From: Deltaproteobacteria bacterium
GTDB taxonomy: Bacteria; Myxococcota_A; UBA9042; DTJE01
Length of the DNA: 64,000 nucleotides
Direction: 5' to 3'
NCBI GenBank assembly: GCA_029547805.1
Contig: JAKPOP010000008.1
Location: 1-64,000, forward strand
A model generated the notes under the pieces. That model did not search any database. It had not been told where the DNA came from and worked only from the letters and a program-made list of their open reading frames with translations. This document shows, one piece after another, positions 1 to 64,000 of this stretch (its first letter is position 1; each line of letters opens with the position of its first letter). Both the position numbers and the translations under genes were made by a program.

Positions 1-279
1 GCAGCGGACCTTGCGGAGCGGAGCTGGCTACCCCGCCCTCGCCCGAATGCGAATATCTGCTACTCCCGCCCCATCCTCGGTGAATTCAGTCCTGGCGCGG
101 CCCGTCCCGGACGGATTCTCCAAAAGACCGGTCAGTCCTGAGGGGACGACGGGGCGTTCTGGCGACTCGGCGTGCCCGGCCCCGCCGGGTCCTCGCGTCC
201 TCTGGAACAACCCGGCGAACCGTGCGATATTGAACGGCGTCCGGAGGGCGTTCCGGGCCATCACATCTGGGGAGAGGCC

Positions 280-2103
280 ATGAACCGGACCTGGAGGCAG
301 GGCTGTCTGATCCTCTTCGCGCTGATGACGGCTCCACCCGTCGCGGCACAGAGCCCCGACTGTGCGGCCCCGAACATCCTGATCCTGCTGGATGTCTCGG
401 GAAGCATGCGGGCCGCCACGAACCCGGCAGGGAAATACGCCGCGGCCGTACCCGCCATCGACCAGGTGGTGACCCAGTACCAGGACGCGGTCCGGTTCGG
501 TCTGATGGTCTTTCCGGACCCGGTCCAGGGCTACTGCGGGGTCTCCACGGACCTGGTCGTGGCCCCGGCGCTCAACACCGCCGATGTGATCCGGAACTAC
601 CTGACCCTGGGTGCACCGGGCTTCTTCGGGGGGCCCCTGGCGACCTTCGACACCCCGATGAAGCAGGCCCTGGACGCCGTGGCCGCCCAGTCGGTGCTCC
701 GGGACCCCGAGCGGCGATCCTACGTGCTCCTGATCACCGATGGGATGCAGGACTGCTGCCGGTCCGGGGACTACGACGGCGACCCTGACTGCCTCCCCTC
801 CAGCACCGTGCTGGACCCGGTGGAGGTGGAGGAGAACCGGGCGGACCTCGTCCAGTCCATCGAGACGCTGATCGGTCGCGGGATCCAGGTCTTCGTGGTC
901 GGCTTCGGCAGCGGTGTCGATGCCCTGACCTTGAACGAGATGGCCGTGACGGCCGGGACGGCCCTGTTCGGCTGCGATCCCGGGGAACCGGACCCGACGA
1001 AGGGGCGCCAGTGCTACTACCGCGTGGACGAATCCTCGGTGCCCGGCGACGCCACGGCGGCCTTGAAGGCGGCCCTGGGGACCGTCGTGCAGATCGTGGG
1101 CATCGAGGTCTGCGACGGGATCGACAACGACTGCGACGGGGAGACCGACGAGGGCTTCTCCCCTGGGCTTGCGTGTGACGGCCCCGACGATGACCTCTGC
1201 GCCGACGGCTGGGTGACCTGCACGTGGGACGGTCGCGCCGAGTGCCGGGAGATCACCCCGGCGAACCGCCAGGAGGTCTGCGACGGGATCGACAACGATT
1301 GTGACGGGGCCACCGACGAGGGCTTTTCGGTCCGGGAGCCCTGTGATGGAGACGATGAGGACCGGTGCCGGGAGGGCTTCTTCGTCTGCGCTCCCGATGG
1401 CCTGGGGGTGGTCTGTGACGAGAAGGGGACCGGCCACGCGGAGACCTGCAATGGCCGGGACGACGACTGCGACGGGGTCGTGGACGAGGACTCGGACGTG
1501 GTCTGCGAATCGGTCTGCGGGGTCAGCCTGCGGCGATGCGTCGATGGGGTCCTGGGGGACTGCGAGGCCCCTCGGCCCCTGCCCGAGGACCTCTGCGGCA
1601 ACGGCCGCGACGACGACTGCGACGGGCAGACCGACGAGGACTGGGAGCACCCCTGCCAGACGGCCTGCGGGGAAGGGGTCGAGTCGTGCCTGGGTGGGGT
1701 CTGGACGCCCTGCACGGCCCCCGTTCCTGGGGTGGAGTCCTGCAACCTCCTGGACGACGACTGCAACGGGGCCGTGGATGACGGGGACCTCTGCGGGGCC
1801 GGGGCCCAGTGCTTCTGCGGGGCCTGCCAGGCACCATGCCCCCAGGACGGCCGCTGCCCCGACGGGCGGGCCTGCGTCGAGGGCTTCTGCCTGGACGATC
1901 GGTGCCCCGAGGGGCAGGAGTGTCGGGATCGCGCTTGCGGGGAGGCGATCCCGGTCAGTCCCGATCCCGGGCCCATGGCCGTGCAGGGCGGGGCCGGTTG
2001 CGGCTGCCGCAGCGCAGGCCTCCCGTCCGTGCCCTGGGGGGCGATCCTGGGACTCCTGCTGTGGATCGGACTCTACCGGGGCGTTCGCCGCCGCGTCTCC
2101 TGA
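280..2103 (+). CDS. Secreted VWA-domain protein with MopE-type repeats and MYXO-CTERM-like tail
   Basis: A 607-residue exported protein. The ATG at 280 follows GGGGAG and begins a clear signal peptide (cut near VAAQ-S); an upstream in-frame start is rejected because it would bury that signal. A von Willebrand A domain spans about residues 33-270 with the MIDAS motif D38-x-S40-x-S42. Five Asp/Cys-rich MopE repeats follow from residue 278, of the type CDGIDNDCDGETDEGF, a family thought to bind metal. The C terminus has CGCR, a hydrophobic stretch and an Arg cluster, the tripartite form of MYXO-CTERM anchors that are processed by myxosortase. Inference: a surface-anchored adhesive or metal-binding protein. 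No ligand can be named. Confidence 0.85.
   Translation: MNRTWRQGCLILFALMTAPPVAAQSPDCAAPNILILLDVSGSMRAATNPAGKYAAAVPAIDQVVTQYQDAVRFGLMVFPDPVQGYCGVSTDLVVAPALNTADVIRNYLTLGAPGFFGGPLATFDTPMKQALDAVAAQSVLRDPERRSYVLLITDGMQDCCRSGDYDGDPDCLPSSTVLDPVEVEENRADLVQSIETLIGRGIQVFVVGFGSGVDALTLNEMAVTAGTALFGCDPGEPDPTKGRQCYYRVDESSVPGDATAALKAALGTVVQIVGIEVCDGIDNDCDGETDEGFSPGLACDGPDDDLCADGWVTCTWDGRAECREITPANRQEVCDGIDNDCDGATDEGFSVREPCDGDDEDRCREGFFVCAPDGLGVVCDEKGTGHAETCNGRDDDCDGVVDEDSDVVCESVCGVSLRRCVDGVLGDCEAPRPLPEDLCGNGRDDDCDGQTDEDWEHPCQTACGEGVESCLGGVWTPCTAPVPGVESCNLLDDDCNGAVDDGDLCGAGAQCFCGACQAPCPQDGRCPDGRACVEGFCLDDRCPEGQECRDRACGEAIPVSPDPGPMAVQGGAGCGCRSAGLPSVPWGAILGLLLWIGLYRGVRRRVS
1105..1327 (+). repeat. Near-identical DNA repeat encoding two MopE units
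   Basis: The segments 1105-1159 and 1273-1327 are nearly identical, with 26 identical bases at the start (GAGGTCTGCGACGGGATCGA onward) and only scattered differences after. They encode the first two MopE repeats of the VWA protein. The similarity at DNA level suggests recent internal duplication; the three later repeats have diverged more. Confidence 0.7.
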
Positions 2104-2122
2104 CCTTCCGGACTCCAGGTCG

Positions 2123-3190
2123 CTAGCGATTCCCCTGGAAGTTCAGCACCGACTGGCGGGCCGCCACGGCCGAGGCGATCCGGCGAATGGCCGCCGCCGG
2201 CAGCCCCTCCGGCTCCCCCAACAGGAAGGGGACTCCCTGGTCCGCCTGGGGGGAGATGTGGGCGTCCAGGGGAAGGTCTCCGAGCCAGGCCAGGCCCATC
2301 TCCTCCACGGCCCGGCGCACCCGGCCCTCCCCGAAGGGGTGATGCACCGTGCCGCAGGTGGAGCAGGTGAAGGTGGCCATGTTCTCCACCACGCCCAGGA
2401 CAGGGACCTTGGTCGTCTCGAACATCCGCAGCGCCCTCCGGACGTCGGCGAAGGCGACGTCCTGGGGGGTCGTCACGAGGACCGCCGAGGAGATGGGAAC
2501 CAGGTTTGCCAGGGAGATCTGGACGTCGCCGGTCCCGGGCGGCAGGTCCAGCACCAGATAGTCCAGGTCCCCCCACCAGACGTCCTCCAGGAACTGGGTC
2601 AGGGCCTTGTGGAGCAGAGGTCCCCGCCAGATCACCGCCTGGTCCGGGTCCAGCAGAAGGCCCATGCTGAAGACCCGGAGGCCCGCGACCTCCTGGGGCG
2701 CCAGGTACTCCCGACCGTCGATGGTGACCGTCGAGGCCCGGGTGTCCTGGATGCCCAGCAGGATCGGGACGCTGGGGCCATAGAGGTCCGCGTCCAGCAG
2801 CCCCACCGAGGCCCCGGCCTCCGAGAGGGCCAGGGCCAGGTTCACCGCCACCGTCGATTTCCCGACGCCACCCTTGCCGGATCCCACCGCGATGACGTTT
2901 TTGACCGTCGGGAGCCGTTCTCCCTTCTCCTTCTCCCGGGCCTTGACCCGGGCCCCGAGGGTCACCTCCACCGCCGTGACTCCCGGCAGGGTCCGGATCG
3001 CAGCCTCCACGTTCTTCTGGATCAGGTTCTTCAGGGGGCAGGCGGGGGTTGTCAACTGGACCGTCACCCGCACCCGCCCAGCGGGGTCGATGTCCCACGC
3101 CTCGACCATGCCCAGGGACACGATGTCCCGTCCCAGTTCCGGGTCCATCACGCTCCGCAGGGCCTCCAGGACCTCCTCTCGCGTTGCCAT
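2123..3190 (-). CDS. apbC: Mrp/ApbC (NBP35-type) Fe-S cluster carrier ATPase
   Basis: A 355-residue cytoplasmic P-loop NTPase that carries and delivers iron-sulfur clusters. An N-terminal MIP18/DUF59 domain covers about residues 1-80 (DPELGRDIVSLGM). The deviant Walker A GSGKGGVGKS is at 103-112, and the CxxC cluster-binding motif TCSTCG lies near residue 270, as in ApbC. The start at 3190 is preceded by GGGAGA; a longer frame upstream has no family similarity. It is divergent from a cysteine desulfurase 145 bp away, which fits a shared Fe-S role and possible joint control. The stop lies 20 bp from the convergent upstream gene. Confidence 0.93.
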   Translation of the reverse strand: MATREEVLEALRSVMDPELGRDIVSLGMVEAWDIDPAGRVRVTVQLTTPACPLKNLIQKNVEAAIRTLPGVTAVEVTLGARVKAREKEKGERLPTVKNVIAVGSGKGGVGKSTVAVNLALALSEAGASVGLLDADLYGPSVPILLGIQDTRASTVTIDGREYLAPQEVAGLRVFSMGLLLDPDQAVIWRGPLLHKALTQFLEDVWWGDLDYLVLDLPPGTGDVQISLANLVPISSAVLVTTPQDVAFADVRRALRMFETTKVPVLGVVENMATFTCSTCGTVHHPFGEGRVRRAVEEMGLAWLGDLPLDAHISPQADQGVPFLLGEPEGLPAAAIRRIASAVAARQSVLNFQGNR

Positions 3191-3335
3191 CGATTCTCTC
3201 CCGAGTGACAGGCCGACGATGTCCCTTCGGGGACGCCGGAAGCAAGGTTCGGCCAATTTCGAGGTTCGTCAACCCCAGAAGATTGCCCGGGGATCCATCG
3301 ACAGGAAACGGCACCGGTGGCATCATTCGGCCCCG

Positions 3336-4514
3336 ATGGCGATCTATCTGGACAACCTGGCCACCACGCCCCTGGACCCGGAGGTGCTCCAGGCGATGCT
3401 GCCGTGGCTCGGGCGGCCGTGCAATGCCCATGCCCGCATTCACCCCCACGGCGTCGAGGCGGCCCGGGCCGTCGAACGGGCCCGGGAACAGGTGGCTCGG
3501 GCCTGCGGGGTGCGCTCGTCGGAGGTCTTCTTCACTCCTTCGGCCACGGCAGCCAACAACCTGGCCGTCGCGGGCATCGCCGAGGCCCGGGGGCGCCGGG
3601 GGCGGCACCTGCTGGCCACGACGATCGAGCACCCCTCGGTCCGGGAGCCCCTCCGGGCCCTGGCCGGGGGGGGATGGGAGGTCGAGTGGCTTCCCATCGG
3701 GTCCTCGGGGGTTCTGGACCCCGACGAGGTGCGACGCCGCCTGCGGCCCGACACGGTGCTCGTGTCGGTGATGGCCGTCAACAACGAGATTGGCACGATC
3801 CAGCCCATCGAGGCGATCCGGGAGGTCCTGGGGCGCAAGGGACCCCTGCTGCACGTGGATGCGGCCCAGGCCGCCGGAAAGGTCCCCTTGGCCCCCCTGG
3901 CCGCGGCGGCGGACCTCATGACCCTCTCGAGCCACAAGGTCTACGGTCCCCAGGGGGCCGCGGCGCTGGTCCTGCGGGAGGGACGGTCGGTGCGTCCGGT
4001 GCCCAGGATCCTGGGCGGCGGCCAGGAGGGAGGACTCTGGCCCGGGACCCTGGCCGTCGCGCCCGTCGTCGGGTTCGGCGAGGCCCTGGCCCGGGCCGTC
4101 GAGGGACTCGCCCGGGATCGGGACCACGTGGCCTCGCTGGGCCGAAGGCTTGAGGAGGGACTTGCTCGACTGCTGCCGGGCCTGCGGCGCAACGGGGACC
4201 CGGACCGGGCCGTGCCCCATTGCCGGAGCCTCACGATCCCGGTGCTGGCCGGCGAGACGGTGATTGCCTGGCTTGCCCGGGCGGGGATCTCGGTCTCCCT
4301 GGGGAGCGCGTGCTCCGTCGAGGCGGCCCGCCCGTCGCCGGTGCTGGAGGCCATCGGGGTCCCGGCCGAGGCGGCCCGGCGGACCCTGCGGTTCGGCCTG
4401 GGGCGCTTCAACACGATCGAGGACATCGATGCGGTCCTGGCGGCCTTCGACGACCTCCTGGGCCGACTCCGGGATGCGGGGATGGACCTGGGACCGCCGT
4501 CGCCCGGGGCGTGA
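3336..4514 (+). CDS. Cysteine desulfurase, NifS/IscS family
   Basis: A 392-residue PLP enzyme that converts cysteine to alanine and passes persulfide sulfur to Fe-S assembly or tRNA thiolation. The fold starts YLDNLATTP, the PLP-facing HVDAAQ is at 173-178, the PLP lysine is K201 in SSHKVYG, and the mobile-loop catalytic cysteine is C326 in GSACS. No good Shine-Dalgarno precedes the ATG at 3336; the family N terminus fixes the start, but a slightly longer form is possible. Divergence from apbC supports a Fe-S role. Whether it is IscS, NifS or another paralogue cannot be told from this window, since no scaffold gene is beside it. Confidence 0.92.
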   Translation: MAIYLDNLATTPLDPEVLQAMLPWLGRPCNAHARIHPHGVEAARAVERAREQVARACGVRSSEVFFTPSATAANNLAVAGIAEARGRRGRHLLATTIEHPSVREPLRALAGGGWEVEWLPIGSSGVLDPDEVRRRLRPDTVLVSVMAVNNEIGTIQPIEAIREVLGRKGPLLHVDAAQAAGKVPLAPLAAAADLMTLSSHKVYGPQGAAALVLREGRSVRPVPRILGGGQEGGLWPGTLAVAPVVGFGEALARAVEGLARDRDHVASLGRRLEEGLARLLPGLRRNGDPDRAVPHCRSLTIPVLAGETVIAWLARAGISVSLGSACSVEAARPSPVLEAIGVPAEAARRTLRFGLGRFNTIEDIDAVLAAFDDLLGRLRDAGMDLGPPSPGA

Positions 4515-4610
4515 CTCGTTCCCCAAGGGCTTGTCAGGCGGCGGCGGAACGCGGATAGTAACGGTCCGGAAGTCCTTGGCATGGCGGCAGGAGTCTCGGA
4601 GGGAACAAGG

Positions 4611-6095
4611 ATGGCAGATCCGGAACATGCGGTGGACGTGGCGGTGGTCGGTGGCGGCATCATGGGAGCGATGCTGTCGTCCCTGATCGGCGAACTGATG
4701 CCCGACCGGAGCGTCGAGGTCTTCGAGCGGCTGCCGGAGGTGGCCTCCGAGAGCAGCCAGGTGATGAACAACGCCGGGACGGGCCATGCGGCCAACTGCG
4801 AGTTGAACTACACCCCCCGGGGGCCCGACGGGACCGTGGACATCGCGAAGGCCCTGCGGATCAACGAGTCCTTCGAGATCTCGCTCCAGTTCTGGAGCGC
4901 CCTGGTGGAGCGGGGGCGGCTGCCCGAGCCCCGGGCCTTTCTGAACCGGGTGCCCCATGTCGCCTTCGTATGGGGTGAGGACAACGTCCGCTTCCTGCGG
5001 GAGCGGTTCGAGCGGATGTCCGCCCACCCGATGTTCCAGGACATGGAGTGGGCCCGGGACCGACGGGAGATGACCGAGTGGATGCCCCTGGTGATGGAGC
5101 GTCGCCGGGAGGACGTTCCGGTGGCGGCGACCCGGGTGCGTCGGGGCACCGACGTGGACTTCGGCGCCCTGACCCGGGTGCTGTTCCAGGGCCTGGCGGG
5201 GCGGTCCCTGGTGACCTTGCGGACATCCTACGAGGTGACGGGCCTCAAGCGGGCCCCGGACGGCCGCTGGCGGGTCCGATGGCGGTCCCCGGCGACCCGG
5301 GGGGAGACGCTGGCCCGGTTCGTCTTCCTGGGGGCCGGCGGCGGGGCCTTGCCCCTGCTCCAGTCCTCGGGGATCGAGGAGGCGAGGGGGTATGGTGGGT
5401 TTCCCGTCAGCGGGCAGTGGCTCGTCTGCCGCAACGCATCCCTCTTCGAGCGACACCATGCGAAGGTCTATGGAAAGGCCGCCATCGGGGCTCCGCCCAT
5501 GTCGGTGCCCCACCTGGACACGCGGTTTCGGGCCGGCACGCGGGGGCTGTTGTTCGGCCCCTTTGCGGGCTTTTCCACCCGCTTTCTCAAGAACGGATCC
5601 CTCTGGGACCTCCCGGGATCGGTGCGGCCCGACAACCTGTGGCCCATGCTGGCGGTGGCCCGGGACAACTGGCCCCTGGTGCGCTACCTGGTGGGGGAGG
5701 TGATGCAGTCGATGGAGGACCGGGTCCGGGCGCTCCGGAACTACTACCCCGAGGCCCGGCCAGAGGACTGGGTCCTTGAGGTCGCCGGCCAGCGGGTCCA
5801 GATCATCAAGAAGGATCCGAAGCGGGGTGGGAGGTTGGAGTTTGGCACCGAGCTGGTCGTGGCGAAGGACGGGAGCCTCGCGGCGCTGCTGGGGGCCTCC
5901 CCGGGGGCCTCGACGGGGGCCCACACGATGCTGGACATGCTCCATCGCTGCTTCCCGGAACGGGCCGCGAGCCCGGCGTTCCAGGAGGCCCTGCGATCCC
6001 TGGTGCCCTCCTACGGGCAGTCCCTGGCCAAGGACCCGAAACTGCTGGCGACGGTTCGGGATCGGGTCAACGGGATCCTGGGGCTTCGGGACTGA
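4611..6095 (+). CDS. mqo: Malate:quinone oxidoreductase (FAD)
   Basis: A 494-residue FAD-dependent membrane-associated enzyme oxidising malate to oxaloacetate with electrons to quinone, an alternative to NAD malate dehydrogenase in the TCA cycle. The FAD dinucleotide motif VVGGGIMG is at the N terminus, followed by the family signature around QVMNNAGTGHAANCELNYTP and the C-terminal GASPGAST. The ATG at 4611 is chosen over 4581 because GGAGGGAACAAGG sits just before it. Length matches the family. It stands alone with short gaps to its neighbours. It would feed quinone electrons in parallel with the complex I genes encoded downstream. Confidence 0.95.
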   Translation: MADPEHAVDVAVVGGGIMGAMLSSLIGELMPDRSVEVFERLPEVASESSQVMNNAGTGHAANCELNYTPRGPDGTVDIAKALRINESFEISLQFWSALVERGRLPEPRAFLNRVPHVAFVWGEDNVRFLRERFERMSAHPMFQDMEWARDRREMTEWMPLVMERRREDVPVAATRVRRGTDVDFGALTRVLFQGLAGRSLVTLRTSYEVTGLKRAPDGRWRVRWRSPATRGETLARFVFLGAGGGALPLLQSSGIEEARGYGGFPVSGQWLVCRNASLFERHHAKVYGKAAIGAPPMSVPHLDTRFRAGTRGLLFGPFAGFSTRFLKNGSLWDLPGSVRPDNLWPMLAVARDNWPLVRYLVGEVMQSMEDRVRALRNYYPEARPEDWVLEVAGQRVQIIKKDPKRGGRLEFGTELVVAKDGSLAALLGASPGASTGAHTMLDMLHRCFPERAASPAFQEALRSLVPSYGQSLAKDPKLLATVRDRVNGILGLRD

Positions 6096-6105
6096 GGGAC
6101 GGCGG

Positions 6106-6837
6106 CTAGACTCCCTGGAACAACCGCTTCGCGAACTTCTCGTCCAGGCCGGCTTGTCGGATGCGCTTCGCCGCCGATTCGATGTCATACTCGACCCGGA
6201 CGAACCGGGTGGTGCCCTTGGCCGAATCCCAGATGGCGAAGCAGGCCCTGGGGTCCCGGTCCCGGGGCTGCCCGATGCTGCCGACGTTGACGATCAACCG
6301 GGTATCGGGCTGGGGTTTCACGGTGCTGGCGTCCACGGCCCGGACCTTCTTGGGGCCCACGGCGAAGGCCAGGGTCAGGTGCGAGTGTCCGATGAAGGAG
6401 ATGGGCTTCAGGCGGTCCAGGACCTGAAGGTGGGTCTGGGCCTCGGGGACCTGGACCACGTAGAAGAAGCCAGAGGGGAGGATCGGTGCCGAGTGGAAGA
6501 AGCCCACGTCGGGCTCCAGCATGCAGAAGGGCAGGGAGTACAGCCACTGGTAGGCCCCGGGCGAGAGGTGTTCCCGGGTCCACTGGAGGGCCCGACGGGC
6601 CCCCTCGTAGTAGTACCCCTCGTCCATGGCTCCGGTGACTGCGGCGTCGTGGTTGCCCAGCAGGGTTGGGATCTCCCGGTCCATGAGCAGGCGGCAGCAC
6701 TCGTCGGGGCTGGCCCCGTAGCCCACCACGTCCCCCAGGCAGACGACCCGGTCCACCTCGGCCCGGTCCACCTCCTGGAGAACGGCCTCCAGGGCCTCCA
6801 GGTTCGCGTGGATGTCCGACAGGATCGCCACCCGCAT
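6106..6837 (-). CDS. YfcE/MJ0936-type metallophosphoesterase
   Basis: A 243-residue calcineurin-like phosphoesterase. The metal-binding motifs appear in order: SDIHANLEAL, GDVVGYG, GNHDAAV and GHSHLTL. The family hydrolyses phosphomono- or diesters; bacterial single-domain members act on varied substrates, so none is assigned. The start at 6837 sits on the first family residues (MRVAILSDIH); an earlier in-frame ATG at 6873 would add twelve unrelated residues. No clear ribosome binding site is visible. It converges tightly on mqo (10 bp) and is divergent from the PilZ-methyltransferase gene over a 255-bp regulatory gap. Confidence 0.9.
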   Translation of the reverse strand: MRVAILSDIHANLEALEAVLQEVDRAEVDRVVCLGDVVGYGASPDECCRLLMDREIPTLLGNHDAAVTGAMDEGYYYEGARRALQWTREHLSPGAYQWLYSLPFCMLEPDVGFFHSAPILPSGFFYVVQVPEAQTHLQVLDRLKPISFIGHSHLTLAFAVGPKKVRAVDASTVKPQPDTRLIVNVGSIGQPRDRDPRACFAIWDSAKGTTRFVRVEYDIESAAKRIRQAGLDEKFAKRLFQGV

Positions 6838-6984
6838 GGGGCAACGATAGCACAAAGGTCTCGCCGCCACCAACGGGATGGCTGCCGACGCATTTCCGAC
6901 CGGGAGGGATGCGTTGCAGGTTGGCGTGTGACCGTCGCCTGATGGGTCGGTCGTTCCCCGCGACCTTGCGGACCGGCCGTTTGC

Positions 6985-7014
6985 TTGCTACTCCAGGGCT
7001 GCCGAATCTATCCT
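6985..7014 (+). promoter_or_regulatory. Candidate sigma70-type promoter for the PhcB/PhcS-like unit
   Basis: TTGCTA (6985-6990), an 18-bp spacer and TATCCT (7009-7014) match four of six bases in each hexamer. It points at the gene starting at 7093 and lies in the divergent gap. Prediction only. Confidence 0.45.
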
Positions 7015-7025
7015 TCCAGGAGGCG

Positions 7026-7041
7026 ACTCCCTCGAGGGAGT
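7026..7041. promoter_or_regulatory. Perfect 16-bp palindrome, possible operator
   Basis: ACTCCCTCGAGGGAGT is its own reverse complement over all 16 bases. It begins 12 bp past the predicted -10 box, where a bound repressor would block initiation. A second weaker inverted repeat, TGGAA-GGGG-TTCCA, lies at 7057-7070. Neither has a T tract, so they are not terminators. Confidence 0.5.
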
Positions 7042-7092
7042 GGCACTACGGGGCATTGGAAGGGGTTCCAGGCGCACTGTTCAGGGGGGGGC

Positions 7093-8679
7093 ATGAAAGA
7101 AGAGCTCGCAGAGCGGGGCGAGAGGGGGATTCCGGAGGGAACCAGGAACCTGGGGGCGGAGGAGCTGGAGAGGGCCGATTCGACCCACCGGGGGAAATCC
7201 TTCGAAAAGATCGTGGTTCCAGAGGAGGAGAGGCTTCCCTTCCGGTTCGATCGCCACTCCATCGAGGAATTCCGGGAACTCGCCGTGGAGTGCCAACTGG
7301 AAACAGTGCAAGGCGATCCACCCGTCGGCATCCAGGTGAAGGACCTTTCGAGTTCGGGACTGTCCTTCCAGGTTCACGACTCGTCGGCCTGGCAGCAAGG
7401 ACAGACCATCGCCCGTCTCAGGCTGGGCTTCGACGACTGGATCGCCTACGACGGACCTGCGGTGGTGAGTTCGATTCGCCAGATTGATCGGGGGGCGGTG
7501 CTGGGAATCCAGCTGACGGACTACCTCCTGAACATCGAGGAACTGATCCGGATGCGGGACGTCAAGCGAGCCTATACCATCCACCAGGATCGCATCCAGG
7601 AATTCGTCGGTCGCACTGAAGTCTCTGGTTGTCATGAATACCGTTCGAGAATCGCAGACTTTCTCCTGTTCCTGAGGGCGGCCAGGGAAGAGATGAATGC
7701 GCTGGAACAGGAAGTGGGATGGGAGGAGATTCACGGCCGAAATCCCAATGCGGCCAGGGACTGCCTGTTCAGGCACCTGGAGGACGGATTCGTCAGGCAG
7801 TGCGATGACTGGATCATCGCCCTCAACGAGATCTATCTGTCGGACCCTGCGACCCGAGTCGCTCCCGTCGAACACTTTTCGAGAGCGCTCCTTCACTCCT
7901 ATCTGCTCGAGGCCCCGGTACTGGAAAGGGCATTCCGCAAACCCCTCGGTTATCCCGGGGACTACATGGTCATGATCTATATCTACGACAACGACTTCGA
8001 GGGGGCGACGCTGTTCGGCAAGGCCGTTCACAAGGCGGCGGTCATGACGGCCGCTTCGAAGGCCGTCCGGGCGAGAAAGGACCTCCTGAAGTCGATCATG
8101 CATGAGAAATTCCAGGCCTTGCGTGGACGAAAGATGCCACTCCGGATCCTGTCGGTTGCGGCCGGGCCGGCAAGAGAACTGAAGGAATTCCTGGAGGAAC
8201 TGTCTCCGGAAGATCCGGTCGAGATCGTCCTCTTCGAGCAGGACAAGCAGGCGTTGGCTCACTCGAACAGGGACCTGAGGAGTCTCATCGCTCGAAGGAA
8301 GATGTCTGGAGTTCGGTTGTTCTCCCTTCGGGACACGATCACGAACCTGCTCGGAGAGAGTGATTTCCTTCGTCCGACGGCTCCCTATGACCTGATCCTG
8401 GCGTCGGGTCTCTACGACTATCTGAAGGCGCACAACGCATCAAGACTTTCCAGGAAGCTCTTCGATCTTCTGCGGGAGGGGGGGGAGTTGCTCATCGGCA
8501 ACTTTTCCCATTGCAACACCACCCGGTGGATCATGGAGAACCAGTTGGCCTGGTACCTCCATCATCGGACCGAGCAGGAGATTCTCGATTTTGCTGAATT
8601 GTGTGCGCCCCACGGCCAGTTCGCAGTCATCTCCGAACCGAATGGCGTCAATCTCTTCTTGAGGGGATGTCGCGTGTAG
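7093..8679 (+). CDS. PilZ-like domain plus PhcB-type SAM-dependent methyltransferase
   Basis: A 528-residue soluble protein. The N-terminal part (about 50-155) looks like a PilZ domain: DLSSSG at 84-89 fits the D-x-S-x-x-G motif, but the usual RxxxR arm is not evident. The C-terminal half (about 170-528) is a class I methyltransferase of the family that includes PhcB, the enzyme making methyl-ester quorum signals in Ralstonia: the signature YPGDYM starts at 287 and the SAM loop SVAAGPARE is near 354-362. The ATG at 7093 follows a G-rich tract. The kinase gene starts one base after its stop. Inference: synthesis of a methylated lipid signal. Base composition looks less GC-rich than in neighbours. 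Confidence 0.65.
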   Translation: MKEELAERGERGIPEGTRNLGAEELERADSTHRGKSFEKIVVPEEERLPFRFDRHSIEEFRELAVECQLETVQGDPPVGIQVKDLSSSGLSFQVHDSSAWQQGQTIARLRLGFDDWIAYDGPAVVSSIRQIDRGAVLGIQLTDYLLNIEELIRMRDVKRAYTIHQDRIQEFVGRTEVSGCHEYRSRIADFLLFLRAAREEMNALEQEVGWEEIHGRNPNAARDCLFRHLEDGFVRQCDDWIIALNEIYLSDPATRVAPVEHFSRALLHSYLLEAPVLERAFRKPLGYPGDYMVMIYIYDNDFEGATLFGKAVHKAAVMTAASKAVRARKDLLKSIMHEKFQALRGRKMPLRILSVAAGPARELKEFLEELSPEDPVEIVLFEQDKQALAHSNRDLRSLIARRKMSGVRLFSLRDTITNLLGESDFLRPTAPYDLILASGLYDYLKAHNASRLSRKLFDLLREGGELLIGNFSHCNTTRWIMENQLAWYLHHRTEQEILDFAELCAPHGQFAVISEPNGVNLFLRGCRV

Positions 8680-8680
8680 C

Positions 8681-11335
8681 ATGACGGACCAGGTCCAGAG
8701 TGCCGAGTTTCGGCAGCAGATCGAGGAGACATGGCTCTCGTGGTTGCAGAGACGCAACCAGACCGGCGGTCGCCTCGTCTTGCTGATGACACTGATCCTT
8801 TACCCCATCTTTGGATTCCTGGACTGGGTGACGGCTCCAGGGGAACTGGTGCAGACCCTGTGGGTGATTCGGGCCTCGGTGGTCCTCCTGGCCGCCCTGT
8901 TCTACTTCCTGCTGGTACGAAAGGGGACTGCAAGATTCTTCAATCTGTTGACATCACTGCTGACCCTCGTGACGGGCTTCGGAATCATCGCGATGGTCGT
9001 GCTTCTTGGTGGCTATGAGCATCCCTATTACGCCGGTATCAACCTCGTCATGATCGGCACGGGACTCCTGTTCCTGTGGCCGCCGAGGGTGTCTGTCCTG
9101 GTCTACGGATCCATTGTGGTGGGCTATGTCCTTGGTGGCCTGGCAATTGGGCCGTTTCTCCCGACCCAGACCGCCATCTCGAACCTGTTCTTCCTGGTCA
9201 GCACCGCGATCCTGGTCACGGTCGGGAGTTTCTTCGCCTATCGCTCCCAGTACGAGCAGGTCCGGACCAACCAGATCCTGGAACTGACCAAGGCGACCCT
9301 CCAGAAGGCCAACGAGCAGTTGATCGCCCTGGACCGGTTCAAGACCGAGTTCTTCCAGAACATCACCCATGAACTCAAGACCCCGCTGGCGATGATCCTG
9401 CCGCCCCTCGAACTGATGCGCGCGGGGGAGATGGGCCGGTTCAGCGACGAGCAGATCGCCACGATCCAGACCATGTCCCGCAATGCGATGAAACTGTTGA
9501 AACTGATCCAGGACCTGCTGGACATGGCCCGTCTGCAGGACGCCAAGGTCCGCCTTCGGATCCAGCAGGTCGATTTCGGAACCTACGTCCGGGACCTGGT
9601 CGAATCCATCCGCCCGCTGACCGACCGCAAGGGGATTGAACTGACCTTCCACCAGGACGGCGGGGCGACGCCCCTGTTCCTGGACCCGGACAAGATGGAG
9701 CGGGTGCTCGTGAACCTGCTGTCGAACGCCGCGAAGTTCACTCCGGCCAATGGCCACATCCAGGTGCTCCTGGAGCCGGAGCCCGAGGGCGTGCACCTGG
9801 TCGTCGCCGACGACGGCCCGGGCTTCCCGCCGGAGCAGAGCGAGCGGATCTTCGAACGGTTCTACCAGGTCGAGATGGGGGGCACCCGGAAATACGGCGG
9901 GACGGGCATTGGGCTGGCCCTGGCCCGGGAACTGGTGCAGTTGCACGGGGGGCGGATCTGGGCGGAGTCGCAGCCGGGCAAGGGTGCCACCTTCCACCTG
10001 CACCTGCGGTCGGGACGCCAGCACTTCCGTCCCGAGGTGCTGGAGCGGCGCCAGGAGCGCCGGGACGTGGCCTCGGGACAGCGGGCCGAGGACCTGGGAA
10101 TCGTGGACTGGACTCAGACCCTGATGGGGGACCCGAGTTTCCGGTTGCTGGAGATCGCCGAGGCCACGGAACGGCGCGTGGTGGAGCGGGACCAGAACGA
10201 GGAGGCTCGCCCCTTCACGATCCTGGTGGTGGAGGACACCGCCGACGTCGCCCGACTGGTCCACCTGACCCTGCGGCAGTTCGCCCGGATCCTGGTGGCG
10301 GAGGATGGGGCGAAGGGGCTCGAGATCGCCCGCAAGATGAGGCCGGACCTGATCGTGACGGACCTCATGATGCCTGGCATGGACGGTCTGGAGTTCACCC
10401 GGCGGGTCCGGGCCGACGAGGCTCTCAAGACCGTGCCGGTGGTCATGCTGACCGCCCGGGCCGACTCCGACGACCAGATCGCTGGCATGGAGGCCGGGGT
10501 CAGCGTCTACCTGACCAAGCCATTCCATCCCCGGATGCTGCTCTCGACGGTCCGCTCTCTGCTCCACGTCAAGGAATCGGAGGCGGACGTGGTGATGACC
10601 GGGACGATGGACCACCTGACCCGCATCGCCGGTGGCCTGGCCCACGAGATCAACAACCCCCTCAACTACGTGAAGACCTCGGTGGCCCTGGCCCGGGCGG
10701 ATTTCCAGCGGGTGCTGGACATCCTGGGGCGGGCCGGGGATCGGCCCCTGTCGGACGAGGACCGGCGGGTCGTGCGGGCCGCCGAGGACCGTTCCCGCCG
10801 GATGTTCGAGACCGCCGAGGCCGGGGTCCGGCGCATCGCCCGGACCGTCGAGTTGATGCGGCAGTACAGTCGCGAGGGATACGTCCGCCGGGTGACGACC
10901 TTCGACCCCTGGCCGGCGGTGGAGGACGTCCGGGCGATCGTGGTGCCGGCGATGGGGCGGCCCTGCGAGGTCGTCGTGGACCTCCAGGGCGAGGCCCGGA
11001 TCGAGGGCGTCCAGGAGGAATGGAACCAGTTGCTGACGAACCTGCTGCAGAACGCCATCGAGGCCACGCCGGAGCAGGGGGGGCGGGTGGAGGTCCTGGG
11101 CCGGGTGGTGGGCCGGGAGGTCCACCTGACGGTTCGGGACAACGGCCCCGGAATCTCCCGGGAGATTCGGGACCGCCTCTTCGTGCCGTTCTTCACCACC
11201 AAGGGGCCAGGAAAGGGCATGGGGCTGGGCCTCACGATCGTCTGGCGGGCGGTCCAGGCCCTCCACGGTCACATCGATGTCGCCGGCGAGGAGGGGAAGG
11301 GCGCCGAGTTCCGGGTGCGGATCCCGGCGGTCTGA
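8681..11335 (+). CDS. Membrane hybrid histidine kinase with kinase-receiver-kinase layout (PhcS-PhcR-like fusion)
   Basis: An 884-residue signalling protein. Six hydrophobic segments (about 25-190) form a membrane sensor. A first HisKA/HATPase module follows, with H230 in [12 protein letters not shown] receiver domain has acceptor D561 in [11 protein letters not shown] and K613 in YLTKPF. A second HisKA/HATPase module has H655 in [10 protein letters not shown] and ends the protein. In Ralstonia the first module resembles the layout of PhcS and receiver plus second kinase that of PhcR, which are separate proteins encoded beside phcB. Here they are one chain, one base after a PhcB-like gene. 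The ligand is unproven; a general stress or redox hybrid kinase is the alternative. Confidence 0.75.
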
Positions 11336-11394
11336 GGCCATTTCCTGGCGGTTCCCCCCCTGGTTGGAGGTGTCGATCCGGGTGCCAGAACCGG

Positions 11395-11414
11395 GCCGGA
11401 AAGGTCCGGCTTTT
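11395..11414 (+). terminator. Intrinsic terminator after the hybrid kinase gene
   Basis: A perfect 6-bp stem GCCGGA/TCCGGC with loop AAGG is followed by TTTT. It lies 60 bp past the kinase stop and just before the nuo promoter, cleanly separating the two transcription units. Confidence 0.65.
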
Positions 11415-11417
11415 CCC

Positions 11418-11446
11418 TTGACAGCAGGCGCCCGGTCAAGTATCGA
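11418..11446 (+). promoter_or_regulatory. Strong sigma70-type promoter of the nuo operon
   Basis: A consensus -35 TTGACA (11418-11423), exactly 17 bp, then TATCGA (11441-11446). The predicted start gives a leader of about 30 bases before the nuoE ribosome binding site GGGAGGAAGGA. Confidence 0.7.
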
Positions 11447-11483
11447 AAGCCATTCCTCTGCGCGAGCGGACCGGGAGGAAGGA

Positions 11484-11996
11484 ATGGCCCTCGAGTTCTC
11501 GGCGGAGCGGGAGCGGGAGTTCCAGGAGGTCGTGGCCCGGTATCCGGACCGGCAGGCGGCCCTGATCCCGGTCCTCTATCTGGCGGATCGGGAGTTCGGG
11601 TTCCTGTCCCCCGAGGCGATGGAGTACGTGGCGCGGCGGCTGGACCTGCCCCTGACCCGGGTGGTCAACACGGCCTCGTTCTACACGATGCTTCGCAAGC
11701 GCCAGACCGGGCGCTTCCACATCCAGGTCTGCGTCAACGTGGCCTGCCATCTCCGGGGGGCCGACGGCCTGCTGCGGCACCTGGAGCGGCGCCTGGGGAT
11801 CTCCCCGGGGGAGATCACGCCCGACGGCCTGTTCAGCCTGGAGGGCGTCCAGTGCCTGGCGGCCTGCGGCAATGCCCCGGCCCTCCAGGTGAACTACGAG
11901 TATCACGAGGGGATGACGGAGGAGGCCGTGGACCGGCTCATCGACCGGCTCCGGGCCGAGGCGGCCCCGAAGGGCGGGGAGGCGACCCGTGAGTGA
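11484..11996 (+). CDS. nuoE: NADH-quinone oxidoreductase subunit E (24 kDa, 2Fe-2S)
   Basis: A 170-residue subunit of the NADH-oxidising arm of complex I, carrying the N1a 2Fe-2S cluster. The four cluster cysteines appear as C-x4-C (CVNVAC) and C-x3-C (CLAAC). The ATG at 11484 has the strong site GGGAGGAAGGA; an open frame runs further upstream but crosses the predicted promoter and terminator. The stop overlaps the GTG start of nuoF by 8 bp, implying coupled translation. It is the first gene of a seven-gene nuo operon. Confidence 0.96.
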   Translation: MALEFSAEREREFQEVVARYPDRQAALIPVLYLADREFGFLSPEAMEYVARRLDLPLTRVVNTASFYTMLRKRQTGRFHIQVCVNVACHLRGADGLLRHLERRLGISPGEITPDGLFSLEGVQCLAACGNAPALQVNYEYHEGMTEEAVDRLIDRLRAEAAPKGGEATRE

Positions 11997-13278
11997 TGGC
12001 GGCAAGACCCCGAGTCGTGGGCACCTGCTGCGCTGCGGTCCCGGGGAGGCGATCCTGGACCTGCGGCTCCACGAGACGATGGGGGGATTCCAGGCCCTCC
12101 GGAAGGCCCTGGCGATGGACCCGCCCCGGGTCGTCGAGGAGGTCCGGAAGGCGGGGATCCGCGGCCGGGGAGGGGCCGGCTTTCCGGCGGGCGTCAAGTG
12201 GGGCTTCCTGCCCAAGGACGACGGCCGGCCCCGGTACCTCGTGATCAACGCGGACGAGGGCGAGCCCTGCACCTTCAAGGACCGCTATTTCATCGAGCAG
12301 GACCCCTTTCCGCTGCTGGAGGGCATCCTGATCTCGGCCTGGGCGATCCAGGCTCACCGGGTCTACATCTACGTCCGGGGGGAGTTCCAGAAGGGGATCC
12401 GGACCCTTGAAAAGGCCATCGCGGACCTGCGCCGGGCGGGCTACCTCGGGCGGACCGTGGCGGGGCGACCCTTCGCCCTGGACGTCTTCGTGCACCCCGG
12501 GGCCGGGGCGTACATCTGCGGGGAGGAGTCGGCCCTGCTGGAGTCGCTGGAGGGCAAGGCCGGCAGGCCACGGAACAAGCCTCCATTCCCGGCCTCGGTG
12601 GGGTTGTGGGGATGCCCCACGATCATCAACAACGTCGAGACGATGGCCTGCGTGCGCCTCGCGTTGCTCCACGGCGCCGAGGCCTTCCTGGCCATGGGGC
12701 GGCCCGGCGACGGGGGACCCAAGGTCTACGGACTCTCGGGGCAGGTGAAGCGCCCGGGGCTCTATGAGGGGCCCATGGGTGTGACGCTGCGGACCCTGAT
12801 CATGGATTGGGGCGGAGGCACGCTGGGAGACCGGCCCATCAAGGGCATCATCCCCGGGGGGACCTCGACGCCGGTCCTGGGACCCGAGCATCTGGACGTC
12901 CCGATGGACTTCGACAGCATGAAGGCCGCCGGGAGCATGCTGGGCACGGCGGCGGCCACGGTCTTCACCGACGACACCTGTCCGGTGGGGGTGCTGCTGC
13001 GCATCGCACGGTTCTACGCACACGAGTCGTGCGGCCAGTGCACGCCCTGCCGGGACGGCACCGGGTGGCTGGAGCGGATCGTCGAGGCCATCGAGCATGG
13101 GGAGGGGCGTCCCGGCGACTGTGAACGGCTGTTGTCGGCGGCCCGCATGATCACCGGCAACACGATCTGTGCCCTGGGCGATGCGGCGGCGTTCCCGGTG
13201 ATCTCGTTCGTGAATCGCTTCCGGCAGGACTTCGAGGATCACATCGCGGCGCATCGCTGCCCCTTCGGGGCGGTCTGA
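11989..13278 (+). CDS. nuoF: NADH-quinone oxidoreductase subunit F (51 kDa, FMN and NADH site)
   Basis: A 429-residue subunit that binds NADH and FMN and passes electrons to a 4Fe-4S cluster in complex I. The glycine-rich GRGGAGFPAGVKW forms the FMN/NADH site, NADEGEPCTFKDR is the second conserved block, and the C-terminal cluster ligands are in SCGQCTPC plus a later cysteine (TICALGD). The start is GTG at 11989, after GGGGAGG, inside the end of nuoE. The operon continues straight to nuoJ, so the nuoG, H and I genes usually found next are missing here. Confidence 0.97.
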   Translation: MSDGGKTPSRGHLLRCGPGEAILDLRLHETMGGFQALRKALAMDPPRVVEEVRKAGIRGRGGAGFPAGVKWGFLPKDDGRPRYLVINADEGEPCTFKDRYFIEQDPFPLLEGILISAWAIQAHRVYIYVRGEFQKGIRTLEKAIADLRRAGYLGRTVAGRPFALDVFVHPGAGAYICGEESALLESLEGKAGRPRNKPPFPASVGLWGCPTIINNVETMACVRLALLHGAEAFLAMGRPGDGGPKVYGLSGQVKRPGLYEGPMGVTLRTLIMDWGGGTLGDRPIKGIIPGGTSTPVLGPEHLDVPMDFDSMKAAGSMLGTAAATVFTDDTCPVGVLLRIARFYAHESCGQCTPCRDGTGWLERIVEAIEHGEGRPGDCERLLSAARMITGNTICALGDAAAFPVISFVNRFRQDFEDHIAAHRCPFGAV

Positions 13279-13328
13279 GTCGCCCGGCGAGGGCCCCGAT
13301 CTCCGGGGCGGGAGCGTGGAGGGACCGC

Positions 13329-13868
13329 ATGGACTGGGAGTGGTTCGCCTTCGGGTTGCTGGCGCTGCTGACCCTCGGAGGGGCGCTGGCGGTGGTGTTG
13401 CCGCCCTTCGGACGGAATCCCCTGCACGCCGCCCTGGCCCTGCTGCTCACCTTCACCTCCCTGGCGGGGCTGATGGTGATGCTCCAGGCCCACCTGGTGG
13501 CGGCGATGCAGGTGCTGGTCTATGCCGGCGCCGTGATGGTGCTCTTCGTCTTCGTGGTGTTGCTGCTGAACCTCCGGCGACAGGACCTGGGGGACGCCCG
13601 GGTGACACCCTGGAAGGTCGTGGGGGTGGTCGCGGTGCTGGCCTTCCTGGGAAAGGCCGGCACGATGCTGTGGGCGGCGCTGCCGCTGCTGGGGGACCCG
13701 GCGTCCTGCGTTGGCCGCGAGGCCGAGTTCGGGCAGACCCGGGCGGTGGCCGCGGACCTGCTGACGACCTACCTGGTACCCTTCGAGGTGACGTCGGTCC
13801 TGCTGCTGGTGGCAGTCGTCGGTGCCCTGGCCATCGCCCGCCGGCAGCGGGGAGGAGGTGCGGCATGA
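13329..13868 (+). CDS. nuoJ: NADH-quinone oxidoreductase subunit J
   Basis: A 179-residue membrane subunit of the proton-pumping arm of complex I (ND6 homologue). Five hydrophobic segments are visible, with the family motif AMQVLVYAGAVMVLFVFVV in the third. The ATG at 13329 follows GGAGGG. The last bases overlap nuoK as ATGA. A 50-bp gap separates it from nuoF, the place where a deletion or rearrangement of nuoGHI must have occurred relative to the standard order. Confidence 0.95.
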   Translation: MDWEWFAFGLLALLTLGGALAVVLPPFGRNPLHAALALLLTFTSLAGLMVMLQAHLVAAMQVLVYAGAVMVLFVFVVLLLNLRRQDLGDARVTPWKVVGVVAVLAFLGKAGTMLWAALPLLGDPASCVGREAEFGQTRAVAADLLTTYLVPFEVTSVLLLVAVVGALAIARRQRGGGAA

Positions 13869-14173
13869 CCTCGGTGCCCTTGACGGCCTGGATCCTGCTG
13901 TCGTTGGCCCTGGTGGCCATCGGGATCGCCGGGGTCCTGACCCGACGCAACCTGCTGATCGCCCTCATGTCCCTGGAGATCCTGCTCAACGGCGTGAACC
14001 TGGCCTTCCTGTCCTTTGCCCGGTTCCACGGGGACACGACGGCCCATGCGGCGGTGCTGGTGGTGATGGCGGTCGCCGCGGCCGAGGTGGCCGTGGGACT
14101 GGCGCTGGGCATCGCGATCTTCCGCCACGCCGGGTCCCTGGACCTGGACCGGGCCAACCGGATGAAGGGGTGA
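13865..14173 (+). CDS. nuoK: NADH-quinone oxidoreductase subunit K
   Basis: A 102-residue membrane subunit (ND4L homologue) with three transmembrane helices. The conserved acidic residue of helix two is in SLEILLNGVNLAF, and a second one is in AAAEVAVGLALG; both belong to the proton path. Its ATG overlaps the nuoJ stop by four bases and follows GGAGGTGCGGC. Length is typical. Confidence 0.96.
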   Translation: MTSVPLTAWILLSLALVAIGIAGVLTRRNLLIALMSLEILLNGVNLAFLSFARFHGDTTAHAAVLVVMAVAAAEVAVGLALGIAIFRHAGSLDLDRANRMKG

Positions 14174-14177
14174 TTCC

Positions 14178-16157
14178 ATGGACCCGATGGACCCGAACCT
14201 CGCGCGATCGCTCTCGACGCTGCTCGCGGTCGTCGTCGCGGCTCCCCTCCTGGGGGCCGCCATCAACGGCCTGTTGCCTCGGCTCCTCTCGCGGCGGGCC
14301 TCGGCGGTGGTCGGGGTTGGCGCCGCGGTGGTCTCTTTCGGGGCGGCCCTCTGGGCCCTGCTGATCTGGTTCCCGATCCGGGCGTCCCTGCCGGGTCAGG
14401 CCTTCTCGGCCACCTACTTCTCGTGGATCACCGCCGGGTCCCTGTCGGTGGATTTCGCCCTCTGGCTGGATCCCCTCTCGGCATTGATGCTGATGGTCGT
14501 GACGGGGATCGGGTCCCTGATCCACCTCTACAGCGTCGGGTACATGCATGACGACCCCTCCTTCGCCCGGTTCTTCAGCCATCTGAACCTCTTCCTGTTC
14601 TCGATGCTGCTGCTGGTGCTGGGTCGGAGCCTGCTGATCGTCTTCGTCGGATGGGAGGGGGTGGGCCTCTGCTCCTACCTGCTGATCGGCTTCTGGTACT
14701 CCGATGCCGAAAAGGCCCTGGCGGGCCAGAAGGCGTTCGTGGTGAACCGCATCGGGGACTTCGGCTTCCTGGTGGCGATGTTCCTGCTGATCTTCCTGAT
14801 GAACGGGTCTCTCGACATCCCTGGACTGCATGCGTTGGCGGAGGGTGCCGCCTCTCCGCTGAAGACCCAGGCGGGTCTGACCACCCTGATCACCCTGCTG
14901 CTGTTCCTGGGCGTCACGGGCAAGTCCGCCCAGATCCCCCTCTACATCTGGCTGCCCGATGCGATGGCTGGACCGACCCCCGTCTCGGCCCTGATCCATG
15001 CCGCCACGATGGTCACGGCGGGCGTGTACCTGATTGCCCGGCTGAACTTCCTCTTCGCCCTGGCACCGGTCACGATGGCGGTGGTGGCCACGGTCGGCGG
15101 GTTGACGGCCCTGTTTGCCGCCTCCATCGGTCTGGTGCAGAACGACATCAAGAAGGTGCTGGCCTACTCCACGGTGAGCCAGCTGGGCTACATGGTCCTG
15201 GGTGTCGGGGTCGGCGCCTTCGGAGCCGGGGTCTTCCACCTGATGACCCACGCCTTCTTCAAGGCCTGCCTCTTCCTGGGCGCCGGCAGCGTGATCCACG
15301 CCCTCCACGGCGAGCAGGACATCCGCCGGATGGGCGGTCTGGCCCGGAAGATGCCGGTCACGCACTGGACCTTCCTGCTGGCCACGCTGGCCATCGCCGG
15401 CGTCCCGGGCCTGTCGGGGTTCTTCAGCAAGGACGAGATCCTCTTCGAGGCCCTGACCATGCGCCATGCCTCGGGGGCGATTCCCCCCTGGATGAACGTC
15501 CTGTGGTTCGGCCTCGGGATCTCGGCGGCCCTGATGACCGCCTTCTACATGTTCCGCCTCTACTTCCTGACCTTCCGGGGGGAGTGCCGGGACCCCCATG
15601 CCCATCCCCACGAGTCCCCCTGGACGATGGCCTTGCCGCTGGTCGTGCTGGCGGCGGGGTCCGTGGCGGCGGGCTACCTCGGCCTGCCGGTGGAACACGG
15701 GAACTTCCTGAAGGGATTCCTGGGACCGGTCTTCGAGGGCGGGGAGGCCTCCTTCGAGGGACACGGGTCCCATGCCCTGGAGTTCGGCCTGATGGGGGTC
15801 TCGACGCTGGTGGCCCTGGCGGGGATCGCCCTGGCGGCCTGGTGGTACGTCGGCCGGGGGCGGGAGATGCCCGCCCGGCTGGCGGCGGCGGCCCCGACCC
15901 TGCACCGGACGCTGCTGGGCAAGTGGTACGTGGACGAGGCCTACGACCTCCTGGTCGTGAGACCGCTCCGGGCCCTGTCGGGGTGGGCCTTCCGGCTGCT
16001 GGACGCCTGGGTGGTGGACCGGGGCCTCGTCCATGGGCCCGCCCGGCTGGTGGTCCTGGTGGGCCGTGGGCTGCGGCGGGTGCATACCGGCGACGTCCAG
16101 GCCTACCTGGCCGTGCTGGCCCTGGGCGTGGCGGTGCTGACCTTCGTCCTGTGGTGA
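14178..16157 (+). CDS. nuoL: NADH-quinone oxidoreductase subunit L (antiporter-like)
   Basis: A 659-residue antiporter-like membrane subunit (ND5 homologue) at the distal end of the proton-pumping arm. About 15-16 hydrophobic segments are present; conserved blocks include GWEGVGLCSYLLIGFW and IPLYIWLPDAMAGPTPVSALIHAATMV in shortened form, with proton-path Lys and Glu residues. The C-terminal extension with a lateral helix region is present. The start at 14178 lies 4 bp past nuoK; a second ATG six bases on is possible. Directly followed by nuoM after 36 bp. Confidence 0.96.
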   Translation: MDPMDPNLARSLSTLLAVVVAAPLLGAAINGLLPRLLSRRASAVVGVGAAVVSFGAALWALLIWFPIRASLPGQAFSATYFSWITAGSLSVDFALWLDPLSALMLMVVTGIGSLIHLYSVGYMHDDPSFARFFSHLNLFLFSMLLLVLGRSLLIVFVGWEGVGLCSYLLIGFWYSDAEKALAGQKAFVVNRIGDFGFLVAMFLLIFLMNGSLDIPGLHALAEGAASPLKTQAGLTTLITLLLFLGVTGKSAQIPLYIWLPDAMAGPTPVSALIHAATMVTAGVYLIARLNFLFALAPVTMAVVATVGGLTALFAASIGLVQNDIKKVLAYSTVSQLGYMVLGVGVGAFGAGVFHLMTHAFFKACLFLGAGSVIHALHGEQDIRRMGGLARKMPVTHWTFLLATLAIAGVPGLSGFFSKDEILFEALTMRHASGAIPPWMNVLWFGLGISAALMTAFYMFRLYFLTFRGECRDPHAHPHESPWTMALPLVVLAAGSVAAGYLGLPVEHGNFLKGFLGPVFEGGEASFEGHGSHALEFGLMGVSTLVALAGIALAAWWYVGRGREMPARLAAAAPTLHRTLLGKWYVDEAYDLLVVRPLRALSGWAFRLLDAWVVDRGLVHGPARLVVLVGRGLRRVHTGDVQAYLAVLALGVAVLTFVLW

Positions 16158-16193
16158 CCGCGGCCCCCGGGCCGCCTGGAATGGGGAGTCTTC

Positions 16194-17804
16194 ATGGGCA
16201 TCGACACCGTGGCCTTGACCCCCTGGATCTCGATCACGCTGCTGATCCCGGTGGCCGGAGCCCTGCTGCTGGCCCTGATTCCGGGGGACCGGCCGCGGGC
16301 CCACCGGGGGATCTCGCTCTTCTTCTCGCTGCTGGCCTTCCTGGCCGGGCTGACGCTCTGGGTCAACTTCGACCCGGCCCGGGCCGGCTTCCAGATGGTT
16401 GAGGACCATCCCTGGATCCCGGCCATCGGCGCCCGGTACACCGTCGGGCTCGACGGCATCTCCCTGCTGATCTTCCAGCTGACCACGCTGCTGACGCCCC
16501 TGACGGTCCTCTCGACGTTCCGGGCGATCCAGAAGCGGACCCGGGAGTTTCACATCGCCCTGCTGACCCTGGAAACGACCATGCTCGGGACCCTGGTGGC
16601 GATGGACCTGCTGCTGTTCTTCGCCTTCTGGGAGATGATGCTGGTCCCGATGTTCCTGATCATCGGCGTCTGGGGCGGGGAGCGGCGGATCTATGCCGCG
16701 GTGAAGTTCTTCCTCTACACCGCGGTGGGTTCCGTGCTGATGCTCGTGGCGATCCTCTACCTCTACCGCGAGTCCGGCGGACAGTCCTTCGCGCTGCTGG
16801 AGTGGCAGCGGCTGGAACTGCCGGTCCGGGCGCAGGTCTGGCTCTTCCTGGCCTTCGCGCTGGCCTTCGCCATCAAGGTGCCCCTGTTCCCGTTCCACAC
16901 CTGGCTCCCGGACGCCCACGTCGAGGCGCCGACCGCCGGGTCGGTGATCCTGGCCGGCGTGCTGCTCAAGATGGGGACCTACGGCTTCCTGCGGTTCGCC
17001 ATTCCCCTGTTTCCGGAGGCCGCCGGGCTGCTGTCGTTGCCGATCTGGATCCTGGCGGTGGCCGGGGTGGTCCACGGGTCGTTGACCGCCTGGGCCCAGG
17101 ATGACGTGAAGAAACTGGTGGCCTACTCCTCGGTGGCGCACCTGGGCTTCGTGATGCTGGGGATGTTCGCCCTGAACGTCGAGGCCGTGCAGGGGAGCGT
17201 GCTTCAGATGGTCAACCACGGCGTCTCCACCGGGGCGCTGTTCCTGCTGGTCGGCGTGCTCTACGAGCGGCGGCACACCCGGCGGATCGACGCCTATGGG
17301 GGCATCGCCGGCCCCATGAAGGTCTTCGCGGCGGTGCTGGTCATCGTGACCCTGTCCTCCATCGGGCTCCCGGGGACCAACGGCTTCATCGGGGAGTTCC
17401 TGATCCTGGCCGGGACCTTCCGGGAGGCCCTGTCCTCCCAGGGGGGCTTCCGGACTGCCGGCCTGGTCCTGGGCGTGGTGGCCACCACGGGCGTCGTGCT
17501 GGGGGCCATCTACATGCTGAGCATGGTCCGACGGGTCCTCTTCGGGCCCATCGTCCACGAGGAGAACCGCACCCTGCCCGACATGAGCGGGAGGGAGTTC
17601 GCGGTGCTGGCGGTGCTGGTCGTGCTGGTCTTCTGGATCGGCTGGAACCCCCGGTTCTTCCTGTCCCGGTCCGAGGCCTCGGTGACGGCGCTGGTGGAAC
17701 GCTACCACCAGCGCGTGGCCGCTGAGCGCTGGACGGGAGGAGGGCAGGGCGCGGCGGCGCGGGGCCTGTTCCGGGCGCCTCTGGCGGAAGAGGGAGGACG
17801 ATGA
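16194..17804 (+). CDS. nuoM: NADH-quinone oxidoreductase subunit M (antiporter-like)
   Basis: A 536-residue antiporter-like subunit (ND4 homologue) with about 14 transmembrane helices. Typical blocks include FWEMMLVPMFLIIGVWGG, FPFHTWLPDAHVEAPT and LSSIGLPGTNGFIGEFLIL. It forms one of the proton channels of complex I. The ATG at 16194 is preceded by GGGGAG. Its stop overlaps the nuoN ATG by four bases, so the two are likely translated together. Confidence 0.96.
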   Translation: MGIDTVALTPWISITLLIPVAGALLLALIPGDRPRAHRGISLFFSLLAFLAGLTLWVNFDPARAGFQMVEDHPWIPAIGARYTVGLDGISLLIFQLTTLLTPLTVLSTFRAIQKRTREFHIALLTLETTMLGTLVAMDLLLFFAFWEMMLVPMFLIIGVWGGERRIYAAVKFFLYTAVGSVLMLVAILYLYRESGGQSFALLEWQRLELPVRAQVWLFLAFALAFAIKVPLFPFHTWLPDAHVEAPTAGSVILAGVLLKMGTYGFLRFAIPLFPEAAGLLSLPIWILAVAGVVHGSLTAWAQDDVKKLVAYSSVAHLGFVMLGMFALNVEAVQGSVLQMVNHGVSTGALFLLVGVLYERRHTRRIDAYGGIAGPMKVFAAVLVIVTLSSIGLPGTNGFIGEFLILAGTFREALSSQGGFRTAGLVLGVVATTGVVLGAIYMLSMVRRVLFGPIVHEENRTLPDMSGREFAVLAVLVVLVFWIGWNPRFFLSRSEASVTALVERYHQRVAAERWTGGGQGAAARGLFRAPLAEEGGR

Positions 17805-19552
17805 AGGACCTCGTCGCGATTTCCCCGCTGTGGGTCTCGGCCCTGACGGGCCTGGTGGCGATGGCCCTGGACCTCCTGACGGGGTCCGGGCGCAAGTCCT
17901 TCCTGGCCTGGGTCGTGGCCATCGGCCTGTCCCTCTCGGCGGCCCTGGGCCTGGCCCTCTGGCGGGACCCTGTGATCCTGTCGTTTCCGTCGTTGGTGGC
18001 GGTCCTGCACCTGGACTTCCACGGGGCGTTCTTCGGGGCGCTGGTGGCCCTGTTCGGGGCCCTGGCGGCCCTGCTGGCGGTGCCCCACCTGCCGGAGCAG
18101 GGCATCGACGAGGGGGAGACCGATGCCCTGCTGGCCTTCAGCGCCTTCGGGGGGCAACTGCTGGTCGTCGCAGTGGACCTCATCACGCTGTTCCTGGGCC
18201 TCGAGGTCCTGAGCCTCTCCCTCTACGTGCTGGCCGCCTCCCGTCGGTCCTCCCCCTTCGGCGCCGAGGCCGGGCTGAAGTACTTCCTGCTGGGGGGCGT
18301 GGCCTCGGGCCTGCTGCTGCTGGCGGCGGCCTTCCTCTATGGGGCCACGGGGTCCCTGGATCTCCGGACGATCCTGGACCGGCTGCTGGCCGGCAGCGGG
18401 GGCACCGACCCGACCCTGGCGGCCCTGGCGCTGGTCCTCATCCTGGTCGCCCTGGGGTTCAAGGTGGCGGCGGTCCCCTTCCATTTCTGGACCCCCGACG
18501 TCTACCAGGGCTCCCCGCCTCCCGTGACGGGATACATGGCGGGGGCCGTGAAGGCCGCGGCCTTCGCGGTCCTGGCGCGCCTGCTGCTGACCCTCTGGGA
18601 GGTCCCGGCGGTCGCCGCCCTGGGGTCCCGGGACGTCCTGCTCTGGCTGGGAATTCTGTCGGTGGTGGTCGGGAGCGTGCTGGGAGTGGTCCAGGACGAT
18701 GCCCGGCGCATCCTGGCCTGGTCTTCCATCGTCCATGCCGGCTACCTGTTGCTGGGACTCTGGGCCGTCGAGCCCCGGGAGGGAATCGGTGGCCTCTGGA
18801 CCCTGAACGGGTCGGTGCCGTTCTACCTGCTGGCCTACGGCATCGCCTCCCTGGGGGCCTTCGGGGCCCTGGGGGTCTTTGCCCGGGGCGGCCACGAGGA
18901 CTACCGGCTGGCGCGGCTTGCGGGCCTGGGGCGGGGTCACCCGGCGGCGACCTTCGTGCTGATGGCCTCGGTGCTGTCGCTGGCCGGAATGCCTCCGCTG
19001 GGGGGATTTCTGGCCAAGTTCCGTCTCTTCCAGCATGTGGTGGCCGTGGATTCCCCCTGGTCGATTCCGGCGGTCGTGATCGCCGTGCTGGCCAGCGTCG
19101 TGTCGCTCTACTACTACCTGCGCATCCTGAAGGTCCTCTACTTCGACGAGCCGTCCGAGGAGACGGCGGGACATGCCTCGTCGCCGGCGGCGGCCTTCGC
19201 GATGGCCGCCACGGTGGTGGCCTCGCTGGTCCTGGGCATCGTGCCGACGCCCTTCCTGGACGCCGGTCGCCGGGCGGCCCAGGGTACCGTGCTGGCCGCC
19301 GGGGCCTCCCTGGAGCGGGTCGCCGCGGTGGCGACGCCGTCCCCGGCCCCGGTTTCCGCCCCGGTGCGCTTCGGGGAAGGGGTGGTGCCTCCGGACGCGC
19401 GCCGTCCGGCGCCGCCGGTCCCGGTCCAGGTGATCCGGGATGCGGTGGGCGGGTACCGTCCCCCCGAAGCCCCTCTGGACCAGGAGAGGCGTCGGGCTCC
19501 CGATGGGGCCCGGCTGATGGAGGTCTTCCGATCCCCCAAGGCCCGTCCCTGA
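17801..19552 (+). CDS. nuoN: NADH-quinone oxidoreductase subunit N with extended tail
   Basis: A 583-residue antiporter-like subunit (ND2 homologue) with about 14 helices; conserved blocks include FLGLEVLSLSLYVLA, FHFWTPDVYQGSPPPVTGYM and AGMPPLGGFLAKF. It starts at the ATGA overlap with nuoM. After the last helix (about residue 488) there is an unusual Pro/Ala/Arg-rich tail of some 90 residues that most NuoN proteins lack; it is predicted soluble and low in complexity. It ends the operon 30 bp from a convergent gene; no terminator hairpin was seen between them. Confidence 0.95.
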   Translation: MKDLVAISPLWVSALTGLVAMALDLLTGSGRKSFLAWVVAIGLSLSAALGLALWRDPVILSFPSLVAVLHLDFHGAFFGALVALFGALAALLAVPHLPEQGIDEGETDALLAFSAFGGQLLVVAVDLITLFLGLEVLSLSLYVLAASRRSSPFGAEAGLKYFLLGGVASGLLLLAAAFLYGATGSLDLRTILDRLLAGSGGTDPTLAALALVLILVALGFKVAAVPFHFWTPDVYQGSPPPVTGYMAGAVKAAAFAVLARLLLTLWEVPAVAALGSRDVLLWLGILSVVVGSVLGVVQDDARRILAWSSIVHAGYLLLGLWAVEPREGIGGLWTLNGSVPFYLLAYGIASLGAFGALGVFARGGHEDYRLARLAGLGRGHPAATFVLMASVLSLAGMPPLGGFLAKFRLFQHVVAVDSPWSIPAVVIAVLASVVSLYYYLRILKVLYFDEPSEETAGHASSPAAAFAMAATVVASLVLGIVPTPFLDAGRRAAQGTVLAAGASLERVAAVATPSPAPVSAPVRFGEGVVPPDARRPAPPVPVQVIRDAVGGYRPPEAPLDQERRRAPDGARLMEVFRSPKARP

Positions 19553-19582
19553 CGCCTCGTCGCCGCCTATGGCAGTTGCGGT

Positions 19583-20731
19583 TCAGCCCCCGGCTCCCAG
19601 GGCGGGGACCTCCCGGTAGGCCGGGCACTGCTCCCCGATCAGCACCGACATGGCCTGCTCCAGGGCGCCCAGGGTCTGACGCCCCACGAGCCGGGCCACC
19701 TCGCGCCCCGAGGCGTCCTCGAAGACGAAGACTGGGATGCCCGTGACGCCGTACTTCCGGGCCAGGGCCTTGCCGGTGGGAGTGCTGACGTCCACCGACT
19801 CGAAGCCCACCTGCCGCTCCCGGCACTCCTGGCGCAGCAGGTTCACCGTCGGGATCATCTGCAGGCAGATGGGGCACGTCGGTGAGAAGAACTTGATCAT
19901 CCGCGGGACATCCTGGGCCTCGGCAACGCCGCACGCGGAGCCTGCCTCCTCGCCGCCGCTGCAGGACCCCGTCGGCTCGGTCAGGGCGAAGGGGTTCATG
20001 GCCGGGGACTCCGAGGACTCGGCGACGGGAGGGGGGGAGGGGCTCAGGGCCCGGTCCAGCAGGCCGGCCTGGTCGGTGATGAGCATGAGTCCGAACGCCA
20101 CCAGCAGTCCGCCGGTGACCCGCTCGAAGACCGGGATGAACCGCCGGGCCTTCCGCAGGGCGGCCAGGGCCGGCCCGGCAACGGCGGCGATGACCAGCAG
20201 CGGGACGGCGAATCCGCCCCCGTAGGCCGTCAGGTAGAGGGCGCCGACCCCCGGGTCCGTGGTCCGCAGGGACGTCCAGGTCAGCACCGATCCCAGCACC
20301 GACCCGATGCAGGGGGACCAGGCGAAGGCGAAGAGCATCCCCAGCAGGAAGACGTTCAGGAAGTGGAAGCGGGTCTTCCAGCGGGACAGGCCGGCCGGGG
20401 CACCGCCGCCCTGCAGGAAGGGCAACTGGAGCCATCCCAGGAACCGCAGGCCCATCAACAGGATCAGGACGCCTCCCAGTTGCTGGAACAGCATCTTGTT
20501 GCGGGCCAGCGCCTGCCCCACCGCGGTCGCCGTGAGCCCCATCAGCGAGAACACCAGCGTGAAACCGATGGAGAAGAACGCCGTCGCGGCCACCGTGCGG
20601 AAGCGTCCCCCCTGGCGGCCCTCGGCCTCCCCGGCCAGGATGCCCAGGTAGATCGGCACCAGGGGCAACACGCAGGGCGACAGGAAGGTCAGCACGCCCG
20701 CCAGGAACACCCCCGCCAGCGACAGGTCCAC
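19583..20731 (-). CDS. CcdA/DsbD-type thiol transporter fused to a thioredoxin domain
   Basis: A 382-residue membrane protein. Six hydrophobic segments form a CcdA unit that moves reducing equivalents across the inner membrane, with the cysteine pair in SPCVLP (helix 1) and WSPCIG (helix 4). After a Ser/Pro linker with two cysteines (GSCSGGEEAGSACG), a thioredoxin-like domain carries C286-P-I-C289. This matches DsbD-like fusions that keep cytochrome c or periplasmic thiols reduced. The start is GTG at 20731 after GGGAGGAGG. It follows the next thiol-redox gene by 95 bp on the same strand, so the two are probably one operon. The final acceptor is unknown. Confidence 0.85.
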   Translation of the reverse strand: MDLSLAGVFLAGVLTFLSPCVLPLVPIYLGILAGEAEGRQGGRFRTVAATAFFSIGFTLVFSLMGLTATAVGQALARNKMLFQQLGGVLILLMGLRFLGWLQLPFLQGGGAPAGLSRWKTRFHFLNVFLLGMLFAFAWSPCIGSVLGSVLTWTSLRTTDPGVGALYLTAYGGGFAVPLLVIAAVAGPALAALRKARRFIPVFERVTGGLLVAFGLMLITDQAGLLDRALSPSPPPVAESSESPAMNPFALTEPTGSCSGGEEAGSACGVAEAQDVPRMIKFFSPTCPICLQMIPTVNLLRQECRERQVGFESVDVSTPTGKALARKYGVTGIPVFVFEDASGREVARLVGRQTLGALEQAMSVLIGEQCPAYREVPALGAGG

Positions 20732-20826
20732 CGTTGCCTCCTCCCGGCCATGCGCGCCGGTACCCTCCCCGGGGGGGCAGGATCGGGAAAGCAGAGCCCC
20801 CGGTCAAGGGCCGGGAGCCATCATCC

Positions 20827-21873
20827 TCAGTCGGCCTGGGGAAGGTGCCGCTCGATCTCCTGGCGCAACTGGGCCTTGGATCGGGCCCCGACGATCCGGT
20901 CCACCTCCCGCCCGTCCCGGAAGACGATCAGCGACGGGATGGAGTGGACCGCGTACCGGGAGGCGATCTCCTGGTTCGCATCGGTGTCCAGCTTCCCGAA
21001 GACGACCTTCCCCTTCATCTCCGAGGCCAGGTCGTGGACGACCGGGGCGACCATCCGGCAGGGCATGCACCACTCGGCCCAGAAGTCCACCACCATCAGG
21101 GGATAGCGCCCCAGGGCCTCGTCGAAGGAGTCGTCTCCCAGTTCCACCGGGTGGTCCGGCGACTCGGGCAGGGCCTGGTTCCCGGAGGCCTTCCACTGGA
21201 CCTCCAACGAGGCGACGGCCGCCGGGTCCGAGGTCCCCCGGAGGGCCACCTGCCGCACCATCGCGGCCTCCTTCTGGGTCCCGATCGTGGTGGTCGTCTC
21301 GTCCTCGTCGATCACCTGCTGGGGAACCGAGGAGACGCCGAACCGCGCCGCCAGATCGGGGTTCTGGTAGGCCTCGACGGCGATGGCGCGGACGCGGCCC
21401 TTCGACTCCACCGCCATCCGGGCGTTCAACATCACCGACTGGGGGCAATGGGGGCAGGAGGGCGTCACGAAGGCATGCACCCGCACGGGGCGATCGACCA
21501 GGGACAACAGCGTGCGGCTCTTCTCCGAGAGACCCGAGTCTCCCTTGGAGACCATCGTGAGGACGTCCAGGAAGCCCCGGGCCTCCAGGCCCAGGGGAGC
21601 CCCCCAGTACTCGATCCGGTAGCCCAGGTCCCGGCCGATGACCAGCACCGGGGAGGCGTCGATGCCCTCGGCCTTCGCCGCCTCGTCGAGGGCGTGTTCG
21701 GACCAGGTGACCCGGGGGTCCAGGTCATGCAGTTCCGCCAGCAGTTCCCGGGAGAACGCGACCTCCTCGGGATTCGCCTCCCCCGCGTAGAGGTCCACGT
21801 GCACCGGTCGGTCCAGTCCCTCCTCGAACAGTTCCCGAACCGCCTTCCGACTCCGTTCATCCAGCAGCGCCAT
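20827..21873 (-). CDS. Protein-disulfide-oxidoreductase-like domain fused to thioredoxin
   Basis: A 348-residue cytoplasmic redox protein without signal peptide. Residues 1-215 form a tandem thioredoxin fold of the PDO/glutaredoxin-like type: the first unit lacks a CxxC, the second has C140-P-H-C143. Residues 235-348 are a full thioredoxin with WAEWC269-M-P-C272. The start at 21873 has AAGGAGG. The architecture suggests electrons pass between the two CxxC sites in one chain, then perhaps to the membrane CcdA fusion encoded next. Substrates unknown; role in thiol repair or reductive export is inferred from the neighbour. Confidence 0.8.
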   Translation of the reverse strand: MALLDERSRKAVRELFEEGLDRPVHVDLYAGEANPEEVAFSRELLAELHDLDPRVTWSEHALDEAAKAEGIDASPVLVIGRDLGYRIEYWGAPLGLEARGFLDVLTMVSKGDSGLSEKSRTLLSLVDRPVRVHAFVTPSCPHCPQSVMLNARMAVESKGRVRAIAVEAYQNPDLAARFGVSSVPQQVIDEDETTTTIGTQKEAAMVRQVALRGTSDPAAVASLEVQWKASGNQALPESPDHPVELGDDSFDEALGRYPLMVVDFWAEWCMPCRMVAPVVHDLASEMKGKVVFGKLDTDANQEIASRYAVHSIPSLIVFRDGREVDRIVGARSKAQLRQEIERHLPQAD

Positions 21874-21888
21874 CTGACAACCTCCTTG

Positions 21889-21903
21889 TCGGACCACCCG
21901 ACG
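21889..21903. promoter_or_regulatory. Inverted repeat in the leader of the thiol-redox operon
   Basis: GTCGG-N5-CCGAC lies between the predicted -10 and the start codon of the PDO-thioredoxin gene. It could be a dimeric regulator site or a small leader hairpin. No T tract follows. Confidence 0.35.
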
Positions 21904-21909
21904 GCGCTG

Positions 21910-21938
21910 AATATGGTGACCGGGAAATATATCGTCAA
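21910..21938 (-). promoter_or_regulatory. Sigma70-type promoter of the thiol-redox operon
   Basis: On the minus strand TTGACG (21938-21933), 17 bp, then CATATT (21915-21910). It points at the gene starting at 21873 and sits in an AT-rich pocket unlike the surroundings. Confidence 0.6.
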
Positions 21939-21974
21939 GGGCATGGGATGGCCCCGTATCCTGGCCGCGGGCCT

Positions 21975-23513
21975 TCACAGCAGGAAGGATTCCTTGGGGG
22001 AACGGTCCGGCTGCAGGGCGATGGGCTCGATGTGATCGATCCCGTCCCGGGACAGGACGATGCGGAGGCGTCGCAGCAGGGGATCGACCTGGGCCCCCTC
22101 CATCTGGACCTTCATCACGGCATTCACGTGGTAGGTCTTTCGGGCCGGGCGATAGACCGCCCGGTTCTCCACCGGGTCGATGGTCCGGATCCGGGCCTCG
22201 GGCTCGTCCATCGAGTGGAGCAGTCTCCGGATGTTGAACCGGAGGATGTCGGTGATTCCGTTCACGCGGGTATGGTGGGCGGCCACCTTGCGCGGGAAGA
22301 GGCGCAGGGTCTTGCGGTAGCACAGGACGTGCTCCCGGAAGGCCCCCTCCGACAGGAAGTCGGCCCGACCCAGGTCCCGGGCGCCCCGGACGTCGGCGGG
22401 GATGGCCTCGGTCCCCAGGAAGCGGACCTTCTGCCGGAAGCGCCCGATGACTCCTCCGGTCGCCGGGTCGGTGATGGCCACGTCGTAGTCTGCGACCCGC
22501 TGGTCCAGCCAGCGGCTGAAGAGGTAGCGGAACCCTTCCTTGATGCGGTCCTTGGCCATGTAGCTGACCACCAGGACCGCGAAGAGGGTCCAGGAGATGG
22601 AGGCGTACTGGGTCGCCAGGAACGAGACGGCCGTTGCAAAGGCCATCGCGATGCCGGCCGCCAGGGCAAAGAAGAAGTGCTCCGCCGGGGCCCGGGCGCT
22701 CTGGTGCTGGAGACCCAGGTAGAGTGCCCCCGCGACATACTTCTTGAGCAGGGCGTGTCGGTGGACGAACTCCTCGTTGCCTCCCGTGGGACGGACGACG
22801 GACCGGTATCCCCGTCCTTCCCGAAAGGCGATCTCCTCCCGGGCCAGTCGGGCCATCCGGCTCCGGGTCTCGTCCATGTCCTCCGGGAGGTCCTCCAGGA
22901 CGTGGAGCGCGAAGGATTCGGCACTGAGGCTCAGGAACTCGTCCACGAGCCGGACCCGGTTCGCCAGTTCCCGGGGCGCGGACGGGCCCATCAACACGAA
23001 TCCGGCGTCCCGGTAGCGTCGCAGGAGTTCCCGGAGATGGTCCTCGGACTCCCGGACCAGGCGCTCGACGTCGGCCCGGTCCAGGGCGGTTCCCGACGAC
23101 AGGCGCTGCTCGATGAAGACCCCCAGATCCCGGAGCGTCACCCGCAGGATGCAGCCCAGCATCCGGCTCTCGTAGATGACCCGGCGGCCATGCTCGGCCC
23201 GGTCCCTCGTGGCGTCCATCTCCCGGGTGAGACCCTCGATGCGGGCCAGTGGCGACAGGGCATTCCTCGGGTCGATGATCTGCCCCAGGGTCATCGATGG
23301 GGTCTTGAATCGGACGTGGTCCACGACGTCGCCGTAGAAGGCCTGGGGGGGGTAGGTCAGGCCGTTGACGTTGAGGCTGTGGGGCAGGAACAGGTAGGTC
23401 TCCACCACGAAGGTCTGCTCGGAGGCGTCCGTGTTGAGCGGGTACTCGAGCTTGGCCTCGAACTGGAACCGGTCATGCTGCTCGATCTTGTCCAGCAGGT
23501 CCTCGGTGTCCAT
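21975..23513 (-). CDS. Unknown protein with a central two-helix membrane hairpin
   Basis: A 512-residue protein of no recognised family. Its ends are soluble and rich in Arg, Glu and Leu; two adjacent hydrophobic segments near the middle (GIAMAFATAVSFLATQY and ISWTLFAVLVVSYMA) would form a membrane hairpin with both large domains on the same side, probably cytoplasmic as no signal peptide is present. The start at 23513 follows CAGGAGGCGGAC; an ATG seven codons earlier is weaker. The C-terminal part reads as a mixed alpha/beta domain. It is upstream of, and in line with, the thiol-redox genes but these have their own promoter. Confidence 0.7.
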   Translation of the reverse strand: MDTEDLLDKIEQHDRFQFEAKLEYPLNTDASEQTFVVETYLFLPHSLNVNGLTYPPQAFYGDVVDHVRFKTPSMTLGQIIDPRNALSPLARIEGLTREMDATRDRAEHGRRVIYESRMLGCILRVTLRDLGVFIEQRLSSGTALDRADVERLVRESEDHLRELLRRYRDAGFVLMGPSAPRELANRVRLVDEFLSLSAESFALHVLEDLPEDMDETRSRMARLAREEIAFREGRGYRSVVRPTGGNEEFVHRHALLKKYVAGALYLGLQHQSARAPAEHFFFALAAGIAMAFATAVSFLATQYASISWTLFAVLVVSYMAKDRIKEGFRYLFSRWLDQRVADYDVAITDPATGGVIGRFRQKVRFLGTEAIPADVRGARDLGRADFLSEGAFREHVLCYRKTLRLFPRKVAAHHTRVNGITDILRFNIRRLLHSMDEPEARIRTIDPVENRAVYRPARKTYHVNAVMKVQMEGAQVDPLLRRLRIVLSRDGIDHIEPIALQPDRSPKESFLL

Positions 23514-23555
23514 GTCCGCCTCCTGGAACGGCATTTTGGGGAGTTTCGAGGGATT

Positions 23556-23573
23556 TTGTCAATTTGATGACAA
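23556..23573. promoter_or_regulatory. Inverted repeat TTGTCA-N6-TGACAA
   Basis: A perfect 6-bp inverted repeat in an AT-rich patch 43 bp upstream of the unknown membrane protein gene. Its minus-strand arm also contains TTGACA, a possible -35 box, though no convincing -10 follows. A regulator site is plausible. Confidence 0.35.
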
Positions 23574-23655
23574 TTCCGGCGGCTCCCACCCTGGGCGGGG
23601 ATCGAGGCCAGACCATCGGGCGGCCGGGCCAGATGTCCATGACTGCTGGAAGCGG

Positions 23656-23738
23656 TGCGAGAGGCGGGAGTCGAACCCGCACGCCTTGTGGGCCCAGGAT
23701 CCTAAGTCCTGCGCGTCTGCCAGTTCCGCCACTCTCGC
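23656..23738 (-). tRNA. tRNA-Leu (anticodon TAG)
   Basis: An 83-base tRNA folds by eye: acceptor stem GCGAGAG/CTCTCGC with discriminator A, anticodon stem CAGGA/TCCTG around the loop CTTAGGA, a long variable arm typical of leucine tRNA, and T arm GCGGG-TTCGACT-CCCGC. The anticodon TAG reads CTA and related leucine codons. The 3' CCA is not encoded (ACCG follows), so a CCA-adding enzyme is needed. Confidence 0.96.
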
Positions 23739-23933
23739 AACAGGGGGCGTCCGCTCCTGGCCGCCCTCACGGAACAGTATCTGGCCCCTGCCCGGTGTCA
23801 AGATCAGGCGGGACAGGGGCCTCGAATTCGCCACCGACGGGACCCCCGGAGCGGATCGTGGGGGAGTCTCCGAGTTCCTGCTTGACAAGGGCCCCGGCTT
23901 CGTGAAAAGGGGAAGATCGCCGGAGGAGGTCCG

Positions 23934-24980
23934 ATGGGAAACCGATCCTATCGATGCATCGTGGTGGGGGCCGGGAGTGCGGTGGGGTCGCGGCTCTGCC
24001 GCCTGCTGGCCCGGCGGGACCACCAGGTGCTGGGGGTGGAGCATCCGGAGGCCTTGACCCCCCTGGAGCAGCGCCGCCTGGCCCTGGCCACCGAGGCGGG
24101 TACTCGGGTCGAGGCCCGGGACTTCTCGGAGGCCGGTTCCCTGGAGGCCGAACTGCCGGGGGCCGACTTCGTGTTCCTGGCCGCCCGTCCTCGGCCCGGG
24201 GATTGGGGCTGGAAGGGCCTGTGGCGGTCGGTGCTGCTTCCGACCCGGCACCTGTTCGATTCCCTGGAACACCTGGGCGTTCGACCCCGGCGGGTCGTTG
24301 TGTTCTCCTCGACCACCGTGGCGGGCTCCCGTCCCGGGGCGGTGGTGACCGAGGACGATGCCCCTTCTCCTCGGACCCTCCTGGCCAGGGCGCTCATGCT
24401 CCAGGAGCACCTGGTCCGCAGGCGGGGACAGGCCCTGGAGGCCCCCTACACGATCCTGCGGCCGGGCCACCTGGTCGGGCCCGATCCCGGGCTCCCACTG
24501 GCCCTGCTCGTCCATCGGGCCTGGCCACCGCTGGTGCCGCTGCCGACCGGCAATCCGGTCCAGGTGCCCCTGGCGCACCTCGACGACCTCTGCGAGGCGG
24601 CCCTGCACCTGGCCAAGTACCCGGGGCTGGCGAACCGGACCTTCTTCCTGACCGACGGGGAGCGCCATGACGCCGCATCGCTGTTGCGCCAGGCGGCCGG
24701 CGTCCGGAAGGGGGCCACGGTGGACCTCCCGATCCTCTCTCCCCGGATGATCGGGGACCTGTTCCGGGTCGTCGGGTGGATGGACCAACGCCTTCGGGAG
24801 GCTCTGAGGAGGGAGGCAATGCCCCTGGTGGATCCGGACCTCCCGGAGGCCCTGTCCGCCGACCTCACGGTCTCCACGTCGGCGCTGCAGGAGGCGGGGT
24901 TCCAGACCACCCGGGGCAGCGCCGCCTATCTGCTGGAGAGCCTCAAGGGATTCGAGGAGACCTTCGGTGCTTGGGGCTGA
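23934..24980 (+). CDS. NAD-dependent epimerase/dehydratase-like protein (extended SDR)
   Basis: A 348-residue Rossmann-fold protein. The N-terminal nucleotide motif is degenerate, VVGAGSAVGSRL, in place of GxxGxxG. Extended-SDR features include VVVFSSTTVAG in the position of the catalytic Ser block, and TILRPGHLVGP followed by VPLAHLDDLCEAAL, typical of sugar-nucleotide or steroid epimerases and dehydratases. The catalytic Tyr-x3-Lys is not found in its usual place (RTLLARALMLQEHLV occupies it), so it may be a noncatalytic or atypical member. The ATG at 23934 follows GGAGGAGG. It converges on metK with a 15-bp gap. Substrate unknown. Confidence 0.75.
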   Translation: MGNRSYRCIVVGAGSAVGSRLCRLLARRDHQVLGVEHPEALTPLEQRRLALATEAGTRVEARDFSEAGSLEAELPGADFVFLAARPRPGDWGWKGLWRSVLLPTRHLFDSLEHLGVRPRRVVVFSSTTVAGSRPGAVVTEDDAPSPRTLLARALMLQEHLVRRRGQALEAPYTILRPGHLVGPDPGLPLALLVHRAWPPLVPLPTGNPVQVPLAHLDDLCEAALHLAKYPGLANRTFFLTDGERHDAASLLRQAAGVRKGATVDLPILSPRMIGDLFRVVGWMDQRLREALRREAMPLVDPDLPEALSADLTVSTSALQEAGFQTTRGSAAYLLESLKGFEETFGAWG

Positions 24981-24995
24981 CGGTTCCGCGGCAGC

Positions 24996-26150
24996 CTAGA
25001 AGGCCTCGGCGCGCAGGGCCTCGGCTCGATCCACCTTCTCCCAGGAGAACCCTTCCCGGCCGAAGTGTCCGTAGGCGGCCGTCTCGGAGTAGATGGGGCG
25101 CAGCAGGTCCAGTTGCTGGATGATCCGTCCCGGGCGGAAGTCGAAGTGCCGGTGCACCAGTCGCAGGATGCGGTCCAGGGGGACCTTCTCGGTGCCGAAG
25201 GCCTCCACCAGCACGCTGACCGGCTCGGCGACGCCGATGGCGTAGGCCACCTCGATCTCGCACCGGTCCATCAGCCCGGCGGCGACGAGATTCTTGGCCA
25301 CGTAGCGGGCGTAGTAGGCCGCCGAGCGGTCCACCTTGCTCGGGTCCTTGCCGCTGAAGCACCCGCCGCCATGGCGGCCCATGCCGCCGTAGGAATCGAC
25401 GATGATCTTGCGTCCGGTGAGCCCGCAGTCCCCCATGGGCCCGCCGATCACGAAACGCCCGGTCGGATTCACGAAATAGCGGGTCTCGGCCGTGATCAGG
25501 TGCTCCGGGACCACCTTGCGGATCACCTCCTCGATGACCGCGTCCCGGATCTCCTGGGACGAGACCTCCTCCCGATGCTGCGTCGAGATCACCACGGCAC
25601 TGACGGACTTCGGGATGCCGTCTTCGTAGACCACCGAGACCTGGGACTTCCCGTCGGGGCGCACCCAGGGGAGAATCCCCTCCTTCCGCACCCGGGCCAG
25701 GCGCCGGGTCAACTGGTGGGCCAGTTGGATGGGCATCGGCATCAGTTCGGCCGTTTCCCGGGTGGCGTAGCCGAACATCATGCCCTGGTCGCCGGCCCCC
25801 TGGGCCTCCGGGTCCCCCCGGTCCACGCCCATCGCGATGTCCGTGGACTGCTTGTCGATGGAGGTGACGACGGCACAGGTCTTCGAATCGAAGCCCATCG
25901 TGGGGTCGGTGTAGCCGATGCGCTCGATCGTCCCGCGCACCACCGCCGGGATGTCCACCCAGCAATTCGTCGAGATCTCCCCTCCGACGAAGGCGAGACC
26001 CGTGGTGACCAGGGTCTCGCAGGCCACGTGGGCCGAGGAGTCCTGTTTCAGGATGGCATCGAGGATCGAGTCGGAGATCTGGTCCGCGACCTTGTCCGGA
26101 TGTCCCTCGGTCACCGACTCCGACGAGAAAACGGAACGCCCATGCATCAT
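24996..26150 (-). CDS. metK: S-adenosylmethionine synthase
   Basis: A 384-residue enzyme making SAM from ATP and methionine. Conserved motifs are [32 protein letters not shown] and [15 protein letters not shown], with length typical of the bacterial form. Two adjacent ATG codons (26150 and 26147) follow GAGGGCG; the first is used here. A promoter lies upstream and no SAM riboswitch was recognised in the short leader. Its product would serve methyltransferases such as the PhcB-like enzyme in this window, though there is no genetic link. Confidence 0.98.
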
Positions 26151-26181
26151 CGCCCTCTGCTCCTCAACGAAAAGGCAAGCA

Positions 26182-26210
26182 TGGATAGTCTTCCACGGTC
26201 GAAAAGTCAA
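26182..26210 (-). promoter_or_regulatory. Sigma70-type promoter of metK
   Basis: On the minus strand TTGACT (26210-26205), 17 bp, then TATCCA (26187-26182), leaving a leader of about 25 bases before the metK start. Confidence 0.55.
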
Positions 26211-26260
26211 TCGGGCAAGCGGATTCCTGGTTGCCGATGGGCGGTGGCCAGCCGGAGCCG

Positions 26261-26269
26261 TGCTAGACT
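26261..26269 (+). promoter_or_regulatory. Candidate extended -10 for dapB
   Basis: TGC-TAGACT has the TGn extension that can replace a good -35 box; the -35 region at this distance is poor. It lies 31 bp before the dapB start. Confidence 0.35.
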
Positions 26270-26299
26270 GCCCGCCCGGGAAGACAGGGGGGAAGACCG

Positions 26300-27076
26300 A
26301 TGTTGCGAATCGCGTTGAACGGCAGCCTGGGACGGATGGGACGCATGGTGCTCCAGGCGGCGGAGCAGGACCCGGAGGTGCGGGTGGATGCGCTGCTGGA
26401 GCGACCGGGGCACCCGGAGATCGGGCGCCGGGTCGCGACTCCCTGGGGGGACCGGGTCGTCCTGGCGGACCCCCGGGAGACTCCGGAGGTGGACGTCGCC
26501 ATCGACTTCAGTCGCCCCGAGGGGGCCCTGACCCTGGCCCGGGCCCTGGCTCCCCGGGGGATCCCCCTGCTCATCGGGACCACGGGGACCTCGCCGGAGG
26601 ACCGGGAGGAACTGGCGCGGCTGGCGGTCCATGTCCCCATCCTGCTGGCCAGCAACACCAGCCTGGGGGTCCACGTGACCCGGGAACTGGCACGCCTGGC
26701 CCGGCAACTGCTGGGGCCGGACTACGACGTGGAGATCCTGGAGGTCCACCACCGGCACAAGAGCGATGCCCCCTCCGGGACCGCCCTGGCGCTGGCCGAT
26801 GTCCTCGGGGAAGGGCGGGAGGTCCGGCGGGTCTTCGGGAGGGAGGGGACCTGCGGGCCCCGGTCCCCGGACGAGATGGGGGTGATGGCCCTCCGGGGCG
26901 GGGAGGTCGTCGGGGACCACACGGTCTTCTTCCTGGGCGAACACGACCGGATCGAGATCACGCACCGGGCGGCTTCCCGGATGGTGCTCGCCCGAGGCGC
27001 CCTGGCCCTGGCGCGACGCTTGCCCGGCTGGCCTCCGGGGATGGTGGATCTCCGGGAGGTCTGGAACCGCCGCTGA
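26300..27076 (+). CDS. dapB: 4-hydroxy-tetrahydrodipicolinate reductase
   Basis: A 258-residue NAD(P)H-dependent enzyme in diaminopimelate and lysine synthesis. The nucleotide motif [11 protein letters not shown] opens the protein, GTTGTS is the second conserved loop, and [13 protein letters not shown] holds the catalytic His and substrate-binding Lys. The ATG at 26300 follows GGGGGGAAG. It stands divergent from metK. It provides the peptidoglycan cross-linking residue and lysine; other dap genes are not nearby. Confidence 0.96.
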
Positions 27077-27104
27077 CCGGGACTTTCGGGAGGCGTTCCG
27101 AGGG

Positions 27105-27479
27105 CTACCCGTCCCTGTCTGGAAGGGGGTCGTCGGGGAAGATGCGGTCGTAGTCCACGTTCTCGAAGTCCCGGGAGGGGTCGTAGCGCTGGAGGGCCTG
27201 GCGGAACTCCTCGAACGTCCTTCTGGCGAACTGCTGCACCTCCTCGATGCGCCCCTCGTCGGCGAGGCCCTGGGCCTCGGCGTGGGCCCGGGCCAGGTTG
27301 TAATCCACGTGGCGGGTGACCTCGGGGGTCAGGTGCCACTGCTCCAGCAGGTGCCGCAGTTCCCGGGGGTCGAGGCCCCAGTGGGCCGCCAGTTGGTCCA
27401 GGTTGAAGAACTGGTAGTGAAAGTCCCGGTCCAGCCCGAGGTAGTAGCCGCAGAAGGCCCGGAAGGGGTCCAGTCCCAT
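27105..27479 (-). CDS. Small acidic protein of unknown function
   Basis: A 124-residue soluble protein, rich in aromatic residues, Asp, Glu and Arg ([17 protein letters not shown] near the N terminus, [13 protein letters not shown] near the end). No family was recognised. The middle looks helical. The start at 27479 lacks a clear ribosome binding site. It is convergent with dapB (28 bp) and divergent from the yebC-ruv operon, with its start only 30 bp from the yebC -35 box. Codon use matches the neighbours, and it is probably a real gene. Confidence 0.65.
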
Positions 27480-27508
27480 GGAAGGGATGCTACCCCACCG
27501 GGAACGGA

Positions 27509-27537
27509 TTGCAAGGCGGCGTGCCCTGTGCTATCAA
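27509..27537 (+). promoter_or_regulatory. Promoter of the yebC-ruvCAB operon
   Basis: TTGCAA (27509-27514), 17 bp, TATCAA (27532-27537), with TGC directly before the -10 giving an extended -10. It leaves a leader of about 40 bases before yebC. No LexA-type box was recognised. Confidence 0.6.
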
Positions 27538-27583
27538 GAGCCGGGCTTTTCCGGGAACTTCCTCGTTTGGAAAGGGGTGCAGC

Positions 27584-28333
27584 ATGTCCGGTCACAGCAA
27601 GTGGGCGACCATCAAGCACAAGAAGGGCAAGGCGGACGCCGCTCGGGGTCGCCTCTTCACGAAACTCATCAAGGAAATCACCATCGCCGCCCGCCTGGGC
27701 GGAGGGGATCCGGACGGCAATCCGCGGCTGCGCCAGGCCGTCCTGAGCGCCAAGGCCCAGAACATGCCCAACGACAACATCGACCGGGCCATCAAGAAGG
27801 GCACCGGCGAACTGGAGGGCGTCAGTTACGAGGAGATCACCTACGAGGGCTACGCCCCCGGCGGGGTGGCGCTCATCGTGGACTGCATGACGGACAACAA
27901 GAACCGGTGCGTTTCCGAGATCCGCCGCATCTTCACGAAGCACGGGGGCAACATGGCCTCCCAGGGGGCGGTCGCCTGGATCTTCGAAACCCGGGGAGTG
28001 ATCGAACTCGAGGCCGAGGACAAGACCCTGGACGACATGATGGAGGTGGCGCTGGAGGTCGGGGCCGACGACGTCACGGGCGAGGATGGGGTCTTCGAGT
28101 TCCAGACCGCCCCGAGCGACCTCGTGGACGTCGCCGAGAAACTCAAGGGCATGGGATTCGAGATCACCTCGGCGAAGGTGGCCAAGGTGCCGAAGAACAC
28201 CGTGAAGGTCTCCGGAAAGGAGGCCGAGCAGACCCTGCGGCTGGTCGAGGCCCTCGAGGACAACGACGACGTCCAGAACGTCTTTGCCAACTTCGACATC
28301 GATGCGGCGGAACTGGAAGGCCTGCTGTCCTGA
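27584..28333 (+). CDS. yebC: YebC/TACO1 family protein
   Basis: A 249-residue cytoplasmic protein of the YebC/TACO1 family, described as a translation factor easing ribosome stalling or as a DNA-binding regulator. It opens with the signature [15 protein letters not shown] and keeps the three-domain length. An in-frame start further upstream is rejected because the signature begins at 27584, after AAAGGGG. It stands directly before ruvC, the common yebC-ruvCAB order of many bacteria. Confidence 0.97.
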
Positions 28334-28378
28334 CCGGCGCGTCCCAGCGGGGTCGATCTCCCTGTCGGAGGTCGTCGG

Positions 28379-28900
28379 ATGCCGCGAGTCCTGGGGATCG
28401 ACCCGGGGAGTCGGGTCACGGGCTGGGGGGTCCTGGAGGGGGGCGCCGGGAACGCGTCCTGCGTGGCCTGGGGCACCATCCGAGCCGGGGAGGATCGCCC
28501 CCTCGGGGAGCGGCTGCAGCGCATCCACGAACGGCTCTCCGAGGTGATTCGGGAGTTCGGACCGGCGGCGGCCGCCCTGGAGCGGGTCTTCCTGAACCGC
28601 AACGTGGACTCGGCGCTGAAACTGGGGCACGCCCGCGGAGTGGTGGTGCTGGCGGTCCAGCAGGGCGGTGTCCCGCTCTTCGAGTACACTCCGGCCCAGG
28701 TGAAGCGCCTGGTGACCGGGAGCGGCCGGGCCGAGAAGGCCCAGGTGGGATTCCTGGTGAAGACGCTGCTGCGGCTCCCGGAGGTCCCCCAGGAGGACGC
28801 GGCGGATGCCCTGGCCATCGCCTGGACCCACCTGCTGGTCCAGGGGGCCCAGCGGGTCCTGGGGGGGGCCGGCGGGGGCCGAACGGGAGGTTCCGGGTGA
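28379..28900 (+). CDS. ruvC: Holliday junction resolvase RuvC
   Basis: A 173-residue endonuclease that cuts Holliday junctions bound by RuvAB. The four catalytic acids are seen: Asp in GIDPGSRVTGWG, Glu in ALERVFLNRN, and two Asp in QEDAADALAIA. The ATG at 28379 follows GGAGG. Its stop overlaps the GTG start of ruvA by four bases. A short glycine-rich tail ends the protein. Confidence 0.98.
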   Translation: MPRVLGIDPGSRVTGWGVLEGGAGNASCVAWGTIRAGEDRPLGERLQRIHERLSEVIREFGPAAAALERVFLNRNVDSALKLGHARGVVVLAVQQGGVPLFEYTPAQVKRLVTGSGRAEKAQVGFLVKTLLRLPEVPQEDAADALAIAWTHLLVQGAQRVLGGAGGGRTGGSG

Positions 28901-29490
28901 TCGGGTTTCTGAAGGGCACGTTGCTTGCCTCCCAGCCCTCGGGGGAGGTGGTGGTCGATGTCCGGGGCGTGGGCTACGAGGTCCACGTGGATGCCCAGAC
29001 CTGGGCCACCCTGGGGGCGGTCGGTTCCCCGGTCGAGTTCTTCGTGCGCACCGTGGTCCGCGAGGACGACATCACCCTCTACGGCTTTCCGGACCCGACG
29101 GCTCGCCTGATCTTCGACCTGCTGACGGGCGTCTCGGGCATCGGTCCTCGGATCGCGCTGTCGATCCTCGGTGGGATGGCCCTGCCGGAACTGGTGGAGG
29201 CGGTTCGGACCCGGAATCTGAAGCGGCTGTGCCAGATCAATGGCGTGGGAAGGCGCACCGCCGAGCGCCTGTGCCTGGAACTCCAGGAGAAGTTCCTGGC
29301 CCTGCCCGTCGAGGCACCGGATCGGCCACAGGGGCTGTCCCAGGCCCTCTACGAGGACGCCCGCTCGGCGCTGCAGAACCTGGGGTTCCCGGCCCGGGAG
29401 GTCGAGGAGGGCCTCCGCCGGATTCCCCCGGGAAACTGGACGCTGGAGTCCCTGGTGAAGGCCGTGCTGGGACAACTGACCGCCCGGTAG
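28897..29490 (+). CDS. ruvA: Holliday junction DNA helicase subunit RuvA
   Basis: A 197-residue tetrameric protein that holds the Holliday junction for RuvB. The N-terminal OB-fold begins MIGFLKGTL, helix-hairpin-helix motifs lie at LLTGVSGIGPRIALSIL and LCQINGVGRRTAERL, and the C-terminal RuvB-binding domain follows a short linker. The start is GTG at 28897 within the end of ruvC, preceded by GGGAGG. Length is typical. Confidence 0.97.
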   Translation: MIGFLKGTLLASQPSGEVVVDVRGVGYEVHVDAQTWATLGAVGSPVEFFVRTVVREDDITLYGFPDPTARLIFDLLTGVSGIGPRIALSILGGMALPELVEAVRTRNLKRLCQINGVGRRTAERLCLELQEKFLALPVEAPDRPQGLSQALYEDARSALQNLGFPAREVEEGLRRIPPGNWTLESLVKAVLGQLTAR

Positions 29491-29526
29491 TCCGTTGGCC
29501 CCCCGGCACGGGAGAGGAGGACATCC

Positions 29527-30549
<1,023 letters not shown>

Positions 30550-30639
30550 CGGAATCGGCGGACGGGCATCCTGCGAGCCGCCGCGCCCGATCCGGACAGC
30601 CTCACGAGGCTCCGGTCGTGACCGGGCCGCGGGTCTCCG

Positions 30640-31392
30640 CTAGTCCAGGGAACGGCCTCCATCCACCGGGAGCACCGCCCCGGTGACATGGGGGGCCTCC
30701 AGGACCAGGAAGCGCACCGCCCGGGCCACGTCTTCGGGGGTACCGATTCGGCCTCGGGGGATGCGGGCGATCACGACCCTCCGTTCCGCCTCGGGCTCGT
30801 CGTCCCGGAACAGCACGGTGCCAGGGGCCACGGCATTGACCCGGATGGAGGGCGCCAGGGCCTTGGCCAGTCCCCGGGTCAGCATCTCCAGGCCGGCCTT
30901 GGAGACGCAGTAGGGAACGTGGTTGCGGAAGGGGCGGGAGGCGGCGACGTCGGTGAGGTTCACGATGGACCCGCCGTTGCCGGCCCGCATCCGGGGGATG
31001 GCCTGGAGGATGCATCGATACGGGGCCGTGAGGTTGGCGTCCAGGTGGAAGGAGAGGTCCTCCTCCGAGAGCCGATCGACGGGGGTGCGACGGAACACCG
31101 CCGCGCTGTTCACCAGCACGTCCAGCCGGCCCAGGTTCTCGTCGATGCGCCGGAAGAGGGCCTCGACCGATTCGGGCCGGGTCAGGTCTCCCTGGACCAC
31201 CAGGGTCCGGCGACCCAGGCGCTGGATGTCTCGGGCCACCTCCTGGGCCTCCTCGGCGGAATCCCGGTGGTGGATCACCACGTCCAGCCCCGCGGCGGCC
31301 AGTTCCCGGGCAATCGCAGCCCCGACCCTTCGGGACGAGCCCGTCACCAGCGCCACCAGGCCGGTCGGAGGGGTCGCGTTCGCGGGGTCCAA
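30640..31392 (-). CDS. Short-chain dehydrogenase/reductase, possibly pteridine-reductase-like
   Basis: A 250-residue classical SDR. The nucleotide motif TGSSRRVGAAIA has the T-G-x3-R-x-G form seen in pteridine reductases and FolM; NSAAVF is the NAG-like block, and the catalytic YCVSK has Tyr and Lys, with the upstream Ser replaced around IVNLTDVAA. The C terminus ends VTGAVLPVDGG. The likely start is TTG at 31392, twelve bases beyond the stop of the upstream lipoprotein gene and after CCGGAGGG, which suggests coupling to it. NADPH preference is inferred from RR. Substrate uncertain. Confidence 0.8.
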   Translation of the reverse strand: MDPANATPPTGLVALVTGSSRRVGAAIARELAAAGLDVVIHHRDSAEEAQEVARDIQRLGRRTLVVQGDLTRPESVEALFRRIDENLGRLDVLVNSAAVFRRTPVDRLSEEDLSFHLDANLTAPYRCILQAIPRMRAGNGGSIVNLTDVAASRPFRNHVPYCVSKAGLEMLTRGLAKALAPSIRVNAVAPGTVLFRDDEPEAERRVVIARIPRGRIGTPEDVARAVRFLVLEAPHVTGAVLPVDGGRSLD

Positions 31393-31404
31393 GGGGCCCT
31401 CCGG

Positions 31405-32244
31405 TCAGTCGCTCTCCAGGGCCGCATCGGCAGGGCAGAACCCCTCCACGAGCAGCCGAAAATCCATTCCCAGGCGGTCGGCGCGGCCCCAGATCCAGTA
31501 CCACTGCCCCGGGGTCATGGGTGCGCAATGGTCCATCCAGTTGCACTCGTTTCCCTGGCACGAGATGGCGACTCCCTGGCCCATCAGGGGCAGGGCGATC
31601 TCCTGGTCGCCCAGGAACAGGAACGCCCAACAGGATCGGCAGCAGGCGCCATCACAGGGGGGCCCGCCGCAGGTGGCCTGGCCCACCCAGGGTTGACCCC
31701 GGACCTTGAAGGCCAACTCTCGCTCGTCCCCCTGCAGGAACCAGCGCAGCAACTGGTCCAGGTCCATCGCTCCCCGGCCCGAGCACTCGGCCATGGGGGC
31801 GCAGTGGGATGTCCCGTCGGTGTCCCACACGCAGACCTGGGTCGGGTCGCAGGGGCGCTGCTCGGGACCGCACGGGGGGGCGATGGGGAGTTCCCCGTTC
31901 CCGAAGGCATCCCCGGTGCCCGCATCCGCCTGGGGCCCAGGGTCCGGGGCGACAACGGCGGGGTCTGGCTCCTGGAGGTCCCGGGCCCCCCCCGTGTCGA
32001 ATCCGGGTCCACCGGCGTCGGGCATGGCATCCCCGTCCGGGGGGGGGGCGCCCGGGTCCCCCGGGGCCGGGTCAAGGGGGCCGGGATCCTCTGGGGGGAC
32101 CAGGATGGTCGCATCGGCCAGACGGGGCACGTCCGGCGCCTCGCCGCCCGCCTCCGGCACGTCCTGGATCCCCGGGGCGACCTCGCCACAGGCCGCCACG
32201 ACGAGGGCCATCATCCAGGGCATCGTGAAACATCGGCGCAACAT
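31405..32244 (-). CDS. Cys-rich lipoprotein with Asp/Pro-rich linker
   Basis: A 279-residue exported lipoprotein of unknown function. The lipobox VVAAC places the lipidated cysteine at C19. Residues 20-125 are a disordered Pro/Asp/Gly/Ala linker; the rest is a compact domain with about 16 cysteines, such as CGPEQRPCDPTQVCVW and CDGACCRSCW, likely disulfide-bonded in the periplasm or on the surface. The start at 32244 follows GGGACGAG. It is followed by the SDR gene in the same direction. Linker plus Cys-rich domain is typical of myxobacterial-type lipoproteins. Confidence 0.75.
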   Translation of the reverse strand: MLRRCFTMPWMMALVVAACGEVAPGIQDVPEAGGEAPDVPRLADATILVPPEDPGPLDPAPGDPGAPPPDGDAMPDAGGPGFDTGGARDLQEPDPAVVAPDPGPQADAGTGDAFGNGELPIAPPCGPEQRPCDPTQVCVWDTDGTSHCAPMAECSGRGAMDLDQLLRWFLQGDERELAFKVRGQPWVGQATCGGPPCDGACCRSCWAFLFLGDQEIALPLMGQGVAISCQGNECNWMDHCAPMTPGQWYWIWGRADRLGMDFRLLVEGFCPADAALESD

Positions 32245-32341
32245 CTCGTCCCCGCTGGGAGGCGTTCCTGCCTCTCCCGGCGCCATTATAGGAAACGGCA
32301 TCGGGCGATGCCCAGTTCCGGGCTGGGGGGATTCCAGGAGG

Positions 32342-33367
32342 TCAGGGCGTCACGACGACCTTGCCGACGACCTCCCGCGATTCCAGCAGCCGATGGGCCT
32401 CGGCGATCTGTTCCAGCGGAAGGACCCGGTGGATGACCGGGCGAATCTCCCCGGCAGCGGCCATCTGGAGCACCATCGCCAGTTCCCATCGATTGCCCAT
32501 CGTGGACCCGAGGATCGAGAGGCTGCGAAAGAACACCCGGCGCAGATCCAGGGACGGCCCGGCGCCGGCCGTGGCCCCGCAGGTCACCAGGCGGCCGAAG
32601 GGCTTCAGCAGTGCCACGCCGGCCTCGAAGAACGAAGCGCCGACCGAGTCCACCACCACGTCGAAGGAGACCCGTCCCAGGGCCTGCCGGATCGTCGCCA
32701 GCGGGTCTTCGTCGGGTCCGACCACCACCACGTCGTCGGCCCCCAGTTCCAGCACCCGGCCTCGCTTGGCATCGGACCCCACGAGGCCCACGACCCGGGC
32801 ACCGGCCCGGGCCGCCAACTGGACCGCCGCGGTCCCCACGCCTCCCGCGGCGGCCGTGACCAGCACCGCCTCCCCGGCGGCAATCCGGGCCCGGGAGTGG
32901 AGCATGTGGTAGGCGGTCAGGGGGGCCAGCAGCAGCGAGGCCGCCTCCTCGAAGGAGAGTTCCTTGGGTTTCGGCAGCACGTGGGTGGCCGGGACGCAGA
33001 TGTACTCGGCGCAGCCGCCGTTGCGGGTCTCCCCCAGGATGCCGTAGGCCTTGCAGGCCACCTCGTTGCCGCTCAGGCAGGCGTGACATCGCCCGCAGGA
33101 GACGAAGGGGACCGCCACCACCTCGTCCCCGACGTCCAGGCCCTGGGCATCCCCGGCCTCGATGACGCCGGCCACGTCGGACCCTGGGATCAGGGGCAGG
33201 GGGAAGCGGTGGCCCGGCACGCCCCGCCGGACCCAGGTGTCCAGATGGTTCAGGGCCGAGGCCTTCACCCGGATCCGGACCTCTCCGCGGCCGGGTTCGG
33301 GGGTCGGAGCCTCGGTGACTCGAAGGGTCTCGATGCCTCCGTGGGACTCGATGATGACCGCTCGCAT
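32342..33367 (-). CDS. Zinc-type alcohol dehydrogenase/quinone oxidoreductase (MDR family)
   Basis: A 341-residue medium-chain dehydrogenase. It keeps the structural zinc cysteines (CGRCHACLSGNEVAC) and the N-terminal SALNHLDTWVRRG of the quinone-oxidoreductase-like branch; the NAD(P) motif is AAAGGVGTAAVQLA. The usual catalytic-zinc Cys position is replaced by HLD, so it may use only the structural zinc. The ATG at 33367 follows GGAGGA. It sits among unrelated genes, so the substrate cannot be inferred. Confidence 0.88.
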   Translation of the reverse strand: MRAVIIESHGGIETLRVTEAPTPEPGRGEVRIRVKASALNHLDTWVRRGVPGHRFPLPLIPGSDVAGVIEAGDAQGLDVGDEVVAVPFVSCGRCHACLSGNEVACKAYGILGETRNGGCAEYICVPATHVLPKPKELSFEEAASLLLAPLTAYHMLHSRARIAAGEAVLVTAAAGGVGTAAVQLAARAGARVVGLVGSDAKRGRVLELGADDVVVVGPDEDPLATIRQALGRVSFDVVVDSVGASFFEAGVALLKPFGRLVTCGATAGAGPSLDLRRVFFRSLSILGSTMGNRWELAMVLQMAAAGEIRPVIHRVLPLEQIAEAHRLLESREVVGKVVVTP

Positions 33368-33474
33368 GGCGTCCTCCGGAAGTGACGACACCCCAAGCAT
33401 AGCGCCGTCCGGCGCCGTCGGGCAGTCTGTATCATGCGATGCCTTCGGTGCCGGGCCGGGCCCCGGGGGCGTGG

Positions 33475-35028
33475 TCAGAGGACCAGCGACAACTGGAGCA
33501 GGCAGGCGGCGGCGAGGCTGGTCCGCCCGGTGGGGAATCGGGTCGAGGAGTCGCCCGGCAGGGCCCACCCCAGCAGTGCCAGGAGGGCCACCAGCAGCGA
33601 GGAGGGAAGGGCGGCCTCGGGCATCAGGCCCGACGGGACCGTCCAGAGGCAGCCGACTGCCTGGACGAGGGCGAGCAGGGCCAGGGCAACGGCGAAGGGG
33701 GCCAGCGGGATCCCGGGGGTTCGACCGGGAGGAGCCCCGATCCACCACAGGGAGGCCCCCAGGGACAGCAGCGCAAGCCCCAACAGCGTCAGGCTCGTCC
33801 AGGACAAGGCCCAGGGGCCCGGCGCGGACAGGGATGTCTCGAGGACGCTCCAGGAGGCCGGGACCAGGGCCAGGACGTGAGATTCGAGCCAGTGGGAAAG
33901 GGAGTCCTCAGTGAGAGGGAGCGGGGATCGCAGGACGGCCATCGCGGCCAGGACGAGTCCCGAGAGGCCAATCAAGACGGCGAACGCCCTGGTTGGGCGG
34001 TCGGGTCCGGGGGTCCGCCGGGAGGGCCGGACCCACCGGAACAGGGCCAGGGCCGCCAGGGCCGCGAGGACTCCCCGAAGCACGGGGGCGACCGTCGATG
34101 CCGGGAAACGGACCGGGACGGCGCCGATCCAGGGGGCGACGTCCTGCGGGCTCCGGATCATCGCACCGAAGAGCACGGTGGCCCCGCTGGTCCGGGAGAT
34201 GAGGGGCAGACGGGGCCCCTCGGGCGCGAACCACAGGGGCGCCAACAGGATCAGGGCCATCGCCGCCATGAGGCCGATCCGGGCCCCGCGATCGGCCGGG
34301 GCGGGCGAAGGGCGGGCCGTTGCCAGAACGAACAGGAAGGCCGCCAGCAGCGCCGTGGCCAGGGACACCCCCTGGAACGGGGCGCCGGGGATCGGAGCGG
34401 GCCGCCAGGAGTCGATGGCCGGGGGACGTCTTGCCGAGACCTGGAAGGTCGGGGAGGCCCCCGGGATCGGAACCGGGAGGTGGAGTCGCAAGGTGCCATC
34501 CGGGGCGGCCTCGCCGGCCCAGGGGCCCGAGGACAGGGTGCCGAAGAGCAGGGGGCCTTCGCTCCCGGGCAGCCGGTAGGCCGATCCCTCCTCGACCTTG
34601 AACGAATCTCGGGTACCTGAAGCCTCCCGGACCGACAGGCGGACCGGATCCCGGAGGGGGTCGGGGTCGTGGTTCCATCGCTGCGACAGGGGCAGAAGGG
34701 CCAGCAGCAGGACCACGGGCACGAACCGCCAGGGGAAGCCCTCGATGGGGGATCGCAGTCGGACCGCAAGGAGGTGCAGGGCCAGCAGTCCGATGGCGGA
34801 CCACAGGAAGAACGACTCCCCGAGGCGGTGCAGGCCGAACAGCACCAGGAAGGGGCCCGTGCCACGGCCGAAGGCCTCCTGCACCCGGGAGGCGTCAAGG
34901 CCCTGGGGGACGTCCCGGGCGGCGGCCGCCAGGGCCAGGATGGCGATCACCGATAGCAGCGCGGCCACCGGGGATGCCAGGAGCCGGGGGATGGGGGAGC
35001 CCTCCTTCATGGGCGCTGACCTTGCCAT
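33475..35028 (-). CDS. Multi-span membrane protein with ResB-like N-terminal layout
   Basis: A 517-residue protein with about ten hydrophobic segments. The first half has the layout of ResB/Ccs1 cytochrome c assembly proteins: helix 1, a short loop, helices 2 and 3, an exported domain of about 100 residues (about 130-225), then helix 4. Helix 1-2 text (SPVAALLSVIAILAL, FFLWSAIGLLALHLLAV) is similar in kind. The second half adds six more helices, perhaps a degraded CcsA/ResC-like partner. No haem-binding WWD motif was found, so the assignment is tentative. Starts at 35028 or 35010 are both possible. Confidence 0.55.
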   Translation of the reverse strand: MARSAPMKEGSPIPRLLASPVAALLSVIAILALAAAARDVPQGLDASRVQEAFGRGTGPFLVLFGLHRLGESFFLWSAIGLLALHLLAVRLRSPIEGFPWRFVPVVLLLALLPLSQRWNHDPDPLRDPVRLSVREASGTRDSFKVEEGSAYRLPGSEGPLLFGTLSSGPWAGEAAPDGTLRLHLPVPIPGASPTFQVSARRPPAIDSWRPAPIPGAPFQGVSLATALLAAFLFVLATARPSPAPADRGARIGLMAAMALILLAPLWFAPEGPRLPLISRTSGATVLFGAMIRSPQDVAPWIGAVPVRFPASTVAPVLRGVLAALAALALFRWVRPSRRTPGPDRPTRAFAVLIGLSGLVLAAMAVLRSPLPLTEDSLSHWLESHVLALVPASWSVLETSLSAPGPWALSWTSLTLLGLALLSLGASLWWIGAPPGRTPGIPLAPFAVALALLALVQAVGCLWTVPSGLMPEAALPSSLLVALLALLGWALPGDSSTRFPTGRTSLAAACLLQLSLVL

Positions 35029-35123
35029 GCCTCCTGGTTCCTGTCAAACCGCCAGGGCTTCCGGATCCCTTCCGGAACGGCCATGACGAACCTATGATCT
35101 GGGCGGTTTTCGGAGGTGCGACG

Positions 35124-36089
35124 ATGGCGGCGAAGGACTACTACCGCATCCTTGGAGTGGCGAAGACCGCCTCGGCCGACGAGATCCGGAAGGCGTACCG
35201 GGAACTGGCGAAGAAGCACCACCCGGACCGGAACCCCGGGAACAAGGCCGCCGAAGAGCGGTTCAAGGAAATCAACGAGGCCTACGCGGTCCTGTCGGAC
35301 CCGGCCAAGCGCCAGCAGTACGACACGATCGGCGCCGAGGGATTCCAGTCCCGCTTCTCCCAGGAGGACATCTTCCGGGGCTTCGACTTCCAGTCGATCT
35401 TCCAGGACCTGGGCATGGGGGGAGGCATCTTCGAGTCCCTGTTCGGCGGTGCCGCCGGGGGGCAGAGGGGCCGGGTTCGCTTCGATTTCGGGGGCGCCGA
35501 GGACCTCTTCGGCGGAGCCGGGGGCCCCTTCGGGGGCGCCCGGACCCGATCGGGCCGCGGCCGGGGTGCGGCCCGGGGACCGGACTTGACCTCGGACCTG
35601 TCGATCTCCCTCTACGAGTCGGTGGAAGGGGGGGAACGGCTGGTCCAGGTTCCCACGGCCTCCGGTGGGTTCGAGAAGGTCCAGGTGAAGATTCCTCCGG
35701 GCATCGCCTCGGGCAAGACCCTGCGGCTGAAGGGGAAGGGCGGCCAGGGGCCCACGGGGGAACGGGGGGATCTCTACCTGCGGGTCCGGGTGGAGCCCGA
35801 CCCGGTGTTCCAGCGGGACGGCGACGACCTCCGGTGCGAGGTGAAGGTTCCCCTCTCGACCCTGGTGCTGGGGGGGACGGCCGAGGTGCCGACGCTGAAG
35901 GGGCCGAAGAAGGTCCGGATCCCCGAGGGGACCCAGGCCGGCACCGCCCTGCGCCTGGCCGGGCTGGGGGTTCCGGGGGCCCACGGGTCCCGGGGGGACC
36001 TCTACGTGCGGCTGCTTCCGCTGCTGCCCACGCGCCTGGACGAGTCCTCCCGGGCCCTCTTCCGGCAGGTCCGCCAGGCCGGATGGTGA
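35124..36089 (+). CDS. DnaJ-family co-chaperone without zinc finger (CbpA-like)
   Basis: A 321-residue Hsp40. The J domain spans 4-70 with the HPD motif in KKHHPDRNPG. A Gly/Phe-rich linker (about 75-150) leads straight to the two C-terminal beta domains that bind clients; the four CxxCxGxG zinc repeats of DnaJ are missing, as in CbpA. The ATG at 35124 follows GGAGG. It stimulates the ATPase of DnaK, which is not in this window. It is not in an operon. Confidence 0.92.
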   Translation: MAAKDYYRILGVAKTASADEIRKAYRELAKKHHPDRNPGNKAAEERFKEINEAYAVLSDPAKRQQYDTIGAEGFQSRFSQEDIFRGFDFQSIFQDLGMGGGIFESLFGGAAGGQRGRVRFDFGGAEDLFGGAGGPFGGARTRSGRGRGAARGPDLTSDLSISLYESVEGGERLVQVPTASGGFEKVQVKIPPGIASGKTLRLKGKGGQGPTGERGDLYLRVRVEPDPVFQRDGDDLRCEVKVPLSTLVLGGTAEVPTLKGPKKVRIPEGTQAGTALRLAGLGVPGAHGSRGDLYVRLLPLLPTRLDESSRALFRQVRQAGW

Positions 36090-36103
36090 CCGGCGGCCCC
36101 CGG

Positions 36104-36940
36104 TCACCAGGCCCCGGAGGCCTGGAGGGCCCCGCCGTCGGCCAACGGCAGGAACCCGACCTGGACGTCCCGGGATGGGATCCGCCACTGGTGCAGCAAC
36201 GGCACCCCGACGCCCACCGCGACTCCTACCAGTCCGCCGGCGATCACGTCGGTCGGGTAGTGCCGCCCGGCGAGAACCCTCAGGGTGGCCGTCAGGGGGA
36301 CCAGGACCACCGTCAGGGCCGTGGAGGTCCATGCCTCCGGGGACCCCGGGTGGTCGATCCATTCGACCGTGGTCAGGGAGGTCAGGGCCGTCGCCACCAG
36401 CGCCGTGTGCCCGGACCAGAAGGAGAGGCGCCCGTCGGGTTCCGATCGGGCCGACTCCGGCGCGGCCGGGTTGAACCAGAGGGGCCGGGGCCGACGGACC
36501 GAGATCTTCACGATCTGGGTCAGGCCAGAGGTCACCAGGACCGACTCGGCCATCACGCCGGCCCGGATGGCCCAGGCCCGGGCGTCCTGTCGCCGGGCGA
36601 GGGCCTGGGACGACAGCAGGAGGAAGGCCGAGGCCACGCCGCCGTAGAGGACCCCGTCGGAGGCCCGGGAGAGGGCAGGGGACCAGTGGCGGGTGGCGAC
36701 GCGGTCCAGGGGGTTCACCGAGGCCCGGTCCCGGACGGCGGGGTCGGAGGTCCGAAGGTCCTCCTCGAAGGCCCGGGGCCAGGCGGTCATGGCCGTGGCC
36801 AGCAGCAGGACCGGGACGTCCCCCTGGACGGTCCACTGGAGCCGGGACTCGGGACTCCGGAAGGCCTGGGCCGAGGCCGATGGCGCCAGCAGGAGAGCCG
36901 GCAGCAGCGCCGCCCATCGCCACGCCCCTCTGCCCGACAT
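36104..36940 (-). CDS. PAP2-family phosphatase, exported
   Basis: A 278-residue membrane phosphatase with an N-terminal signal sequence (ends ASA-Q). The three PAP2 motifs are in order: K-x6-RP (KISVRRPRP), SGH in SFWSGHTA, and R-x5-H-x3-D (RVLAGRHYPTD). Family members dephosphorylate undecaprenyl pyrophosphate or lipid A/phosphatidic acid in the periplasm. Several hydrophobic helices surround the motifs. The start at 36940 has only a weak site. It converges on the DnaJ gene. The substrate is not set by context. Confidence 0.88.
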   Translation of the reverse strand: MSGRGAWRWAALLPALLLAPSASAQAFRSPESRLQWTVQGDVPVLLLATAMTAWPRAFEEDLRTSDPAVRDRASVNPLDRVATRHWSPALSRASDGVLYGGVASAFLLLSSQALARRQDARAWAIRAGVMAESVLVTSGLTQIVKISVRRPRPLWFNPAAPESARSEPDGRLSFWSGHTALVATALTSLTTVEWIDHPGSPEAWTSTALTVVLVPLTATLRVLAGRHYPTDVIAGGLVGVAVGVGVPLLHQWRIPSRDVQVGFLPLADGGALQASGAW

Positions 36941-37057
36941 GCCGTTGTCCCTTCGGTCCCGCCGCCAAGGGTATCCCGTTTCCGGACGTCCGGGGGTTCG
37001 GGTTCCCGTCGGCCCGGTGATATGCTGTTCCCGGTTCCGATCCCGGGAGTCGTGGGC

Positions 37058-38014
37058 ATGGATCTGGTGGTGGGACGGTTCGAGGCAGGCGGGGCCCGGG
37101 TCGGGGCGGCCACCCACCCCGACGGCCGGACCGGCTGCACGGTGGTGCTGCTGCCCCAGGCCTCGCCCTACGCGGTGCACCTGGGCGGCGGCGCCTCCTC
37201 CCTGCGCCAGGTCGCGGCCCAGGTCCCGGGACACTCGGTCCAGTCCGCCGATGCCTTCCTGCTCACCGGGGGCAGCGCCTACGGACTGGACGCCGCCGGG
37301 GGCGTGCTCCGGGCCCTGGAGGCGATGGGCCGCGGGACCCCGGTGGGCCGGATGCGGGTTCCGGCGGTCCCGGCGGCGGCCCTCTACGACCTGGCGGTGA
37401 CCGGAACGAATCGCCCCGATGCCGCCCTGGGAGAACAGGCGGTCCGGATGGCCGAGGCCGGGGGGCCCATCGAGGGACGGGTCGGGGCCGGGGCCGGGGC
37501 CACGGTCGGGAAGGCCCTGGGCATCGACCGGGCCTCTCCTGGAGGACAGGCGGTGGTCACCGCGGTGCTCCCGGAAGGCACCCGGGTCTCGGCCCTGGCG
37601 GTGGTGAACGCCTTCGGGTCGGTCCGGGACCCGGAGACCGGGCGCTTCGAGGCCGGGCCTCGGGCCCCCGATGGGCGGATCCTCGACACCGAGGACCTGA
37701 TCCTCCAGGGGGCCCCTCCCGAGATGACGGGTCCGGGACACACGACGCTGGCGGCAATCGTCACCGATGCCCGCCTGGGTCGGGAGGAGTGCCTCCGAGC
37801 GGCCTGGCTGGCCTCCCAGGCGCTTCCCTTCTGTATCCGGCCGACCTGGACGGCCTGGGACGGGGACGTGGTCTTTCTGGCCTCCTGCGGGGAGATGTCG
37901 TGCTCGTTGCACCGGGTGGGGCTCGCGGCCCGGGCGGCGCTCCAGGAGGCCATCCTCCGGGCGGTTCGCCTGGCCCGCGAGGACTCGCGGGTGGTGCCGG
38001 GAGGTCGGGCATGA
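37058..38014 (+). CDS. P1-family (DmpA-like, S58) N-terminal nucleophile peptidase
   Basis: A 318-residue Ntn-hydrolase fold aminopeptidase or beta-peptidyl aminopeptidase. Family blocks are HLGGGASSLR, LLTGGSAYGLDAAGGV, VVNAFGSV and GHTTLAAIVTDA; the last holds the Thr/Ser expected to be freed by self-cleavage and act as nucleophile. The ATG at 37058 is preferred because an earlier ATG (37022) overlaps a possible -10 box TATGCT and adds residues outside the family. Its end overlaps the next lipoprotein gene as ATGA. Cytoplasmic, as no signal is present. Confidence 0.88.
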   Translation: MDLVVGRFEAGGARVGAATHPDGRTGCTVVLLPQASPYAVHLGGGASSLRQVAAQVPGHSVQSADAFLLTGGSAYGLDAAGGVLRALEAMGRGTPVGRMRVPAVPAAALYDLAVTGTNRPDAALGEQAVRMAEAGGPIEGRVGAGAGATVGKALGIDRASPGGQAVVTAVLPEGTRVSALAVVNAFGSVRDPETGRFEAGPRAPDGRILDTEDLILQGAPPEMTGPGHTTLAAIVTDARLGREECLRAAWLASQALPFCIRPTWTAWDGDVVFLASCGEMSCSLHRVGLAARAALQEAILRAVRLAREDSRVVPGGRA

Positions 38015-39219
38015 GGACGATCCGGTGGACGTTGGTCCCAGTGGGCCTGCTGCTGGGCCTTGGGGGATGCCCCCAGAAGGTCCCCTATCCCTCGGTCCGG
38101 AAGGGGCCATCGCAGGCCCAGCCACCACGGGACCTTGCGGATGCCGCCTCGGGAAAGGCGGAGCCGGTGTCGGCTCCCCGGGAGGACCCGGGCGCTCCGG
38201 CGGCCCCCTCGTGGCACGGGGCCTTGCTATGGACCCCCGAGGGCACGATCCGCGTGAAGGCCGGTCCCGAGGGGAAGGACCTGTCGGCGCGGCTCCTGGC
38301 GAACCAGTGGCTGCGGGTCGAGGACGGCGAGGTCCGAGGAGTCCGGGTCCAGGTCCAGGCGAAGAAGATCCATCCCAAGGGGAAGGAATGCCGGCTCGTG
38401 AAGGTCCTCTGGCAGGGTGGGGCGGGCCCGACCGAGGTCTCCCTGGATTCCTGGACCGAGCGGCCCGACCTGGAGGAGGCGGCCCGGGCGGATCCGGACC
38501 TGGCCGTCGAGTTCTTCCACCGGGAGCAACTGGCGGCCATCGGGGCCAATGGGTCGCGGCTGGTCTTCCTCCTGTCGGTGGATGGATACCTCGGCGGCGC
38601 CCATCCATACGCGGTGCGGCGGCTGCTGGTGCTGGACGTGGACCGGGGACAATGGGTGGGGGACCCGGACCCCGGGGACGCGGTGGTGCGGGCCAGGGAG
38701 GTCCTGGGCGACTCCTGGGAGACGGCCTGCCTGAGGCGCCCGGCGGGGATCGCCGAGGTCGAGGGCCCGGGGGGGAGGGTGCATCGCATCCTGGGCCTGG
38801 CCCATGACGTGGAGTCCTGCGCCGGGAGGTTCCGGGCGGTGGAGATTGGCGCCTTGCCTTCGCCCGAGGGAGCGCCCGGTCCGGACCGGGACGGCCGGTG
38901 GACGCTGGGGGAGGGCCTCACGGTGGCTCCGGTGGTCGACTGGAGGCAGGCCTCCGATCGGCGCTGGACCGTGCTGTTGATGGGAAGGGACCGGCAGGAC
39001 CGCCTTGCGCCCGTGGAGAAGGCGATGCAACCCGATCCGCCCCGGGAACTCTCCTGGTGGGAGCCGGGACTTCCCGGGCCCCTCCCCGTGGGCCGGACGG
39101 TTCGGCTGCTGGAGGTGCAGTTCCTGGAGGCGTTTCCTCGGGAGTGGTCCCGGGGCTCCGGGACGACCCCTGCGGTTCAGAAGGGTTCGGGGGGCGGTGG
39201 CATCGGCGAGGGCTCGTAG
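38011..39219 (+). CDS. Lipoprotein of unknown function
   Basis: A 402-residue exported lipoprotein with lipobox GLGGC (C20). A disordered stretch (about 21-70) is followed by a mixed domain. The section around SRLVFLLSVDGYLGGAHPYA recalls secreted proteins with a DUF3298-like fold, though this is a weak match. The start at 38011 overlaps the peptidase stop and follows GGGAGG, so the two are cotranslated. Its last 43 bases lie opposite the end of the convergent glycosyltransferase gene. Function not assigned. Confidence 0.75.
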   Translation: MRTIRWTLVPVGLLLGLGGCPQKVPYPSVRKGPSQAQPPRDLADAASGKAEPVSAPREDPGAPAAPSWHGALLWTPEGTIRVKAGPEGKDLSARLLANQWLRVEDGEVRGVRVQVQAKKIHPKGKECRLVKVLWQGGAGPTEVSLDSWTERPDLEEAARADPDLAVEFFHREQLAAIGANGSRLVFLLSVDGYLGGAHPYAVRRLLVLDVDRGQWVGDPDPGDAVVRAREVLGDSWETACLRRPAGIAEVEGPGGRVHRILGLAHDVESCAGRFRAVEIGALPSPEGAPGPDRDGRWTLGEGLTVAPVVDWRQASDRRWTVLLMGRDRQDRLAPVEKAMQPDPPRELSWWEPGLPGPLPVGRTVRLLEVQFLEAFPREWSRGSGTTPAVQKGSGGGGIGEGS

Positions 39220-41786
39220 CCCAGTCCCTCGTCGGAGACCGGCGGGGGATGGGCCAGTTCCACCGGCGCGAAGCGGGGGGTCTCGGCCAGGGCGGCCTCG
39301 ACCTGCTCCGGAGTCAGCACCATCTGGCGTCCCAGTTCCCGGATCAGGGCCTCGGCGCGGGCGCGATAGAGGGCCGGCGGCCGACCCTGCTTGAGCAGCA
39401 GGTCGTGGAAGACCCGAGGTCCCGGGATCATCACGACCAGCAGCGCCGTCTCCATGGGGGTCAGTTCCTCGGGGCGCTTCGCGAAGTAATGACCGGCCGC
39501 CTCCCGGAGACCGAAGACCTCGGGGCCCCACTCGATGATGTTCAGGTAGAGTTCGAGGATGCGCTCCTTCGTGAGCGTCTTCTCCAGTTGCCAGGTCAGC
39601 AGGGCCTCCTGGACCTTCCGGGCCAGCGTCTTCTCCCGGGACAGGAAGAGGTTCTTCGCCAGTTGTTGCGACAGGGTGCTCGCACCCTGCACGAAGCCTC
39701 CCCGCTCCAGGTTCACCCGGAGGCTCCGGCGGATCGCCGAGAGGGAGAACCCCTGGTGGCGGAAGAAGGTGGCGTCCTCGGCCATCGTGAGGGCAGGAAC
39801 CAGCCAGGGGGGCATCGCCGAGAGGGGCACCCAGAATGGGGAGTCCTCCCCGACGAGCCGCTGGACCACCGTGCCGTCGGTCTCCTCGATCTGGTGCAGG
39901 AAGACCGACCGGAGGAGGCCCAGGTCCACGGCGTCGCCCAACGACAGGACCTGGAGGTCCGAGACGTCGGGCTGGAGGTCCAGGCGAACCGAATCCAGGT
40001 GAGCGGTGTCGATGTCCAGATCGAACCGCCCGGCGAAGGTGCCCGCGAGGCGCATCCCCTGGAGGCTGCCCAGCAATTCCGGGGGCAGGGAGGCCACGAG
40101 GTCCGCCGCCGCGATGCGCTGGACGGTGCCCTGGACCTGGAACCGGGGGGACTCCCGGACCCCCGTGACCCGGATCGACAGGGGCACCACGAGTCGTCCG
40201 GAGCGGAACTCGGCGTCCGTGAGCGTCAGGGTGTTGGGGTCCACCTCCAGGCGTCCCGAGAGGGCCACGTCCTGAAAGGAGAGTGGCACCGAGGCGACGG
40301 CGGGGATCCCGATGCTCCAACCGCCCAGGGCGAGTTCACCGGATCCCGAGACCCGCCGGGCGCCGTGGTCCACCTCGAGGGTCAGCCGTGCCGTCCGCAA
40401 CAGGGAGGGCCCGCCCTGTCCTCCCCAGAGGAACCGCCAGGGGTCCAGCGGCAGGTCCCGGAGGTCCGCGGCGAGGGTCCACCGATCGAGGTCCGGAGAG
40501 ACGGTCCAGGTGACGGTCCCGGGAGCGGCATCCGGGCAGTCCAGTCGCATCTCCAGGGTCATCGCCCCCTCGGGGGTCCACCGGAGAACGGCCCCCACGT
40601 TGGCCAGGGACCGACCCGGCTCGGGGGCCAGGGCGCCGGGCTCCAGGGGGTGGAAGGACGCTCCCTGGATCGTGACCGGGATCCGGGGGACCGAGGCGCC
40701 GATCCTCCCGATCTGCTCCCGAAAGCCGTCCAGGGCCATCCAGGTTCGCCGGGACGCCCGGGCCAGCCAGGCGGCGGGGCCCTTCCCGTTCCCGGCATCC
40801 TCGGCCCCGGAGTCGGGTGCGACGATCGGTGGGCGAGGGATCCACTGCCAGAGGGGCTTCTCGACCTCGATGAAGGCCATCTGCCTTCCCGGGAACAAGC
40901 GTTCCTCCAGGGGGCGCCAGGCCGCCGGGAGGCCTGAACGGGCCGTCCCGGTCGGGGCCTCGAATGCCACCGAGACCCGCGGCACCCGGAGCCGCTGTCC
41001 CCCGGGCCCCTCCCAGCCGAGGTCCAGCAGGGCGAGGGTCTCGGGCGTCCACCGGACACCCCCCAGCCGGGCCATTCCGGAGTGGAGGGGCATCTCGAGG
41101 GGCGGGTCCAGGGTTGCCTGGACCTCCTGGAGTCCCTCGGGGCCCAGGTGCGCCTCGACGTCCACCTGGATCGGTGAATCGTGGTCCAGCCGGAAGCGAC
41201 CCCGGAATCGGCGCTCTCCTGCCCGCAGGACCTCCGCCACCGCCTCGATTCGAGCCTCGCCCTCCCGGAGGACCCAGGTCCCCCGGGGCGTCCGGATCGT
41301 CCCGGTCACCGAGGCGACGTGCACGTCGGGCCACCGCCCGGATCGGGCCATGCCACCAGGGGGCACCGCTGGACCCTCCCGGGACCGGTCGCCGGTTCCC
41401 AGGAGGTCCTTCCAGTCCTTCGGGGGATGTCCCTCGTCGCCCACCCGGAAGGAGACCGCTGCCACCTCGATCGATTCGATCCCCCTTCCCCCGAGGATCA
41501 GTCCCAGGGGCCGGAGCACCATCTCGACGTCGCGGGCCTCCAGGTCCAGTGCCGTGCCTCGGGAAAGGTGGACCGATTGCACGCGGAGGCGCTGCAGTCC
41601 TGCCAGATCCAGGCCCTCCAGCCCGATGGCGATGCCCCGGTCCCGGGCCAGGCGGTCCACCTGGCGCTGGATCAGGCCTTCCAGCGCGGAGGGCCCCAGC
41701 AGCCAGACGGCCGCCAGCGCCAGCGCAATCACCAGGATCGGCGCAAGGAGGATGCGGAGGAACCTCTGGAGGGGCCGGGAATTCAC
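39177..41786 (-). CDS. AsmA-like domain fused to GT51 peptidoglycan glycosyltransferase
   Basis: An 869-residue inner-membrane protein. One N-terminal helix is followed by about 600 residues of beta-rich AsmA/DUF3971-like sequence facing the periplasm. Residues about 640-840 are a GT51 domain that polymerises lipid II: catalytic E670 in EDATFFRHQG, GASTLSQQLAKNLF, and ILELYLNIIEWG. There is no transpeptidase, as in MtgA, but MtgA is far shorter. The start is GTG at 41786, overlapping the upstream stop as GTGA. The C-terminal coding end overlaps the convergent lipoprotein gene by 43 bases. Inference: links envelope lipid transport or sensing with wall synthesis. Confidence 0.82.
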   Translation of the reverse strand: MNSRPLQRFLRILLAPILVIALALAAVWLLGPSALEGLIQRQVDRLARDRGIAIGLEGLDLAGLQRLRVQSVHLSRGTALDLEARDVEMVLRPLGLILGGRGIESIEVAAVSFRVGDEGHPPKDWKDLLGTGDRSREGPAVPPGGMARSGRWPDVHVASVTGTIRTPRGTWVLREGEARIEAVAEVLRAGERRFRGRFRLDHDSPIQVDVEAHLGPEGLQEVQATLDPPLEMPLHSGMARLGGVRWTPETLALLDLGWEGPGGQRLRVPRVSVAFEAPTGTARSGLPAAWRPLEERLFPGRQMAFIEVEKPLWQWIPRPPIVAPDSGAEDAGNGKGPAAWLARASRRTWMALDGFREQIGRIGASVPRIPVTIQGASFHPLEPGALAPEPGRSLANVGAVLRWTPEGAMTLEMRLDCPDAAPGTVTWTVSPDLDRWTLAADLRDLPLDPWRFLWGGQGGPSLLRTARLTLEVDHGARRVSGSGELALGGWSIGIPAVASVPLSFQDVALSGRLEVDPNTLTLTDAEFRSGRLVVPLSIRVTGVRESPRFQVQGTVQRIAAADLVASLPPELLGSLQGMRLAGTFAGRFDLDIDTAHLDSVRLDLQPDVSDLQVLSLGDAVDLGLLRSVFLHQIEETDGTVVQRLVGEDSPFWVPLSAMPPWLVPALTMAEDATFFRHQGFSLSAIRRSLRVNLERGGFVQGASTLSQQLAKNLFLSREKTLARKVQEALLTWQLEKTLTKERILELYLNIIEWGPEVFGLREAAGHYFAKRPEELTPMETALLVVMIPGPRVFHDLLLKQGRPPALYRARAEALIRELGRQMVLTPEQVEAALAETPRFAPVELAHPPPVSDEGLGYEPSPMPPPPEPF

Positions 41787-42214
41787 TTGCTCTGGGAGGA
41801 ACCGCCGCTGGTGGCGGAGGCCCAGGCGATCAGGCCCACGATGACCCCGAAGACCGCGACGCCGCCGGCGATCCACAGGCCGGTCTTCCACTTCGAGAGC
41901 TGGTCCACCTCGGCCGACTCCCGGAGGCCGTTGACGTCCAGGATGTAGTCCCGATCCGATGCCACCAGCTGGGACTCCGACAACCGGAAGTTGAAGGGGG
42001 TGATGGGATAGCGCTTGCCCCCGGTGGACCGGACATAGAGCCGCGTGTCGTCCTTCACCGTGATCTGCTGCCCCTTGGTGTCCGAGACGGTGGCCTGTCC
42101 GCTCTCCGGGACCTCCTGGAGGTTGGCCAGTTCGCTCCGGGGAATCAGGTAGGTGTTGTAGCAACCCAGGGAGAGCAGGGACACCACCAGCAGCGACGCA
42201 ACGACCTTTCGCAT
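41783..42214 (-). CDS. Small lipoprotein with C-terminal membrane helix
   Basis: A 143-residue protein. The lipobox LSLGC gives C18, yet a second hydrophobic segment (about 110-133, ending in Ala/Ser) lies near the C terminus, so the protein may be held at both ends. The middle carries a beta-rich stretch (QATVSDTKGQQITVKDD). No family recognised. The start at 42214 follows AAGGAGGGGG. Overlap of its stop with the GTG of the glycosyltransferase fusion suggests the two proteins work together at the envelope. Confidence 0.75.
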   Translation of the reverse strand: MRKVVASLLVVSLLSLGCYNTYLIPRSELANLQEVPESGQATVSDTKGQQITVKDDTRLYVRSTGGKRYPITPFNFRLSESQLVASDRDYILDVNGLRESAEVDQLSKWKTGLWIAGGVAVFGVIVGLIAWASATSGGSSQSK

Positions 42215-42278
42215 CGAGACCCCCTCCTTGCAGCACCGGAAAAGCCCGGGGCAATCCTAGTCAATGAACGACCCAAAG

Positions 42279-42294
42279 AAAAGATGAAAAGATG
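42279..42294 (+). repeat. Tandem octamer GAAAAGAT x2 in an AT-rich spacer
   Basis: Two copies of GAAAAGAT stand head to tail just past the tdk stop and before the next minus-strand gene. On the minus strand this reads as a pyrimidine-rich tract. It may be a Rho-type or unstructured termination region, or simply the AT-rich upstream part of the next promoter. Confidence 0.4.
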
Positions 42295-42297
42295 GCC

Positions 42298-42942
42298 CTA
42301 GGCTCCCGGCTTGAGTTCCTTGGGCGGACCCGAATCGGGGCCCGCGGGGGCCTCGGTCGGGGAGAGGTCCAGGGGGATCTGGGAGGGAGGTTCGGGCTCG
42401 AAGCAGAAGCGGCACCGGGGCTCGTAGGCCCCGGCCGCCCCCACCAGGATCCGTTCCTCACTGGCGACGATCCGCTGGGTCCGGCTGGCCGGGGCTCCGC
42501 AGCGGGTGCAGACCGCCAGCATCTTGGTCACCTGGTCCGCCATCGCCATCAACTGAGGCACCGGTTCGAAGGGCACCCCTCGGTAGTCCAGGTCCAGGCC
42601 CGCGACAATGACCCGCTTGCCCAGGTTGGCCAGGCGGTTGCAGATCCCGACGATCCCCGGGTCGAAGAACTGGACCTCGTCCACGCCCACCACCTGGGTC
42701 CGGTCGTCCAGCAACCGCATCACATCCTCGGCCCGTTCCACGACGATGGCCTCCAGGGAGGCCTCCGAGTGGGAGACGATCCGGTCCTGGGAGTAGCGGT
42801 CGTCCAGTCTGGGCTTGAAGACCTGGACCCGTTGCCGGGCGATGCGCGCCCTCCGCAGCCGGCGAATCAACTCCTCGCTCTTGCCGCTGAACATCGGGCC
42901 GCAGATCACCTCGAGCCCGGCCATCGTGGGAAAGAACGCCAT
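42298..42942 (-). CDS. tdk: Thymidine kinase
   Basis: A 214-residue type II thymidine kinase that phosphorylates thymidine in salvage. It shows Walker A GPMFSGKSEEL, the DEVQFF Walker B, the lasso region, and zinc cysteines in CTRCGAPASRTQR and CRFC. The start at 42942 follows GGGGAGG. A Pro-rich tail of about 25 residues follows the zinc domain. It is last in a tightly packed minus-strand row reaching back to 47415. Confidence 0.95.
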   Translation of the reverse strand: MAFFPTMAGLEVICGPMFSGKSEELIRRLRRARIARQRVQVFKPRLDDRYSQDRIVSHSEASLEAIVVERAEDVMRLLDDRTQVVGVDEVQFFDPGIVGICNRLANLGKRVIVAGLDLDYRGVPFEPVPQLMAMADQVTKMLAVCTRCGAPASRTQRIVASEERILVGAAGAYEPRCRFCFEPEPPSQIPLDLSPTEAPAGPDSGPPKELKPGA

Positions 42943-42964
42943 GGAGACCTCCCCGTCTTGCGGT

Positions 42965-44002
42965 CTATCGGGCGTAGCGCCGCTCCAGGACCTCTCGCAG
43001 CCGATCCTCCCGTCGGACCAGGTCCAGCGCGAACTCGGCGTGCCCCGGGACGTAGCCGTTGCCCATCTCCAGCACCACGTCCTTTCCCACCCCCTCCGCA
43101 CCGAGCGTCGCCGCCGCGGCGGAGGTGGCCATGTTGAAGAAATACGCGGTCCCGCCGTCCCGGGTGGCGATGACCGTCGCCATCTCGGTTCCCGGGACGT
43201 TCGTGGTGTTCAGAGTGACGTCGAACATCCGGCCCCCGGTGGCCTGTTCGACCTTCCGCAGCACCTCGACGGGATTTCGGGCATCGGCCACCAGACCCAC
43301 GTGGGCGTAGCCCAGGCCCACCAGCAGGTCCGGCCCCCGGGAGTCCAGATCCAGGGCGTAGACCCGTCCTTCGGGGCCGACGGCCTGCCGGGCCACCGCT
43401 GCGGCCAGGAGGCCGGACTTCCCGGAACCGAGGATGCCCACGTGCATGCCGGGACGGACCAGGCGCCGGGTCTGGGCCGGGGCTCCCGCCACGTCGAGCA
43501 CCGCCAAGGCCAGCCGTTCCGGCAGGTCCTCGGGCAGCCGCGCCGCGATGCCACTGCTGAAGAGGATCGCGTGGCCCTCCACCTCCACCTGATCCCGGTC
43601 CAGGTGGACCGCCCGGATGGCCTGGAGGTGCAGTGGCGTGAGGGACAGGGACACCAGTGTCGCCACCGCGTCCCCTGGTCGCGCCTCGAGTCTCCCCTGG
43701 TAGTCCCGACCGACCTCCCGGACCCGTCCAATCAGCATCCCTCCCGACCCGGTCACCGGATTGTGCTGCTTGCCCCGGACTCGCACGGTCTCGAGCACCT
43801 GGCGGGCAATCCCCTCCGGGTCGCCCCGGACGGCCTCCTTCATCTGGTGAAAGGAGGCGGCGTCGATGTTCAGCACCTCCACGTCCAGCAGGATCTCCGT
43901 GGGGTGGATGGGCAGCGTGGCGTCCAGTCTCCATGCGGCCTGGGGCAGCACCCCCGGCGGCTCCAGGACCCGGTGGGCCCCCAACAGCGCTTCGATGTCC
44001 AT
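42965..44002 (-). CDS. kdd: L-erythro-3,5-diaminohexanoate dehydrogenase
   Basis: A 345-residue NAD-dependent enzyme of anaerobic lysine breakdown, deaminating 3,5-diaminohexanoate to 5-amino-3-oxohexanoate. The MDR-like Rossmann motif GILGSGKSGLLAA and the family blocks around VRGKQHNPVTGSGG and EMGNGYVPGHAEFAL support the call. The ATG overlaps the upstream udg stop (TGATG). The usual partners (kamA, kamDE, kce, kal) are absent from this window; instead it lies among DNA-repair, CoA and nucleotide genes, so it may serve a different route here. Confidence 0.87.
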   Translation of the reverse strand: MDIEALLGAHRVLEPPGVLPQAAWRLDATLPIHPTEILLDVEVLNIDAASFHQMKEAVRGDPEGIARQVLETVRVRGKQHNPVTGSGGMLIGRVREVGRDYQGRLEARPGDAVATLVSLSLTPLHLQAIRAVHLDRDQVEVEGHAILFSSGIAARLPEDLPERLALAVLDVAGAPAQTRRLVRPGMHVGILGSGKSGLLAAAVARQAVGPEGRVYALDLDSRGPDLLVGLGYAHVGLVADARNPVEVLRKVEQATGGRMFDVTLNTTNVPGTEMATVIATRDGGTAYFFNMATSAAAATLGAEGVGKDVVLEMGNGYVPGHAEFALDLVRREDRLREVLERRYAR

Positions 44003-44805
44003 CAGTCTCGACTCCCCGGTTCGGTCCACTGTCTCATGGCCAGTTTCAGGTCTTCCCAGGCAGGCTTCTTGTACTCGGGATTCCGCAGCATCGCTGCCGG
44101 GTGGTAGGTCACGACCAGCGGGATTCCCCCCAGGCGGTGCACCTTGGCCCTCAGGCGTGCCACCGCGTCGGGACGCCCCAACAGCACGTCGGCGGCGACG
44201 GCCCCCAGGGCGATGATCAACCGGGGCCGCAGGATCTCGATCTGCCGCATCAGGTAGGGGCGACAGGCTCCCCGCTGGTCCGGAAGCGGCGTTGCGTTGC
44301 CCGGGGGGCGGCACTTCACCACGTTTGCGATGTAGCACTGGTCCCGGGTCAGGCCCATGGCCAGGATCATCCGGTCCAGCAACTGGCCCGCCGGTCCCAC
44401 GAAGGGGCGGCCCGTCCGGTCCTCCTCCTGGCCCGGACCTTCGCCCACGAACAGGATCCTCGGGCGGTCCGTGGATCCTTCTCCGAAGACGGCATGGGTG
44501 CGGCTGCGGTGCAGGTCGCACCGGGTGCATTGCTGGACCTGCCGCTCCAGCGAGGGGAGGTCCTCCGCGAGGCCCGCCGCCTCGTGCGGGTGCAGCAGCG
44601 GCAGCGGGTCCCCCGGGCGTCGCGGCACGGCCGCTGACCGGTGGGACGGCGGGATGGCTTCCGGGGCCGTCACGGCGATCGGGACCGCCGGGGGCCGCTG
44701 CCAGGGCACCAGGGGTGTCTCCTGGGCCTCCACTTCCAGCAGCCGCCGCAACTGGGCTGCGGCCTCCCGGATCAGCGGGCCCAGGGTCGGGTCCACGGAA
44801 GCCAT
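44002..44805 (-). CDS. Uracil-DNA glycosylase, Fe-S family 4 type
   Basis: A 267-residue enzyme that removes uracil from DNA. Motif A is GEGPGQEEDRTGRPFVGPAG and motif B is TYHPAAML. The 4Fe-4S ligands appear as CTRC and a C-x15-C pair (KCRPPG to GAC). An N-terminal extension of about 85 residues, rich in Pro and Ala, precedes the fold. The ATG at 44805 lies 7 bases after GAGGA; a GTG just before it is possible. Downstream coupling to kdd is by a one-base overlap. Confidence 0.93.
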   Translation of the reverse strand: MASVDPTLGPLIREAAAQLRRLLEVEAQETPLVPWQRPPAVPIAVTAPEAIPPSHRSAAVPRRPGDPLPLLHPHEAAGLAEDLPSLERQVQQCTRCDLHRSRTHAVFGEGSTDRPRILFVGEGPGQEEDRTGRPFVGPAGQLLDRMILAMGLTRDQCYIANVVKCRPPGNATPLPDQRGACRPYLMRQIEILRPRLIIALGAVAADVLLGRPDAVARLRAKVHRLGGIPLVVTYHPAAMLRNPEYKKPAWEDLKLAMRQWTEPGSRD

Positions 44806-44815
44806 CACCGATTCC

Positions 44816-46042
44816 TCACGACGTCGCGCCGGCGGGCAGATACTCCTTCACCCGATCCAGCAGCAGGTCGGCCAGGTCCTCCTTCGGCAGCGGCAGCACC
44901 TCTTCCGGGGGACCCTCCGGCCGGATCAGCCAGCCCCCGTTGGCCACCGCCCCGAAGCCCTGGCCGTTTCCCACCCGGTTGGCGAACAACAGGGTCGCCC
45001 CCTTCCGGGACCGCTTCTCGCTCCCGGCCGAGATCAGGTCCCCGGTCTCGGCCGCGAAGGCCAGCACCACCTTGTCCCGCGTCCTGGGGGCCAGCGTCGC
45101 CAGGATGTCCGGAGTCCGGGAGAGGGCCAGCAGGTCCGGCAGGTCCTCCTTGCGACGCTTGGTCGGTTCGACCGAGGCCGGGGCCTGGTCCGCCGGGGCC
45201 GCGGCCATGAGCAGCCCATCGGCCCCCTGGAGGCAGGCGTCGGTGGCCTCCAGCATCTCCCGGCAGGTGGTCACCCGATGCACCTGGAGGGGGGCCTTCG
45301 CCAGGCCCCGGGGCGGGGCGACCTCGGTGGGACCCAGGATCAGGCGCACCTCGGCCCCTCGGCGCAGGGCCGCCCGGGCCAGTTCGATGCCCATGCGGCC
45401 CGTGGAGGGGTTGGTCAACACCCGCACCGGGTCCATCGGTTCCCGGGTCGGACCGGCAGTGACCACCAGGATCCGTCCCGCCAGGTCCCGCGGACCCAGG
45501 GCGAAGGCCGCCTCCTGCAGGATGTCCTCCGCCTCCGGGAATCGTCCGGGACCCCTGTCCCCCGAGGCCAGATCCCCGCATTCGGGGGGCATCACGTGGA
45601 ATCGCTCCGGGTCCAGGGCCTGGAGGTTCTGCCGGGTGGCATGGGCCTCCCACATCGCCGTGTGCATCGAGGGAACCAGCAGCACGGGGCACCGGGAGGC
45701 CAGCACGATGGCCGACAGGAGGTTGTCCGCCATCCCGTGGGCGATCCGGGCCAGCGTGGTGGCGGTGCAGGGGGCCACCAGGATCAGGTCCGCCTCCCGG
45801 GCCCACTCGATGTGCATGGCCCGGCCGCTCCCGATGCCCAGGAAATCGCCATCGAGGCCCACGGGCGACTCCGACAGGGCCTCGAAGGTCAGGGGGCCCA
45901 CGAATCGCGTCGCCGTCTCGGTCATCACCACCCGCACCGAGGCCCCGCCGCGCTGCAACGCCCGCAGGAGCAGGACCGCCTTGAAGGCGGCGATCCCCCC
46001 GCAGACGCCCAGCACGACGCGACGGTCTTTCCAGGTCCGCAT
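44816..46042 (-). CDS. coaBC: CoaBC with an altered decarboxylase active site
   Basis: A 408-residue bifunctional coenzyme A synthesis protein: N-terminal FMN-dependent phosphopantothenoylcysteine decarboxylase (CoaC) and C-terminal phosphopantothenate-cysteine ligase (CoaB). The ligase half looks intact (LTNPSTGRMGIELA, TKRRKE lysine). In the decarboxylase half H77 matches catalytic His75 of E. coli Dfp, but the PxMNxxMW motif reads PSMHTAMW (H127 for Asn125) and the ACGD motif reads ASGD (S160 for Cys158). The spacing confirms the alignment. The start at 46042 follows GGAGGAG. The decarboxylase may be inactive or changed; a separate CoaC would then be needed. Confidence 0.9.
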   Translation of the reverse strand: MRTWKDRRVVLGVCGGIAAFKAVLLLRALQRGGASVRVVMTETATRFVGPLTFEALSESPVGLDGDFLGIGSGRAMHIEWAREADLILVAPCTATTLARIAHGMADNLLSAIVLASRCPVLLVPSMHTAMWEAHATRQNLQALDPERFHVMPPECGDLASGDRGPGRFPEAEDILQEAAFALGPRDLAGRILVVTAGPTREPMDPVRVLTNPSTGRMGIELARAALRRGAEVRLILGPTEVAPPRGLAKAPLQVHRVTTCREMLEATDACLQGADGLLMAAAPADQAPASVEPTKRRKEDLPDLLALSRTPDILATLAPRTRDKVVLAFAAETGDLISAGSEKRSRKGATLLFANRVGNGQGFGAVANGGWLIRPEGPPEEVLPLPKEDLADLLLDRVKEYLPAGATS

Positions 46043-46072
46043 CGCAGGTCTCCTCCTGGTCCCGGCACCCGT

Positions 46073-47089
46073 TCAGGGAGATCCCGGGAGGATGTGGAAC
46101 TCCACCCGGCGGTTGATGGCCCGTCCGGCCTCGGTGGAGTTGTCGTCCAGCGGGACCTCCTCCCCGCGACCCACGGCCACCAGCCGGGTCGCCTCCACTC
46201 CCCGGGAGATGAGGAACCGCCGGACCGACTCTGCCCGGGCCTGGGAGAGGCGCAGGTTGGCGCGGTCGCTTCCCACCGAGTCCGTGTGGCCCTCAATGCG
46301 GACCCGGATGGCCGGGTGGTCCCGGAGCGCCTGGGCGATCTCCTCCAGCAGGGGGAAGGAGACGGGGAGGATCTCGGCCTTGCCCGTCTTGAAGAAGACC
46401 TTCTCCTTCAACTCGATCTGCGTCTCGGTGACCTGGATTCGCTGGTACGGGCAGCCGTGATTCCCCGGGTCCCCGGCCACGTCGGGGCACTGGTCCGAGG
46501 CGTCCTCGACGCCGTCTCCGTCCCGGTCCTGGTAGGGGCAGCCGCGGTTCACCAGGGACCCGGGCTCATTCGGGCAGGCATCGACGTCGTCGTTGAGCCC
46601 ATCCCCGTCGGAGTCCTTGGGCGGGCACCCCCGGAAGGCGGCGGTCCCTGCTTCCAGGGGGCAGTCGTCCCGGAGGTCCGGGACGCCGTCGCCGTCGTTG
46701 TCCGGGTCCGGGCAGCCATCCTCGTCCTGGAAGCCATCGAGGTCTTCGGCCAGCGCCGGGCACTGGTCGACTCGGTCCGGGATGCCGTCTCCGTCCTGGT
46801 CCTTCCAGCAGCGGTTGTCCTGGGACTGCTGCCAGGCGCTCCGGACCGCCGCCTCGGCCCGGTCCAGGGCCTTCGATGCCTCCATCGGGCGGCCCTGGCG
46901 GGAGTGATAGCGGGTGGCCTCGATGGCCACCTCTGCTTCGGCCAGGGACCGGGGGGCGCAGTTCTCCATCGCCTCCCGGCGATCCTCCAGCAGTTTCCCC
47001 AGATCCGTGGTCCGTCGGGCCGCCTCCTGGGGACCCAGGCAGGCGGTCACCAACGGCAGGCACAGGATCGCGGCCGAGAGATGCCTCAT
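46073..47089 (-). CDS. OmpA-family lipoprotein with thrombospondin type 3 repeats
   Basis: A 338-residue outer-membrane lipoprotein (lipobox VTAC, C17). A helical region (about 25-95) leads to calcium-binding thrombospondin type 3 repeats (about 97-210; DQDGDGIPDRVDQCP and related). The C-terminal OmpA domain (about 215-335) binds peptidoglycan, with GHTDSVGSDRANLRLSQARA. The start at 47089 overlaps the upstream lipoprotein stop by one base. Family role: non-covalent tether between outer membrane and wall. Confidence 0.93.
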   Translation of the reverse strand: MRHLSAAILCLPLVTACLGPQEAARRTTDLGKLLEDRREAMENCAPRSLAEAEVAIEATRYHSRQGRPMEASKALDRAEAAVRSAWQQSQDNRCWKDQDGDGIPDRVDQCPALAEDLDGFQDEDGCPDPDNDGDGVPDLRDDCPLEAGTAAFRGCPPKDSDGDGLNDDVDACPNEPGSLVNRGCPYQDRDGDGVEDASDQCPDVAGDPGNHGCPYQRIQVTETQIELKEKVFFKTGKAEILPVSFPLLEEIAQALRDHPAIRVRIEGHTDSVGSDRANLRLSQARAESVRRFLISRGVEATRLVAVGRGEEVPLDDNSTEAGRAINRRVEFHILPGSP

Positions 47090-47415
47090 CACCGTCCTCC
47101 CGGCACGGCCTCGATGGGGGCTGCCTCCAGGATCCGCCGGGGCGAGTGCAGCACGGCTTCCGAGACCTCGAGGGACCGCCTGGCGAACCGGAGGGCCTCG
47201 TCGTAGTCGCCTCGGCCTCGGGCCTCCCGGGCCAGATCCAGGAAGCCCTGGGCCAGGGTCACCCGGTAGGCCTCCCGGTCCTCCAGCGCCGCCACCCGGA
47301 CCGCTTCCAGCCGGTCCGTCGCCGCCCCGAAGACCTCGCTGGTCCGCAGCGTCCCGCAACCGGCCGCTCCTGCCAGGGCACCGATCATCAGCCATCGACG
47401 GAGCCTCGAAGCCAT
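47089..47415 (-). CDS. Small helical lipoprotein
   Basis: A 108-residue lipoprotein with lipobox GAAGC (C20). The rest is predicted helical, with a region (QGFLDLAREARGRGDYDEALRFAR in shortened form) like a single TPR or DUF4398 hairpin. The ATG is at 47415. It overlaps the OmpA-type gene by one base. Helical lipoproteins of this kind often pair with OmpA-like proteins, and the N-terminal region of that neighbour has a similar text, so the two may be related by duplication. Confidence 0.75.
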   Translation of the reverse strand: MASRLRRWLMIGALAGAAGCGTLRTSEVFGAATDRLEAVRVAALEDREAYRVTLAQGFLDLAREARGRGDYDEALRFARRSLEVSEAVLHSPRRILEAAPIEAVPGGR

Positions 47416-47567
47416 GACCCGCTCCCGTTGGGAGTCTTTCCCTGTCTCCTCTACCAGCGGGGTCCGGCGATGTCAACGCGGAGAGGTCACGGACTTGCGG
47501 TTCCAGAAGACGGCGCTGGCGGTCGAGGGGACCGACCCGGGGTGGGGGTGCGACAGGGTCCGGCGGC

Positions 47568-50500
47568 CTACTGGTTGGCGATCGGGCTGCCCTCCGCGTA
47601 CTCGATCGCGGCGTGCATGGCCCGGATGAGCTCCAGCTTGCCCACCAGGAACTGCAGCGGGTGGAACAGGAAGTTGGCCCTCAGGTCGTCGAAGGTCAGG
47701 TCCTTCACGTCCTTCGTGCTCTGGGCGATGGATTTGCACTCCAGGGCCGTGTCCGGGTCCAGCGTGTCATTCCGGGCCGGGTCATAGCAACTGAACATGA
47801 AGTCGCACTGCTTCACCAGGTCGTAGGCCGGGTAGTACTTCCCGTCGTTGAGGCGGTAGGTGACGTAGATCCGTCCCGAGAAGACGTCCTCGCACGTCGC
47901 CATCTCGGCCCCGGGAGGAGGCTCCACCGCATACTTGTCCCCCTGGAGCCAGATCCGGGCGGTGTCCATGAAGGACATGTCGTAGTTGTTCACCAGCAAG
48001 GTCATGCCGTAGTAGGCCGCCAGCATCGGGATCCGGAAGCGGGTCGTCGGGAAGGTGTAGAGCGGCTCGGGCTCCAGCGAGATCCCGACGATCGGCACCT
48101 TCGTCTGCCCCTCGGGGCACTCGATGGCCTCGTCATAGCGGATCAGGCGGGTCGGGACCTTCGAGTAGAACCCGTCGCTCCCGGTCGTGAAACAGCCGCT
48201 GAACATGTTCGCGCAGGTCTGCCCGCCGAAGGCCGCGCCCACCTTGTCCGGCTGAGCGGACAGCATCGGCTGCTGGGTCTGGGGATGGGTCAGCACGCAC
48301 CATCCGTACTTGTCGGAGTTGTTGGCCATGAGGCCGCCGAAGAGTTCCCGCATCTCGTTGCGGAAGATCGTCCCGAAGTTGACCAGGAACTTCCGGGTGT
48401 CCGCCTGGTTGTCCACGCCCAGGAACCAGGTCTCCGGGTCCGCCAGCATCTCGAAGGCCGCAATCCGGTCATAGATGGCCCCGGCCGAGACCACCACCGG
48501 CTGGTAGCCGCTGTAGTCCCAGTTGGAGTAGATCGGGCGGGCGCCGGACTCCTCCAGGAACATCACCTGGGTGGAGTAGTTGTTCCGGTTCACCTCGTCC
48601 ACGGGCTCGTAGCGCTTCGTCTGCCAGTTGTAGCCATAGACGCCCGGCTCGGGGCGCCCGAAGGCCCCCGCCATCGTGTTGAACGAGATGTAGGCCGCCA
48701 GGGCGCCCGGGAGGCCACCGTTGATGTCTTCTTCCCACCGCTTGCCGAAGCGCTTCTTCCAGTAGTCGTTCTTGTTGTAGGTCGCATAGTTCAGCACCCA
48801 CCACTGATACTGGGTCCGCATGCCGTAGAACAGCATCCGGACGGCGTCATCGTAGTAGGTCGGCCAGTAGGTCGGGTCCTGGTGCCAGTAGCCCGAGAAG
48901 ACCCAGTACTCCTCGTAGTTCTCCCGGGCATTGGCCACGATCTCGTAGGGGTCCACGCCCTCGTCCCAGATGGCGACCGTGGGCGTCTCGAAGGACAACT
49001 CGTCGCCGCCGAACCGGTAGGGGACCGCCGTGTCGGGAACCGAGCACCGCAGACCCTCGTAGAACCGCTTGCAGACCTTGCCGCCGCCGCAGTCGGCCCC
49101 CTCCTGGCTGCAGGGCTGCCCGATCACGGAGGACTTCGGCAGGTCCTTCCGGGCGTAGATCCCCGCGATGTCTCCGAAGAAGTTCGGGATGTTGGTCGCG
49201 TGGACCCGCCGCAGCAGCAGGCCGAGCCCCTCGCCCCGCTCCTTGACCGGCGGGGTATTGGACGGGTCCTCGGTGGCCGGGTCCACCGACAGGTAGCCCT
49301 GGACCGAGGTCAGGTCCGGGGCCTGCTGGAAGACCTCCATCAGGTCGCCGTACCCGTACTTGACGGCGGCGATGTCGTAAAGGCCGATGCCCAGCCAGGG
49401 CAGGTTGAACTTCCGGTAGTAGTCCATCACCGAGGAGTACTGGAACTCCCGCATGCCGGCGGCGGCCTGCTCGGGCGTCTCGCCCCAGAGGCCCACGGGC
49501 TCGTAGGTGGACCCGTTGCGCCGCACCTTCAGGTCCCAGTAGCCGGGCTGGAAGTTCAGGGCGTCGGTGGACGCCTCGAAGTTGTGCCGCAGACCCACCG
49601 TGTGCCCCGTCTCGTGAATCGCCACGCCGTAGAAGATCTGCTTGTAGAGTTCCTCCCGGAAGGTGTCCCGGAGTCCGTCCAGCACCTCGTTCATCGCCGC
49701 CTGGCTGTCCCGGAGCATCGGGTTGTTGGTGCTCATCTCCAGGGGAGTCGGGATGTAGTTCGTCTCGAAGCCGTAGGGATTCAGAGCCTCGTAGTAGGCG
49801 AAGGCCTTGCGCAACTGCTCCACCAGGGCCTCGACGGTGCAGAGGGTGTCCTGGTTGAAGGCACTGAAGTCGAAGGCCAGTCCGCTCTTCTGGGACATGG
49901 CATCGCACACGGCCTGGTCGTAGCGGGCCTTGTACTGGTTGGACAGGTGGAGGATCGCTCCGTCGTAGAAGGACGCCAGGTCCATACCCTTCTTGCTGGC
50001 GTCCATGTAGGCCCGGATCATCCGCCGGGTCCCGGCGGCATGGGCCCAGTTCCGAAGGTGCATCCGGCTGCCCAGGGCGTCCATCGTGGACGGGGCCTGA
50101 TCACCGAGCCTGGGGTCCCGGAAGAGAAGGCGCACGTCGTCGGTGACCAGGGCGTCCTCGATCCCCGGCTGGCCGGCCAGCAGGGCCATCCTGGCCTGGG
50201 TGAAGTTCTGGTCGGTCCGCTGGGGCGGGACCGCGGTCAGGGCCGCGGCCACGTCGGGCGCCACGAGCCGTTTCGCCAGGTCCTGGGCCTCCTGGTCCGT
50301 GAAGCCCGCCCGCCAGTAGGTGGACTGCCGCAGCCGGTCGGTCCGGACCGCCTGGGCGATGTAGTCGGCATCGGCGATCTCGCGGAAGGACTTCACGCCG
50401 GCCAGCAGCTCGATCCGGTCCAGGGCCCGCTGGGCACCCTCCCGCATCGCCGCGACGTAGTTGTTGGCGTTGGCCGACACGATGCGCCCCGAGAGGGGGT

Positions 50501-51917
50501 TCGGCGACGAGGGGCCGTAGCCGTAGAGGCCGACCTGGGTCGGGGAGGTGTGGGCCGACAGGAAGGAGTAACGGATGTCGCCCAGGCGCTTCGGCTCCGC
50601 CAGGCTTCCGCAGATGGCCTCGTTGGTCTCCGCGGTGACGCCGGTCCGGGTGGCCAGTTCCTTGTCGTTGTTCTCGCAGACGATGAACATGTGCTCGACG
50701 GTCACGGGGGTGCCGCTGGCGTCCAGCATCGGGCTGCCGTCCTGGTGGTAGGCCGGGAAGTCGGCCGGATTCTTGCCGGTCACGCCGCGCACGGTGGCGT
50801 CAAAGGCCCGGGACCACTCCCGGCCCACGGCGTTGGCCTCCTCCACCAGGTCCGACGGGAAGCCCTCGTTCAGGTGATAGACGATGGGCTTCACGCCGAC
50901 GATGTTGCCGTCCCCGTCCTTCTGCCAGATGTCGAAGCGGTTCAGATAGCGCCGGAAGCCGCTGTAGGACGTGCCGTAGTCCTTGTCCCAGATCAGGCGC
51001 TCGGTCCGGAAGTAGCCGAAGCGCTCCATGTCGTGGTCGGTGTACTGGACCGGCTGGTAGGTGGCCTCCCGGGCCGGGTCCACCTGGAGGAAGGACATGC
51101 GGGTGCGGATCCGCTCGGAGACGCACTCATAGACCCCTCCGGAGTACCACGCGTAGAACCAGCAGAGGGGGACCGTCCCGTAGCCCTCCAGGAACTCGGT
51201 CTGGGCGCCGTAGATCCAGTCGTTGACCGCGTCCATGTAGCCCAGTTCGGGGGTGATGTGGGACTCGGTGTCCGGGGCGGCCGAGTCGTCGTGGAAGATC
51301 ACCGGGAGGGCCGCCATCTCCGAGAAGCCGCTCTGCCAGGAGTTCAGGAACACCGACCCCGTGGCCGAGGGGATCAGGTTCGATCCCCAGGTCACCCGCA
51401 GGTACTCCCGCTCCCACCAGAGGCGGTCCGAGGTGTTCTCCACCCGGACGTTGGTCTTTTCCCCGGTGTTGGGGTTGTATTCCCAGATGACGTCCAGGTG
51501 CGACTCGATGGGGAACGCCAGCACCGCCGCGTTCTTGTCCATGAAGACCGGCTGCCCGTCGATGAGGTAGGGGCTGCCGTCCCGGTTCAGCAACGGCCGG
51601 TCCACGTCGTGCCGGGGGTTCTGGGCGTATTCCCCCTCGACGGCCGTGTAGGTCCGGTAGAAGTAGAGCACGTTCTCCTGGATGTCGAAGACGCCGCGCT
51701 CCAGGGTGCCCTGGGCCCCCTGGAAGCCGTAGGCCGAGGCATAGGGCGCCTCGATCACGGTCTGCTGGACGTACCACTCCTTCCGGGTGCCGTCCTCCCG
51801 GTAGAGCAGGTCCGCCTTCTTCACGATGTTCTGCTGGACCCGATCCACGGTGCCGATGTCCTGGGCGCAGCCCGCCAGCACCGCCAGCACCCCAAAGACC
51901 CCCGTCAGATAGCGCAT
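47568..51917 (-). CDS. Giant metzincin-type zinc metalloprotease lipoprotein (paralogue 1)
   Basis: A 1449-residue exported lipoprotein, lipobox LAGC (C17), followed by AQDIGTVDRVQ, which matches the upstream paralogue. The zinc motif HETGHTVGLRH starts at H768, and SSVMDYY some 60 residues later serves as the Met-turn, the arrangement of metzincin proteases. A Cys-rich stretch (GQPCSQEGADCGGGKVC) follows the catalytic region. The start at 51917 has GGGAGG; an earlier ATG (51974) is rejected as it would hide the lipobox. Substrate unknown. Length is far above that of usual metzincins; most of the first 700 residues match no family I know but resemble the paralogue. Confidence 0.85.
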   Translation of the reverse strand: MRYLTGVFGVLAVLAGCAQDIGTVDRVQQNIVKKADLLYREDGTRKEWYVQQTVIEAPYASAYGFQGAQGTLERGVFDIQENVLYFYRTYTAVEGEYAQNPRHDVDRPLLNRDGSPYLIDGQPVFMDKNAAVLAFPIESHLDVIWEYNPNTGEKTNVRVENTSDRLWWEREYLRVTWGSNLIPSATGSVFLNSWQSGFSEMAALPVIFHDDSAAPDTESHITPELGYMDAVNDWIYGAQTEFLEGYGTVPLCWFYAWYSGGVYECVSERIRTRMSFLQVDPAREATYQPVQYTDHDMERFGYFRTERLIWDKDYGTSYSGFRRYLNRFDIWQKDGDGNIVGVKPIVYHLNEGFPSDLVEEANAVGREWSRAFDATVRGVTGKNPADFPAYHQDGSPMLDASGTPVTVEHMFIVCENNDKELATRTGVTAETNEAICGSLAEPKRLGDIRYSFLSAHTSPTQVGLYGYGPSSPNPLSGRIVSANANNYVAAMREGAQRALDRIELLAGVKSFREIADADYIAQAVRTDRLRQSTYWRAGFTDQEAQDLAKRLVAPDVAAALTAVPPQRTDQNFTQARMALLAGQPGIEDALVTDDVRLLFRDPRLGDQAPSTMDALGSRMHLRNWAHAAGTRRMIRAYMDASKKGMDLASFYDGAILHLSNQYKARYDQAVCDAMSQKSGLAFDFSAFNQDTLCTVEALVEQLRKAFAYYEALNPYGFETNYIPTPLEMSTNNPMLRDSQAAMNEVLDGLRDTFREELYKQIFYGVAIHETGHTVGLRHNFEASTDALNFQPGYWDLKVRRNGSTYEPVGLWGETPEQAAAGMREFQYSSVMDYYRKFNLPWLGIGLYDIAAVKYGYGDLMEVFQQAPDLTSVQGYLSVDPATEDPSNTPPVKERGEGLGLLLRRVHATNIPNFFGDIAGIYARKDLPKSSVIGQPCSQEGADCGGGKVCKRFYEGLRCSVPDTAVPYRFGGDELSFETPTVAIWDEGVDPYEIVANARENYEEYWVFSGYWHQDPTYWPTYYDDAVRMLFYGMRTQYQWWVLNYATYNKNDYWKKRFGKRWEEDINGGLPGALAAYISFNTMAGAFGRPEPGVYGYNWQTKRYEPVDEVNRNNYSTQVMFLEESGARPIYSNWDYSGYQPVVVSAGAIYDRIAAFEMLADPETWFLGVDNQADTRKFLVNFGTIFRNEMRELFGGLMANNSDKYGWCVLTHPQTQQPMLSAQPDKVGAAFGGQTCANMFSGCFTTGSDGFYSKVPTRLIRYDEAIECPEGQTKVPIVGISLEPEPLYTFPTTRFRIPMLAAYYGMTLLVNNYDMSFMDTARIWLQGDKYAVEPPPGAEMATCEDVFSGRIYVTYRLNDGKYYPAYDLVKQCDFMFSCYDPARNDTLDPDTALECKSIAQSTKDVKDLTFDDLRANFLFHPLQFLVGKLELIRAMHAAIEYAEGSPIANQ

Positions 51918-51987
51918 CGGAGCACCTCCCGTCTCGGAGCCGAGGACTGTGATCTTCCTTCCGTGGTTCAACATCGTCCTCCCTCCG

Positions 51988-54900
51988 TCAGATCTTCATC
52001 TTGCTGTAGATCTCATAGACGCCGCGCATCAGGTCGAGGGTCTCCACGACCTCCCGCAGTTCCGTCTCGGCCTGCGCCTTGGCCTCGGGGGTCGCTGCGG
52101 CCTCCCAAGCGGCCTTCTTCGCCAGGGCCTTCCGGACCAGTTCCACGTTGGGCGAGTACCAGTTCGACCGGTAGGTCGGCGCCCAGGTCACGTAGGTCTT
52201 GCCGGTGTAGGGGTCGGTGAACTCCTCGGTCGTGATCCCGCTGCTGGGGGCGAGGTCGTGGCAGTTGCCGTTGCCCTTCAGGCAGATCGCGAAGGAGTCC
52301 AGGAAGGACGGGTCGAAGGACGCCGGCAGGTAGGCCATGCCATAGAGCATCAGGTAGAGCCGCATGGTCAGGTTCTGAATGGAAGGCTCCACCTTCGGGC
52401 CCGTCGGAATGCCCGCCTGGGTCAGGTACGGCGATGGGGTCGTGGAATAGACGTCGCTGTTGTCGGGGTCGAAGATGGTCCGGGGCACGAACTTCCCATT
52501 CTGGACCGACCCGGCGAACATCGCCGGCTCCCCGGTGATGATGCCGCCGAAGACCTCGGCCAGCTGCTGCGGGTACATCGTGTTGAAGCCGATCGAGGTC
52601 CCCACCCCGATGTTCAACTGCTCTCCGACGTAGTTGGTGGTGAAGTAGACCGTCGAGTCGGTGAGGGTCATGAGGGCCGCGATGCGCTCCCAGAAGGACC
52701 CGATGTAGAGCGCGTGATCCCAGAAGAAGTAGCCCGCGCCGTCCCAGAAGGTGGTGTAGGGGTACTTGCCCACCCCGAGGGGGATGTCCAGCTGGCTGCC
52801 GGGGGCCCCGACGTCGTAGCTGAAGTTCTGGAACAGGTTCTGGTCCACGTTCAGCCGGTAGGACCCGGGCGCCGGAGAGGCCAGGGACTGGGCCAGCATC
52901 TCGAAGCCAGTCTCGGAGGCCCGCCGGAGGGCCCACCCCATCTGCCGGGCGTTGGCCCAGAGGCCCCGCCACGAGTAGTTCTTCAGGACGTGGGCGAAGA
53001 GGGCGTAGTACATGCCGCAGCCACGCATCGGCTCCATGTAGCGGCTCTGGATCCGGGAGAGATAGGACATCGGGTCGCCATGGAGCCCGGCCCCGTAGCG
53101 CTCGCGCTTGAAGGCGTCCAGGAGGTAGTACTCCTTCAGCGCGATGCCCATGTTGTGGACGATCTCCAACGGGTCCACGCCGGTGTCCCAGGTATAGACG
53201 CCGACGTTGCCGCTGTACTCGTCCCCGCTGAACTTGTAGGGGACCATCACGTAGGACTTGTCGGCGTAGTTCCGGTAGTAGTTGGTGACCATCGTCTCCT
53301 CGGCCCGGAGGGCCTCCCAGGGCACCGCAGCGCGGTTCCTGGCGAAGTCGCCCTCGGACCGGATCGCCCGGTCGCCGATCAGCGTGTTCAGGAAGTAGAA
53401 CTGGCTGAAATAGACGCCCCAGTTCCAGTAGGAGGTGTCCAGGGCATCGGAGGTCTGGGCCTCGTTGTCGTAGCCGTAGGCCAGGTAGTCGGTGTGGATG
53501 CGCTGGTGCAGCCGGGAGACGTCGGTGAAGACGTCCACCAGGCTGCCGTAGCCGAACCGGATGGCGGCCTGGTCATACTTGCCGATGTCCAGGATGTCGC
53601 TGTTCCACCGCTGGCCGTAGTCCATGATCGAGGAGTACTGGTAGATGGTCCGGGAGAGGTTCGCCTCCCGCTCGGTCATGCCGGCCCGGGGGATCATGGC
53701 CCGGACCAGGTCGTCGGCCCCGTTCTGCACCGGAGTCTCGATCCGGCGGGCATCGGATCCCGTGCCGGTGTAGCAGAGCCGGTCATCGCCATTGCACCAG
53801 GCCCCCGCCGGGCACTCCCCGTGGAGCCCGCAACGGGTCAGTTCCACGCACTGCCCGCCGACGCAGTCGAACCAGTCGGCCGTGAGGCCCCCGCCCACGA
53901 ATCCGCAGTCGGCCTTCTTCGTGCAGGTCTCGACCTTCTTGTAACGGCAGTAGCCGCCACTGCAATACTGTCCCGACGGGGCGTCGCACTCCTCGTCCAT
54001 CGTGCAGGGGACGGGCTCCTTCTCCCGGATGTCGAAGTACTTGTCCGGGTAGTTGAAGAGGTCCGTGGAGGCGGCGAAGTTGTGCCGCAGGCCCACCGTG
54101 TGTCCCACCTCGTGCTCGACGACCGCGGTGTAGAACCGCTGGGCCACGGCCCGGGCCAGGAAGTCGCTGTCGTCGATGCAGCAGGGGCTGTCGGTGTCAT
54201 ACCGATGATCGAGGGGGTCGAAGGTCTTCTCGTCGCAGCGGGGGCGGGTGTCCTCGGGCATGCAGGCCCAGGACTTCACCATGCCCACCATGCCCTCGTC
54301 GGCGAACTCGCCGTAGCAGTAGGCGTGCTGTCCCAGGAAGACCTGCCGCTCCCGCTCCTTCTTCTGCACGGCCTCGAGGTTCGCCCAGTCCAGCGGGGAG
54401 GTCCCTTCGGCTCCGGGCGTGCTCTCGAGGGCGTGCCGCACCTCGTCGTTGACCAGCATCTGCTCCAGCCAGGTGCCCTGGACGGCCTTCAGGCGCTGGG
54501 TGCCCCAGGAGGTCCCGCGCACGGGCACCGTCTGGAGGGCGTCCTTCAGTTTGGGGTCCCTGAGGACGGCCAGCATCTGCCGCGGGGTGACCGGGGCGGC
54601 GGTCTGGATGCCCACGTCACTGGGACGCAGGTGGGAATGGCCGTGGCCTTCGTGGAGCAGCTCCTGCGGCGACAGGCCTGCCGGCGCCATCGCCTTCTCG
54701 ACCGGCAGGGAATCGGGGCCCGTGAAGGTGTCCTCGTTGCCCAGCACGTAGTCCCGGACCCGCTGGCCGGTGATGTAGTCGGCGGTCTGGAGGCGTCCCC
54801 GGATCAGGTCGAAGAGGTCCCGGTAGAGGGTCCCGTAGTACTCCAGGGGGGCGCCGTAGATGTTCGCCGTGGACCAGAAGATCTCGCCGCTGTCCGGGTC

Positions 54901-57324
54901 CGCCGCCGAGGGACCGTAGCCCAGCGGAGAGGAGAACTGGGCCTCGGAGACCCAGTTGATCATGTTGAACCGGGAGTCGCCGATCTTCTTCATGGACTGC
55001 GCCAGTTCGAGGCGCTTCGCCGGATCGAGTTTCTGGGCGCCCGGCAGCAGGTCCACGCAGGGGTTGATGACGGGCAGGCGGTTCAGTTCGTCCGGGGAGG
55101 CGTTCCGGATCACGGACCAGGGGGCGAAGAGGTTCGACGCCCACCGGTCGTCGTTGAGCGCGCCGCCCTCGACGGCCGGGGTGTAGGTGTTGCGACACAT
55201 CGTGAACATCGGGGGCAACAGGGCCTTGATCTCCTCGAAGCGGGCCCAGTCGGCGTCGGTCATGGGGTTGTCATAGCCCACGCAACGACTGATCTGGTTC
55301 TCCCGGAAGCAGGTGATGTCTCCCCGGGAACCGGCCGGGGTCAGGACCAGTCGCTGGGGCACGAAGTCCGCCCCCAGGGTCACGCTGTTGCCGCCGCCGG
55401 CGATCAACTGGTAGCCGCTGCTGGCGCCCGGGAGCATCGAGTACATCCGGATTCCGCCGGCGATGGAGAGGTCCGCCGCCTGGCCGGTCAGGTTGATCAC
55501 CCGCAGCCCCTTGATGTCGGCCTTGGCCGCCGTGCTGGCCGCCAGGGTGGAGCCGTCCCAGACCACCGTGACCACCTGGTTCACCGGGCAGTCGGCCACG
55601 ACCGACGCGACCACCGCATCGCCGTCGAGCACCTGGAAGGTCGCCTGGCTGGCAGGCGCCACGGAGGCATGGGGCGGGTCCGCCGGGTCCATCGAATCCT
55701 GGGAGAGGGCCGCGATGCCCGTCAACACGGTCGTTCCGGCCACGCTCAGGTTCAGGGTGGTGCCCTCGGCGACGTTGATCAGGCGCACGCCGCACTTCGA
55801 GGTCAGGTCGCCCGGGTAGCGCCAGTCGGGGACCAGAACGGTGCGGCCCCCGGTCCGGGCGATGGCGGTCTTGGCAATGGAGGACCAGAGGATCTTGCCC
55901 GTCCCGGTCTTCGGGAGGTCATCCTGGTTGCCCACCTCGTCGAGGTCGAAGAAGCGGTCCACCAGGGCGTGGGGAGCGCAGTCGGCGTCGGTCTCGCAGG
56001 TCCGGAAGGAGTCCTGGCCCAGGATGCGCCCCTTCTCCTCCCAGAGGTAGAGCCACGCAACCGTGTCCTGGAAGGCCTTGCTCCAGATCTCGGCGGTCCG
56101 GACGGACCCGGGCCAGTAGAGTTCCGGCAGGTCGTAGGAGACGTGGTAGACGATGGGCTTCAGGCCGCGCTCGGAGTAAGGGAGGGGCTTCCGGGTCACG
56201 CAGGTGCCTCGCTGGAACCAGCCCGGGGCGCTGCAGAACTGCTTCGTGCCGTCCTGGTTGGTCGTGTCGCAGCCGGTGTGGGCCAGGTCCCGGAAGCAGG
56301 GGACGGGCTTCCCCTGGTCATCCAGCACCGGGGTCTCCTCGAAGGTCTTCTGCCAGATGTTCCACCGGTTGATGAAGGAGATCCGGCCCATCTCCGTGAG
56401 GCCGTAGTTCGGGTTGTAGGCATTTCGCTCGGTCAGGAAGTAGCCGAAGAGGTTCTGGCGGTCCTCGTTGTGGAAGCGCAGGGGCTCGTAGTCCTCCATG
56501 TGGTCCACCTTCCGGAAGGCGGTCCGGAACTTGATCAGGGCCGGGGCGCAGTCGGCCGTCGAGACGCCGTAGATGTCGCAGGTCCCGGTGGAGGAGGGCT
56601 CGCCATAGACCTTCGTGACGATGTCGATGTAGTCGTCCAGGAAGGTCGGGGCGTCGGGGTTGGTCGGGTCGTCGGCCTGGACGTAGTAGTCCACGGGAGA
56701 CTGGGAGACCATGCGGGCCATGAAGGTGAAGTCGTTGATCAGGTTCCGGGCCCAGTTGACCCGCATGTACTTGCGCTGCCACCACTTCCGATCCGTGGTG
56801 TTCTCCTCGAGGACGGTCGTCTGCTCGCCGGTCTGGGCATTGTAGCGGCGCTGGACGTCGAAGTGGGAGGAGATGGGGAACATCGCCGCAGGCTGGCCCA
56901 CGTAGAGTTCCAGGAAGCAGCAGGTCCGGGTGGGGTCGGCCAGATTGTCCTTGCCGTCCACGCACTGGTAGGCCTCGCTGTTTTCGGACGTGCAGGCATC
57001 GTCCCAGTAGCGGAAGATCCGCTGCTGGTGCCACTCCTTCTCGGATCCCTCGATGTACTCCACCACCGGGTAGACCACCAGGAACTTTTCCTGGACGTCG
57101 AAGATCACCTTGCCGGTGGCGCCGAAGTTCGTCTCGCCGACGAACGACCAGGCACCCGAGTAGGGGATGTCGATGACCGTCTGGTTCATGTACCAGATGC
57201 CTGCAAACTGCTTCTTGGGCAGTCGCTCCGCCTGGGTCCGATCGATGGTCCCGACATCCGTGGCGCATCCGGCCACCCATGCGGTCAACCATGCCATTCC
57301 GACGAGGATTCGTGCGCCCTTCAT
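51988..57324 (-). CDS. Giant metzincin-type zinc metalloprotease lipoprotein (paralogue 2)
   Basis: A 1778-residue lipoprotein, lipobox VAGC (C20), then ATDVGTIDRTQ like paralogue 1. The zinc motif HEVGHTVGLRH starts at H1071 and the Met-turn SSIMDYG lies about 165 residues on. Between them sits a Cys-rich insert of about 80 residues (CSGGYC, CTKKADCG, CGLHGECPAGAWC) that paralogue 1 lacks at this place. The two share many blocks, for example DR-WW-R-Y-RV-W and IG-YD-AA. The start at 57324 follows GGGAGGTTG. It is first of the pair, 70 bp from the next, so they are probably one operon. Inference: surface or periplasmic protease for scavenging or predation. Confidence 0.85.
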   Translation of the reverse strand: MKGARILVGMAWLTAWVAGCATDVGTIDRTQAERLPKKQFAGIWYMNQTVIDIPYSGAWSFVGETNFGATGKVIFDVQEKFLVVYPVVEYIEGSEKEWHQQRIFRYWDDACTSENSEAYQCVDGKDNLADPTRTCCFLELYVGQPAAMFPISSHFDVQRRYNAQTGEQTTVLEENTTDRKWWQRKYMRVNWARNLINDFTFMARMVSQSPVDYYVQADDPTNPDAPTFLDDYIDIVTKVYGEPSSTGTCDIYGVSTADCAPALIKFRTAFRKVDHMEDYEPLRFHNEDRQNLFGYFLTERNAYNPNYGLTEMGRISFINRWNIWQKTFEETPVLDDQGKPVPCFRDLAHTGCDTTNQDGTKQFCSAPGWFQRGTCVTRKPLPYSERGLKPIVYHVSYDLPELYWPGSVRTAEIWSKAFQDTVAWLYLWEEKGRILGQDSFRTCETDADCAPHALVDRFFDLDEVGNQDDLPKTGTGKILWSSIAKTAIARTGGRTVLVPDWRYPGDLTSKCGVRLINVAEGTTLNLSVAGTTVLTGIAALSQDSMDPADPPHASVAPASQATFQVLDGDAVVASVVADCPVNQVVTVVWDGSTLAASTAAKADIKGLRVINLTGQAADLSIAGGIRMYSMLPGASSGYQLIAGGGNSVTLGADFVPQRLVLTPAGSRGDITCFRENQISRCVGYDNPMTDADWARFEEIKALLPPMFTMCRNTYTPAVEGGALNDDRWASNLFAPWSVIRNASPDELNRLPVINPCVDLLPGAQKLDPAKRLELAQSMKKIGDSRFNMINWVSEAQFSSPLGYGPSAADPDSGEIFWSTANIYGAPLEYYGTLYRDLFDLIRGRLQTADYITGQRVRDYVLGNEDTFTGPDSLPVEKAMAPAGLSPQELLHEGHGHSHLRPSDVGIQTAAPVTPRQMLAVLRDPKLKDALQTVPVRGTSWGTQRLKAVQGTWLEQMLVNDEVRHALESTPGAEGTSPLDWANLEAVQKKERERQVFLGQHAYCYGEFADEGMVGMVKSWACMPEDTRPRCDEKTFDPLDHRYDTDSPCCIDDSDFLARAVAQRFYTAVVEHEVGHTVGLRHNFAASTDLFNYPDKYFDIREKEPVPCTMDEECDAPSGQYCSGGYCRYKKVETCTKKADCGFVGGGLTADWFDCVGGQCVELTRCGLHGECPAGAWCNGDDRLCYTGTGSDARRIETPVQNGADDLVRAMIPRAGMTEREANLSRTIYQYSSIMDYGQRWNSDILDIGKYDQAAIRFGYGSLVDVFTDVSRLHQRIHTDYLAYGYDNEAQTSDALDTSYWNWGVYFSQFYFLNTLIGDRAIRSEGDFARNRAAVPWEALRAEETMVTNYYRNYADKSYVMVPYKFSGDEYSGNVGVYTWDTGVDPLEIVHNMGIALKEYYLLDAFKRERYGAGLHGDPMSYLSRIQSRYMEPMRGCGMYYALFAHVLKNYSWRGLWANARQMGWALRRASETGFEMLAQSLASPAPGSYRLNVDQNLFQNFSYDVGAPGSQLDIPLGVGKYPYTTFWDGAGYFFWDHALYIGSFWERIAALMTLTDSTVYFTTNYVGEQLNIGVGTSIGFNTMYPQQLAEVFGGIITGEPAMFAGSVQNGKFVPRTIFDPDNSDVYSTTPSPYLTQAGIPTGPKVEPSIQNLTMRLYLMLYGMAYLPASFDPSFLDSFAICLKGNGNCHDLAPSSGITTEEFTDPYTGKTYVTWAPTYRSNWYSPNVELVRKALAKKAAWEAAATPEAKAQAETELREVVETLDLMRGVYEIYSKMKI

Positions 57325-57457
57325 CTACAACCTCCCACGCCCGGGTCCTGGCGCCGGGAACGCCCCGGCTCCGGAAAACAGCGTGACATAGCAGAAAGCG
57401 AACCGGAGGGGAAGGGGGAAAACATTCGAGACCCGCGAGACCTTGGCACCCCGATGA

Positions 57458-57486
57458 TTGCCCTGGAGGCGCCCGCGTGATAGAAA
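57458..57486 (+). promoter_or_regulatory. Candidate promoter of the PilZ gene
   Basis: TTGCCC (57458-57463), 17 bp, TAGAAA (57481-57486), ending 31 bp before the PilZ start codon. Four of six matches in each box. Confidence 0.4.
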
Positions 57487-57517
57487 GATGCGGACGGTTG
57501 ATCAGGAGGGCGGAACC

Positions 57518-57850
57518 ATGGCCGAGAAGCGCCGTTCCATGCGGATTCGGCCCGATGCCCGGGTGGACGTGGTCGGGGACTCGGAGGTCCTGCTGTTCCA
57601 GCGGATCCGGGACCTCGGGGAAGGGGGCATGAGCATCGAGTACCCCGATGCCGAGACGCTGGGCGACATGCTGGACCTCTCCCTCACGCTGCCCACCGGG
57701 GAGAGCCTGGACCTGGTCGGGGAGGTGGTCCGGGTCTCCCAGGACCCGGTCTGCGTGCTGGGCATCCGGTTCGTGGGCATTTCCGAGGAGCAGAAGGAGA
57801 TCCTGCGGAGGTACCTGCAGTCCGAGGCGGCGAGGCGGGGGCTGGCATGA
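57518..57850 (+). CDS. PilZ-domain protein
   Basis: A 110-residue single-domain PilZ protein. It has the RxxxR arm (RRSMR) at the N terminus; the second motif reads DLGEGG where DxSxxG is expected, so cyclic-di-GMP binding is possible but not certain. The C-terminal helix (EEQKEILRRYLQ) is typical. The ATG at 57518 follows CAGGAGGGCGG; ATGs at 57458 and 57488 are upstream but lie in the promoter area. Its stop overlaps the next gene as ATGA. Confidence 0.88.
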   Translation: MAEKRRSMRIRPDARVDVVGDSEVLLFQRIRDLGEGGMSIEYPDAETLGDMLDLSLTLPTGESLDLVGEVVRVSQDPVCVLGIRFVGISEEQKEILRRYLQSEAARRGLA

Positions 57851-58425
57851 AGCGCGACGAGGAGATCCGGGAGGCCCGGCAGCAGGAGGAGAGGGCTCGG
57901 GCAGCCCTGTTGCGCCTGGGGGCCGAGGTCCGGGAGGCCCTGGGGGAGGACCTGCTGGAGTTCCCCCAGTGGGAGGTCCGGCGGCGATTCCTGGCGGCAC
58001 CCGAGTTCGCCCGGACCTTCGAGGACGAGCGGCTGGCGGCCCTGAAGGAGGAGTTGCGGCAGCGGACGCCCGACATCCGGGACCAGGTGATCCGGGCGAT
58101 GGAGGACGAGGACCTCTGGTTCTCTGGTGCCGAGGTGGAGGGGAATCCCGGAAAGTCGCTGGCGGAGAACCCGCGCCTCTGGGCGGCGACCGGCGCCGTC
58201 ACCCGGTTCATCCAGGAGGTCCTGCGGCGATATGGATTTCCGAATGCCGAGGACCCGGTGGAATACCGGATGCCGATGCGCTTCATCCGGCGGAAGTACC
58301 TGCCGGGTCTGGCGGAGAAGTACTGGACCCTGCTGGCGGACTGGCGGGAGGCCCGGGCCCGGATCCGGGAACTGGAGGAGGGGGAGGTCCGGGAGGACCT
58401 GGCGCGTCGGTGGGACCGGTTCTGA
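57847..58425 (+). CDS. Charged helical protein of unknown function
   Basis: A 192-residue soluble protein very rich in Arg, Glu and Leu; the first 35 residues and last 30 look like coiled coil (REARQQEERARAALL; REARARIRELEEGEVRE). A central segment with aromatic residues (FIQEVLRRYGF, RKYLPGLAEKYWTLL) suggests a folded helical core. It overlaps the PilZ gene by four bases and is probably translated with it, so it may be a PilZ partner. No family recognised. Confidence 0.72.
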   Translation: MKRDEEIREARQQEERARAALLRLGAEVREALGEDLLEFPQWEVRRRFLAAPEFARTFEDERLAALKEELRQRTPDIRDQVIRAMEDEDLWFSGAEVEGNPGKSLAENPRLWAATGAVTRFIQEVLRRYGFPNAEDPVEYRMPMRFIRRKYLPGLAEKYWTLLADWREARARIRELEEGEVREDLARRWDRF

Positions 58426-58438
58426 TGGCGGGAGCGGG

Positions 58439-58512
58439 TGGCGAAGGAGGGACTCGAACCCCCGACACGGCGGATATGAGCCGCCTGCTCTGACCGGCTG
58501 AGCTACTTCGCC
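58439..58512 (-). tRNA. tRNA with CAT anticodon (probably elongator tRNA-Met)
   Basis: A 74-base tRNA: acceptor GGCGAAG/CTTCGCC with discriminator A, D arm with TAGCTCAGCCGGTCAGAGCA, anticodon stem GGCGG/CCGCC around CTCATAT, T arm GGGGGTTCGAGTCCC. The body resembles elongator methionine tRNA. A CAT anticodon may instead mark tRNA-Ile2 (lysidine-modified), which cannot be told by eye. The 3' CCA is not encoded (CCC follows). Confidence 0.93.
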
Positions 58513-58577
58513 CGGGTCGCCAAAGGCGGACGGGAAGATACTGGAGGCGGCGGGGGGTGTCAAGGGGAGGTGAGGGC

Positions 58578-60122
58578 ATGGGAGGGCGTCTTCTGGTCCT
58601 GGTCGCCCTGGCGGGGATGGCCTTTCCCTGCCGGGCCCAGACCCGGGTCGGATCCGAGTCGGTCCTGGTGGTGTTGGATTCCTACCTGAAGGGCGTGGAC
58701 GGGCAGGCCGTCCCGGACTACGGGCGCCTGCTCGCGGAGGAACTCCGGCAGACGGGGCGCTTCGCGGTGCTCGAGCGCCAGAACGTCCAGGAGCGGTTCC
58801 GGGCCGTGCTGATCGTCCCGCCCAAGCGGATGCAGGAGGAGCGTCTCTCGGCCATCGAGGGGTTGATCCGACAGGGGGACGACCTGCTCTACAGCGATCC
58901 CCAGAGGGCGGTGGATGTCCTCAGCAAGGCCCGGCAGGAACTGGAGGCCCTGGCGGAGGGCATGGCGGTCAGCGAGAAGGTCCGGACGGAGTACCTGAAG
59001 GCCCAGATGCTGCTGGCCCGGTCCCACCTGGATGCAGGAAACGAGGCCCGGGCCACCGAGGTCCTGCGGGAGGTGATTCGGCAGTACGGCGAGTCGCTGG
59101 AGGTGACCGAGAAGGACTACCACCCGCGGCTCGTGCGGCTCTTCCGGAAGGTTCGCCAGGAGATGCTGGGGAGCCGGACCGGCGTGGTGGTGGTGACCAC
59201 TCCCGAGACGGGATGCCAGACCCTGCTGGACGGGAGGGAACTGCCGGGCCTGACGCCCCGGGAATACTCGGGACTCTTCCCGGGGATGCACTACCTGCAG
59301 GTGCGCTGCGGTGGCGCCGAGTCCATGATCCGGCGGATCCAGATCGGTCGGGAGCGTCTCTCCCTGCTGGTGGACGTGCCCTTCGAGGCGGCGATGACCC
59401 TGGACGGAAATCGCCTGGGGTTGTCCTTTCCCGACGTCCAGGCCCGGGAGACCTTCGCCCAGCCCTTTGCGAGGCAGTTCGGCGAGATCGTCGGGGCGGA
59501 CCTGGTGCTGCTCCAGGGGCTGGACCCCGATGGCGAACTGGACGCCCGCCTGATCGAGGTACGGACGGGACAGGAGGTGGGGCGGGGCCGGGCCCCGGCC
59601 AAGTCCCAGGTTGCGACACCCTCGTCGGTGAGGGCCGTGGTCGCGGCCATCCAGGGGAGGGAGCCGACGGCCGCGGGGGCGCGGGCAACCTCATCGCCGC
59701 CTCCCAAGCCCAAGAAGGTTCGGAAGGGCGGGGCGACGGGCTGGGTCGTGGGCTCCCTGGTGACCGCCGCAGGCCTGGGCCTGGCCTCCTGGGCCGCCTA
59801 CGAGTCGGCCGTCTGGGCTGACGCCCGCAGCCAGGCGACGAAGCCCTATCCGGACCGGGATCCCGGGGAGACGGACGTGGCCTACCTGGCCCGGTTGCGG
59901 GCCGCCTACGAACAGAAGGTCTCGGACGCCGACCGGGCGAACCGGGCCGCGACGCTGGCGGCGGTGGGCTGGTCCGTGGGCGGCGTGGCCACCGTCACGG
60001 GGGTCGTGCTGCTGGTGCTCAAGGACCGCATCTTCCCGAGCCGGTCCGGGGGATCCGATTCCCTGCTGATGCCGATGCCGATGCGAGCCGGTGGCGGCCT
60101 GGCCTTCTCGATCTCCTTCTGA
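58578..60122 (+). CDS. Exported PEGA-domain membrane protein
   Basis: A 514-residue protein with a signal peptide (cut near CRA-Q). Residues about 20-80 resemble the N terminus of CsgG/penicillin-binding activator-type proteins (VLVVLDSYLKG, LAEELRQTGRFAVLER). A helical region follows, then a PEGA domain (about 200-260; TGCQTLLDGRELPGLTPREY). A Pro/Lys linker leads to two transmembrane helices (about 392-412 and 460-482). The ATG at 58578 is preceded by GGGGAGGTGA. Function unknown; PEGA proteins are usually envelope-associated. Confidence 0.75.
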   Translation: MGGRLLVLVALAGMAFPCRAQTRVGSESVLVVLDSYLKGVDGQAVPDYGRLLAEELRQTGRFAVLERQNVQERFRAVLIVPPKRMQEERLSAIEGLIRQGDDLLYSDPQRAVDVLSKARQELEALAEGMAVSEKVRTEYLKAQMLLARSHLDAGNEARATEVLREVIRQYGESLEVTEKDYHPRLVRLFRKVRQEMLGSRTGVVVVTTPETGCQTLLDGRELPGLTPREYSGLFPGMHYLQVRCGGAESMIRRIQIGRERLSLLVDVPFEAAMTLDGNRLGLSFPDVQARETFAQPFARQFGEIVGADLVLLQGLDPDGELDARLIEVRTGQEVGRGRAPAKSQVATPSSVRAVVAAIQGREPTAAGARATSSPPPKPKKVRKGGATGWVVGSLVTAAGLGLASWAAYESAVWADARSQATKPYPDRDPGETDVAYLARLRAAYEQKVSDADRANRAATLAAVGWSVGGVATVTGVVLLVLKDRIFPSRSGGSDSLLMPMPMRAGGGLAFSISF

Positions 60123-60186
60123 GGCATTCCGCAGGCGTTCTCGCCGAATCGTTCCGGCCCGTCGGGGGCGCCCGGGGGCCGTCCGG

Positions 60187-61056
60187 TCACCGGAAGAGGC
60201 CGGGGAGGGCCTGCCAGGGGATTCGGCCGAGGTAGAGATCGCCGGTGCGACAGGGTTCCGGTGGTGGGGCTCTGGCGGCCCTCCGCTTCGTTCCGTCCCT
60301 CCGTCTGCCGGCATGTCCCGGGGGGCCGCCTCTCGCGACCTCCAGGGCCTTGACCGGGGCCGGGCAGGAGCGCAGCGCCGTGTCCTCCCGGCTGTTCTTC
60401 TGGATCCCCATCCGGAGGTCCCGGATGCCTCCGGCCAGGGGCCCGACCATGCCCAGGGCCTGGCCGGTCACCGAGACCACCACGGCGGCCAGCACCCGGG
60501 AGGGACTGCCGGGGGACCCCACCAGCGCGAAGAGGGCCACGTCGCCCGGGTGGGCGGCCCGGTTACGGCGCAACGTCCCCCGGGAAGAGGCGCGGCGCAG
60601 CAGAGTCCGGGTCCAGGCGTCCTCCGGCAGGTCCGATTTCCGGGCCCAGTCCATCACGTAGGCCAGGTGCCGGAGAAATCGGTTCTCGTCCCAGGACTGC
60701 TGCATGCCCTGGAGACGCAGCGCGGCCACCACGATCTCCGAATCGGCGCGCCCGTTCCCCAACTGGGGCCTCCGGGTGTCGGGCCAGGCCCCCTCGAGGG
60801 GGTCGGGACGGGGAGAGGACGGTCGGCCCGGTTGCCGGACCTTCTTGGGGGCAGTGCCTTTCGGGGTCCCTGAGGACCGTCCGCCGGTCCTCCTGGCGGT
60901 CCCTTTCCGAGGCGCCCCCCCGGATGGGGATTTCCGGGCCTCCAGAGCGCCCCGATCCCCCGTGGGCCTCGCCGCGGCCCAGGAGGACCCGGCGGTCCAC
61001 CCGGCGACGCTTGCCAGGATCAACCACCACAGGCGACTTGTCCGAGGCATGGTCAT
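60187..61056 (-). CDS. Exported basic protein of unknown function
   Basis: A 289-residue protein with a signal-like N terminus (LWWLILASVAGWTAGSSWAA) and then a very basic, low-complexity segment (about 35-85) rich in Arg, Lys, Pro and Gly. From about residue 95 there is a folded helical domain (VVAALRLQGMQQSWDENRFLRHLAYVMDW in shortened form) followed by ALFALVGSPGSPSRVLAAVVV, which could be a papain- or NlpC-like core, though no catalytic triad could be set. Starts at 61056 and 61050 are possible. Its start is 65 bp from the divergent transglycosylase gene. Confidence 0.6.
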   Translation of the reverse strand: MTMPRTSRLWWLILASVAGWTAGSSWAAARPTGDRGALEARKSPSGGAPRKGTARRTGGRSSGTPKGTAPKKVRQPGRPSSPRPDPLEGAWPDTRRPQLGNGRADSEIVVAALRLQGMQQSWDENRFLRHLAYVMDWARKSDLPEDAWTRTLLRRASSRGTLRRNRAAHPGDVALFALVGSPGSPSRVLAAVVVSVTGQALGMVGPLAGGIRDLRMGIQKNSREDTALRSCPAPVKALEVARGGPPGHAGRRRDGTKRRAARAPPPEPCRTGDLYLGRIPWQALPGLFR

Positions 61057-61121
61057 GGCCCGATGATACGTCCCAGTCGGGGGCTCGACTCTGACACGGC
61101 CCGGGCTCGGGAGGAAAGTTC

Positions 61122-61811
61122 GTGCAAGGGTCCAGGGGACGGGGAATCGGGATCGGGTTCCTGTGTCTCGCGGCGTCCTGGGTCGCCTGGGGCCCGGCGG
61201 CCTGGGTGCAGGCGTCCCCCTGTCGTCGGTGTCCCCCTCCCAGGTGCCTCGAGGAACCGGCCCCCCCCTCGCGGCGTCCCCTTGATGGGGAGGAGGGGCC
61301 GTTCCGGGGCCCCGAGGGGCCGTCGGCGTCCCGTCGCAGGCCCGAGCGACATCCCTACGAGCCGCGTCGGATTCCCTGTCCGGAAGTGGTCCGGCTGGCC
61401 CGGGAGATCGCCCCCCGGTACGGTCTGGAACCGGCGCTGCTGGCCGCCGTGGCCCGGGTCGAGAGCGCGTTCGTGGCCAACGTCCTGTCGCCGGTCGCCG
61501 CCGTGGGGCTCTCCCAGGTGATGCCGGCGGTGGCGGCCCGTCTGGGATGCGGCGACCTCTTCGTGCCCCGGGACAACCTGGAGTGTGGTGCCCGGGTGCT
61601 CCAGGGCTTCCTGCGGGCCTTCGATGGGGACCTGGTCGCCGCCCTCTCGGGCTACAACGCCGGCTACGGAATGCCTGGCGCGGCCCGAAGGGAACTGCGT
61701 CCCCCGGCGAACTTCCAGTATGTGGAGGACGTGCTCCGGGCCCGGTCGCGACTGATCAGGGCAGGCTGCCGGGCCTGGGAACCGGCCCCTGGGGAGCCCC
61801 GGCGTCATTGA
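61122..61811 (+). CDS. Exported lytic transglycosylase (SLT domain)
   Basis: A 229-residue secreted protein with a signal peptide and a short Pro/Arg-rich linker. The SLT domain (about 85-205) has the catalytic Glu in ARVESAF, then AVGLSQVMPAVAARLGC and ALSGYNAGYG, the usual order in Slt-type enzymes that cleave peptidoglycan to anhydro-muropeptides. The start is GTG at 61122 after GGGAGGAAAG. Divergent from the basic exported protein. Together with the GT51 fusion it shows wall remodelling functions in this region. Confidence 0.9.
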   Translation: MQGSRGRGIGIGFLCLAASWVAWGPAAWVQASPCRRCPPPRCLEEPAPPSRRPLDGEEGPFRGPEGPSASRRRPERHPYEPRRIPCPEVVRLAREIAPRYGLEPALLAAVARVESAFVANVLSPVAAVGLSQVMPAVAARLGCGDLFVPRDNLECGARVLQGFLRAFDGDLVAALSGYNAGYGMPGAARRELRPPANFQYVEDVLRARSRLIRAGCRAWEPAPGEPRRH

Positions 61812-61879
61812 CGGCCTCTCCGGGGGATCCTATGCTTCGGGAAGGAATCGATGGACGCGCCGGCGTCCGGGAGCGACCG

Positions 61880-62596
61880 ATGAGCGATGACCTGCCCCCT
61901 CCGCCCCCCGATCGTCCCCCCGATCCGCCGCCACCGCCTCCGGCCCCGCCGAAGGCGACGATGGGGCTCAAGGACATCCTGGAGCGGGCGCGCCAGGAGA
62001 GCGAGGCCGAGAGCCGCCGACTCATGGAGGAGCAGCGGCGCCGGGAGGAGGAGGAGGCCCGCCGGGCCCAGGCCGAGGCCGCCCGGAAGGCCGAGGAGGC
62101 CCGCCTCCGGGGCGAGGCGGAACGCCAGCGACTCGAGGCGGCCCTCCGGGACTACGAGGCCCGCCAGCGGCAGCAGAAGGAGGCCGCCGAGAGACCCGCG
62201 GTCGTCCCGGTCGCCACGTCGGTCTCGATGGCCGCGAAGAAGTCCCGGACGGGGATGGTCGTCGGGGTGGCCCTCTCCCTGGTGGTCGCGGGTGCCCTGG
62301 TGGGTTTCCTGCTGTGGCCCCGGGGCGAACTGCCTCCCTTCCCGACCGACCGCCTGCCCGAGACGGCTCGCCCTGGCACCGTGATCCAGACTCCGGTTCC
62401 CTATGGGGCGAGGTCTCTGGCCCAGACCCGCACGATCCCGGATCCGACCAAGGTGGTGGCCGTGGTCCGTCCGGCGCCCTACGAGGCCCCGGCGCCGGTG
62501 GTCCGCACCGGGCCTCGGGGCGGCGAGGTTCGGAAGAAGCCCGTCCTGGACCTGAACACCGGCATCCTGGGTGGGGGGAAGAAGGTGGTCCACTGA
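61880..62596 (+). CDS. Proline-rich and coiled-coil single-span membrane protein
   Basis: A 238-residue protein in four parts: a Pro/Asp-rich N terminus (1-25), a long charged coiled coil of Glu/Arg/Ala (about 30-102), one transmembrane helix (about 122-145; VVGVALSLVVAGALVGFLLW) and a Pro-rich C-terminal domain of about 90 residues. The ATG at 61880 follows GGGAGCGACC; an in-frame ATG at 61832 is possible. The layout recalls TonB- or TolA-like and scaffold proteins, but no energy-transducing motif was seen. No family recognised. Confidence 0.7.
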   Translation: MSDDLPPPPPDRPPDPPPPPPAPPKATMGLKDILERARQESEAESRRLMEEQRRREEEEARRAQAEAARKAEEARLRGEAERQRLEAALRDYEARQRQQKEAAERPAVVPVATSVSMAAKKSRTGMVVGVALSLVVAGALVGFLLWPRGELPPFPTDRLPETARPGTVIQTPVPYGARSLAQTRTIPDPTKVVAVVRPAPYEAPAPVVRTGPRGGEVRKKPVLDLNTGILGGGKKVVH

Positions 62597-62640
62597 ATCG
62601 GGGCTCCGCCGGTCCAGGCTCCCGCAGGAAAGGAATCGAC

Positions 62641-62973
62641 ATGGAGACGCGCGTGGTCCTGATCACGGCCCCCGCCGGGGAGGTCGCCCAGGGGATCGCC
62701 CGGGTTCTCGTCGAGGATCGCCTGGCCGCCTGCGTGAACCGGGTTCCCGGGGTCTCCTCGACCTATCGCTGGAAGGGCGAGGTGGTCGAGGATGCCGAGG
62801 ACCTGCTGATCCTGAAGACGACGCAGGACCGTCTGGAGGCCCTGCTGGCCCGGGTCCGGGAGATCCACCCCTACACGGTCCCCGAGGTACTGGCGCTGGA
62901 GGTGGCGGCGGGGGCGACTTCCTACCTGGACTGGGTGATGGCGGAGACGCGGCCGTCTTCCCGGAACCCGTAG
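62641..62973 (+). CDS. cutA: Divalent cation tolerance protein CutA
   Basis: A 110-residue trimeric cytoplasmic protein of the CutA family. Typical blocks are RLAACVNRVPGVSSTYRWKGEV, shortened here, and HPYTVPEVLALEV. CutA1 has been linked to copper tolerance in E. coli, but its cellular role is not settled. The ATG at 62641 follows AGGAAAGG; upstream in-frame codons have no CutA similarity. The next gene starts 30 bp after. Confidence 0.95.
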   Translation: METRVVLITAPAGEVAQGIARVLVEDRLAACVNRVPGVSSTYRWKGEVVEDAEDLLILKTTQDRLEALLARVREIHPYTVPEVLALEVAAGATSYLDWVMAETRPSSRNP

Positions 62974-63003
62974 TCCATTCTGCATCGGGGTGACGGGACC
63001 AAC

Positions 63004-63927
63004 GTGGAGATTCCCCACCGGGATTCGGCCTCCCCGCCTCGCCGGGACCTCCGGGGGGCCATCCTCTGGATGGTCGCGGCGGCGCTGGCCTTCGCGGTCA
63101 TGGGCGCCCTGGTCAAGGCCGCCACTGCGGGCCTCTCCTTCCTGTCGGCCCTCTGGGCCCGGGCGGCGGTGGGACTGGTCTTCCTGTCCCTGTGGATGCG
63201 GGCCGTCGGCCGTCGCCGGGACGGGCGCCGGAGGTCGCTGCTCCTCCTCCGGAGCCTCTTCGGCTGGTCTGCGATGTTCCTGTATTTCTTCGCCATCGAG
63301 CGGCTTCCGCTCTCGACGGCCACCGTGCTGAACTACGCGTCTCCGCTCTTCGTGGCCCTGCTGTCCGGGAGGGTCCTCCGGGAGGGCGCCACCTGGCGCC
63401 TGGTGCCCTGGATCGGGCTGGCTCTCGGGGGGCTCGTGCTGCTGGTCGGGGCCGTGCCGCCGGGGGACGTCCCGGCCGCCGCTCTGGGCCTGGCCTCGGC
63501 GCTGCTGGCGGCCCTGGCCTATCTGGTGGTGCGTCGGCTGTCGGCCACCGAGGCTCCGGATGTCATCGTCTGGCACTTCTCGGCCTGGTCGGTGCTCTTC
63601 GCCACGCTGACCTTCCCCCTGGCCTGGCTGGCCGGATACCAGGAGGTCCTGCGCCGCGACTGGGAGACCCTGGCGCGGGATCCGTCGCTCCTCTGGCCAT
63701 TGATCGGCGTGGGGATCGCCGCGACCCTGGGCCAGCTGGCCATGACCACCGCCTACGGCCGGGAACGGGCGGCGGTGGTGGCCCCCTACTCGTACCTGAC
63801 TCCCCTGGTGGCCTACGGGCTGGGGATCGCCTGGTTCGGGGACCCGGTCGCCTGGCGGTCGGTCATCGGCGGCGGGATGATCCTGCTGGCCTCGGTGGTG
63901 TTGACCATCCGGGCCAGCGTGGAATAG
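63004..63927 (+). CDS. EamA-family (drug/metabolite) transporter
   Basis: A 307-residue inner-membrane protein with ten hydrophobic helices and a duplicated EamA domain. First-half motifs include ALWARAAVGLVFL and LSTATVLNYASPLFVALLSG; the second half has AVVAPYSYLTPLVAYGLGIAWFG. Family members export amino acids, sugars or other small metabolites; the substrate cannot be predicted. The start is GTG at 63004, with a weak GGGTGACGGG site. Confidence 0.9.
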   Translation: MEIPHRDSASPPRRDLRGAILWMVAAALAFAVMGALVKAATAGLSFLSALWARAAVGLVFLSLWMRAVGRRRDGRRRSLLLLRSLFGWSAMFLYFFAIERLPLSTATVLNYASPLFVALLSGRVLREGATWRLVPWIGLALGGLVLLVGAVPPGDVPAAALGLASALLAALAYLVVRRLSATEAPDVIVWHFSAWSVLFATLTFPLAWLAGYQEVLRRDWETLARDPSLLWPLIGVGIAATLGQLAMTTAYGRERAAVVAPYSYLTPLVAYGLGIAWFGDPVAWRSVIGGGMILLASVVLTIRASVE

Positions 63928-63958
63928 AAACCCCGCCGGGGCCGTCCCAGGGCCCGGT

Positions 63959-63976
63959 CCGGACGTCGCCGTCCGG
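63959..63976. promoter_or_regulatory. Inverted repeat CCGGACG-TCGC-CGTCCGG
   Basis: A perfect 7-bp stem with a 4-base loop between the transporter stop and the ribosome binding site of the next gene. No T tract follows, so it is more likely a leader hairpin or regulator site than a terminator. Confidence 0.35.
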
Positions 63977-63984
63977 GAAGTCTC

Positions 63985-64000
63985 TGGAGGAGGTGCGAAT
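63985..64000 (+). other. Ribosome binding site of a gene beyond the window
   Basis: GGAGGAGG at about 63986-63993 is followed after 5 bases by AT at the window end, which would be completed to ATG by the next base. A plus-strand gene probably begins at 63999. Confidence 0.45.

Follow-up and report, generated by a model that had tools for sequence, protein, structure and literature searches.

Signal synthases working together with a cognate membrane histidine kinase are known from the LqsA-LqsS and CqsA-CqsS systems, in which the synthase is a PLP enzyme and not a methyltransferase like the one described here. The phc system differs from lqs in both its genes and its signal (PMC10653808). It is encoded by an operon with the order phcBSRQ (PMC8578825, PMC10653808), and a survey from 2023 assigned the cluster a restricted distribution in Betaproteobacteria (PMC10653808). 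Like the locus analysed here, phcBSRQ of Ralstonia, Cupriavidus and Paraburkholderia combines a PhcB-type methyltransferase carrying an N-terminal domain with an adjacent six-helix sensor kinase and a receiver-kinase protein. Our locus lies in a stretch of 64,000 nucleotides (the window) and differs from phcBSRQ in several respects: it belongs to a different phylum, no phcQ was found beside the pair, the PhcR-like gene is unlinked, the sensor protein has an extra kinase-receiver module before the PhcS-type kinase, and the PilZ-like domain keeps a DxSxxG motif. The gene for the PhcB-like methyltransferase (P0001, 528 aa) occupies positions 7093..8679 of the plus strand, from the ATG at 7093 to the TAG at 8679, and is followed after a single base by the ATG at 8681 of the hybrid sensor kinase gene (P0002, 884 aa; 8681..11335, plus strand), so that the ORF coordinates confirm the one-base spacing described in the initial annotation. 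The source genome (4.08 Mb in 32 contigs) holds one copy of the methyltransferase. Acidobacteriota as its phylum found no support, since none of 23 genomes gave an ADOP family match over the threshold. The pair is flanked by genes for a metallophosphoesterase and a NuoE-type 2Fe-2S protein, and inspection of these flanks revealed neither phcR nor phcQ linked to it.

In this analysis PhcB is represented throughout by orthologues encoded in Burkholderiales operons, and not by Ralstonia PhcB itself. The reference operons comprise that of a Paraburkholderia graminis plasmid (L031) and those of six genomes from a Pseudomonadota draw (L076-L081). Their gene order consists of a methyltransferase, a six-helix kinase, a receiver or receiver-kinase protein and a further receiver protein, which matches the published phcBSRQ. 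The primers published for the deletion of phcB in GMI1000 (PMC5481312) encode TIITLQ and TGVNVF, corresponding to the start and the end of the reference PhcB-type proteins. The distance between the GMI1000 codons phcB R22 and phcS L161 (PMC6989110) allows the length of phcB to be computed as approximately 470 codons, and the value for L031 is 468. R22, the residue of PhcB mutated in the same study (PMC6989110), is invariant in all seven reference PhcB-type proteins, and the histidine of the HE(V/L)NNPVN motif in the reference kinases is located within a few residues of H230, the published autophosphorylation site of PhcS (PMC11960443). Since primers, gene length, R22 and the position of the PhcS histidine agree, the reference proteins can be taken to correspond to Ralstonia phcB. 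When the published phcB primer sequence was compared with 399 genomes of the family, only scattered matches with one or two mismatches were obtained. The Paraburkholderia graminis operon (L031:5410-9785) is carried by a conjugative plasmid, and its PhcR equivalent is shortened to a receiver of 134 aa.

At the level of the synthase, Pfam, the alignment with PhcB and the presence of motifs define a class I SAM methyltransferase part at 7645..8676 (plus strand), with a Methyltransf_20 match (E 1.1e-9) covering residues 295-467 of P0001. It contains, on the same strand, a KPLGYPGDY motif (7939-7965, residues 283-291), an AAGPARE SAM-loop motif (8158-8178, residue 356) and a GVNLF motif at the C-terminal end (8644-8658). 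The YPGDYM-type signature and the SAM loop noticed in the initial annotation are thus both present; 'YPGDYM', however, is the general KPxGYxGDY motif of the methyltransferase family. P0001 aligns over its full length with the Burkholderiales PhcB-type proteins, from the N-terminal domain through the C-terminal GVN(L/V)F. The branch of the window is long, its identity to PhcB is about 22%, and its SAM motif reads AAGP where PhcB has GCGP. The K, P, G, Y, G and D of KPxGYxGD and the residues of G-L-x-D-Y-L are invariant in the window family and PhcB, and because of this the active site is probably common to both. A tree built from 66 methyltransferases unites the cassette-type proteins with PhcB (88/94) and separates them from the rhizobial stand-alone enzymes; PhcB is nested in it beside four proteins of the window phylum (85/75). 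The same grouping obtained an SH-aLRT of 82 in a wider sequence set, and a strict clade of cassette and PhcB proteins against all stand-alone enzymes was not rejected by the AU test (p 0.10). Two rows labelled as stand-alone, L033 and L115, fall inside the cassette and PhcB group, the L115 methyltransferase being cut by the contig end. The end-to-end alignment and the tree therefore bear out the proposal of a PhcB-type methyltransferase and place P0001 within the PhcB family rather than outside it, PhcB being understood here as the Burkholderiales orthologues and not as the Ralstonia protein. A single-sequence AlphaFold model of P0001 reached a pLDDT of about 37, too low for a fold search, and no match was obtained in the viral contigs searched. 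At L033:5956-8575, the methyltransferase of the cassette group is encoded on a Pseudanabaena plasmid and is convergent to genes for a HAMP histidine kinase and a response regulator.

Ahead of the catalytic part, P0001 contains an N-terminal PilZ-like domain (7231..7542, plus strand), which is defined by RxxR at residues 51-54, by DLSSSG at residues 84-89 and by family-wide PilZ matches. The Pfam match to PilZ is weak for the window (E 0.14 with the whole P0001 and 0.016 with the isolated domain); 27 of the 28 domains from the window phylum match PilZ, with a best E of 4e-7, and the matches of the domain to PDB profiles are YcgR and PilZ proteins with weak values (E 0.01-0.05). With PilZ proteins such as YcgR (PF07238) the domain shares profile similarity and the (D/N)xSxxG motif, which is retained in nearly all members of the window phylum. 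It differs from them in its fusion to a methyltransferase and in the arginine motif, which in most members is RxxR and not the canonical RxxxR; the window and L085 also carry RLPFR just before it. The N-termini of Burkholderiales PhcB gave no PilZ match and have lost the PilZ motifs, and the window-type domain is homologous to them (hhalign 94%, E 1e-7). PhcB thus carries a degenerate version of this domain, which is no new acquisition of the window protein. This homology, together with the comparison of motifs, led to the rejection of a recent PilZ gain, and the suggestion that the synthase had acquired the domain had to be abandoned. With (D/N)xSxxG kept and RxxR in place of RxxxR, the PilZ-like domain may bind c-di-GMP. 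The source genome contains 14 GGDEF matches above cut-off.

The second protein of the pair presents the six helices and the kinase-receiver-kinase arrangement that had been described for it. About six hydropathy peaks are found between residues 32 and 187 of P0002, and HisKA plus HATPase (residues 221-443), a receiver (514-624) and a second HATPase are all well above the Pfam cut-offs; the phospho-sites H230, D561 and H655 are intact. The six-helix membrane sensor (8714..9295, plus strand) is a homologue of the PhcS sensor, with an hhalign probability of 99.7% over approximately 205 columns, 20-23% of them identical. Reversed-sequence controls for sensor homology gave 12% or less (0.8% in the PhcS comparison). 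In agreement with the initial annotation, the sensor is thus of the PhcS type and not unrelated to it. No convincing Pfam or NCBIfam family was found for the sensor domain (window:8681-9370). A weak resemblance to MASE8 (best E 8e-4) was seen in two relatives. The sensor is followed on the plus strand by a first histidine kinase module, HK1 (9305..10018; H230 in HELKTPL), assigned by Pfam, motif and tree; by a receiver domain (10220..10552; D561) that according to Pfam, the receiver tree and its motif is not of the PhcR/PhcQ type; and by a second histidine kinase module, HK2 (10571..11332; H655 in HEINNPLNY), which by its motif and weakly by the tree is closest to the PhcS kinase. The HExNNPxN motif is common to HK2 and the PhcS kinases and is not found in HK1. 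P0002 does not, therefore, present a single PhcS-type kinase directly behind the sensor, since HK1 and the receiver precede HK2.

Judged from these sequence comparisons, the pair probably forms a self-contained unit that makes a signal and receives it at the membrane, in the manner of PhcB-PhcS of Ralstonia. The methyltransferase would make a methyl ester that is small and lipophilic, with a 3-hydroxy fatty acid as its most likely acid component; this ester would leave the cell and be detected by the six-helix sensor of P0002. By homology, the sensor would control autophosphorylation at H230 and/or H655, with D561 serving as an internal relay or sink, and the signal would then pass from P0002 to a PhcR-like partner, a receiver-kinase encoded on contig C23 of the source genome. 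A reading that overlaps with this one keeps the synthase-receptor pair and changes its chemistry, the product being a methyl ester other than that of a 3-hydroxy fatty acid or another methylated small molecule. Such a product would fit with the length of the window branch among the methyltransferases, the altered SAM motif and a sensor as divergent as 20-23% identical columns; it seems nonetheless rather unlikely in view of the invariant KPxGYxGD and G-L-x-D-Y-L residues, which point to an active site shared with PhcB. More doubtful still is the idea that the methyltransferase has an intracellular substrate, be it the sensor, a membrane lipid or some other protein, and that the kinase reads the resulting state with no diffusible signal involved. 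This would be consistent with a sensor lying almost wholly in the membrane, with a gene spacing, one base to overlapping, that suggests tight stoichiometry, and with a weak CheR-like profile match in one relative. However, the nearest relatives that have been characterised produce 3-hydroxy fatty acid methyl esters that diffuse (PMC6989110, PMC8578825), and the Pfam scan detected no CheR domain in P0001.

The initial annotation considered PhcR to be joined to PhcS within P0002. The kinase-receiver-kinase order does resemble PhcS followed by PhcR, but a true fusion of the two has become very improbable. In the receiver tree, a branch of 1.6 with a support of 100 splits the hybrid receivers from those of PhcR, PhcQ and the third gene, while five receivers of the third gene fall together with PhcR/PhcQ (support 96). 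HK2, unlike HK1, groups with the PhcS kinases, and not with PhcR, although this support is weak (76). In addition, a separate PhcR-like gene exists. In most relatives a receiver-kinase gene is located directly before or after the pair; it is absent from the inspected flanks of the window pair, and its orthologue in the source genome is found on another contig (G000:C23:119720-120892), with 51% identity and an E of 1e-119, the next match being at 1e-28. This orthologue carries receiver and HATPase domains. The PhcR counterpart is, then, a separate receiver-kinase gene, unlinked in the source genome, and the plainest reading of the P0002 sequence is that the protein is PhcS-like, its sensor and its PhcS-type kinase being separated by a kinase-receiver module. 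At L154:3973-11417, an unlinked PhcR-like gene lies among Pfam-less ORFs and genes for a TPR protein and an FHA protein, all of them on one strand.

The co-occurrence survey that had been proposed for the pair was carried out in 141 genomes of the window phylum, the methyltransferase being scored as present at an E below 1e-20 and the score line for the sensor being set at a gap in the match list. The methyltransferase was found in 32 of these genomes. The sensor at high score accompanied it in 29 of the 32 and appeared in one of the 109 genomes without it, or in four of the 109 if the next three sensor matches below the score line are added. The Fisher p value for this co-occurrence is 1e-25, uncorrected for the shared ancestry of the genomes. 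Order and strand of the pair are conserved across the window phylum, which indicates that the association is not due to chance, and the spacing between the genes, in the window and its relatives, goes from one base to overlapping. That the two genes are mere neighbours with no functional link can be set aside, since the pairing is conserved across this phylum and recurs in a second one, there with a cyclase as the partner. Lower-scoring sister sensors occur without the methyltransferase among the 141 genomes; a methyltransferase-linked signal is therefore not the only context of the sensor fold. In one genome with no methyltransferase detected, three sensor-domain ORFs lie within 12 kb (G013:C16:52242-64213).

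New here is the observation that in a second phylum, probably Bdellovibrionota, the partner of the methyltransferase is the sensor joined to a class III nucleotide cyclase. The methyltransferase is present in 31 of the 192 genomes of this phylum, and at 16 of the 20 loci inspected (L176-L195) its neighbour carries the same sensor fused to a cyclase. The class III cyclase domain (PF00211) was recognized in all five sensor-cyclases scanned, the GDG motif is present in 16 of 16, and the cyclase-type sensor is homologous to the window type (hhalign 99.8%). Class III adenylate/guanylate cyclases with membrane sensors therefore resemble the window protein in the sensor only, the latter carrying a kinase. 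In a quick tree, the methyltransferases of the cyclase type fall at two distinct places. A search of 68 genomes from the phylum of the Hydrogenedentes locus gave no match, an empty result that shows little by itself. The synthase and sensor core is thus joined to three outputs in different lineages, namely a plain kinase, a hybrid kinase and a class III cyclase, and as far as the sequences go the conserved unit is the putative synthase together with its sensor, whereas the outputs are exchanged. Constancy of both alongside a changing output is the pattern that a ligand-receptor relation would produce.

The presence of related synthase-sensor pairs in at least three bacterial phyla suggests that this type of signalling may be much wider than reported. 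In the non-subscription literature searched, no description of PhcB-like cassettes outside the reported phc distribution was found. It is about as likely as not that Phc represents one twig of a set of cross-phylum lipid-ester cassettes that possess a fixed core of PhcB-like synthase and six-helix receptor and exchangeable outputs in the form of histidine kinase, hybrid kinase or class III cyclase. A diffusible signal would then directly gate cAMP or cGMP synthesis in probable predatory bacteria, and outside Burkholderiales the PilZ-like domain may tie output to c-di-GMP. Should these cassettes indeed produce signals, quorum sensing by methyl esters would be a language shared across phyla, its outputs open to exchange. 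The cyclase-linked form occurs in culturable relatives, in which the ligand-receptor idea would be open to a direct test. Two of the loci inspected in the second phylum, L186 and L189, contain second methyltransferase copies that are sensor-less.
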